In this document: positions 1 to 36,112 of the stretch, piece by piece | Numbering within the stretch: position 1 is the stretch's first letter | Layout: each line of letters opens with the position of its first letter | Source of the DNA: Bradyrhizobiaceae bacterium | Lineage (GTDB): Bacteria; Pseudomonadota; Alphaproteobacteria; Rhizobiales; Xanthobacteraceae | NCBI GenBank assembly: GCA_947481635.1 | Contig: CANKHJ010000025.1 | Span: 1-36,112 of the forward strand | Length of the DNA stretch: 36,112 bases | Reading direction: 5' to 3' | Position numbers and translations under genes: made by a program | Notes under the pieces: generated by a model | Databases searched by the model: none | Told to the model about the DNA's origin: nothing | What the model saw: only the letters and a program-made list of their open reading frames with translations

Positions 1-97
1 CGATGGTGCGAAACAGCGACGATGCAACAAAGGCGCTAAGCAAGATCACTGCGACGGCCGAGCCGACCACGAATTCATGGTTCTGCAACGCTTCCAC
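1..97 (-). CDS. N-terminus of a probable membrane protein, cut by the window edge
   Basis: A reading frame starts at a GTG (97-95) on the minus strand and runs off the left edge after about 32 codons. A strong GGGAGGGAG ribosome binding site lies just upstream, and an in-frame stop at 115-113 rules out a longer start. The peptide begins MEALQNHEFVVGSAVAVILL and continues as a hydrophobic stretch, so residues of about 9-28 look like a signal anchor or first transmembrane helix. The family cannot be told from this fragment. It diverges from the quinone reductase gene at 220. Confidence 0.45.
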   Translation of the reverse strand, partial: MEALQNHEFVVGSAVAVILLSAFVASSLFRTI

Positions 98-134
98 AAC
101 TCCCTCCCACGCTCAACGCTACCCCACCAATAGT

Positions 135-162
135 TCCGGCAAAATGATGCCCTTTTGCCGGA
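135..162. promoter_or_regulatory. Perfect 10-bp inverted repeat between divergent genes
   Basis: TCCGGCAAAA (135-144) is followed, after an 8-base spacer, by its exact reverse complement TTTTGCCGGA (153-162). It lies between two start codons that face outward (97 on minus, 220 on plus). A dimeric repressor operator is therefore a better guess than a terminator. No regulator gene is in view, so its partner is unknown. Confidence 0.4.
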
Positions 163-182
163 CCTGTTTCAAGACGATACAA

Positions 183-207
183 GGTGGAGAATCCACCGTT
201 CCGGTGG
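183..207 (+). promoter_or_regulatory. Two mutually exclusive leader hairpins ahead of the quinone reductase start
   Basis: GGTGGA-GAA-TCCACC (183-197) and CCACC-GTTCC-GGTGG (193-207) are both perfect stems and share the CCACC arm, so only one can form at a time. They end three bases before the GGGAG ribosome binding site (210-214) of the gene at 220. This could tune translation, or it may be chance in GC-rich DNA. Confidence 0.3.
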
Positions 208-219
208 CCGGGAGTTCTC

Positions 220-1155
220 ATGGCAACGATGCTGGCGGCACGGGTGAATGCGTTTGGCGGACCCGAAGTACTGACGCTCGAACAGGTACCGATCCCCGAG
301 CCGAAAGAAGGGGAAGTGCTGCTGGCCATTCGCGCGGCGAGCATCAATCCGGTCGACTACAAGACCCGCGCCGGCAAATATCCGGGGGTCACCGCGGCCG
401 ACCTGCCGCGCACGCTCGGGCGCGACGGCTCCGGTGTGGTCGCGAAGCTCGGTCCCGGCGTCAGCGACGTGAAGGAAGGCGATGCGATCTACGCGATGAT
501 CGGACGCAACCGCGGCACCTGGGCTGAATACGTCATCCTCAAAGCCGACGAACGCGTCGCGAAACCAAAGACACTCGATCATGCGCATGCCGGCGCAACG
601 CCGCTTGCCGCCCTCACCGCCTGGCAGGCCTTGTTCGATCATGGCGGGGTGCAGGCCGGACAGCGCGTGCTGATCCATGCCGCCTCCGGCGGGGTCGGGC
701 ATTTCGCGACCCAGTTCGCGAAGCTGAAAGGCGCGCATGTGATCGCGACCGCGTCGGGCGACGGCATCGCCTTTGCCCGCGCGCATGGCGCCGATGAGGT
801 GATCGACTACAAGACCCAGCGCTTCGACGACGTCGTGAAGGACGTCGACGTGGTGTTCGACACCATGGCCGGCGAAGTACAGGACCGCTCCTGGGCGGTG
901 CTCAAGAAAGGCGGCATTCTGGTCACGATCCTCGGACAGCCGAATGAGGAGAAGGCCAAGGCGCATGGTGTCCGCGCCGCGCGCTTCCTGTGCGCGATCA
1001 AGGCGGATCAGCTTGCCGAGATCGGAAGGCTGATCGATGACGGCAAGGTCCGCGTGGCGGTGCAGCAGAGCTTTGCGCTGGCGGATATGTTGAAAGCACA
1101 GGAGCTTGCGGAACGCGGCCCGATCCGCGGGAAGATCGTGATCGAAAACCGCTAG
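220..1155 (+). CDS. Zinc-free NADPH:quinone reductase-like MDR oxidoreductase
   Basis: A 311-residue medium-chain dehydrogenase/reductase of the quinone oxidoreductase branch, expected to reduce quinones or activated alkenes with NADPH in the cytoplasm. The N-terminal GroES-like domain opens MLAARVNAFGGPEVL. The Rossmann nucleotide loop AASGGVG is at about residues 154-160. The cysteines that bind catalytic zinc in alcohol dehydrogenases are absent, as expected for this branch. ATG 220 is chosen because GGGAG (210-214) is well placed and because the upstream in-frame GTG at 184 would run through the leader hairpins. It appears monocistronic, with a palindromic repeat after the stop. The exact substrate cannot be read from sequence. 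Confidence 0.85.
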   Translation: MATMLAARVNAFGGPEVLTLEQVPIPEPKEGEVLLAIRAASINPVDYKTRAGKYPGVTAADLPRTLGRDGSGVVAKLGPGVSDVKEGDAIYAMIGRNRGTWAEYVILKADERVAKPKTLDHAHAGATPLAALTAWQALFDHGGVQAGQRVLIHAASGGVGHFATQFAKLKGAHVIATASGDGIAFARAHGADEVIDYKTQRFDDVVKDVDVVFDTMAGEVQDRSWAVLKKGGILVTILGQPNEEKAKAHGVRAARFLCAIKADQLAEIGRLIDDGKVRVAVQQSFALADMLKAQELAERGPIRGKIVIENR

Positions 1156-1192
1156 CGGGTGTTCCAGCCGCACTCAGGCCATACCCTCGGTC

Positions 1193-1278
1193 GTCATGCC
1201 CGCGAAAGCGGGCATCCAGTACTCCGCGGCCCATCGATAGGACACGGCGTACTGGACCCCCGCTTTCGCGGGGGTGAC
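1193..1278. repeat. Dispersed palindromic repeat, short form (86 bp)
   Basis: Outer arms GTCATGCCCGCGAAAGCGGG and CCCCCGCTTTCGCGGGGGTGAC are inverted copies of each other. Inner arms read CCAGTAC and GTACTGG, around a core with CATCGATAGGA. It lies between the convergent ends of the quinone reductase and diguanylate cyclase genes, where it could also act as a two-way terminator. The same 86-bp form recurs at 8458-8543. Confidence 0.8.
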
Positions 1279-1312
1279 AAGCGGTGATTGGGACTCAAGT
1301 GTGCGTTAACGC

Positions 1313-2587
1313 CTAAGCCGCGACGCCGGCTTTGTTTTGCTTCGACACCGGCACGACATTGTCTTTCTCTTCGCGGACCAGATCGAGACTTGCGATCTCG
1401 ACGCGATTGCGGCCGCGCGCTTTGGCGGTGTAGAGCGCCTGGTCGGCTTGGGCGAGCAGCGTCGGCAGGTCGACCCCGCTTTCCTCGATCGCGACCAGGC
1501 CAATGCTGACGGTGGCGCAGGCCTGCTTGCCGTCGACTTCCATCGCGGCGTCGGCAAAGGCAGCGCGGACCTTTTCCGCCAGCGCATAGGCCTTGTCGCG
1601 GCTCGCGTCGGTCAGCACCGCCGCGAATTCTTCGCCGCCGAGACGGCCGACCACGTCGTGCGAGCGCAGGTTGGCTTTGGCGGAATCGGCGAAGACCTGC
1701 AGCACCCGGTCGCCGAGCGCGTGGCCGAAACGGTCATTGATCGACTTGAAGTGATCGAGGTCGACCAGCAGCACCGCGGTCGGCTTGAATGAATTGCCGT
1801 GACGCTTCAGGCGCTCGGCGCCCTCATGCAGAAAGGCTCGGCGGTTGGCGATGCCGGTCAGCGGATCGACCATCGCCGCGGTCTTGTGGCGCAGTTCGGT
1901 GCGCTCCTTGGCCATGGCGAGCAGGATGAACGCGATCGCGATGGTGAAGAGCAGCGCCTCGAAGCTGAGCACCGTAAGCCAGACGCTGTCGAACACCTGG
2001 TTGGTCGACGACCAGGGCAGGAACGCCGCGATCGGCGTGCGCAGCAGGAACAGCGCGCCATGCGCGAACAGCATGAAGATCGCCGGCCAGCGCGACACCA
2101 GCGGCTCGCTGCGGCCGCGCCAGAATTCGTAAGCGGTGAGCCAGGTGTAAGTCGTGATGATACCGGCGCCGAGCAGGAAGCGCAGGTCGCGCGCCTCGGC
2201 AATGAAAGGCACATTCGCCAGCGCCAGATAGATCACGGCGCCAGCCACCACATAAAGCGGATTCACCGGCCGGCCGTCGAACACCCGCGCGCCGGCCCAT
2301 AGCACGGCGTAAGTCGTGAACAGGATGGCGTTGGCGAAGTCGATCGAGATCAGTTCGCTGACGCTGCCATACATGCCGAACAGCACGACCGAGCCGGCGC
2401 GCAGGATATGCGCACTGCCCCACCACGCTACCGCCCGGATCTGCGCATTCTGCACCCATGCGAACAGCAGCAGCAGCCCGAGAATGGCTTCGACGTAAAT
2501 CGTCACCATGAACAGCGTATTGACGTCCAGAGTCATTTGCGCACCGAACACCGTCGCTCCAGCCCAAGAGCCGCCCATTGAAGTCAT
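1313..2587 (-). CDS. Membrane diguanylate cyclase (GGDEF domain)
   Basis: Makes cyclic di-GMP from two GTP. The N-terminal ~230 residues hold about six hydrophobic helices, a membrane sensor module of no recognised named type. The C-terminal ~180 residues are a GGDEF domain. The active-site signature is intact as GGEEF (residues ~317-321), with DPLTGIANRR at its start. An RxxD inhibitory site (RSHD) lies exactly five residues before GGEEF, so feedback inhibition by c-di-GMP is expected. No EAL domain is present. Start choice is uncertain: ATG 2587 is taken, a TTG at 2596 follows GAGG very closely, and ATG 2536 (MTLDVNTLF) sits just before the first helix. It diverges from cysteine synthase across a possible shared promoter. 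Confidence 0.9.
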   Translation of the reverse strand: MTSMGGSWAGATVFGAQMTLDVNTLFMVTIYVEAILGLLLLFAWVQNAQIRAVAWWGSAHILRAGSVVLFGMYGSVSELISIDFANAILFTTYAVLWAGARVFDGRPVNPLYVVAGAVIYLALANVPFIAEARDLRFLLGAGIITTYTWLTAYEFWRGRSEPLVSRWPAIFMLFAHGALFLLRTPIAAFLPWSSTNQVFDSVWLTVLSFEALLFTIAIAFILLAMAKERTELRHKTAAMVDPLTGIANRRAFLHEGAERLKRHGNSFKPTAVLLVDLDHFKSINDRFGHALGDRVLQVFADSAKANLRSHDVVGRLGGEEFAAVLTDASRDKAYALAEKVRAAFADAAMEVDGKQACATVSIGLVAIEESGVDLPTLLAQADQALYTAKARGRNRVEIASLDLVREEKDNVVPVSKQNKAGVAA

Positions 2588-2723
2588 GGCGATCAATTAC
2601 CTCTATGGGGGCAAAAAATGGGTGAATACACGTAAAATCCCTGGGTTAATGCGCATGTATGGTTTCGAGATACTTTCCGGCGCTGCGCAATGCGACCAGT
2701 TTTAAGGAATCGGATTAGAGACC

Positions 2724-2752
2724 GTTATACATCCATAGGTTGTATAATTCAA
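2724..2752 (-). promoter_or_regulatory. Candidate promoter of the diguanylate cyclase gene
   Basis: On the minus strand TTGAAT (2752-2747) and TATAAC (2729-2724) are separated by 17 bp, a sigma70-like arrangement. It overlaps the cysK promoter candidate on the other strand. Confidence 0.35.
2725..2748 (+). promoter_or_regulatory. Perfect dyad overlapping the cysK -10 box
   Basis: TTATACA (2725-2731) and TGTATAA (2741-2747) form a perfect 7-bp inverted repeat with a 9-bp spacer. A consensus -10 box TATAAT (2743-2748) overlaps its right arm, about 90 bases before the cysteine synthase start. No good -35 is visible, which would fit an activated promoter. The dyad also covers the divergent minus-strand promoter, so one factor could control both genes. 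Confidence 0.4.
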
Positions 2753-2835
2753 TTGTATCCCGCTAAACTCCCTCAACTTGTCTGACCCGGACCGCTCCTT
2801 TACGGTCGCCGCCCTACCAAACGGGTCCATTTCAC

Positions 2836-3873
2836 ATGAAAATCGTCGACGGGATCGTCGGAGCCATCGGCAATACCCCCCTGATCGAACTCAAGGGCGC
2901 CTCGGCCGCGACCGGCTGCCGGATCCTCGGCAAGGCCGAATTCATGAATCCCGGCCAGTCGGTGAAGGACCGCGCCGCGCTGTTCATCATCCAGGATGCG
3001 GTGCGCAAGGGTCAGCTCCGGCCCGGCGGTGTGATCGTCGAGGGCACCGCCGGCAATACCGGCATCGGGCTCGCGCTGGTCGGTAATGCGCTGGGCTTCC
3101 GCAGCGTCATTGTGATCCCCGAGACCCAGAGCCAGGAGAAGAAGGACATGCTGCGGCTGGCCGGCGCCGAGCTGGTCGAGGTGCCCGCGGTCCCCTATTC
3201 CAACCCGAATAATTACGTGAAGCTGTCCGGCCGCCTCGCCGAACAGCTCGCGCGCACCGAGAAGGCCGGCGCGATCTGGGCGAACCAGTTCGACAATGTC
3301 GCCAACCGCGACGCGCATATCGAGACCACCGGCCCGGAAATCTGGCAGCAGACCGACGGCAAAGTCGACGGCTTTTCCTGCGCAGTCGGCACCGGCGGCA
3401 CACTCGCCGGCATCGCGATCGCGCTGAAACAACGCAATCCGAAGATCCGCATCGCGCTGGCCGACCCGATGGGGGCAGCGCTCTACAGCTACTACACCAG
3501 CGGCGTGCTGAAGGCCGAAGGCTCCTCGATCACCGAAGGCATCGGCCAGGGCCGCATCACCAAGAATCTCGAAGGCGCGCCGATCGATACCGCCTACCAG
3601 ATCCCCGACGAAGAAGCCGTGCCGATCATCTTCGACCTGCTGCTGAAGGAAGGCCTCTGCATGGGCGGCTCGACCGGCATCAACGTCGCCGGCGCGATCC
3701 GTCTCGCCAAGGAGATGGGACCCGGCCACACCATCGTGACCATCCTCGCCGATTACGGCACGCGCTATCAGACCAAGCTGTTCAACCCGGAATTCCTGCG
3801 TTCGAAGGGATTGCCGGTGCCGGAATGGCTGGAGCGCAAGGTGAATATCGCGGTGCCTTACGAGAAGGCGTGA
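2836..3873 (+). CDS. cysK: Cysteine synthase (O-acetylserine sulfhydrylase)
   Basis: A PLP enzyme that joins sulfide to O-acetylserine to give cysteine and acetate. The Schiff-base lysine is K44 in NPGQSVKDRAA. The substrate loop reads EGTAGNTGIGLA, where classical CysK has a P-T-S-G-N-T version. The phosphate-binding glycine loop is AVGTGGTLAG. At 345 residues it is about 30 longer than E. coli CysK, which is usual for this alphaproteobacterial subgroup. Cystathionine beta-synthase-type activity cannot be excluded, but no CBS regulatory domain is present. It is the first gene of a sulfur module with the two genes downstream, 71 bases before the sulfurtransferase. Confidence 0.9.
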   Translation: MKIVDGIVGAIGNTPLIELKGASAATGCRILGKAEFMNPGQSVKDRAALFIIQDAVRKGQLRPGGVIVEGTAGNTGIGLALVGNALGFRSVIVIPETQSQEKKDMLRLAGAELVEVPAVPYSNPNNYVKLSGRLAEQLARTEKAGAIWANQFDNVANRDAHIETTGPEIWQQTDGKVDGFSCAVGTGGTLAGIAIALKQRNPKIRIALADPMGAALYSYYTSGVLKAEGSSITEGIGQGRITKNLEGAPIDTAYQIPDEEAVPIIFDLLLKEGLCMGGSTGINVAGAIRLAKEMGPGHTIVTILADYGTRYQTKLFNPEFLRSKGLPVPEWLERKVNIAVPYEKA

Positions 3874-3944
3874 GATACATCAGCGCGGGTTGCACAGGCG
3901 GCGTAGCTGTCCGATGCTGAGCGCTTGAACAAAGGACACGCCTG

Positions 3945-4799
3945 ATGCCGGAACAATTGCCTTCGAAGTGGCTGGTCTCGACCGAATGGCTGGCGGAGCG
4001 GCTCGGCCGTCCCGAGGTCGTGGTAGTGGATGGATCATATTACCTGCCGGCGCAGAAGCGCGACGCGCCCGCCGAATACGCGGCCGGGCATATTCCCGGC
4101 GCGGTGTTCTTCGATATCGAGAAGGTCGCGGATGATTCCACCGACCTGCCGCACATGCTGCCGGGGCCGGATCAATTCGGCCAGGCGGCCGGCGCGCTCG
4201 GCATCGGCAAAGGCGACACCATCGTGGTCTATGACGGCGCCGGGCTTTTCTCCGCGCCGCGGGTGTGGTGGACGTTCCGGCTGTTCGGCGCGCAGAACGT
4301 GTTCATCCTCGACGGTGGACTAGCGAAGTGGAAGGCGGAAGGCCGGCCGGTCGACGCCAACGCCATCAAGCCCGAGCCGCGCCGCTTCGCTGCCGAAATG
4401 GATACCCGTCTGGTCGCCGGACTCGCCGACGTGCAGATGGCGCTCGCCAATGCCAAAATTCAGATCGTCGATGCGCGCTCGGCGGAACGTTTCCGCGGCG
4501 AAGCGCCCGAGCCACGGCCCGGGCTGCGCGCCGGCCACATGCCCGGCGCGTTCAACGTGCCCAGCACCGCCGTGATGGAGAATGGCCGGCTGCGCTCGCC
4601 GGACGAGTTGCGCAAGGCGTTCATCGCCGGCGGCGTCGATCTCAACAAGCCGGTGATCACGTCCTGCGGTTCGGGCGTGACCGCGGCGACGCTGTGGCTC
4701 GCGCTCGATGCCATCGGCAAGACGCCGGTCGGGCTTTACGATGGATCATGGACCGAATGGGGCGGCCGGCCCGACATGCCGGTCGTGACCGGGAAGTAG
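3945..4799 (+). CDS. sseA: 3-mercaptopyruvate sulfurtransferase (tandem rhodanese)
   Basis: Moves sulfur from 3-mercaptopyruvate to a thiol or cyanide acceptor through an enzyme persulfide. At 284 residues it carries two rhodanese domains. The first (about 10-130) lacks a catalytic cysteine, and the second (about 160-280) has the active-site loop CGSGVTA with C241. That loop is the mercaptopyruvate type rather than the thiosulfate type (CRKGVT). The ATG at 3945 follows AAAGGAC at a good distance. Being between cysteine synthase and a persulfide dioxygenase, it probably handles persulfide arising from cysteine breakdown. Confidence 0.9.
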   Translation: MPEQLPSKWLVSTEWLAERLGRPEVVVVDGSYYLPAQKRDAPAEYAAGHIPGAVFFDIEKVADDSTDLPHMLPGPDQFGQAAGALGIGKGDTIVVYDGAGLFSAPRVWWTFRLFGAQNVFILDGGLAKWKAEGRPVDANAIKPEPRRFAAEMDTRLVAGLADVQMALANAKIQIVDARSAERFRGEAPEPRPGLRAGHMPGAFNVPSTAVMENGRLRSPDELRKAFIAGGVDLNKPVITSCGSGVTAATLWLALDAIGKTPVGLYDGSWTEWGGRPDMPVVTGK

Positions 4800-4858
4800 C
4801 CGGCGCACATCTGCTAGACTGGCGCCGGAATCGTCGCTGGAGTTTTGCAGGACGTCGC

Positions 4859-5896
4859 ATGATCTTTCGCCAGCTCTTCGACAGCGTCTCGGGGACCTAT
4901 ACCTATCTGCTCGCCAGCCGGCGCGGCGGCGAGGCGCTGATCATCGATCCGGTGATCGAGAAGGTCGACCGCTATCTCCAGCTCGTCAAAGAGCTCGACC
5001 TCAAGCTGGTCAAGGCGGTCGACACCCATATCCATGCCGACCACATCACCGGGCTCGGTGCGCTGCGCGACCGCACCCATTGCATCACAGTGATGGGCGA
5101 AATGGCGAAGGTCGACGTGGTCTCGATGCGCGTCGCCGAGGGCGACACGCTGACCATCGAAGGGCTCACGCTCGACGTGCTGTACACGCCGGGCCATACC
5201 GACGATTCCTACAGCTTCAAGACCGCCGACCGCGTGTTCACCGGCGACACGCTGCTGATCCGCGGCACCGGCCGCACCGACTTCCAGAACGGCGATCCGC
5301 GCGCCCAATACGACTCGATCTTCAACAAGCTGCTGCGCCTGCCCGACGAGACGCTGGTGTTTCCCGCGCATGATTATAAAGGCGACACCGTCTCCACCAT
5401 CGGCGAGGAGCGCCGGCATAACCCGCGGCTCCAGGTCGCCGGCATCGACGAATACGTCGCGGTGATGAACAGCCTCAAGCTCTCCAATCCGAAGATGATG
5501 GACGTCGCGGTGCCGGCGAACCTGCATCAGGGCCTGGCGCAGGCCGAGATCGCGCGACGCGGCTGGGCGCTCTCAGCCAGCGAGGCGATGGCGCTGCAAG
5601 GCAAGCCTGGCATCGCGCTGATCGACCTGCGCGAACGCAGCGAGCGCGAGAAGCACGGCGTCATTCCGGGCTCGCTGCATGCCCCCTACCCCGACCTGCA
5701 GGACAATCTCCGCCCCGGCGGGATGCTGCACGAACTCGCCACCGCGACCGGCCGGCGCATCGTATTCTATTGCGCCTTCGGCGAACGCTCGGCGATGGCG
5801 GTGCAGGCGGCACAGGATTCCGGGCTGACGGCGGCGTGCCATATCCAGGGCGGGATCGACGCGTGGAAACGCGCGGATGGGCCGTTGGTACGGTAA
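4859..5896 (+). CDS. Persulfide dioxygenase-rhodanese fusion (ETHE1-like)
   Basis: A 345-residue fusion of an ETHE1-type metallo-beta-lactamase-fold dioxygenase (about 1-240) and a C-terminal rhodanese domain (about 250-345). The dioxygenase oxidises glutathione persulfide to sulfite. Metal motif THIHADH holds H57, H59, D61 and H62. H113 (TPGHTDDSY) and D130 (FTGDTLL) match the mononuclear iron ligands of ETHE1, and GTGRTDFQ is typical of that family. The rhodanese loop is CAFGERS with C305, so both halves look active. This domain order is known from bacterial PRF proteins, where the rhodanese can exchange sulfur between thiosulfate and glutathione persulfide. The ATG at 4859 follows GCAGGA. 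It ends six bases before the convergent monooxygenase gene. Confidence 0.9.
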   Translation: MIFRQLFDSVSGTYTYLLASRRGGEALIIDPVIEKVDRYLQLVKELDLKLVKAVDTHIHADHITGLGALRDRTHCITVMGEMAKVDVVSMRVAEGDTLTIEGLTLDVLYTPGHTDDSYSFKTADRVFTGDTLLIRGTGRTDFQNGDPRAQYDSIFNKLLRLPDETLVFPAHDYKGDTVSTIGEERRHNPRLQVAGIDEYVAVMNSLKLSNPKMMDVAVPANLHQGLAQAEIARRGWALSASEAMALQGKPGIALIDLRERSEREKHGVIPGSLHAPYPDLQDNLRPGGMLHELATATGRRIVFYCAFGERSAMAVQAAQDSGLTAACHIQGGIDAWKRADGPLVR

Positions 5897-5902
5897 GTGT
5901 TG

Positions 5903-7477
5903 TTATTGCGGTGAAAGTTGATCTAGCCACCTTCGCGTCAATTGATCCAGACTGCCCTGATCGCCGGCATATCCATAAACATAGAAATCCGGACGCAGGA
6001 TCATCGCTGCCGCGTCATGCTGCGTGAGCCAGTTCTGCAAACGTCTGTCGGTGTCGGCAACCCGTATCACGCCCGGCCCGGGTTGTGACTGATCCAACGT
6101 GACGATACGGCCCCCGATACGGGTCCAATCCGCAATCGTCTCCGCCGACAGCAAATCAGCTCGAGCCACGATCAGCACAAAGCCGCCGCCAGTGATCTGG
6201 TCCAGCAACGCGCGCCGGCCGTCATCGGTCGTGACATAAGGATGAACGAACCGCTCCCCCGCACCAGGCGCGACGATGCCGTCACGGATCGGCGGAATGA
6301 GATCGCCCGCCGTAGCCGGCGCCGGCTTCCCCATCGCTTCGCGCAGGCGCAGGTCGCGCTCGCGCGCGACCGCCGGATCGCGTTCACAGATATAGCGGCC
6401 GGCCTGCATCGCGGCGCCGACCACCGCGCGGACATGCGGATCGCGTTCCACCTGATAGCTGTCGAGCAAGGCCGGCGCGCTTTTCCCCGACACGACGCGC
6501 CCGAGTTTCCACGCGAGGTTCGCAACGTCGCGCATGCCGTGGCACATGCCCTGGCCGAAGAATGGCGGCGTCTGGTGCGCGGCGTCGCCGGCAAGGAACA
6601 CGCGGCCGTCCTGCCAGCGCTCGGCGACCAGGCCGTGGAAGCGATAGACCGCGGCGCGGGTCAGGCGATAACTCCGGCCTTCGACATAAGGCGCGATCAG
6701 CGCGGCGATCCGCTCCGGCCCGACCATCTCGGCGTCGGTTTCCCCGGGCAGCAGCATGAACTCCCATCGGCGATGCTGTCCCCTACCCGGCACCAGAGTC
6801 GCCGGACGTTTCGGATCGCACAGCATCACCGACACGGATTGCAGATCCGCGGCAGCAGGCACGCCGCTGAAATCGGGGAATGTGATCGGGCCGTCGACCG
6901 CGGCGTCAACCACCAGCCAAGGCTCGTCGAAATCGAGATCGATCAGCGGGATGCCGAGCAGTTTTCGGGTCGGGCTGCTGGCGCCGTCGCAGGCCACCGC
7001 ATAGCGCGCGGCGATCTTGTCCATGGTGCCGCCGGACGCAACCGTGATGCCGACGCCATGCTGGTCCTGCTGCAACGCAGTCATGGTCGTGCCGCTGCGC
7101 AAGGTGACATGGGGATAGCGCGCCATCGCGTCGCGCAACGTCTGCTCCAGCTCGGGCTGATAGAAAAAATAGTCATTGGCCCAGCCGAACAGCTTCGGCA
7201 GTCCCGCGGTGCCGAGATAACGGATCACGCCGCCATCGGCGCCGATATGGACGTGGCCCTGCGCTTCGCGCATCTGCGGCAACAAGGTCTCAGCAAGTCC
7301 GACACTGTTAAACAGCCGCATCATCTCATGATCGATATGCACGGCGCGCGGCATTGCATAAGGCGCGCTCTCGCGCTCGATCACGATGGTGCGCAGCCCG
7401 GCCGCGCCAAACAGATTGGCCGCCATCGCGCCAATCGGGCCGCAGCCGATAATGGCGACGTCGTAGGTCGTGGTCAT
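5903..7477 (-). CDS. FAD-dependent aromatic monooxygenase, MhpA-like
   Basis: A 524-residue flavoprotein hydroxylase of the group containing 3-(3-hydroxyphenyl)propionate hydroxylase. It should hydroxylate a phenolic ring with NAD(P)H and O2. FAD motifs are GCGPIG (11-16) with the ribose-binding acidic residue in IVIERE, DG in CDGASSPTRKL (164-165), and GD in FLAGDAAHQTPPF (297-298). The C-terminal ~130 residues form the thioredoxin-like tail of this family. ATG 7477 is chosen because the family begins at the Rossmann strand MTTTYDVAIIG; the frame is open further upstream only by chance. It lies 17 bases after the VOC gene in the same operon, suggesting ring hydroxylation followed by cleavage. 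The substrate is unknown. Confidence 0.85.
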   Translation of the reverse strand: MTTTYDVAIIGCGPIGAMAANLFGAAGLRTIVIERESAPYAMPRAVHIDHEMMRLFNSVGLAETLLPQMREAQGHVHIGADGGVIRYLGTAGLPKLFGWANDYFFYQPELEQTLRDAMARYPHVTLRSGTTMTALQQDQHGVGITVASGGTMDKIAARYAVACDGASSPTRKLLGIPLIDLDFDEPWLVVDAAVDGPITFPDFSGVPAAADLQSVSVMLCDPKRPATLVPGRGQHRRWEFMLLPGETDAEMVGPERIAALIAPYVEGRSYRLTRAAVYRFHGLVAERWQDGRVFLAGDAAHQTPPFFGQGMCHGMRDVANLAWKLGRVVSGKSAPALLDSYQVERDPHVRAVVGAAMQAGRYICERDPAVARERDLRLREAMGKPAPATAGDLIPPIRDGIVAPGAGERFVHPYVTTDDGRRALLDQITGGGFVLIVARADLLSAETIADWTRIGGRIVTLDQSQPGPGVIRVADTDRRLQNWLTQHDAAAMILRPDFYVYGYAGDQGSLDQLTRRWLDQLSPQ

Positions 7478-7494
7478 GGTGGAAGTCCCGGCGC

Positions 7495-8406
7495 TCAGGT
7501 GCGGTGTCCGTCCGCGGTGAACCGGAACAGCTCCTGGATCCGCGCAAGCCGCTTGGTCTGCGGCTGCGTGATGCCCCATTGGTCGGAGCGGCCGGGCGGG
7601 AACTTCCAGTGGTCCGGGCCACGCGGCACGTAGCTGTCGTCGATCTGGAGCACTTCGGTGGTGTATTCGAGCGGCAATTCTTCGGGTCCTGCGAAATAGG
7701 CGAAGACGTTGTTGCCCGGCCCATGACGGCCGACGCCCCATTCGATCGGATAGCCGTTGTCGATCATCCGGCCGGCGCCACGCATGACGGAGTCGATATC
7801 CAGCATGTCGAAGGCGATATGATTGAGCGTCGCATTCCTGGCATTGACCACCGCGACCGAGAAATGATCCGGGCAATCGGCATGGAGAAAGCGCGCGCGG
7901 CCGGATTCGTCGATCAGGCGGAAGCCGAGGATCTCGACCAGGAAATCGGCAGTGCGGGCATAATCCGCGGCGTTGAGATTGATATGCGTGACCTTGTGCG
8001 GATGGTCGGCGACCGGCGTCGATGCGCCGCCGTGATCGCGCGCCTCGGTCAGCAGGATGAAGTTGCGCGCTTCGCTGTCCTTGAAGCCGAAACCAAATCC
8101 ACCGGCCGCGCCCCCAAGGGCATGCGGTGCCTCAACGTTCGGGATCGCAGCTTTGACCTTGGCGTGCAGCGCGTGAAGCTGGGCCGCATCCGCCACGTCG
8201 AACACTACGCTGCGGATCGCGGGCCCTTCCGCGCCGGGGGGATGCAGGCCGATGATGTGATGATAGGCGGCGGTGCCGCGGAAGCAGGTCGCGCCGGGTG
8301 ACGCGACTTCCGTGAGCTTCCAGACATTGCGATAGAAATCAGAGGCGGCTTTGACCGATGCGACGTCGATCTCGACGCTTCGGATACCGCGGACGCGTGG
8401 GATCAT
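7495..8406 (-). CDS. VOC-family protein, probable extradiol ring-cleavage dioxygenase
   Basis: 303 residues with two vicinal-oxygen-chelate modules (about 8-122 and 138-255), the layout of type I extradiol dioxygenases. The second module carries a plausible iron triad: H141 (KVTHINL), H196 (LNHIAFD) and E247 (LPLEYTTE). The first module lacks one. The fingerprint GNNVFAYFAGPEELPLEY resembles the extradiol signature. A catechol-type substrate made by the adjacent monooxygenase is a reasonable inference, but VOC proteins are diverse and a non-dioxygenase role is possible. The ATG at 8406 follows GAAGG. It is probably co-transcribed with the monooxygenase downstream. Confidence 0.75.
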   Translation of the reverse strand: MIPRVRGIRSVEIDVASVKAASDFYRNVWKLTEVASPGATCFRGTAAYHHIIGLHPPGAEGPAIRSVVFDVADAAQLHALHAKVKAAIPNVEAPHALGGAAGGFGFGFKDSEARNFILLTEARDHGGASTPVADHPHKVTHINLNAADYARTADFLVEILGFRLIDESGRARFLHADCPDHFSVAVVNARNATLNHIAFDMLDIDSVMRGAGRMIDNGYPIEWGVGRHGPGNNVFAYFAGPEELPLEYTTEVLQIDDSYVPRGPDHWKFPPGRSDQWGITQPQTKRLARIQELFRFTADGHRT

Positions 8407-8457
8407 GGACGGGCCTTCGTCGAAGTGAGCGACTGCTGGCTAACACACCCCACGCTC

Positions 8458-8543
8458 GTCGTCCCCGCGAAAGCGGGGACCCAGTATTCCGCGGTCCATC
8501 GATAGGACACGGAGTACTGGACCCCCGCTTTCGCGGGGGTGAC
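8458..8543. repeat. Dispersed palindromic repeat, short form (86 bp)
   Basis: Second 86-bp copy. Outer arms CCCCGCGAAAGCGGGGACCC and CCCCCGCTTTCGCGGGGGTGAC surround the core GTCCATCGATAGGACACGG, which closely matches the copy at 1193-1278. It sits between two genes of the same direction (the TctC-type protein and the VOC protein), so it may reduce read-through between them. Confidence 0.8.
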
Positions 8544-8615
8544 AGCTGTTGGGTGTTGCGCGAGATGGGCAGGCATAATGTTCTTATGACACGTGCGGTT
8601 TGATGACCGCACACT

Positions 8616-9584
8616 TCACTCCGGCACGATCCCAAGTTCCTTGGTGGTCTTGCTCCACAGATCAAGCTGATCGCGCAGGAACGCGCTGGCTTCGGCCGGC
8701 GTAGTGCCGGGCGGCTCGAGTTCGAAGCCGAGCTTCGGGGCAAGCTCCTGCACTTGCGGATCGCGCAGCGCGTCGCCGACCGCCGCATTCAGCTTGGCGA
8801 TGATCTCCGGCGGCGTGCCGGTCGGCGCCACCAGCATGAACCAGCCGCTGAAGTCGAAGCCGGGCAGCGTTTCCGCCGCGGCCGGAACGTTCGGCGCCGC
8901 CGCGAGACGCTTGTTGGACGCAGTCGCGAGCGCGCGCAGCTGGCCGCCACGCACCAGCGCCTCGGCGATCGAGGCCGAGAAAATGCCGGTATGGATGCGC
9001 CCGGCCACGGTGTCCTGCAGGCCGGCATTGATGTTGTTCGACGGCACCATCAGGAATTTGGTTCCGGCGCGGATGTTGATTGCCTGCGCGGTCATGCCGG
9101 CGAGGTTGCGCGGCCCGTCGACTGCCATGGTGTATTTTCCGGGCGACGCCTTGTCGAGCGCGATCAGCTCGGCCAGATTTTTGGCCGGAACGTCCGGATG
9201 CGCGACGATCAGCTGATGGCTGCGGGTGATCAGGGCGACCGGCGCATAATCCTTCTGCGGATCGTAGCTCAGGTTCTTCATCATGAAGGGATTGACCGAC
9301 AGCGCGGCCGAGGTGGCGAAGAAGAAGGTGTAGCCATCCGGCGCGGCGCGCGCCGCGGCGGTTGCGCCGACGACATTGCCGGCGCCCGGCTTGTTCTCGA
9401 TCACGACGGTTTGCCCGAGGCTGCGCGACAGCCGGTCGGCCATCATCCGCGCCATCACGTCCGGGCTGGCGCCGGCCGCCTGCGAGACGATGAAGGTCAC
9501 GGTCCGTTGCGGCCAGGCCTGGCTTGAGGCCTCGGTCACCGGCATGAGCAATAAAGCCGCGGTCAGTACGGATGCGCGCATCAT
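8616..9584 (-). CDS. TctC/Bug-family periplasmic solute-binding protein
   Basis: 322 residues including a signal peptide (hydrophobic stretch to about residue 22, ASSQA before the mature WPQRTVTFIV). Family hallmarks are a PGAGN loop (ENKPGAGNVVGA) and PDGYTF. Such proteins deliver carboxylates to tripartite tricarboxylate transporters, but no tctA or tctB membrane partner is in the window. Orphan binding proteins of this type are common in alpha- and betaproteobacteria. The ATG at 9584 overlaps the stop of the thiamine-diphosphate enzyme remnant by ATGA, so the two were once translationally coupled. The ligand is probably an aromatic or keto acid of the local pathway, by context only. Confidence 0.85.
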   Translation of the reverse strand: MMRASVLTAALLLMPVTEASSQAWPQRTVTFIVSQAAGASPDVMARMMADRLSRSLGQTVVIENKPGAGNVVGATAAARAAPDGYTFFFATSAALSVNPFMMKNLSYDPQKDYAPVALITRSHQLIVAHPDVPAKNLAELIALDKASPGKYTMAVDGPRNLAGMTAQAINIRAGTKFLMVPSNNINAGLQDTVAGRIHTGIFSASIAEALVRGGQLRALATASNKRLAAAPNVPAAAETLPGFDFSGWFMLVAPTGTPPEIIAKLNAAVGDALRDPQVQELAPKLGFELEPPGTTPAEASAFLRDQLDLWSKTTKELGIVPE

Positions 9585-10029
9585 GCTTTGATCTTCCCTG
9601 GTTGTTTGGCGCTTTGCGGCTTCGAAGGCGTCCGCGTCAGCGCGTCGAATCCATATTGGTTCATCCGGCCGAAAACTGGAAGGCAGGGATGCGGCACAAA
9701 CCGCGTCTGGCAGTCGATCACGGCGGGGCGTCCGGATGCGACCGCACGTCGCATGGCCAGGCAAAGTCCTGCGGCCGGCTGACGGCTTCGCCATGGCAGC
9801 CGAAGCCCCGGGCGATCTCGGCATAATCGCTGCCGTCGAGGCTAGTGCCCATCTCGAAGCCGAACTGCGCCTGCTGGCCGGCCCGGATGATACCCCAGGC
9901 GGCGTTGTTGTGGATGATCGTCACGATCGGCAGGCCATAGCGGCGCGCGGCGTCGAGTTCCTGCAATGTGAAGCCGTGGATCATCAGCAATGGTTGTCCG
10001 GCGCCCGCTTGACCGCCGGTCTTGTTCAT
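9581..10029 (-). pseudogene. C-terminal remnant of a thiamine-diphosphate-dependent enzyme, frameshifted
   Basis: The open part (10029-9718) encodes the cofactor domain of an acetolactate synthase/benzoylformate decarboxylase-like enzyme: ARRYGLPIVTIIHNNAAWG, then IARGFGCHGEAV. The GDG half of the GDG...NN motif is missing, with LLMIHGFTLQELD in its place. At about 9751-9766 the homology shifts frame by one missing base (or two extra). It continues as MRRAVASGRPAVIDC and FVPHPCLPVFG to a TGA at 9583-9581. About 150 of the expected ~550 residues remain. The 5' end stops at the LysE-type gene, whose TGA overlaps the ATG here. The mutation could be a sequencing error, but the N-terminal truncation is real in this sequence. 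Confidence 0.75.
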
Positions 10030-10655
10030 CGCGCCGTAGTGAACGCAAACCAGACAGCGATGAGTCCAAGACTCAGCGAGAGCCCCCGGCGCACCACGCG
10101 ACTGCGATCCGGGTCATCCAGTAAAGACCGTGCAGTCCCGGCGAGTGACACGATTGTCACGTGTATCGCGGTTGCCACGACGACATAGACGATCGACAGG
10201 AATACTGTCTGAGAGGGCACGGACTGCTGTGCATTGATAAATGTCGGCAGCACCGCGACATAAAACAGCGCCGCCTTGGGATTGAGCAAATTCGTGATGA
10301 GGCCGCGTCTAAAGACCGCGCTGTCGATCCCATCGCCGTCGGTGCGGGCCGGCGACGTTTCGACTGAGTCGCGCCAACCGTCCCAAGCCAGCCAAAAGAG
10401 ATAGCCAACGCCGCCCCAGCGAAGCGCCTCGTAGAGAAACGTCGAGGTCGCAATCAGGCCCGCCAACCCGAGAGCCGCCGAAACCCCAACGATGAGGAGT
10501 CCAAGTGCGATTCCAAAGGAAGCGGCAAAGCCTGCTCGTCGGCCGGTACCTGCGCTCAAGATCGCGAGGTAGGCCATATTCGGCCCTGGCGTCAGTTCGA
10601 TAACCAAACAGGTGAGAACAAATGCGCCAAGCGTGGAAACAGGTATTTCGAACAT
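10026..10655 (-). CDS. LysE/RhtB-family amino-acid exporter
   Basis: A 209-residue inner-membrane protein of the LysE/RhtB family, usually exporting amino acids such as threonine, homoserine or lysine. The typical N-terminal signature ELTPGPNMAYL follows the first helix, and LLNPKAALFY marks the central region. About five to six helices are present. ATG 10655 (MFEIPVSTLGAF) is chosen because family members start there, although no good ribosome binding site is seen. It occupies the place where the 5' part of the thiamine-diphosphate gene should be, so it may have arrived by insertion or rearrangement. Confidence 0.85.
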   Translation of the reverse strand: MFEIPVSTLGAFVLTCLVIELTPGPNMAYLAILSAGTGRRAGFAASFGIALGLLIVGVSAALGLAGLIATSTFLYEALRWGGVGYLFWLAWDGWRDSVETSPARTDGDGIDSAVFRRGLITNLLNPKAALFYVAVLPTFINAQQSVPSQTVFLSIVYVVVATAIHVTIVSLAGTARSLLDDPDRSRVVRRGLSLSLGLIAVWFAFTTAR

Positions 10656-10699
10656 CAGAGAGGACGATCCCAACACACCCGTTTGATGCCCGTTGCGTG

Positions 10700-10731
10700 G
10701 TGGGGAGGCCACACATCAAAATGCCTCCCAC
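10700..10731. promoter_or_regulatory. Stem-loop upstream of the LysE-type gene
   Basis: GTGGGGAGGC (10700-10709) pairs with GCCTCCCAC (10723-10731) apart from one bulged base, around a 13-base loop. It lies 45 bases upstream of the exporter start. No T tract follows on either strand, so a leader structure or operator is likelier than a terminator. Confidence 0.3.
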
Positions 10732-10850
10732 AGGTCCGGTGATACTACACCAGACCATCAACTCAGGTGTGCAATTCCGACCGGTCGCGACTGCGATGGT
10801 CCAGACGCCGCGTGCCTACCCCGCCAACGGGTCGGCGCTTCGCGCCGCCC

Positions 10851-10969
10851 GATGACAGGCTCCAGCGGGGCATCCAGTACGCCGTGAGCTTTCAATAGGA
10901 AGCCGGAGAGACTTGCCTTCATTTCGTTCTGCACGGCGTACTGGGCCCTCCGTTTTCGCGGAGGGTGAC
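10851..10969. repeat. Dispersed palindromic repeat, long form (about 119 bp), one arm decayed
   Basis: The right arm CCTCCGTTTTCGCGGAGGGTGAC is intact, but the left outer arm is worn down to CAGCGGGGCATCCAGTACGCC. Between the arms it carries about 35 extra bases (AAGCCGGAGAG ... CGTTCTGCACGG) that the 86-bp copies lack and that the copy at 20629-20749 shares. It sits between the exporter gene and the amidohydrolase end. The rest of the 348-base gap (10656-11003) holds the hairpin at 10700 and nothing else I recognise. Confidence 0.7.
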
Positions 10970-11003
10970 CACCGTGACTGAGGCTGCTGATGCGGCTCTG
11001 CCG

Positions 11004-12593
11004 TCAGTGGCTCCCCCACACCTTCTCCGCGCCGACCCAGGTCGAACGCACCGGGATCCGCCTGATGGTATGCGGCTCGACCTCGATCGGGCTCTGTTCG
11101 ATCACGGTGAAATCCGCGAGCTGTCCGGGCTTGATGCGGCCCTTGATGCCGGCCTCGCCGCTGACCGCGGCGGAACCCGCGGTGTAGATCTCCAGCGCCT
11201 CCTCGACCAGGATGCGCTGTGACGGACCGACCAATTGGCCGGACGTATCGAGGCGCAGCACGCAGCCCTGGATATTGCGTAGCGGCTCGAACGGGCCCGC
11301 GCCGAAATCCGACGATCCGCCGACGGTGATGCCGGCGTCGAGGAATGAACGGCAGGCGATCATCCAGTCGGCGCGGCGTGCGCCGAAATACTGGCGGATC
11401 TTCTCACCGTGGAAGGCCGGATAACTCATCAGCGGCACCACCATGAGATCAAGCGCTTTGATCTCGGCCACGATCTCGGGAGTGATCAGGCTGCAATGCT
11501 CGATGCGGTGATGCAGGCCCGGACGCGGCGCTGCCGCCATCGCGGCGGAGACTTCGGCCAGCAGCATCTTGATGGCGCGGTCGCCATTGGCATGCATTGC
11601 GAGGCAATTGCCGCTCGCGTGCACCGCGCGCACCAGATCGGTAAGCTCCGCCGCGGTCATGTTCAACATGCCGCTATAGGTCGTCCCTTCGAGCGGCTGT
11701 TCGCAGAAACAGGTGCCGCCGGCCACCGCGCCGTCGAGCACGCCTTTCACGCCGATCAGCCGCAGCTTGTCGCTGCCGAATCCGGACCGGATCTTGAGAT
11801 CGCGGATGCGGTCGAAGTAATCGTGACGGATCAGCATGCCGACCCGCGCCGTCAGCAGGCCGCGCGCATCGGCTTCCTGGAACAACTCGATCGCCGACGG
11901 GATCACCATCGCGTCGGTGATCGAGGTGATGCCGGCGGCGTGAAAATCCTGCAGCGCGGAGCTGAAGCCGCGCAGCCGCGCCTCGAGATCCGGCTCGGGC
12001 AACCGCACGATGAACAGGTTCTCGGCGCGTCCATAAAGGACGCCGTTCACCCGCCCATCATCCCCCTTGCCATATTCGCCGCCGGACGGAGGCTCGTCAT
12101 GATCGCCGATGCCGCCGAGCGCGAGCGCTGGCGTGTTGGCGACGCCGATATGGCCGCTGAGATGCCGGACATGGATCGGATGGTCGGTCGAGATGCGATC
12201 GAGATCGCCGCGGTCGATGATCCGCCCGCCGGTGGTCTTGGCGTGATCGTAGCGCACCGCCTGGATCCACTGGCCTTTCGGGGTGCGCGCCACTTCCTCG
12301 CGCAGCTTCTCGAACAGCGCTTCGGGCGTCGTCACCTTGTCCGGGTCGAGATTGACATGGACGCGATATTCCGCCGCCTTGGAGGGATGCATATGCGCAT
12401 CGTTGAAGCCCGGCAGGACGATTCCGTCGCCAAGATCCACCTGCTCCGCCGTTGAAAACTGCGCGCGCAAATCACCCGCATTGCCAACCGCGACGATCCG
12501 CCCCCCGAAGGTGACAAAGGCTTCGGCATCCGGCCCCGCCATGGTGAGAACACGCTTGGCCTGGAACAGCCGAAACACTTCGGAATCTGACAC
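11004..12593 (-). CDS. Amidohydrolase family 3 protein (YtcJ-like)
   Basis: A 529-residue metal-dependent hydrolase of the YtcJ-like group. A small N-terminal beta-domain (AKRVLTMAGPD) comes first, then the barrel motif GFNDAHMHP with H67 and H69. Later metal or catalytic elements are HANGDRAIK, HHRIEHCSL and GGSSDFGAGPF. The C-terminal strand returns to the beta-domain (GRIKPGQLADFTVIE). The GTG start at 12593 follows GGGAGA. Members hydrolyse amide or C-N bonds, mostly with unknown substrates. It diverges from an ABC uptake operon that ends with a second, different amidohydrolase, so the transporter may import its substrate. Confidence 0.85.
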   Translation of the reverse strand: MSDSEVFRLFQAKRVLTMAGPDAEAFVTFGGRIVAVGNAGDLRAQFSTAEQVDLGDGIVLPGFNDAHMHPSKAAEYRVHVNLDPDKVTTPEALFEKLREEVARTPKGQWIQAVRYDHAKTTGGRIIDRGDLDRISTDHPIHVRHLSGHIGVANTPALALGGIGDHDEPPSGGEYGKGDDGRVNGVLYGRAENLFIVRLPEPDLEARLRGFSSALQDFHAAGITSITDAMVIPSAIELFQEADARGLLTARVGMLIRHDYFDRIRDLKIRSGFGSDKLRLIGVKGVLDGAVAGGTCFCEQPLEGTTYSGMLNMTAAELTDLVRAVHASGNCLAMHANGDRAIKMLLAEVSAAMAAAPRPGLHHRIEHCSLITPEIVAEIKALDLMVVPLMSYPAFHGEKIRQYFGARRADWMIACRSFLDAGITVGGSSDFGAGPFEPLRNIQGCVLRLDTSGQLVGPSQRILVEEALEIYTAGSAAVSGEAGIKGRIKPGQLADFTVIEQSPIEVEPHTIRRIPVRSTWVGAEKVWGSH

Positions 12594-12661
12594 GCGGAAC
12601 GTCTCCCGACTTGAAACAGGCCTTGCGAGAAAGTCGCAGGCACATCGTCACAACTTGCCTT

Positions 12662-12701
12662 GCCAATGAGGGATTGGCCGCAATAGCATGGCCACTATAA
12701 G
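12662..12701 (+). promoter_or_regulatory. Candidate promoter and operator of the ABC transporter operon
   Basis: TTGGCC (12674-12679) and TATAAG (12696-12701) are 16 bp apart, about 70 bases before the binding-protein start. A perfect inverted repeat GCCAAT-N5-ATTGGC (12662-12678) overlaps the -35 element, the place expected for a regulator site. The divergent amidohydrolase gene starts at 12593, so the site could serve both directions. Confidence 0.4.
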
Positions 12702-12772
12702 AGCTGGTGATGGGTTGTAAACGATCGCACTGGTTCAACCACATTCGGGGCCCTGCCCCTCCTGGAGCTGGC

Positions 12773-14281
12773 ATGAAAATCGCTGCACTGCTTGCGCGTT
12801 GCGTTCCCGCGATGGCCGCAATTGCTCTGACGATCGGCGTCTGGTCTCCCGCGTCGGCACAGACGCCGAGGGGCATTCTCAAATTCGGCGCCGATACGCC
12901 GCTGAACGATTGGGAGACCTTCAACAAGCCGGGCGAAGCGCATCTCGCGCTGGTGTATGAGCCGTTGATCGGCATCGCCGCGGACGGCCACACGCTGCAG
13001 CCGAAGCTCGCGACCAAATGGGAGCAGACAGCCACCGCGGTGACGCTCACGCTGCGCTCGGGCGTGACGTTTCACGACGGCACACCGTTCAATGCTCAGG
13101 CGGCAGCGATCAATATTGAACGGATCAAGGCCTCGAAGAGTCAGTTCGCCAACATCTTCAAGCCGGTATCCGCCGTGAATGCGGTCAACGACACCACGCT
13201 GGTGCTGGAGTTGAACGGGCCGGCGCCGACATTGCTGCGCAACCTCAATGCGCGCGGCACCATGATGGTGTCGCCGAAGGCGTTGGCGGATGGGTCCTAT
13301 CTCAAGCAGGGCATCGGCACCGGGCCGTGGAAGTTCAACGCCGCGGCATCGCAGTTCGGCGCCAATTCCAAGATCGTGGCCGAGTATTACGACGGCTATT
13401 ATGCGCCGGAGCAGGTCGGCCCGCGCCGGGTCGAGGTGCTGTCGATCGACGATCCGAACTCGATGTATAACGCACTGGTGACCGGACAGATCGACGTCGC
13501 GATGCTGCCCGGCGACATCGCCAAGCCGGCCGAGGCGCAGGGCTTCAAGGTGGTGACGGCGCCATCGCTGCTGATGCATCTGCTGATGCTCGATCGCAAG
13601 GACACCTTCGCGAATGTGAACGTGCGCCGCGCGATCTGCAGCGCAATCGACACCGCTGAATGGGTCGAGGCGGATCTGGCCGGCTACGGCAAATCGGTGG
13701 TGCAGCGCTTCCAGCCGGGAGAGGTTGGCCACAACCCGGACCTCAAGCCGCACGGCCCCGATCTCGCAAAGGCGCGCGCTTTCATGGCCGCGGCGGGAAA
13801 TCCGAAGGTGAGCTTCACGATCCCGATCTATGCCCGCGTGAAGCAGCGCGCCTTGCTGCTGAAGAGCCAGCTCGCCCCGATCGGCATCGACGTGAATGTC
13901 GAGCAGATGACCGCCGGCCAATACTTCACCTTCTACCAGACCAACAAATACCCGGTGCAGATCAACACCAGCGCCAGCGAGGATCCGGGCCCCTACGATT
14001 ATTATCAGTTCCGCCTGCAGGCCGACGGCGTCGGCAACCCGTTCAAGGTGCAGGATGCCGGCCTCGACGCACTGGTCCAGAAGACGCTTGCGAGCGACCC
14101 GAAGGAGCAGGAAGCGGGCTGGCGCGCGATGGCCGCCTATGTCCACGACAACGCGCTCGACTGCGGCTTCTTCGAGCACAACACGGTGTGGGCTTTCAAC
14201 GCCAAGCGCGTCGACAAGGTGGTCGCAACCGCTATGAAACCGTCGGTGTTCCGATACGCGGAGAGCCGGCCGGCGAACTGA
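12773..14281 (+). CDS. ABC transporter substrate-binding protein, peptide/nickel (SBP_5) family
   Basis: A 502-residue periplasmic binding protein with a signal peptide (residues 1 to about 29, ending ASA-Q). Cluster C traits are visible: LVYEPLIGIAADG, the GVTFHDGTPFNA signature, then GTGPWKFN. ATG 12773 is preceded by GGAG at a six-base spacing. It is the first gene of a five-gene operon (binding protein, permease, permease-ATPase fusion, ATPase, amidohydrolase). The ligand cannot be named. Because amidohydrolases flank the system, a peptide-like or N-containing small molecule is more likely than nickel. Confidence 0.9.
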   Translation: MKIAALLARCVPAMAAIALTIGVWSPASAQTPRGILKFGADTPLNDWETFNKPGEAHLALVYEPLIGIAADGHTLQPKLATKWEQTATAVTLTLRSGVTFHDGTPFNAQAAAINIERIKASKSQFANIFKPVSAVNAVNDTTLVLELNGPAPTLLRNLNARGTMMVSPKALADGSYLKQGIGTGPWKFNAAASQFGANSKIVAEYYDGYYAPEQVGPRRVEVLSIDDPNSMYNALVTGQIDVAMLPGDIAKPAEAQGFKVVTAPSLLMHLLMLDRKDTFANVNVRRAICSAIDTAEWVEADLAGYGKSVVQRFQPGEVGHNPDLKPHGPDLAKARAFMAAAGNPKVSFTIPIYARVKQRALLLKSQLAPIGIDVNVEQMTAGQYFTFYQTNKYPVQINTSASEDPGPYDYYQFRLQADGVGNPFKVQDAGLDALVQKTLASDPKEQEAGWRAMAAYVHDNALDCGFFEHNTVWAFNAKRVDKVVATAMKPSVFRYAESRPAN

Positions 14282-14311
14282 GCGGGACGATAACCGCATT
14301 GCGGCGGCGAC

Positions 14312-15256
14312 ATGCAGAAGCTGATTTTCTACCGTCTGTTGTCGTCGTTCGGCGTGCTGTTCCTTGTCGCCACGCTGCTCTTCGCACTCGTGCAATTGTC
14401 GCCGATCGACCCCGTCACCCTCGCGCTGGGTGACGCGGGCACACCGGAACAGCAGGCTGCCAAGCGTCACGAACTCGGCCTCGATCGGGCGCTGCCGGTC
14501 CAGTTCGTGTCATGGCTCGGGGCCGCCCTCACCGGCGACCTTGGAAAGTCGCATATCCACGGCGCGCCGGTGATCGAGGAGCTACTGTCCAGGCTTCCGG
14601 TGACTTTCGGTCTGGTCGGAGGCGCGATCCTGCTCTCAATTGTCATCGGCCTCCTGGCCGGCGTCTATGCCGGCTTTCGCGCGGACTCGGTGGTCGATCG
14701 AGCGATCACCTTCCTGGTGTCGATCGGTCTGGCGCTTCCGGGCTTCTGGCTGGGGCTGCTATTCGCCAGCGCCTTCGCGGTGAGCCTGCGCTGGTTCCCC
14801 GCGATCGGCTACACGCCGCTGTCGGAGGGCCTCGGCGGCTGGCTGCGCGGACTGGCGCTCCCCTGTACGGCGCTCGCGATCCATGCAGCGGCGGTGATCG
14901 CGCGGCATGCGCGCGGTGCGATCATTGAATCCTCCAACGCGTCCTATGTGCAGGCGTTGCGCGCAAATGGCACGCCGGAACGGCTGATCCGGTTTCAATA
15001 CATCCTGAAAAACGCCATGACGCTGATCCTGCCGATCATCGGTATCGAGATGGCCGTGACGCTTGCCACCAGCGTGGTGATCGAGAAGGTGTTCGCGTTG
15101 CCAGGGATCGGTACTCTGCTGGTCGAGTCGATCGTGCATAACGACCTGCCGCTGCTCCAGGGCAGTGTTCTGCTGGTTGCGTGTTTCGTGCTGCTCGCCA
15201 ACCTGCTGATCGATGTCGCCCTCGGCCTGATCAATCCGCGGGTCAGGCCGTCGTGA
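14312..15256 (+). CDS. ABC transporter permease, DppB type
   Basis: A 314-residue inner-membrane permease of the peptide/nickel importer family, with about six helices. The N-terminus MQKLIFYRLLSSFGVLFLVA is the usual first helix. The ATPase-contacting EAA loop is visible around YVQALRANGTPERLIRFQYI, and VIEKVFALPGIG is characteristic of DppB-like permeases. It begins 30 bases after the binding protein. Its TGA overlaps the GTG start of the next gene (GTGA), indicating translational coupling. Confidence 0.9.
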   Translation: MQKLIFYRLLSSFGVLFLVATLLFALVQLSPIDPVTLALGDAGTPEQQAAKRHELGLDRALPVQFVSWLGAALTGDLGKSHIHGAPVIEELLSRLPVTFGLVGGAILLSIVIGLLAGVYAGFRADSVVDRAITFLVSIGLALPGFWLGLLFASAFAVSLRWFPAIGYTPLSEGLGGWLRGLALPCTALAIHAAAVIARHARGAIIESSNASYVQALRANGTPERLIRFQYILKNAMTLILPIIGIEMAVTLATSVVIEKVFALPGIGTLLVESIVHNDLPLLQGSVLLVACFVLLANLLIDVALGLINPRVRPS

Positions 15257-17199
15257 GCCTCGACGCACCGCTGATGACGGCGCCGGCCCCCGCCCCGGCT
15301 GCCACGATCGTCATGCCCGACGACGCGGCCGGCGCGCCGGCCCGGCATGGGATCTGGCGCCGGCTGGTGGCGCAGCCGATGACGCTGATCTGCCTGATCC
15401 TGCTCGGCGCCTTCGCCTTGGTCGCGATCTTCGCACCATGGCTCGCGCCTTACGATCCCACCTCCACCAACACCCCGATCCGCCTGCGCGGCCCAAGCGC
15501 GGCGCATTGGCTCGGCACCGACTCGCTCGGCCGCGACGTGCTGTCGCGTGTGATCTACGGCTCGCGTCTCGCGCTCGGCACCTCCATCGCCTCGGTGTCC
15601 CTCGCGGTGGTGGTCGGGACCGCGATCGGGCTGTTCATCGGTTATCGCGGCGGGATGTGGGACCGTGTCGCGATGCGCATCGTGGATGCGATGCAATCCA
15701 TTCCTGCGCTGGTATTCGCTTTCGCGATCATCGCGGTGATCGGCCGCGGCCTGGTGCCCGCGACGCTGGCGGTGAGCCTGATCTTCTCGATCATGTATAT
15801 CCGCATCACGCGCGGCATCGTGCTGCGTGAGCGCGAACAGCTTTACGTCGACGCCGCCCGCGTCGCCGGGCTTTCAACGCCGCGCATCGTGTTCCGCGAG
15901 ATCCTGCCGAATCTCGCCGGCCCGCTGATCGTGGAATCGTCGATCCATCTCGGCTCGGCGCAACTGATCATCGCGATGCTCAGCTTCCTCGGGCTCGGCG
16001 TCGATGCCGACGCGCCCGACTGGGGCGGCATGCTCAGCGACGCGCGGATCTATCAGGCGATCCAGCCATTCATCTCGGTCCCCTCCGGCGTCGCAATCAC
16101 GCTGTCGGTGCTGCTGTTCAACATGCTCGGCGATGGATTGCGCGATATCGTCACCGGCACCGGCAGTCATACCCGCGCGCGGATCCGTCCCCCCCACCGG
16201 CCGGCCCCGGCCACCGTCGTCAACGACGCGATCGTGTTGCAGGCCTCCGGGCTGTGCGTCGATTTTCCCGGCGGCGACAAGTCGACGTTCCGGATCCTCG
16301 ACAATGTCGGGTTGACGTTGCGTCGCGGCGAGACCTTCGGCCTGGTCGGCGAGTCCGGCAGCGGCAAGTCGATGACCGCGCTGGCGATGCTCGGCCTCGT
16401 CCCGTCGCCCGGCGGGGTGACCGCCGGATCGGTGATGTTCGGCGGGCGCGACCTGCTCGCGGCATCCGAGGCCGAACTGGCGCGGATACGTGGCAACGCG
16501 ATCGGCATGATCTTCCAGGATCCGATCGCGGCCTTCTCGCCGGTCCATGCCATCGGCCGCCAGATCGCCGAACCGCTGCGCGCGCATCGCGGCTTGTCGG
16601 CGCGCGCGGCGCAGGACCGCGCAGCGGAATTGCTCGACCGCGTCGGCGTGCCGAATGCGCGGCGTCGGCTTGACGATTATCCGCATCAATTCTCCGGCGG
16701 CATGGCGCAGCGCGCGATGATCGCGATGGCGATCGCCTGCGAGCCTCGCCTCCTCATCGCGGACGAGCCGACCACCGCGCTCGATGTCACGATCCAGGCG
16801 CAGGTGCTGGACCTGCTCGAAGACCTCAAGTCCGAATTCGGGATGGCGATCCTGCTGATCACCCACGACCTCGGCATGGTCGCCGAGACCTGCGACCGCA
16901 TGGCGGTGATGTATGCCGGACAGGTGGTCGAGACTGGCGACGTGGCCACGGTGTTCACCTCGCCGCGGCACCCTTATTCCGAAGCACTGATGTCGGCGCG
17001 TCCCCGTAACCGTCCCGCGGACGGCCGGCTGCCGACCATCGAGGGCCGCGTACCGCTGCCCTGGGCGTGGCCGGACGGATGCCGCTTCCATCCGCGCTGC
17101 CGCCATGCCGTGAGCGCCTGCCAGAGCGGGCCCAATCCGCTGGTCGCGGATGTCCGCTGCATCCGGCGCGGCGAATTGGCATTGCGGGGCATCGCATGA
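15253..17199 (+). CDS. Fused ABC permease (DppC type) and ATPase (DppD type)
   Basis: One 648-residue polypeptide joining two subunits that are normally separate. Residues about 40-300 are a DppC-like permease ([18 protein letters not shown] loop at about 201-220). A Pro/Arg-rich linker covers about 303-325. Residues about 328-648 are a DppD-like ATPase: Walker A GESGSGKS (366-373), signature FSGGMAQR, Walker [13 protein letters not shown], switch histidine in LLITHDLG. The oligopeptide-type C-terminal cysteine motif ([10 protein letters not shown]) is also present. No stop or frameshift separates the halves. The GTG start at 15253 overlaps the upstream stop. Such fusions are known in a few lineages but are uncommon. 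Confidence 0.9.
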
Positions 17200-18236
17200 C
17201 CGGCGCTGTCGTCAACAATTCCGCCCCGCTGCTCGAGATCGACGACCTGAAGGTCACGTTTCCGGTCAGCCATGGAATTTTCGGCAAGCGCCAGTTCGTG
17301 GCGGTGCGCGACGTCTCGTTCGACGTCGGCGAAGGCGAGACCTTCGGCCTGGTCGGCGAATCCGGCTCGGGCAAAACCACGGTCGGCCGCGCGATCCTGC
17401 GGCTGGTACCGATGGCCGCGGGTAACATCCGTTTCGACGGCACCGACATGGCGTCGTTCGGCCGCGACACGCCGCTGCATTACCGCCGCGACGTCCAGGT
17501 GGTGTTCCAGGATCCGCGCTCGTCGCTCAACCCACGTCACCGCGTGTCGCAGATCCTCGGCCAGGTGGTGGCACGGCATCGCCACGTCGCGGGCAGAGAG
17601 CGCGATGCGATCGTCACCGAACTGCTCGACAGCGTTCAACTGTCATCGTTTTACGCCGGGCGCTACCCGGGCGAACTCTCCGGCGGCCAGCGCCAACGAG
17701 TCGCGATCGCGCACGCGCTTGCGACGCAGCCGCGGCTGGTGATCTGCGACGAGGCGGTGAGCGCGCTCGACGTGTCGACCCAGAGCCAGATCCTGAACCT
17801 GCTCGAAGACCTGCGCGGGCGTTTCAAGCTCAGCTATCTGTTCATCTCGCATGATCTCGCGGTGGTCCGGCATCTCAGCCAGCGGATCGCCGTGATGTAT
17901 CTCGGGCGCGTGGTCGAGACCGGCCCGGCCGAGAGCGTCTATCGTAATCCGCAGCATCCCTACACCCAGATGCTGCTGGCCTCGGTGCTCGACCCCGACC
18001 CCGCGCACAAATCCGTGCGTCGCGCGCAACGCCGCAAGATCGCCGACCGCGCCGAGGCGCCGCGCGATCCCGCCGGCCTGCAAGGCTGTCCGTTCCAGAC
18101 CCGCTGCCATGCCGTGATGGACATCTGCCGCAACGAAATGCCGGCCCATCGGGCGCGCCCCGAGGACGGGCTGCTGGCCTGCCATCTGGTTTCGCCCGCT
18201 CCAATCCTGAATCGAACGTCCGAAGGTGTTCAATGA
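17196..18236 (+). CDS. ABC transporter ATPase, DppF type
   Basis: A 346-residue ATP-binding subunit, the second ATPase of the importer. Walker A is GESGSGKT, the Q-loop region [12 protein letters not shown], the signature LSGGQRQR, Walker [13 protein letters not shown] and the switch histidine FISHDLAV. It carries the C-terminal oligopeptide-transporter extension with cysteines ([14 protein letters not shown]). Walker B reads DEAVSALD where most have DEPTSALD, a common variant in DppF-like proteins. ATG 17196 overlaps the preceding stop by ATGA, and its own stop overlaps the next start the same way. Confidence 0.9.
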
Positions 18237-19606
18237 AAACGATGCTGATCAAATGCGGCTGGCTGGTTTCGCTGGATGACGGCGTCGGCGATATCCAGGC
18301 CGGCGAGTTGCTGATCCAGGGCGACCGGATCGCCGCCGCCGGCCGCAATCTCGGCGCCACCGCCGACGAGACATTGGACGCAACCGGCATGATCGTGATG
18401 CCGGGGCTGGTGCACGCGCATATCCACACCTGGCAATCCGGTTTGCGCGGCATCGGCGGCGAATGGACCAGCCCCGATTATCACCTCAACGTCCATGGCA
18501 ACCTGTCGACGCGCTATGGGCCGGAAGACAATTATCTCGGCAACCTGGTCGGCGCGCTGAACCAGATCAATGGCGGCGTCACCACCATCCTCGACTGGTG
18601 TCACAACCTCACCTCGCTGGAGATGGCGGAGCGCTCCGTTGACGGCCTGGAGGAAGCCGGCATCCGCGCCGTGTTCGCGCATGGCACCGCCAAGCCGCCG
18701 ACCCCGCCCGGCGGCGTGCCCTATACCCACATTCCTCACCCGCGCGACCGCGTCGAAGCGTTGCGCAAAGGACGCTTCGCCAGCAACGACCAGTTGCTGA
18801 CGCTCGGGCTCGCCCTGCTCGGCCCGCAATATTCCACCTGGGAGGTGTTCGAGCACGACATCCGGCTGGCGCGCGAATTCGGCCTGGTCTCGACCTCGCA
18901 TGCGACGCGCCGCAATGCCGACGCCATTACCTCGGAAGGTTATATCCGCCTGGCCAAGGCCGGACTGCTCGGGCCGGACCACAACATCGTCCACGCCAAT
19001 TACCTGAGCGACGAAGAACTCACCACCGCGGTCCACAGCGGCGCGTCATTCTCAGCGACCGTGCTCACCGAGATGCATGGCCACGCCGCCGATCCGGTGA
19101 CGTTGCGCGTCCGCGCCGCCGGCGGCATGCCGTCGCTCGGCATCGATATCGAAACGGTGGTCACCGGCGAATTCTGGCGCGAGATGCAGGCCGCCCTGCT
19201 GCATGGCCGCTTCGCCTCGCATCGCATCAATGCCGCGGCCGGCAACAAGCCTTTCACCACGATTCCGGTGCGCTCGCGCGAGGCGCTGCAATGGGCAACG
19301 CTCGGCGGCGCCCGCGCGCTGATGATGGAAGACAAGATCGGTTCGCTGAAACCCGGCAAGAAGGCCGACCTCGTGATGCTGCGGATGTCCGACCTGAACC
19401 TCGTACCGGTGCATGATCCGGTCGGCAGCATCGTGGAACAGGCCAATGCCGGAAACGTCGACAGCGTGATGATCGGCGGCGAATTCCGCAAGCGCGGCGG
19501 TGAGCTGCTTTATCCGGAAGCCCAGTTGTCGAAGCGCGTCGCGGCGCTGGCGGAATCAGCAGCACGAATCATGCGCGACGGCGGTTTCACGGTGACGCGG
19601 GCTTGA
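18233..19606 (+). CDS. Amidohydrolase of the AtzA/TrzN/SsnA-like deaminase group
   Basis: A 457-residue metal-dependent hydrolase. The metal set expected for this group is complete: H63 and H65 (HAHIHTW), H223 (TSHATRR), H254 (IVHANYL) and D305 (LGIDIE). The C-terminal strand of the composite beta-domain reads GSLKPGKKADLVML. Members remove chloride, methylthio or amino groups from N-heterocycles, or act on related amides. The substrate here is unknown. The ATGA overlap at 18233 places it last in the ABC transporter operon, so it probably acts on the imported compound. Its 3' end overlaps the convergent desaturase gene by 20 bases. Confidence 0.88.
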   Translation: MKTMLIKCGWLVSLDDGVGDIQAGELLIQGDRIAAAGRNLGATADETLDATGMIVMPGLVHAHIHTWQSGLRGIGGEWTSPDYHLNVHGNLSTRYGPEDNYLGNLVGALNQINGGVTTILDWCHNLTSLEMAERSVDGLEEAGIRAVFAHGTAKPPTPPGGVPYTHIPHPRDRVEALRKGRFASNDQLLTLGLALLGPQYSTWEVFEHDIRLAREFGLVSTSHATRRNADAITSEGYIRLAKAGLLGPDHNIVHANYLSDEELTTAVHSGASFSATVLTEMHGHAADPVTLRVRAAGGMPSLGIDIETVVTGEFWREMQAALLHGRFASHRINAAAGNKPFTTIPVRSREALQWATLGGARALMMEDKIGSLKPGKKADLVMLRMSDLNLVPVHDPVGSIVEQANAGNVDSVMIGGEFRKRGGELLYPEAQLSKRVAALAESAARIMRDGGFTVTRA

Positions 19607-20585
19607 GCTGCTCGGCGTGTGACAGCATGCCCTGCCCCGGCGCCGTCACGCTCAGCGCCCGCGCGGTGACCGGGCTGATGCCGGGCCGTGGCGGCAGGTT
19701 CGCCGGCACCTGGACGTTCCAAGCCAGCCCGAGCCGTTCGAGCAACTGGATGAAGCGCCAGCCGAGATCGATCTGGCCGGGATAAAGACCGTGCCGCGCC
19801 GAGCCCGGGAAGGCGTGGTGATTGCAGTGCCAGCTCTCGCCCATGGTCGGGATCGCCATCAGCGGCACGTTATGCGCCTGGATCACCGCGTCATCGACGG
19901 TCCAATCCTGCGGCCCCTGCGTGTGGGCGAAATAGGAAATGTACCAGTGCATCACCGTGCATGCGGCGACGCGGACGCAGACGCCCCACACCACGAACGG
20001 CCAGCCGCCCAACAGATAAAGCACGATCGCGATCGGGATCTGATGCGCCATCCAGGTCGCCTGCAGGAACCCGTAGAAACGATCGTCGCCGACGCCCGGT
20101 CCCGGATCGAAGCCCGGCGGATTCGTCAGCTTGAGCCGGAAATTCAGATAATAGAATCCATCGATCAGGAATGGTTTGCCGTGGCGCAGGAACCAATGGC
20201 AATCCGGCTGGCGTTGCGCCCAGTCGCGGCTGTCATGCAGCCGTATGGTCCAGATCGGCCCGCCCATGCCGACGGCGGTGCCGAGCCAGATCAGCGTGCG
20301 CTCCAGCCATTTGGGACAGGCGAAGCTGCGATGAATCAGACGCCGATGAAAGCCGACCGAATGGCCGGCGCAGAGCGTCACGCCGGCAGTCACGAGAAAC
20401 ACCGCGAAGGCGCTCCAGCTGAAGGTGAGCGGCCCGAGGATGACGGCCGCGAGAAACATACCGCTATTCGAGATCGATCGCGTCGGGTCCCACACCACCT
20501 CGCCTTCGACCGGACTCGCATGGTCGAGGCCGGTCAGTGAATTGACCTTGAAGGCATCTCGTTGCGGTTCGCGAAGTTCGCCCAT
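19587..20585 (-). CDS. Membrane fatty-acid (acyl-CoA) desaturase
   Basis: A 332-residue membrane di-iron desaturase, expected to introduce a double bond into acyl chains. Histidine clusters are H75/H80/H85 (GHSVGFHRRLIH), H117 and H130 (RLHDSRDWAQRQPDCH) and H253/H256/H257 (SWHCNHHAFPG). The middle cluster is the variant seen in alphaproteobacteria rather than HRxHH. Four or so hydrophobic helices flank them. ATG 20585 (MGELREPQ) is chosen for its AGGAG site; the frame is open further upstream into the palindromic repeat. Delta-9 specificity is likely but not proven. Confidence 0.85.
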   Translation of the reverse strand: MGELREPQRDAFKVNSLTGLDHASPVEGEVVWDPTRSISNSGMFLAAVILGPLTFSWSAFAVFLVTAGVTLCAGHSVGFHRRLIHRSFACPKWLERTLIWLGTAVGMGGPIWTIRLHDSRDWAQRQPDCHWFLRHGKPFLIDGFYYLNFRLKLTNPPGFDPGPGVGDDRFYGFLQATWMAHQIPIAIVLYLLGGWPFVVWGVCVRVAACTVMHWYISYFAHTQGPQDWTVDDAVIQAHNVPLMAIPTMGESWHCNHHAFPGSARHGLYPGQIDLGWRFIQLLERLGLAWNVQVPANLPPRPGISPVTARALSVTAPGQGMLSHAEQLKPASP

Positions 20586-20628
20586 GACGCTTTCTCCTGC
20601 CGGTCGCGTCAGGCATTCTCTCTCAATT

Positions 20629-20749
20629 GTCATGCCCCGCGAAAGCGGGGCATCCAATACGCCGTGACCTATCGACAGGAAGCCGGAGGGAATTCCCTTC
20701 ATTCGTTCTGCACGGGGGTACTGGACCCCCCGCTTTCGCGGAGGGTGAC
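20629..20749. repeat. Dispersed palindromic repeat, long form (121 bp)
   Basis: Arms GTCATGCCCCGCGAAAGCGG and CCCCGCTTTCGCGGAGGGTG flank a middle that contains TATCGACAGGA, then AAGCCGGAGGG and CATTCGTTCTGCACGG. It shares the ~35-bp insert with the copy at 10851-10969. It occupies the gap between the divergent desaturase and ABC-F genes (20586-20911). The remaining 160 bases show no gene. Confidence 0.8.
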
Positions 20750-20911
20750 CATCGGGGTTGGGGCTACGGGAGGGCTGACCGGAAAGGCGGCCCGAAGAAC
20801 GGGTTCACCCTGCCCCACGGAATACCCTTCCCCCAGGCTGAGCTTGTGGCATAAGGCGGCCAAACATCCGCCATCCCCCAGATTCCAGCCGTTGCCAGGT
20901 TCCCGCGCGCC

Positions 20912-22534
20912 ATGATCCGTCTCGACAACATCAGCAAGCAGAACGGCCACCAGATCCTGTTCATCGAGGCCTCGGCCGCGCTCCACCGGGGCGAGAAGGT
21001 CGGCCTGGTCGGCCCGAACGGCTCGGGCAAGACCACTTTGTTCAGGATGATCACCGGCGAGGAACAGCCCGACGAGGGCCAGGTGGCGGTCGACCGGGGC
21101 CTGACCATCGGCTATTTCAGCCAGGACGTCGGCGACATGGCGGGCCACAGCGCGGTGACCGAGGTGATGAACGGCGCCGGCCCGGTGAGCATCGTCGCGG
21201 CCGAGCTGAAGGAGCTTGAGGACGCGATGGGCGATCCGGAGCGCGCCGACGAGATGGACGAGATCGTCGAGCGCTATGGCGAGGTCCAGGGCCGCTTCGA
21301 GGAACTGGACGGCTACGCGCTGGAAGGCCGCGCCCGCGAAGTGCTCGCCGGGCTGAGCTTCACCCAGGAAATGATGGACGGCGACGTCGGCGCACTGTCG
21401 GGCGGCTGGAAGATGCGGGTCGCGCTGGCGCGTATCCTGCTGATGCGGCCCGACGCGATGCTGCTCGACGAGCCGAGCAACCATCTCGATCTCGAAAGCC
21501 TGATCTGGCTGGAGCAATTCCTCAAGGGCTATGAGGGCATGCTGCTGATGACCTCGCATGATCGCGAGTTCATGAACCGCATCGTCAACAAGGTGGTTGA
21601 GATCGATGGCGGCACGCTGACCGCTTACACCGGCAATTACGAATTCTACGAGCAGCAGCGCGCGCTGGCCGAGAAGCAGCAGCAGGCGCAATTCGAGCGC
21701 CAGCAGGCGATGCTCGCCAAGGAAATCGCCTTCATTGAACGATTCAAGGCGCGCGCCTCGCATGCCGCGCAGGTGCAGAGCCGCGTCAAGAAATTGGAGA
21801 AGATCGACCGCGTGGTTCCGCCGAAGCGCCGCCAGGCGGTGACGTTCGAATTCCTCCCCGCGCCGCGCTCGGGCGAGGACGTGGTCAACCTGAAGAACGT
21901 ACACAAAGGCTATGGCAGCCGCACCATCTACGAAGGCCTGGACTTCATGGTTCGCCGCAAGGAGCGCTGGTGCGTCATGGGCATCAACGGCGCCGGCAAG
22001 TCCACGCTGCTGAAACTGGTGGCGGGCTCGACCGAGCCGGATGACGGCAGCGTCGCGATCGGCGGCAGCGTCAAGATGGGCTACTTCGCGCAGCACGCGA
22101 TGGAATTGCTCGACGGCGAGCGCACCGTGTTCGAGGAACTCGAATATTCATTCCCCCAGGCCGGCCAAGGCTCGTTGCGCGCGCTGGCCGGCTGCTTCGG
22201 TTTCTCCGGCGACGATGTGGAGAAAAGATGCCGCGTGCTCTCCGGCGGCGAAAAGGCGCGGCTGGTGATGGCGAAGATGCTGTTCGACCCGCCGAACTTC
22301 CTGGTGCTGGACGAGCCGACCAACCATCTGGATATGGCCACCTAGGAAATGTTGATCACGGCGCTGTCACAATACGAGGGCACCATGCTGTTCGTGTCGC
22401 ATGACCGGCATTTCCTGGCGGCGTTATCGAACCGCGTGCTGGAACTGACGCCGGATGGCATCCACCAATATGGCGGTGGCTATACGGAATACGTGGCGCG
22501 CACCGGCCATGAGGCGCCGGGGCTGCATAGCTGA
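20912..22534 (+). pseudogene. ABC-F family ATPase gene interrupted by an in-frame TAG
   Basis: Encodes a soluble twin-ATPase ABC-F protein, a family acting at the ribosome E site. ATPase 1: Walker A GPNGSGKT, signature LSGGWKMR, Walker B DEPSNHLD, switch SHDREF. A coiled linker rich in Q/E/K follows (about 240-310). ATPase 2: GINGAGKS, LSGGEKAR, DEPTNHLDMAT. A TAG at 22343-22345 stops translation after residue 477. The same frame continues for 62 codons (EMLITALSQYEGTMLFVSHD...) and supplies the missing second switch histidine. Without the stop the protein would be 540 residues, a normal length. One substitution such as AAG to TAG explains it. All else looks intact, so the change is recent, an error, or bypassed by readthrough or restart. 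Confidence 0.85.
22346..22534 (+). other. ABC-F C-terminal tail beyond the amber codon, with possible restart
   Basis: An ATG (22349) lies one codon past the TAG, in the same frame, and could allow re-initiation on a 61-residue piece with the switch-histidine motif SHDRHF. Sequence before it reads CCTAGGAA, a weak and very close ribosome site. Whether the fragment is made cannot be told from sequence. Confidence 0.5.
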
Positions 22535-22668
22535 GCGGGCGCCCTGCCCCTCTCCGTAGCGTTGATAACAACCAACGACCACCCGTGGATACCGCCTAAC
22601 CCTTATTAAGTCAGCTACGGAACATTGTGCCGTCTTGGCGCTTGGCACGTTACGCTTCGGTATTCCGC

Positions 22669-22699
22669 CTTCGTCCCCACGAAGGAAGCCGGGGTCCAC
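22669..22699. repeat. Fragment of a related palindromic repeat
   Basis: CTTCGTCCCCACGAAGGAAG followed by CCGGGGTCCA resembles a single degenerate arm of the dispersed elements. It lies in the 202-base gap before the cytochrome gene. Confidence 0.4.
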
Positions 22700-22736
22700 A
22701 AACCGAACAACTCGAAACGTAGCAACGAGGCGAATA

Positions 22737-23078
22737 ATGACGTCGCTGCAATACGTTTCATCGAGGCCCGCCCAGCACCTGTTCTGGACCGGCGTTTTCC
22801 TCTGCATGTGGTTCGCCGTGGCGAACGCTCAGATGTCGCCTAGCGTTCAGCGCGGCACCACCTTTGCGCAGGCCAATTGCGCAACGTGTCATTCGATCGA
22901 CAAGGTGACGCCGAGCCCGCTGTCCTTGGCACCTCCGTTCCGCGTTCTTCATACGCGTTACAAGGTGGACACTCTCGCCGAGGCCTTGGCGGAAGGGATC
23001 ATGGCGGGACATTCCGCCAACATGCCGGAATTCCGGCTCGATCCCGGACAGATCGGCGATTTCCTCGATTTTCTCTAG
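22737..23078 (+). CDS. Small periplasmic c-type cytochrome
   Basis: A 113-residue monohaem cytochrome c. An N-terminal hydrophobic stretch (about 14-31, ending VANAQ) is an export signal. The haem motif is CATCH (C48, C51, H52), and M96 in SANMPEF is the likely sixth ligand, giving a class I-like cytochrome. ATG 22737 is chosen because it follows GAGG at six bases and puts the signal peptide at the start; the open frame extends upstream without meaning. The electron partner is unknown. It precedes the FNR/FixK-type site and could feed a respiratory chain, but no oxidase is nearby. Confidence 0.85.
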   Translation: MTSLQYVSSRPAQHLFWTGVFLCMWFAVANAQMSPSVQRGTTFAQANCATCHSIDKVTPSPLSLAPPFRVLHTRYKVDTLAEALAEGIMAGHSANMPEFRLDPGQIGDFLDFL

Positions 23079-23135
23079 ACCCTCGAATAAAGCGCGCAAC
23101 CCGTCGCCATCGGGCCTGCCGGCCATTGTCGATCA

Positions 23136-23149
23136 TTGATTTCAATCAA
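23136..23149 (+). promoter_or_regulatory. Perfect FNR/FixK-type binding site
   Basis: TTGATTTCAATCAA matches the consensus TTGAT-N4-ATCAA exactly. It lies 62 bases before the dehydrogenase start, so a start point near 23184 would put it at about -41.5, the usual activating position. No other perfect match was noticed in the window. It predicts induction under low oxygen. Confidence 0.7.
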
Positions 23150-23211
23150 GGCCACGCGGCCGCCCGCGCGTCAGGCTGACGTCGACGTTCGGCAATACAA
23201 AAGGATTCCTC

Positions 23212-24288
23212 ATGGCCAAGACAATGAAGGCCGCGATCTTCGTCGAAGCCGGCCGCATCGTGCTGGACGACAAGCCGATTCCGGATGTCGGCCCGCTCGA
23301 CGCGCTGATCAGGATCACCACCACCACGATCTGCGGCACCGACGTCCATATTCTGAAAGGCGAATATCCGGTGGCCAAGGGCCTGACCATCGGACACGAG
23401 CCGGTCGGCGTGATCGAAAAGCTCGGCTCCGCCGTGACCGGCTTTCGTGAAGGACAACGCGTCATCGCCGGGGCGATCACGCCGAGCGGCTCCAGCAATG
23501 CGTGTCTCTGCGGCTATCACTCGCAGGACGGCGCTGGCACCAAGCATGGCTGGAAGCCGATGGGCGGATGGAAATTCGGCAACACCATTGATGGCTGCCA
23601 GGCCGAATTCGTCTGCGTCCCGGACGCGATGGTGAACCTGTGTCCGGTCCCGGATGGCCTGACCGACGAGCAGGTACTGATGTGTCCGGACATCATGTCC
23701 ACCGGGTTCAGCGGCGCCGAGAGCGGCGACATCCGGATCGGCGATATCGTGGCGGTGTTTGCGCAAGGTCCGATCGGCCTTTGCGCCACCGCCGGTGCGA
23801 AGCTGAAAGGCGCGACCACCATCATCGTGGTCGATGCGGTCGCTGAGCGGCTGGCGATGGCGCGCAAGCTCGGCGCGGACTTCACCGTGGATTTCAACAA
23901 GGTGAATCCGGTCGAAGAGATCATGCGGCTCACCGATGGCCGCGGCGTCGATGTCGCGATCGAGGCATTGGGGACACCTGGAACATTCGAGGCGGCGTTG
24001 CGCGTGCTGCGGCCCGGCGGCACACTGTCGAGCCTCGGCGTCTATTCCTCCGATCTGATGATCCCGCTAGGTGCGTTCGCCGCGGGGCTCGGCGACCACA
24101 AGATCATCACCACGCTGTGCCCCGGCGGCAAGGAGCGGATGCGGCGGCTGATGGACGTGATCGCATCGGGTCGGGTTGACCTGACGCCGCTGGTCACCCA
24201 CCGTTACAAGCTCGACGATATCGAGAAGGCCTATGAGCTGTTTTCCCATCAACGCGATGGCGTCATGAAGATCGCGATCACGCCTTAA
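23212..24288 (+). CDS. Zinc-dependent secondary alcohol dehydrogenase-like enzyme, probably NAD-linked
   Basis: A 358-residue medium-chain dehydrogenase resembling clostridial secondary alcohol dehydrogenase. Catalytic zinc ligands are C41 (ICGTD), H62 and E63 (GHEPVG), and D160 (CPDIMSTGF), the Cys-His-Glu-Asp set of that branch. The structural zinc loop is absent. The nucleotide loop AQGPIG is followed by VVDAV with D208, an acidic residue favouring NAD over NADP; the NADP-dependent clostridial enzyme has Gly-Ser-Arg there. ATG 23212 follows AAAAGGA. It is the first gene of a two-gene operon behind the FNR/FixK-type site, so reduction of a ketone or aldehyde to reoxidise NADH at low oxygen is plausible. 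Confidence 0.88.
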   Translation: MAKTMKAAIFVEAGRIVLDDKPIPDVGPLDALIRITTTTICGTDVHILKGEYPVAKGLTIGHEPVGVIEKLGSAVTGFREGQRVIAGAITPSGSSNACLCGYHSQDGAGTKHGWKPMGGWKFGNTIDGCQAEFVCVPDAMVNLCPVPDGLTDEQVLMCPDIMSTGFSGAESGDIRIGDIVAVFAQGPIGLCATAGAKLKGATTIIVVDAVAERLAMARKLGADFTVDFNKVNPVEEIMRLTDGRGVDVAIEALGTPGTFEAALRVLRPGGTLSSLGVYSSDLMIPLGAFAAGLGDHKIITTLCPGGKERMRRLMDVIASGRVDLTPLVTHRYKLDDIEKAYELFSHQRDGVMKIAITP

Positions 24289-24293
24289 CGCCG

Positions 24294-27017
24294 ATGAGCA
24301 CCTATCGTCTCGACCGATTGCTGGCTCCGCGCTCCGTCGCCCTGGTCGGGGCCGGCCTGCGCGAGAATTCGGTCGGCCGCAAAATTCTTCAGAATTTGCG
24401 CGAAGCCGGATTCGAGGGCTCGATCCAACTGGTGAATCCGAACCACCCGGAGATCGAGGGCGTTCGCGCGGTGAAGAGCATCGCCGAATTGTCGCCGGTG
24501 CCGGACCTGCTGATTATCGCGGTGCCGCCGTCTGCCATGCTGGATGTCGTGTCAACCGCCGCCGCGCGCGGCTGCCCGGCCGCGATCGTGATCACAGCCG
24601 GATTGGGCCAGGGCGAAGGCTCGGTGTCCAAAGCCATCGAACGGGCGGCGCGTGCGCATGGGATGCGGCTGCTCGGTCCCAATTGCCTGGGGCTGCAGGC
24701 GCCGGCCGTCAAACTCAATGCCAGTTTTGCCGCGCATATGAGCCAGCCGGGCGATCTTGCGCTGATCTCCCAGTCGGGCGCGATTGCCGCGGGGCTGATC
24801 GAATGGGCCGCGAGCCGATCGCTGGGATTCTCCGCGGTGGTGTCGCTCGGCGACAAGGTCGACGTCGACTTCGCCGACCTGCTCGACCATTTCGCGCTCG
24901 ACCGCGGCACGCGCGCCATCCTGCTCTATGTCGAAGGCATCAACGACGCGCGCAAATTCATGTCGGCGGCGCGTGCACCCGCGCGCATCAAGCCGGTCGT
25001 GGTGATCAAATCCGGGCGTCACAAGCAAGGCGCGCTGGCGGCCCAGACTCATACCGGGGCGATGGCCGGGTCCGACGCGGTCTATGACGCGGCGTTCCGG
25101 CGCGCCGGGCTGCTGCGGGTGTTCGACCTCGACGAACTCTTCGATGCGGTCGAGACGCTGGGGCGGCTGCAGCCGTTTTCAGGCAAGCGGCTCGCGATCC
25201 TGACCAATGGCGGCGGCATCGGCGTGCTGGCGGTCGATCGCCTGGTCGATCTCGGCGGGACACTGGCGACGCTGTCGCACGGCACGATGCAGGACCTCGA
25301 CCGCGTGCTGCCGCCGATCTGGTCGAAGGCCAACCCGGTCGACATCGCCGGCGATGCCGATCCTGCGCGCTATGCCGCAGCGCTCACCGCGCTGCTGGCC
25401 GATCCCGACAATGACGCGGTGCTGGTGATGAACGTGCCGACCGCGCTGGCCTCCGCCGATGACGCCGCGAAGGCGGTCGTCGCGGTGGTGCAAGAGCACA
25501 TCAAGCGCAGCGTTCCGCCGAAGCCGGTCTTCGGCGTCTGGGTGGGTGACACCGGCATGGCGTCGAGCCAGCTCATGGCCGCCGGCATTCCGCATTATCA
25601 ATCGGAGGCGGATGCGATCCGCGGCTTCATGCATCTGGTGCATTACCGGGAGGGACTCGATGCCCTGATGGAGGCGCCGCCGAGCCTGCCGCAGGATTTC
25701 ACCGCCGATGTTGCGGCGGCGCGCGCGATCGTGAAGCGCGTGCTCGCCGAGGGTCGCCTGTGGCTCGATCCGGTCGAGATCACGCAAGTCCTGACCGCCT
25801 ATGCGATCCCGATCGCTCCCGCGATGCTGGCGCGCAACCCCGATGAGGCAGCCGCAGCGGCCAAGCCCTTCTTCGCACAGGGCATGACCGTCGCGGTGAA
25901 AATCCTCTCGCCCGACATCGTGCATAAATCCGACATCGGCGGCGTGCGGCTGAACTTGGCCGACACGGCAGGCGTCCGCGAGGCGGCCGCTGGCATTCTC
26001 GCCAGGGCAAAAGCCGCCAAGCCGGACGCGCGCATCACCGGCGTGACGATTCATCCGATGATCCTGCGTCCCGGAGCGCGTGAACTGATTGCCGGCATCG
26101 CCGACGATGCGACCTTCGGCCCGGTCGTCGTGTTCGGCGCGGGCGGCACTGCCGTCGAGGTGATCGACGACAAGGCGCTGGCGCTCCCGCCGCTCGATCT
26201 GACGCTCGCCCGCGACCTGATCTCCCGCACCCGGATCGCGCGCATCCTCAAACCCTATCGGGACGTGCCGGCCGTAGACGACCACGCCTTGGCGCTACTG
26301 CTGGTGAAGCTCGCGCAGCTCGCGGCGGACCTGCCTGAGATCCGCGAGCTCGATCTCAATCCGCTGCTGGCCGACCATGACGGCGTCATCGCGCTCGATG
26401 CCCGGATTGCCGTCGCACCGGTTGAAATCACGCGGCGCTCCCCCTCGGGCCATCCGCGTTTCGCGGTCCGGCCCTATCCGACGGAGTGGGAACGCCACGT
26501 GGCAACGAGGGACGGCAAGGAGATCCTGATCCGTCCGATCCGGCCGGAAGACGAAGCCTTGTATCCGTCATTCCTCGCGGCGGTGACGGCGCATGATCTG
26601 CGACTGCGCTTCTTCGCCCATATCAAGGAATTCGACCACGCCGCGATCGCCCGCTTCACTCAGATCGACTATGCCCGCGCCATGGCTTTCGTCGCCGTCG
26701 ACCCACGCTCCGGCGCGGTGCTCGGCGTAGTGCGCATCCACGCCAATTCGGATTACGACACCGCGGAATATGCCGTGCTGGTGCGCTCGGACCTGAAGGG
26801 CAAAGGGCTCGGCTGGATTCTGATGCAGACGATGCTCGACTACGCGGCCAGCGAAGGGTTGCGCAGCGTCGAGGGACAGGTTCTCCACGAGAATACCGGC
26901 ATGCTTTCGATGTGTCGGGACCTCGGGTTCGCGATCACGCCCGATCCGCAGGATGCGGGGACATATCTGGTGACACGGGCCATCGGAAGCGCTGACGCGG
27001 CACCTCGCGAGAGCTAG
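24294..27017 (+). CDS. ADP-forming acyl-CoA synthetase fused to a GNAT acetyltransferase (Pat/PatZ-like)
   Basis: 907 residues. A CoA-binding domain (about 5-130), a succinyl-CoA-ligase-like domain (about 150-300), an ATP-grasp domain (about 480-700; VAVKILSPDIVHKSDIGGV) and a C-terminal GNAT domain (about 740-895; acetyl-CoA loop RSDLKGKGLG). PatZ/Pat proteins with this layout acetylate lysines and silence acetyl-CoA synthetase. Unlike E. coli PatZ, the phospho-histidine of active ADP-forming synthetases is kept as H253 in THTGAMAG, so the synthetase half may still make ATP from acyl-CoA. It starts five bases after the dehydrogenase gene and must share its promoter. It ends three bases from the convergent rhodanese gene. 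Confidence 0.88.
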   Translation: MSTYRLDRLLAPRSVALVGAGLRENSVGRKILQNLREAGFEGSIQLVNPNHPEIEGVRAVKSIAELSPVPDLLIIAVPPSAMLDVVSTAAARGCPAAIVITAGLGQGEGSVSKAIERAARAHGMRLLGPNCLGLQAPAVKLNASFAAHMSQPGDLALISQSGAIAAGLIEWAASRSLGFSAVVSLGDKVDVDFADLLDHFALDRGTRAILLYVEGINDARKFMSAARAPARIKPVVVIKSGRHKQGALAAQTHTGAMAGSDAVYDAAFRRAGLLRVFDLDELFDAVETLGRLQPFSGKRLAILTNGGGIGVLAVDRLVDLGGTLATLSHGTMQDLDRVLPPIWSKANPVDIAGDADPARYAAALTALLADPDNDAVLVMNVPTALASADDAAKAVVAVVQEHIKRSVPPKPVFGVWVGDTGMASSQLMAAGIPHYQSEADAIRGFMHLVHYREGLDALMEAPPSLPQDFTADVAAARAIVKRVLAEGRLWLDPVEITQVLTAYAIPIAPAMLARNPDEAAAAAKPFFAQGMTVAVKILSPDIVHKSDIGGVRLNLADTAGVREAAAGILARAKAAKPDARITGVTIHPMILRPGARELIAGIADDATFGPVVVFGAGGTAVEVIDDKALALPPLDLTLARDLISRTRIARILKPYRDVPAVDDHALALLLVKLAQLAADLPEIRELDLNPLLADHDGVIALDARIAVAPVEITRRSPSGHPRFAVRPYPTEWERHVATRDGKEILIRPIRPEDEALYPSFLAAVTAHDLRLRFFAHIKEFDHAAIARFTQIDYARAMAFVAVDPRSGAVLGVVRIHANSDYDTAEYAVLVRSDLKGKGLGWILMQTMLDYAASEGLRSVEGQVLHENTGMLSMCRDLGFAITPDPQDAGTYLVTRAIGSADAAPRES

Positions 27018-27020
27018 ATT

Positions 27021-27845
27021 TCACGACGGCTTCCGGGGCGACGCCGAGTGCCAGGTATGGGTTTCCTCGCTCGCGTCTCGGCACCAGCGATAGAACGCGT
27101 CATAGAGTTCGAGACCGGCTCGGAGCTGCTCCAGATCGTTGCTGTAGATGCGCGACAGGCCGAGCGACGCCGCCAGCAATCCTGCCGCCTCCGGCGCGAG
27201 GTCAGGCCGCGCGGTATCCGCACCACGGATGATCGTCGCGAGGCGCTTCAGCGGCGCGGTTGCCAAGCCGAACTCATCGAGCATCGTGTCGAACGTGCAG
27301 CCTTCCCCGCGGTGGCTCCAATGCACGCCTTCAATGTCGAACGGCGTCGCGCCGAAACGGTCCGCGACCGACTCCACCTCGGACGGTGCGACGAACAGGA
27401 ACACAGCGTCAGGATCGATGAAGCGCCGGATCAGCCATGGGCACGCGATCCGGTCGACCTTGGGCCGCTCGCGCGTGACCCAGACGGTCCGCCCCTCGCT
27501 ATCGGCCGGCGGCAGCTTCGACTGGACGACCAACGGCCGCGGCTTTTGCTTCCAGGCCTGAAATCCCCCTTCAAGGATTTCCGCATCGACCCCCATATGA
27601 CGCAACCACGCCGCGACGCCCTGACTGAGTTTGAGGCCGCCCTGGCAGATGACGATGGCTCCGCCATCGCGCAAGCGATGGCGCCAGCCGGAAACATCCG
27701 CATGCGAGCGCCGGATCGCGCCCGGAATCAGCCGCGGATCAGCCGCGAAATCCTCTTCGGTGCGCACATCGATCAATGCCGGGCATTTCGCGGTGCCGAT
27801 GAGACGTTCGAGCTTGTCGGCCGAAATCGCGTTAATCGATGGCAT
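27021..27845 (-). CDS. Rhodanese domain fused to a ChrB-type domain
   Basis: 274 residues. An N-terminal rhodanese domain (about 1-105) carries the catalytic loop CQGGLKLS with C67. The C-terminal ~150 residues match the ChrB/chromate-resistance domain: VDRIACPWLIRRFIDP, then FDIEGVHWSHRGEGCTFD. ChrB proteins are tied to chromate resistance, but no chrA transporter is present here. ATG 27845 follows GGGGAACG and sits 14 bases inside the end of the preceding small ORF. The operon begins with a TauE/SafE exporter, so sulfur oxyanion or persulfide handling fits better than chromate alone. Confidence 0.85.
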   Translation of the reverse strand: MPSINAISADKLERLIGTAKCPALIDVRTEEDFAADPRLIPGAIRRSHADVSGWRHRLRDGGAIVICQGGLKLSQGVAAWLRHMGVDAEILEGGFQAWKQKPRPLVVQSKLPPADSEGRTVWVTRERPKVDRIACPWLIRRFIDPDAVFLFVAPSEVESVADRFGATPFDIEGVHWSHRGEGCTFDTMLDEFGLATAPLKRLATIIRGADTARPDLAPEAAGLLAASLGLSRIYSNDLEQLRAGLELYDAFYRWCRDASEETHTWHSASPRKPS

Positions 27846-28050
27846 GAAGGCGTTCCCCGTCTTTTGTCTTGCGCAGCCACCCCGCAACGCAGGCGACCAT
27901 TTTGGAAAGGTACGACGCCCGCGGCGTGTCCGCGCCATCCATCGCCGCTTCGGTTGCTCCGCGATCGGCAAAGGCAGGCGGGATCGGTCGATACGGCCCT
28001 CCGGAACAATGGGATTGAAGCGCTGTGATCATATGGTTGCGCGTCGTCAT
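27832..28050 (-). CDS. Small 72-residue protein coupled to the TauE/SafE gene, unrecognised
   Basis: The ATG at 28050 overlaps the exporter stop as ATGA, and the TAA at 27834-27832 lies inside the next gene. Both junctions are typical of translated, coupled genes. The N-terminal half is Pro/Ala-rich with no predicted domain. The C-terminal half (YLSKMVACVAGWLRKTKDGE, then RLHAID) is short, amphipathic and basic. That end is faintly like the beginning of DUF1127-type small proteins, but the family's usual ending is missing. Coding status is inferred from the overlaps only. Confidence 0.45.
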   Translation of the reverse strand: MTTRNHMITALQSHCSGGPYRPIPPAFADRGATEAAMDGADTPRASYLSKMVACVAGWLRKTKDGERLHAID

Positions 28051-28799
28051 CGGATGATCCCCGTCGGCACGACCAGCATCACACCGGACACCAGCAACAA
28101 CAACAGGATCGCCTTGCGGAATGCGGCATCGTCGAGCCGTCCGTAGAGTTTGAAACCAAACCACAATCCAGCCAACATCACCGGCAGCGCCAGCAGGTAG
28201 AGCTTGGCAACCTCGATGGTGACCGCGCCGGTCGTGCTCAACGACGCCACGGTGAACACCGCGCCGATAAAGGTGACCGGTTGGAATACCGCGCGCTGGA
28301 CATCCTTCGGCCAGCCCCGGAGCTGGCACCAGATGGTGATGATGATCCCGCCGAGCCCAGTCAGCCCGCCGAGCATCCCATTGAAGAAGCCAATTCCGGT
28401 GTCAGCCGCGACGCCGGCCTGAACCGGTCTGAGATCCGGCCGTACCAGACTATAGGCGCTGTAAGCCACCAGCAGCACACCGACGCCGGTGCGAAGCACC
28501 GCCGGATTGATGGCGTTGAAAGTGGTGAGGATCGCCGCCCCCGCCGGCACACCGATCACCGCGCCGGCAATGAACGGCGCGAGCCGCCGCCAACTCAGCG
28601 CGTGCCGCAATTTCCAGACGCTGTAGCCCTGGGTGACGGCCGAGCAGCCGACAATCAGCGTCGCGGTCTCGAGCGGCGTGATGATGTGCAGCCAGACGCC
28701 CGCGACGACGAGGCCCATGGCGAAACCGACCAGGCCGGTTGCCATGCCGCCGAGAAACGAAGCCAGAAGAAACAATATCAGAGGTGTGGTGGCCAACAT
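28047..28799 (-). CDS. TauE/SafE-family sulfite/sulfur-compound exporter
   Basis: A 250-residue inner-membrane protein with about eight helices in two internal repeats, each opening with a glycine-rich turn: GGMATGLVGFAMG (about 17-29) and NGMLGGLTGLGG (about 140-151). This is the hallmark of TauE/SafE transporters, which move sulfite, sulfoacetate or related anions. ATG 28799 follows AAGGA at eight bases. It heads an overlapping operon with the small ORF and the rhodanese-ChrB protein, suggesting it removes the oxidised sulfur product. Confidence 0.85.
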   Translation of the reverse strand: MLATTPLILFLLASFLGGMATGLVGFAMGLVVAGVWLHIITPLETATLIVGCSAVTQGYSVWKLRHALSWRRLAPFIAGAVIGVPAGAAILTTFNAINPAVLRTGVGVLLVAYSAYSLVRPDLRPVQAGVAADTGIGFFNGMLGGLTGLGGIIITIWCQLRGWPKDVQRAVFQPVTFIGAVFTVASLSTTGAVTIEVAKLYLLALPVMLAGLWFGFKLYGRLDDAAFRKAILLLLLVSGVMLVVPTGIIR

Positions 28800-28848
28800 G
28801 CTGCGCGTCCTTGTGATGCGGGACGCGATTCTTCGGCATGTCGCCTCG

Positions 28849-28904
28849 TGGGGAGATCGCTATCCCCATGGGCTGACTATCGTGAGGGGGGTGTTGGTTG
28901 TCAA
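28849..28904 (-). promoter_or_regulatory. Candidate promoter of the TauE operon with a hairpin at the transcript start
   Basis: On the minus strand a perfect TTGACA (28904-28899) is followed after 17 bp by GATAGT (28881-28876). Transcription should start near 28869, and the next 20 bases (28868-28849) form TGGGGA-N8-TCCCCA, a perfect 6-bp stem at the very 5' end. It could protect the RNA or be an operator for a repressor. Confidence 0.5.
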
Positions 28905-29172
28905 GATGATGGGGAGGGACAGGCCCCGCATCGAAGAAACCGCGCGGCTGGGGGTAAGGCGACGCGGCGGATTTCGAAAGATTGCTCTCACCTGTCTGAA
29001 CGGGATCGAGGCTCGCCCGGTCGTCCTGGATATTCCATCGACGGAGTGCAGCCAGACCGGGCTGCGCCTGGCCTGCCCGACGCTGCCTTTGGGTATTGCC
29101 GGTCATGACCCGACCCCGCCATCGCGTCGTTACGCCGGTCTTCAGGCTCGGCTCGGAACGGCCTCCTTGGAG
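28905..29172. other. Gap without a recognisable gene
   Basis: The 429 bases between the TauE start and the next gene hold the promoter described above and a possible stress promoter at 29173. The rest is open in several frames on both strands, but none has a good start signal or a recognisable protein. No RNA gene was recognised either. Confidence 0.5.
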
Positions 29173-29198
29173 GGAACCCATTGACGCTAGAAAGAGTT
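29173..29198 (+). promoter_or_regulatory. Possible EcfG-type general stress promoter
   Basis: GGAAC (29173-29177) and AGTT (29195-29198) are 17 bases apart, close to the alphaproteobacterial EcfG pattern GGAAC-N16-17-CGTT but with A for C in the -10 element. It lies about 30 bases before the small membrane protein start. Confidence 0.25.
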
Positions 29199-29228
29199 GG
29201 TTTACTTGAACATGAAAGGGAACCGAGG

Positions 29229-29465
29229 ATGAGCAGCGACAGCCGCGCACGCCTAGGCGTCGCCGCGTTGATTTTCATGATGGTCAATGCAGTTGTTTTC
29301 GGGGTCGGCCTGGTGACGGTCTTGACGACGCCGGTGCTGGCTCAGCACGGATTTTTCTGGATACCGGCCATCGTCGTGGGCAGTTTTGTCATTTCCCCGC
29401 CGCTGGCGTGGTTCATCGCTCCGATGATGATGCAGCGGTTCATTCAGGCACGCCCCGTGCGATGA
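29229..29465 (+). CDS. Small two-helix membrane protein, uncharacterised
   Basis: A 78-residue protein with two hydrophobic helices (about 10-32 and 41-63) joined by a short loop (PVLAQHGFFWIP), and charged ends. It resembles small unnamed membrane proteins seen in Bradyrhizobium relatives, but I can give no function. ATG 29229 is chosen because AAAGGGAA lies eight bases upstream; a longer open frame upstream adds no conserved-looking sequence. It converges on the aap operon. Confidence 0.6.
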   Translation: MSSDSRARLGVAALIFMMVNAVVFGVGLVTVLTTPVLAQHGFFWIPAIVVGSFVISPPLAWFIAPMMMQRFIQARPVR

Positions 29466-29604
29466 AGTTAATTTTTCGGACTGCCTGCCTGTGGGGCGCG
29501 AACTCTACGCAAAGATGAAAAACGACCAAGCACCGGTCCCGCGCATCCTTCGGGGCTCGCCGCAAATGCGGGCTCGTACCTTGGGTGACTGATCAAAAAA
29601 CAAC

Positions 29605-30375
29605 TCACCGCAATATCTGGCTCAAGAACAGCTTCGTCCGCTCATGCTGCGGGTTCTCGAAGAACCGCGCCGGCTCGCTCATCTCGATGATCTGCCCGGC
29701 ATCCATCAGCGCCACCCGGTTCGCCACCTGCCGCGCGAAGCCCATCTCGTGGGTCACCACCGCCATGGTCATGCCGTCCTCGGCCAGCATCACCATGGTG
29801 TCGAGCACTTCCTTGATCATCTCGGGGTCGAGCGCCGAGGTCGGCTCATCGAACAGCATGATTTTCGGCTGCATGCAGAGCGCGCGCGCGATCGCGACGC
29901 GTTGCTGCTGGCCGCCGGAGAGCTGGCTTGGATATTTTCCGGCCTGTTCGGGGATCTGCACGCGTTCGAGATAATGCCGGGCCAGATCCTCGGCCGCCTT
30001 GCGCGGCATGTGGCGCACCCAGATCGGCGCCAGCGTGCAGTTCTGCATCACGGTGAGATGCGGGAACAGGTTGAATTGCTGGAACACCATCCCGACTTCG
30101 CGGCGCACGTCCTCGATCTTCTTGAGGTCGTCGGTGAGTTCGACGCCGTCGACCACGACGCTGCCTTCCTGCCAGTCCTCCAGCCGGTTGATGCAGCGAA
30201 GCAGGGTGGACTTGCCGCTGCCCGAGGGGCCGGCGATGACGATGCGCTCGCCGCGCGCGATGCGCAGGTCGACGTCGCGCAGCACATGGAAGCTGCCATA
30301 CCACTTGTTGAGGCCGACAATGTCGACCGCGACCGGATTGCGGGTCTGGCGAAGCTCCTGCTGCTGGGGCGTCAT
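29605..30375 (-). CDS. aapP: General L-amino-acid ABC transporter ATPase
   Basis: A 256-residue ATPase of the polar amino-acid importer family. Walker A is GPSGSGKST, the Q-loop [12 protein letters not shown], the signature LSGGQQQR, Walker [13 protein letters not shown] and the switch histidine VVTHEMGF. Residue patterns such as HVLRDVDL and [11 protein letters not shown] match the AapP/GlnQ group. ATG 30375 overlaps the aapM stop by ATGA, so the subunits are made together. It is the last gene of aapJQMP. Confidence 0.93.
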
Positions 30376-31544
30376 GTGGCGCGGTGATCCGTGCTGAGCC
30401 GGCGTTCCATCGCGAGAGCATAGCGCGACATCGCGAAGCTGATGACAAAATAGATGATGCCGGCAAAGGCGAAGCCGGTGAACAGCGTCACCGGCGTCGC
30501 CCAATTGGGGTCGGAGAATGAGGTGCGCACCTGGCCCAGCAGATCGAAGATCGAGACGATCAGCACCAGCGTGGTATCCTTGAACAGCGCGATGAAGGAA
30601 TTAACGAGGCCCGGGATCACGTATTTGAGCGCCTGCGGCATGATGATCAGGCCCATCACCTTCCAATAGCCCATGCCCATCGCGGCGGCGGCCTCGAACT
30701 GGCCGCGCGGGATCGCCTGCAGGCCGCCGCGGATCACCTCGGCGAGATAGGCGCCGGAGAACAGCGTGACGCCGATCAGCACGCGCAGCAGCGCATCGAC
30801 ATTCCAGTGCGGCGGCAGGAAGAACGGCAGCATATAAGTCGCGAAAAACAGCACCGTGATCAGCGGCACGCCACGCCAGAATTCGATGATCGCGACCGAG
30901 ACGACGCGCACCGCCGGCAGCGGCGAGCGGCGCCCGAGCGCCAGCAGGATGCCGAGCGGCATCGAGGCGACGATGCCGGTGAACGAGATCACCAGCGTGA
31001 TCAGCAGGCCGCCCCACACCCGGGTCTCGACATGCACCAGGCCGAACCGGCCGCCGACCAGCAGGAAGAACGAGACGATCGGGAACACCACGAAGAACAG
31101 CAGCGCATTGATGCGCTTCAGCGGCGCGCCCGGCACCAGCAGCGGCGCGAGCAGCAGCGCGCCGATCAGGAATACCAGGTTCGGACGCCAGCGTTCGGCC
31201 TCGGGATAGAAGCCGTAGATGAACTGGCCGAATTTGGCCTGCACGAACGGCCAGCAGGCGCCGACCGGGCGCTTGAGCGTTTCCTCCAGGCAATCGACCC
31301 GGCTCGCTCCGTCCCACACCGCATCCCAGATCATGAACCGGAACGTCGGCCACACCAGCGCGACCAGGATGAAAGCGCTGACCAATGTCAGCATTGTATT
31401 GAACACGCCGCCGAACAGCCGCCGCCAGATCGCCCCGATGACATCCACCGCAAGCGGACGCGCGCGCTCCGGCACCATGGCGCGACGGACGAAGCGGAGC
31501 TGCGAGCCGTTGCCTTCGGTCATCGTGTTGTCAATGGAGTTCAT
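30372..31544 (-). CDS. aapM: General L-amino-acid ABC transporter permease AapM
   Basis: A 390-residue inner-membrane permease, longer than simple HisM-type permeases because of an N-terminal extension with an extra helix (about 45-70), as in Rhizobium AapM. The core reads [13 protein letters not shown], and the EAA loop is in [18 protein letters not shown]. It pairs with AapQ. Its ATG overlaps the aapQ stop (ATGA) and its stop overlaps aapP in the same way. Confidence 0.93.
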
Positions 31545-32842
31545 GCGCGCTCCGCCAACTGGATGCGCGCGTTGTACCAGCCCATCAGCAGGCTGGTGAC
31601 CAGCGAGATCGTGAGATAGACCGCCATGGTGATGGCGATGATTTCGATCGCCTGCCCGGTGATGTTGAGCGTCGAGCCTGCGAATACCGAGAACAGATCC
31701 GGATATCCGATCGCGGCGGCGAGCGTCGAATTCTTGGTGAGGTTGAGATATTGGTTGGTCAGCGGCGGCGTGATCACGCGCATCGCCTGCGGCACCACGA
31801 CGAGGTTGAGCACGCGCTTGCGCGGCAGTCCGAGCGCCGCGGCGGCTTCGGTCTGGCCGCGCGACACCGAGAGGATGCCGGCGCGCACCACCTCGGCGAT
31901 GAAAGCCGCAGTATAGGTGGTGAGCGCGAGTACCAGCGCGACGAATTCCGGGATCAGCCGGATGCCACCGACGAAATTGAATCCGCGCAACTCCGGCTGA
32001 ACCAGGCCGACCGGGAAACCCAGCACCACCAGCGCCGCGAGCGGCAGGCCGACGACGAGGCCGATGCTCGCCCAGAACACCGGAAAGGTCTGTCCGGTCG
32101 CGTCGAGCCGACGCCGCGCCCAGATGCGCATCGCGATCGTCGCAACGATACCCGCGAGCAACGCCGCGCAGACGATCCCTGCCCCGCTATGGAAATACGG
32201 CTCCGGAACGATCAGGCCGCGATTATTCAGGAACACCTCCGGCGGGCCGATCCACACCGCGAAGCGCTGCACCAGCCCGGCCGCCGCCTTGGCGAGATCG
32301 AAATTCAACCAGGCAAGCCCATCGGCGAGACGCTGGACCAATGGCTGGAAGCCGATCCCGATGCTCTGGCGCACCGCCGGCAACGGCGAGAGCACCGCGA
32401 CATACCAGAACATGATCTGGAACAGCAGCGGCAGGTTGCGGATCAGTTCGACATAACCGCCAGCGATCCGCGCCACCAGCCAGTTCGGCGACAGCCGCGC
32501 GATGCCGATGATGAAACCGAGAATGGTCGCGAAGACAATGCCGATCGCCGACACCAGCAAGGTGTTGAGCAGGCCGACCACGAAGGCGCGGCCATAGGTG
32601 TCGGCCTCCTGATACGGGATCAGCGACTGGTTGATGCCGAAGCCGGCGGTGATGCCGAAGAAGCCGAAGCCGGTCGCGATATTCTGCGCCACCAGATTGG
32701 CGCGCACATTGACCGCGACCTGATAGCCGAGCCACAGCAGGAGCAGCAGCAACAGCACCTGATAGACCGCGGCGCGGACCCGCGGATCATAGAGCGGATC
32801 GACCCGCGGCCGTTTCGGTGCGCGCGGCGCCGTATCACTCAT
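31541..32842 (-). CDS. aapQ: General L-amino-acid ABC transporter permease AapQ
   Basis: A 433-residue permease, the partner of AapM. It has the conserved ELIRNLPLLFQIMFWY segment near residue 135, a long periplasmic insert in the middle, and the EAA loop in RGQTEAAAALGLPRKRVL near the C-terminus. ATG 32842 is 78 bases after aapJ. That gap contains a hairpin, as is usual when the binding protein must be made in excess over the membrane subunits. Confidence 0.93.
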   Translation of the reverse strand: MSDTAPRAPKRPRVDPLYDPRVRAAVYQVLLLLLLLWLGYQVAVNVRANLVAQNIATGFGFFGITAGFGINQSLIPYQEADTYGRAFVVGLLNTLLVSAIGIVFATILGFIIGIARLSPNWLVARIAGGYVELIRNLPLLFQIMFWYVAVLSPLPAVRQSIGIGFQPLVQRLADGLAWLNFDLAKAAAGLVQRFAVWIGPPEVFLNNRGLIVPEPYFHSGAGIVCAALLAGIVATIAMRIWARRRLDATGQTFPVFWASIGLVVGLPLAALVVLGFPVGLVQPELRGFNFVGGIRLIPEFVALVLALTTYTAAFIAEVVRAGILSVSRGQTEAAAALGLPRKRVLNLVVVPQAMRVITPPLTNQYLNLTKNSTLAAAIGYPDLFSVFAGSTLNITGQAIEIIAITMAVYLTISLVTSLLMGWYNARIQLAERA

Positions 32843-32857
32843 GGAGCGGCATCGGGC

Positions 32858-32884
32858 TTGGCGTCGTCAGGTTTGGCGTCGTCA
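32858..32884. repeat. Two tandem copies of a 12-bp word in the aapJ-aapQ gap
   Basis: TTGGCGTCGTCA occurs at 32858-32869 and again at 32873-32884, a 15-bp period. It is non-coding and probably arose by slippage. Confidence 0.6.
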
Positions 32885-32895
32885 CACTGACAATG

Positions 32896-32920
32896 CGCCC
32901 GGCGTACGGCCGCGCGGGCG
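32896..32920 (-). promoter_or_regulatory. Hairpin just after the aapJ stop
   Basis: On the minus strand CGCCCG (32920-32915) pairs with CGGGCG (32901-32896) around a 13-base loop, starting immediately after the aapJ stop codon. There is no T tract. It probably stabilises the aapJ part of the mRNA or partly blocks transcription into aapQ. Confidence 0.4.
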
Positions 32921-33937
32921 TCACCGGATCGGCGGCGCGTATTGGATTCCGCCCTTGGTCCACAGCCGGTTCAGGCCGCGCGCGATGCCGAGCTTCGAAC
33001 CCGAGCCGACATTCTTTTCGAAGATCTCGCCGTAATTGCCGACCAGCTTCACGATCCGCACCACCCAATCCTTGGTGAGGCCGAGCTGTTCGCCATAGGC
33101 GCCTTCGAGACCGAGCAGACGCTTGATCTCGGGCTGCGGCGACTTCATCGCCTCGTCCACCGACTTCGACGAGACGCCGAGCTCCTCGGCGTTGATCATC
33201 GCGAAGTGGACCCACTTCACGATGTCGAACCACTGGTCGTCGCCCTGGCGCACCGCCGGGCCGAGCGGCTCCTTCGAGATCACCTCCGGCAGCACCACGT
33301 GGTCATTCATCGCGGTAAGCTTGAGGCGCATCGCGTAGAGCTGCGACACGTCGCTGGTGAAGCCGTCGCAACGGCCGGTGTCATAAGCCTTGATCGCCTC
33401 GTCGGCGGTCTCGAACTTGACCACCTCGAATTTCATGTTGTTGGCGCGGAAATAATCCGCGGCATTGGCTTCGGTGGTGGTGCCGCTCTGGGTGCAGATC
33501 GACGCGCCATTGAGCTCAAGCGCCGAGTTCACCTTGAGCGACTTCTTCACCATGAAGCCCTGGCCGTCATAATAGGTGACCGCCGCGAAGTTGAACCCGA
33601 GCGAGGTGTCGCGCGACGAGGTCCAGGTGGTGTTGCGCGAGAGCACGTCGATTTCGCCGGATTGCAGCGCGGTGAAGCGCGCATTGGCGGTGAGCGGCAC
33701 ATATTTGACCTTGCTGGCGTCATTGAAGATCGCGGCCGCCATGGCGCGGCAGAGATCGACGTCGAGGCCGGTCCAGGCGCCCTTGTCGTCGGGACTGGAG
33801 AAGCCCGGCAGGCCCTGGCTTACTCCGCACGTGAGCGTACCGCGGTCCTTCACGGTTTTGAGCATCTGCGCCGACGCCGCGGTGGAAAGGAGGCCGAGCG
33901 TTGCAGCAAGACCGAGCGCGATAATAACGCGTTTCAT
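32921..33937 (-). CDS. aapJ: General L-amino-acid ABC transporter binding protein
   Basis: A 338-residue periplasmic binding protein with a signal peptide (MKRVIIALGLAATLGLL, cut near ASA-Q). Family sequence begins LKTVKDRGTLTCGVSQGLPG and contains GLDVDLCRAMAAAIF and NTTWTSSRDTSLGFNF, typical of AapJ. It binds a broad range of L-amino acids in Rhizobium. ATG 33937 follows AAAGG, and the signal peptide fits this start. First gene of the operon. Confidence 0.93.
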   Translation of the reverse strand: MKRVIIALGLAATLGLLSTAASAQMLKTVKDRGTLTCGVSQGLPGFSSPDDKGAWTGLDVDLCRAMAAAIFNDASKVKYVPLTANARFTALQSGEIDVLSRNTTWTSSRDTSLGFNFAAVTYYDGQGFMVKKSLKVNSALELNGASICTQSGTTTEANAADYFRANNMKFEVVKFETADEAIKAYDTGRCDGFTSDVSQLYAMRLKLTAMNDHVVLPEVISKEPLGPAVRQGDDQWFDIVKWVHFAMINAEELGVSSKSVDEAMKSPQPEIKRLLGLEGAYGEQLGLTKDWVVRIVKLVGNYGEIFEKNVGSGSKLGIARGLNRLWTKGGIQYAPPIR

Positions 33938-34000
33938 GACAAATGACCTTTCAATCGTCACGGGGGAGCCGGCGCCGCCGTGGAACGAGGACCGTAACCT

Positions 34001-34029
34001 ATCACAGAACGATCGACGTTCCGGGTCAA
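34001..34029 (-). promoter_or_regulatory. Candidate aapJQMP promoter
   Basis: On the minus strand TTGACC (34029-34024) and TGTGAT (34006-34001) are 17 bp apart, giving a transcript start near 33994 and a leader of about 57 bases before aapJ. It lies in the 123-base divergent gap shared with the cystathionine beta-lyase gene. Confidence 0.45.
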
Positions 34030-34060
34030 GGGGTTGACGCTTCCCCGACCCATCGGAGTA

Positions 34061-35269
34061 ATGCCGTCCATGGCGAAAAAACCAGTAAACTCACCCGACA
34101 CCGCGCGTAAGGCCGCCACCCGTCTGGTCACCGCGGGGCGCGACCCGGCGTCGCAGCACGGATTCGTCAATCCGCCAGTCTTTCACGGCTCGACGATCCT
34201 TTATCCCACCGCCGACGACCTGCTGACGCACCGCTCCCGCTACAGCTACGGCCGCAAGGATACCCCGAATACCGAGGCGCTGGCGCAGGCGCTGCAGGCG
34301 CTGGAAGGCCCGGCCTGCGCCGGCGTCGCGCTGCTGCCTTCCGGCCTGGCGGCGTGTTCGACCGCCCTCCTCTCGGTGCTGAGCGCCGGCGACCATGTGC
34401 TGGTCACCGACAGCGTCTATCGCCCGACCCGACAATTCTGTGACGACATGCTGGCCCGGCTCGGCGTCACGACGACCTATTACGACCCGCTGATCGGCGG
34501 GCGGATCGCCGAATTGATGCAACCCAATACCCGCGCGGTGTTCACCGAGGCACCGGGCTCGCAAAGCTTCGAGATGCAGGACATCCCGGCGATCGCCGCC
34601 GCGGCGCATGCGCGCAACGCCGTGGTGCTGATGGACAATACCTGGGCGACGCCGCTGTATTTCGACGCGCTTGGCCATGGAGTCGATCTCTCGATCCAGG
34701 CCGGCACCAAATATATCGGCGGCCATTCCGATTTGATGCTCGGCACCGTCTCGGCCAACGCGCGCACCTGGAAGCGGTTGCGCGACACGATGTGGACCAT
34801 GGGGCTCTGCGTCGGGCCTGACGACATGAGCAACGCGCTGCGCGGGCTGCGCACGCTCGGCGTGCGGCTCGCGCGCCATCAGGAGTCAGGACTCGCGGTG
34901 GCGCGCTGGTTCGCGGCACGGCCCGAGGTGCTGCGCGTGCTGCATCCCGCCTTGGAATCCGACCCAGGCCACGCGATCTGGAAACGCGACTTCACCGGCG
35001 CGTCGGGATTGTTCAGCATCATCCTGAAGCCTGTATCCGAAGCGGCGTTGCGCGCGTTCCTCGATGCGCTCACGCTGTTCGGGATGGGCTATTCGTGGGG
35101 CGGCTTCGAGAGCCTGGTGATCGTGTTCGACTGCGCGGAATACCGCACCGCGACGCAGTGGGAACCGGGTGGGATCGGATTGCGATTCCATATCGGGTTG
35201 GAGGATGTCGGCGATCTGCTGGGCGATCTGGAAAATGGTTTAGCGGCGCTGAATGGAGCCAAGCAGTAG
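34061..35269 (+). CDS. metC: Cystathionine beta-lyase
   Basis: A PLP enzyme of the Cys/Met metabolism family, about 402 residues, cleaving cystathionine to homocysteine, pyruvate and ammonia. The Schiff-base lysine is K217 in QAGTKYIGGHSD, the beta-lyase version. PLP-contact motifs include YSYGRKDTPN, LPSGLAA and VVLMDNTWATP. The C-terminal substrate region has YSWGGFESL. The start is uncertain between ATG 34061 and ATG 34070, both served by GGAG at 34055-34058. It diverges from aapJ. Cysteine desulfhydrase side activity is common in this family, which may link it to the sulfur genes elsewhere in the window. Confidence 0.9.
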   Translation: MPSMAKKPVNSPDTARKAATRLVTAGRDPASQHGFVNPPVFHGSTILYPTADDLLTHRSRYSYGRKDTPNTEALAQALQALEGPACAGVALLPSGLAACSTALLSVLSAGDHVLVTDSVYRPTRQFCDDMLARLGVTTTYYDPLIGGRIAELMQPNTRAVFTEAPGSQSFEMQDIPAIAAAAHARNAVVLMDNTWATPLYFDALGHGVDLSIQAGTKYIGGHSDLMLGTVSANARTWKRLRDTMWTMGLCVGPDDMSNALRGLRTLGVRLARHQESGLAVARWFAARPEVLRVLHPALESDPGHAIWKRDFTGASGLFSIILKPVSEAALRAFLDALTLFGMGYSWGGFESLVIVFDCAEYRTATQWEPGGIGLRFHIGLEDVGDLLGDLENGLAALNGAKQ

Positions 35270-35283
35270 CACCAATAACTGTC

Positions 35284-35311
35284 GTCATCCCCTGCGAATG
35301 CGGGGGATGAC
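35284..35311. terminator. Palindrome between convergent genes, single-arm form of the repeat
   Basis: GTCATCCCCTGC-GAAT-GCGGGGGATGAC forms a 12-bp stem with one mismatch. It lies between the ends of metC and the PAP2 gene and probably terminates both. It is a related but shorter version of the dispersed palindromic repeats. Confidence 0.6.
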
Positions 35312-35333
35312 ACCGTGGATTGTGGCGCGCGCT

Positions 35334-36112
35334 CTAGCTCTTTTGCGTTAACCCAATCATCTTCCGCAGCAATACCCACACGCGCCACACATACGGCCCC
35401 GGCATCGGGCGCACCCGCCCATCCGATCCCACCACGAAGGCCAGCCGCCGCGCCGCGAACCAGTCGCGCACCAGTAGCGCGCCGACCGTCCCCACCACCG
35501 CACCGGCAATCACATCGCTTGGATGATGCGCGCTGACGATCACGCGGCTGAGCGCAATCAGCAGCGCGTAGAGCCACAGCACCGGGCGAAGCGCCGGCCA
35601 CAAGGCACCGAAGGCGATCAGCACTGAAAACGCCGTGGTCGAATGGCCGGAGGGAAAGCTCGCATATTCGTTGGACCATCCGAACGGCCGCGACACATAG
35701 GCGGTCATGTCATCATAAATGAACGGACGCGCACGCCCGATCAGCCGCTTGACCATGGCCACGAACAGGCCCGGGACCGCGACCGCTAAGAACAGGAAGC
35801 TCAGCCGTACCACGATCGCGGTCAGGAAAGCCTGGCTCATCCGCGGCAGCGCGAACGGCGCGGCGATGCCGAGCGCAATCAACGACACACCGAGCGGATA
35901 CAGCACCCATCCCGACGTGCCGTATTCGGTGATCTGCTGAAACTTCGCGATGAACGGCGGCGACAGCAGCCGCGCGTTGACAATCGCCCAATGGTCGATC
36001 AGCGCGATCGCGGCGGCGATCAGCGCGATCAAGAACACCGCCGAAAACACCAGCCGCGGCGACGAGCGCCACGGCACGCTCAAGGCCCGCGCACGCGGAC
36101 TGCGCGTCAGCA
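35334..36112 (-). CDS. PAP2-family membrane phosphatase, possibly cut at the window edge
   Basis: Integral membrane lipid/undecaprenyl-diphosphate-type phosphatase. All three PAP2 motifs are present (numbered from the TTG at 36083): KRLIGRARP (112-120), PSGHS with H147, and SRVIVSAHHPSD with R180, H186 and D190. About five to six helices are present. The frame has no stop before the right edge, and the last two bases (CA on the plus strand) could be part of a start codon just outside the window. The true start may therefore be at or beyond the edge. The substrate may be phosphatidic acid, lipid A or undecaprenyl diphosphate; sequence does not decide. Confidence 0.85.
   Translation of the reverse strand, partial: LTRSPRARALSVPWRSSPRLVFSAVFLIALIAAAIALIDHWAIVNARLLSPPFIAKFQQITEYGTSGWVLYPLGVSLIALGIAAPFALPRMSQAFLTAIVVRLSFLFLAVAVPGLFVAMVKRLIGRARPFIYDDMTAYVSRPFGWSNEYASFPSGHSTTAFSVLIAFGALWPALRPVLWLYALLIALSRVIVSAHHPSDVIAGAVVGTVGALLVRDWFAARRLAFVVGSDGRVRPMPGPYVWRVWVLLRKMIGLTQKS

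Follow-up and report, generated by a model that had tools for sequence, protein, structure and literature searches.

Genes and Features of the Locus

The window analyzed here is a 36,112-nucleotide stretch of contig CANKHJ010000025.1 from a Bradyrhizobiaceae bacterium. It carries, in this order, genes for a monohaem cytochrome c, a zinc-dependent alcohol dehydrogenase (ADH), and an ADP-forming acyl-CoA synthetase fused to a GNAT domain (synthetase/GNAT), together with two FNR/FixK-type sites (Table 1). The perfect palindrome is separated from the ATG of the ADH gene by a 62-base spacer (23150-23211), and five bases lie between the end of the ADH gene and the ATG of the synthetase/GNAT gene, both exactly as described in the initial annotation. 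The two genes are presumably co-transcribed, and a promoter scan and a terminator scan of 22300-28100 returned no candidate of either kind.

Table 1. Genes and regulatory sites at the ADH-synthetase locus
Feature	Position	Strand	Description	Basis
Imperfect FNR/FixK-type site TTGATAACAACCAA	22562-22575	+	1 mismatch; 161 bases 5' of cytochrome c start codon	
Monohaem cytochrome c	22737-23078	+	113 aa; NCATCHS haem motif	Pfam on longer frame 22635-23078
FNR/FixK-type palindrome TTGATTTCAATCAA	23136-23149	.	Perfect TTGAT-N4-ATCAA	Pattern scan
Zinc-dependent medium-chain alcohol dehydrogenase (ADH)	23212-24288	+	358 aa	PF08240/PF00107
ADP-forming acyl-CoA synthetase/GNAT fusion	24294-27017	+	907 aa	Domain search and alignment

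The cytochrome c has a probable secretion signal, as judged by eye. In the ADH the predicted catalytic zinc ligands, C41, H62, and D160 by alignment, make up a Cys-His-Asp set, and both this set and the fold are shared with the NADP-dependent isopropanol (secondary-alcohol) dehydrogenases of PDB 7f3p and 1bxz. The ADH is a distant relative of these enzymes, and its "secondary-alcohol" name is putative as it derives solely from this distant best PDB match. After beta-2 the ADH has Asp208, which aligns with the Gly of a Gly-Ser-Arg sequence in 7f3p and 1bxz, residues with cofactor roles in those NADP-linked enzymes. This replacement suggests that the ADH uses NAD(H), with NAD predicted over NADP, and to that extent the proposal that the dehydrogenase could reoxidize NADH is supported.

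The synthetase/GNAT fusion contains the Pfam domains CoA_binding_2, Succ_CoA_lig, Ligase_CoA_2, and ATP-grasp_5 plus GNAT, and by alignment it retains the two synthetase histidines, H253 and H544, and the GNAT glutamate E825. The ADP-forming acyl-CoA synthetases of PDB 8wzu, 4xyl, and 2csu share its synthetase domains and His motifs (both motifs in 8wzu and the first in 2csu, which is an alpha part), but the fusion has an additional C-terminal GNAT. The domains, the zinc set, and both catalytic histidines are those expected of a zinc-dependent ADH and an ADP-forming acyl-CoA synthetase.

The Palindromic Site

In the whole genome there are six exact sites compared with 3.5 expected from half-site frequencies (P ~0.14), which is not a significant excess. 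The same expectation scales to ~0.026 sites per 36 kb, and it is therefore unlikely that the perfect site directly upstream of the ADH arose by chance. The remaining perfect sites in the genome are near genes for PEP carboxykinase and two solute-binding proteins, one of them PstS-like, and near unknown genes, which do not make up a classical FNR set. The imperfect site upstream of the cytochrome c may be a chance match; with up to one mismatch allowed, the window holds two matches where shuffled sequences averaged 0.53, and 10 of 100 shuffles reached at least two. The loose pattern TTG-N8-CAA was uninformative, with 701 matches versus 603 in the control. Site abundance was assessed against half-site frequencies and permuted palindromes. 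A reversed-pattern control, which gave zero in 35 of 41 genomes, was set aside because the reversed strings include TAG/CTA, which are rare in genomes of this kind.

A position near −41, as envisaged in the initial annotation, gained no support, as no hexamer resembling a −10 element was found at the class II distance from the palindrome. The −10-like hexamers that are present would set it at about −60 to −70, leaving almost no leader.

Sites and Gene Neighborhoods in Relatives

Of 36 ADH and 41 synthetase orthologs, 12 and 8, respectively, have the pattern TTGA-N6-TCAA in the 250 nt preceding the gene, and the other 24 and 33 lack it there. Eleven palindromes with permuted half-sites, used as controls, gave 0/36 and 0/41. 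None of the three closest ADH orthologs has an upstream site. Sites were also present at 8 of 11 distinct cytochrome c loci, a sample that is biased as these loci were fetched for the synthetase or for a FixK-like gene. The ortholog sites, with zero in the ADH and synthetase controls, place these parts in the alphaproteobacterial FNR/FixK stimulon, to which the ADH, synthetase/GNAT, and cytochrome c families would then belong. The record on conservation of the site, which the initial annotation had put forward as bearing on its reading, is mixed, with sites at some ADH orthologs and none at the closest three, and the directly joined gene pair was not seen in the relatives scanned.

Direct joining of ADH and synthetase was seen only in the present genome among the loci scanned, so a joint function of the two proteins is presumed. 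Gene neighborhoods that came from a simple longest-frame caller were used only where another analysis agreed. In the pSymA island of S. meliloti (L140), Usp, an ADH, and a synthetase/GNAT likewise share one neighborhood, with an ETVSR regulator within the same 33 kb, but there the ADH and the synthetase/GNAT are separate units ~6.5 kb apart on opposite strands. The S. meliloti synthetase/GNAT has a site at −69, and the 250 nt preceding the S. meliloti ADH contain no TTGA-N6-TCAA. At a Rhodopseudomonas palustris locus (L042), sites and genes for a CBS protein, a synthetase/GNAT, a cytochrome c, and an ETVSR regulator all fall within ~8 kb. We take the S. meliloti ADH ortholog to be SMa1156. In PMC2848018, SMa1156 is an alcohol dehydrogenase with a predicted role in fermentation; a literature search for a characterized fermentative ADH from Cupriavidus gave nothing usable.

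The predicted alphaproteobacterial FixK regulon in PMC2908626 includes a zinc ADH, a class I cytochrome c, a CBS protein, Hsp20, and phosphoketolase, and the portion of its Table 1 considered here does not name the synthetase/GNAT. The present locus has in common with that stimulon the zinc ADH, the class I cytochrome c, and the TTGAT-N4-ATCAA site, but differs in that neither an ETVSR-helix FNR/FixK nor FixO was found in the genome. General background was taken from parts of PMC3759415, PMC5934665, PMC6456759, and PMC10888616.

The Regulator

The present genome is rated 100% complete. Searching it gave 12 hits to PF13545 and two each to PF00325 and a FixK-like query, and a six-frame scan of all these loci found no FNR/FixK with an ETVSR helix. 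Relatives had ETVSR or ETISR in 29 of 30 inspected best-hit loci. The genome has six Crp/Fnr-family proteins of its own, on contigs C84, C40, C93, C67, C12, and C268. The scan showed only HxNR helices, in C84 and C40, and the Crp/Fnr protein of contig C84 combines four FNR-like cysteines with a PVHVNR helix. The search for FixO in this genome was negative; cydA of a bd oxidase is present, which makes some low-oxygen physiology plausible. Hence the FNR/FixK link of the initial annotation stands as far as the ortholog sites and the predicted regulon are concerned, but not with respect to the regulator, FixO, or a genome-wide excess of sites. An ordinary FNR/FixK is thus an improbable reader of the palindrome in this organism, and the site is either inherited without a reader or read by a non-canonical FNR-like protein, for which the C84 protein is the candidate.

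Alternative Explanations

In the simplest view of its control, the locus is an ordinary low-oxygen operon in which a canonical FNR/FixK binds near −41 and activates transcription. The canonical site is perfect, sites are possible at orthologs of all three genes, and cydA is present, but a genome rated complete in which no ETVSR-helix regulator and no FixO were found, a site count without significant excess, and the lack of a −10-like hexamer spaced for class II activation together make this improbable. It is somewhat easier to envisage, though still unlikely in our estimation, that the site is a chance match or decaying relic and that the genes are constitutive or otherwise controlled, serving aerobic alcohol and carboxylic acid metabolism. 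That would agree with six sites where 3.5 are expected, the missing reader, the siteless closest ADH orthologs, and the other perfect sites lying near genes outside the classical FNR set. However, pure chance would hardly put a perfect match exactly before genes whose orthologs have sites in several lineages, and decay would be expected of a relic, yet the site is perfect.

A further reading, compatible with the others, is that the fusion works solely as a lysine acetyltransferase of the Pat type, with a synthetase part that senses acyl-CoA but does not catalyze. The best full-length match of the fusion is the protein acetyltransferase of PDB 9it0/9isq, which we take to be enterobacterial Pat. 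The two have the same domain order, a synthetase-like domain followed by a C-terminal GNAT, with full-length similarity, and E825 aligns with Glu 809. Moreover, the passages of the review PMC8556138 on type I GNATs describe their synthetase-like domains as inactive. Inactivation by loss of a catalytic His is, however, not what is found here, as the first His is lost in the 9it0 chain and present in the fusion as H253. Among 42 aligned Pat-like proteins (the present one counted), 38 have His at the position of H253 and 38 at that of H544, and 37 retain both, so the statement that the domain is dead may fit only part of the family. With both catalytic histidines in place, unlike in the 9it0 acetyltransferase, ATP formation by the synthetase half is chemically possible, and we regard a purely acetylating role as a tentative, minority possibility.

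Proposed Function

We therefore lean, with modest confidence, toward the view that the locus is a compacted two-gene piece of the FNR/FixK stimulon, beside a cytochrome c and behind a perfect site that either lacks a reader or is served by a non-canonical FNR-like sensor. From the features above we infer the substrates, reaction directions, acetylation target, and low-oxygen induction in the source organism as follows. When respiration is limited, the ADH would reduce an aldehyde or ketone and regenerate NAD+, while the synthetase half would convert acyl-CoA, probably acetyl-CoA, with ADP and phosphate to ATP and release the acid. The GNAT half would acetylate proteins, possibly including the AMP-forming acetyl-CoA synthetase (Acs), such that the released acetate would not be re-activated at the cost of ATP. 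A more elaborate scheme, in which the ATP-making synthetase half and the Acs-silencing GNAT half form an acetyl-CoA valve without a futile cycle and, following loss of FNR/FixK, the four-cysteine FNR relative with the PVHVNR helix took control of the TTGAT site, is a long shot.

Implications

On the best reading, the joined ADH-synthetase unit is a variant within the low-oxygen FNR/FixK stimulon, behind a perfect site in a genome where the cognate regulator was not found. The retention of both histidines in most of the aligned Pat-like proteins, the fusion included, makes possible a direct test of substrate-level ATP formation linked to protein acetylation. If our proposal is true, part of the FixK stimulon has been retained, in more compact form, by a bacterium without a recognizable FNR/FixK, and this would represent a natural case of a regulon outliving its regulator.

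The Palindrome and the Two-Gene Unit

The initial annotation had described a perfect FNR/FixK-type site (TTGAT-N4-ATCAA) 62 bases before a two-gene unit with a five-base gap, encoding a dehydrogenase followed by a synthetase/GNAT fusion, and the coordinates bear this out exactly, with 62 bases from the palindrome to the start of the alcohol dehydrogenase (ADH) gene and 5 bases from its stop to the start of the second. Pfam likewise assigns the first product to the zinc ADHs and the second to CoA-binding, succinyl-CoA-ligase and ATP-grasp domains with a GNAT domain at the end.

Coordinates of the features discussed (window positions unless a contig is named)
Feature	Position	Remark
Cytochrome c, 113 aa	22737-23078	ahead of palindrome
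FNR/FixK-type palindrome TTGATTTCAATCAA	23136-23149	perfect match
Zinc ADH, 358 aa	23212-24288 (+)	
Synthetase/GNAT, 907 aa	24294-27017 (+)	
Rhodanese-ChrB protein adjoining TauE/SafE exporter	27021-27971 and 28047-28799 (-)	
Metallo-beta-lactamase plus rhodanese domain	4265-5896 (+)	one open frame
FNR-like protein, PVHVNR replacing ETVSR	G000:C84:5051-5725	L157:4898-5746
Crp/Fnr gene and cydA region	G000:C40:22321-25895	L103, L161

A perfect site at precisely this position is a priori rare. The genome as a whole (4,885,688 bases, 338 contigs) contains six such sites where half-site frequencies predict 3.5 (P for at least six ∼0.14), and the 349,725-base sample from which those frequencies were taken, comprising the window and 18 further stretches, has one TTGA-N6-TCAA site versus 3.0 expected. 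Statistically, the site counts therefore do not point to a functioning FNR/FixK regulon in this organism. Of the other five perfect sites, one is near a PEP carboxykinase gene, one has a PstS-like gene on one side and a histidine kinase gene on the other, one is near a further solute-binding protein gene, and two, 1.6 kb apart (814-827 and 2395-2408 of contig C79, L094), are beside open frames without a Pfam match.

Occurrence of the Site Among Relatives

Near full-length matches to the synthetase/GNAT protein are present in 26 of 41 genomes, this one included, three of which (G015, G036, and G038) carry one in-frame stop, while ADH matches at E < 1e-80 occur in nine of the 41, again including this one and with one match partial. 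A family-wide scan found ADH at E < 1e-130 in 66 of 391 genomes. The 36 ADH orthologs scanned for sites (33 of 34 genome loci, the partial one being left out, and three plasmid records) are best-scoring matches rather than a random draw and, with this genome, represent 32 of the 66 family genomes as well as non-family relatives; the 41 synthetase/GNAT orthologs comprise 25 relatives from the 41-genome search, a second copy in G009, 14 named loci and Sinorhizobium meliloti.

The picture among relatives is mixed. TTGA-N6-TCAA lies within 250 bases upstream of 12/36 ADH and 8/41 synthetase/GNAT orthologs, and all 11 control palindromes made by permuting the half-site letters gave 0/36 and 0/41, but the three closest ADH orthologs (L053, L054, and L114; 90.5, 88.1, and 87.6% identity) lack a site over the 400 bases upstream. 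The 12 site-bearing ADH orthologs are not independent, with six from genus g57, two from g42 and one each from G028, G006, a Bosea plasmid and a Chelatococcus plasmid; three of the eight site-bearing synthetase/GNAT orthologs are from Chelatococcus. The closest ADH ortholog (90.5%; L085, G024:C1:613000-632000), which lacks TTGA-N6-TCAA in those 400 bases, has two frames encoding HVNR-type Crp/Fnr helices in its vicinity.

Candidate Regulators

The Glu and Ser of the FNR recognition helix read TTGAT. The genome encodes six Crp/Fnr-family proteins, and a six-frame scan of every locus matching PF13545 (12), PF00325 (two) or a Rhodopseudomonas FixK-like query (two) revealed no ETVSR-type helix. 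The two nearest proteins are encoded on contigs C84 (76 bits, 30% identity) and C40 (54 bits); in the helix the former carries LTPVHVNR and the latter LSVVHTNR. The best-match locus has ETVSR or ETISR in 29 of 30 relatives inspected, the exception being G010. Among ten further relatives, four (G014, G027, G031, and G033) have no FixK-like match at 1e-12 and four (G002, G011, G016, and G038) score no higher than this genome, and thus the absence of an ETVSR regulator is not unique to it.

The C84 protein has a C-x2-C-x7-C motif and one later Cys, a spacing typical of FNR-type iron-sulfur sensors, and solved FNR chains align with it from the cysteine region onward; hence the genome may encode an oxygen sensor whose DNA-reading part differs from that of FNR. 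The C40 protein, with its HTNR helix, may be a low-oxygen regulator of the organism. Some 2 kb downstream of its gene is cydA (bd oxidase); FixO, the only cbb3 subunit sought, was not found in the genome.

The Two Enzymes

The nearest solved structures to the ADH are NADP-dependent isopropanol dehydrogenases, and its C41, H62, and D160 align with the conserved Cys, His, and Asp that serve as their zinc ligands. Unlike those enzymes, which have the Gly of Gly-Ser-Arg at the equivalent position, it has Asp208, and NAD(H) is therefore the predicted cofactor.

ADP-forming synthetases have two His motifs, with which H253 (THTGAMAG) and H544 (IVHKSD) of the present synthetase align, whereas the acetyltransferase chain 9it0 lacks the first. 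In an alignment of 42 proteins, this one included, the first His is kept in 38, the second in 38 and both in 37; one is missing in L012 and L049 and both in L050, L051, and L092, so that dead and live forms apparently exist side by side among relatives. E825 of the GNAT half aligns with residue 809 of 9it0, and the Glu that PMC8556138 discusses for Pat bears the same number. That review describes type I GNATs as having an inactive synthetase domain, which does not fit the sequences of the present protein group. Among the papers listed by literature searches, none dealt with an active synthetase domain in a type I GNAT, although one may exist.

Gene Order and Putative Low-Oxygen Neighborhoods

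Among the loci examined, ADH followed immediately by synthetase/GNAT occurs in this genome only. The synthetase N-terminus was found near one of 37 other ADH loci (flanks of 1.5 kb in 34 and 12-16 kb in three), that of S. meliloti. Of the synthetase/GNAT loci of relatives, covered with flanks of 1.5 kb or as much as 10 kb, G028 alone has ADH nearby, 1.3 kb downstream and with its own site at -79. On S. meliloti pSymA, where genes were called in this analysis and the record has no annotation, ADH follows a Usp-family gene and has no strict site within 250 nt upstream, and synthetase/GNAT lies about 6.5 kb away on the opposite strand with a site at -69.

In Rhodopseudomonas palustris (L042) a CBS protein, synthetase/GNAT, cytochrome c and an ETVSR regulator are found inside about 8 kb, and on the Bosea plasmid ADH, which has a site at -174, is surrounded by genes for universal stress proteins. 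Orthologs of the cytochrome c gave 13 matches at 11 distinct places (two pairs coincide), eight with a site within 300 bases upstream, a count biased toward low-oxygen neighborhoods because the loci were chosen for holding a synthetase or FixK-like gene. PMC2908626 gives TTGAT-N4-ATCAA as the canonical target, and the FixK regulon predicted there contains a zinc ADH as well as a class I cytochrome c. The Bradyrhizobium microoxia comparison in PMC6515984 has entries for an NAD(P)-dependent ADH and for GNAT proteins, which may or may not be orthologs of the present ones.

The two-gene unit is best read as a piece of the alphaproteobacterial low-oxygen stimulon that has become compacted. Such a unit would be ordinary in kind, and what is unusual is the joining of ADH to synthetase/GNAT and a perfect site without a recognizable reader.
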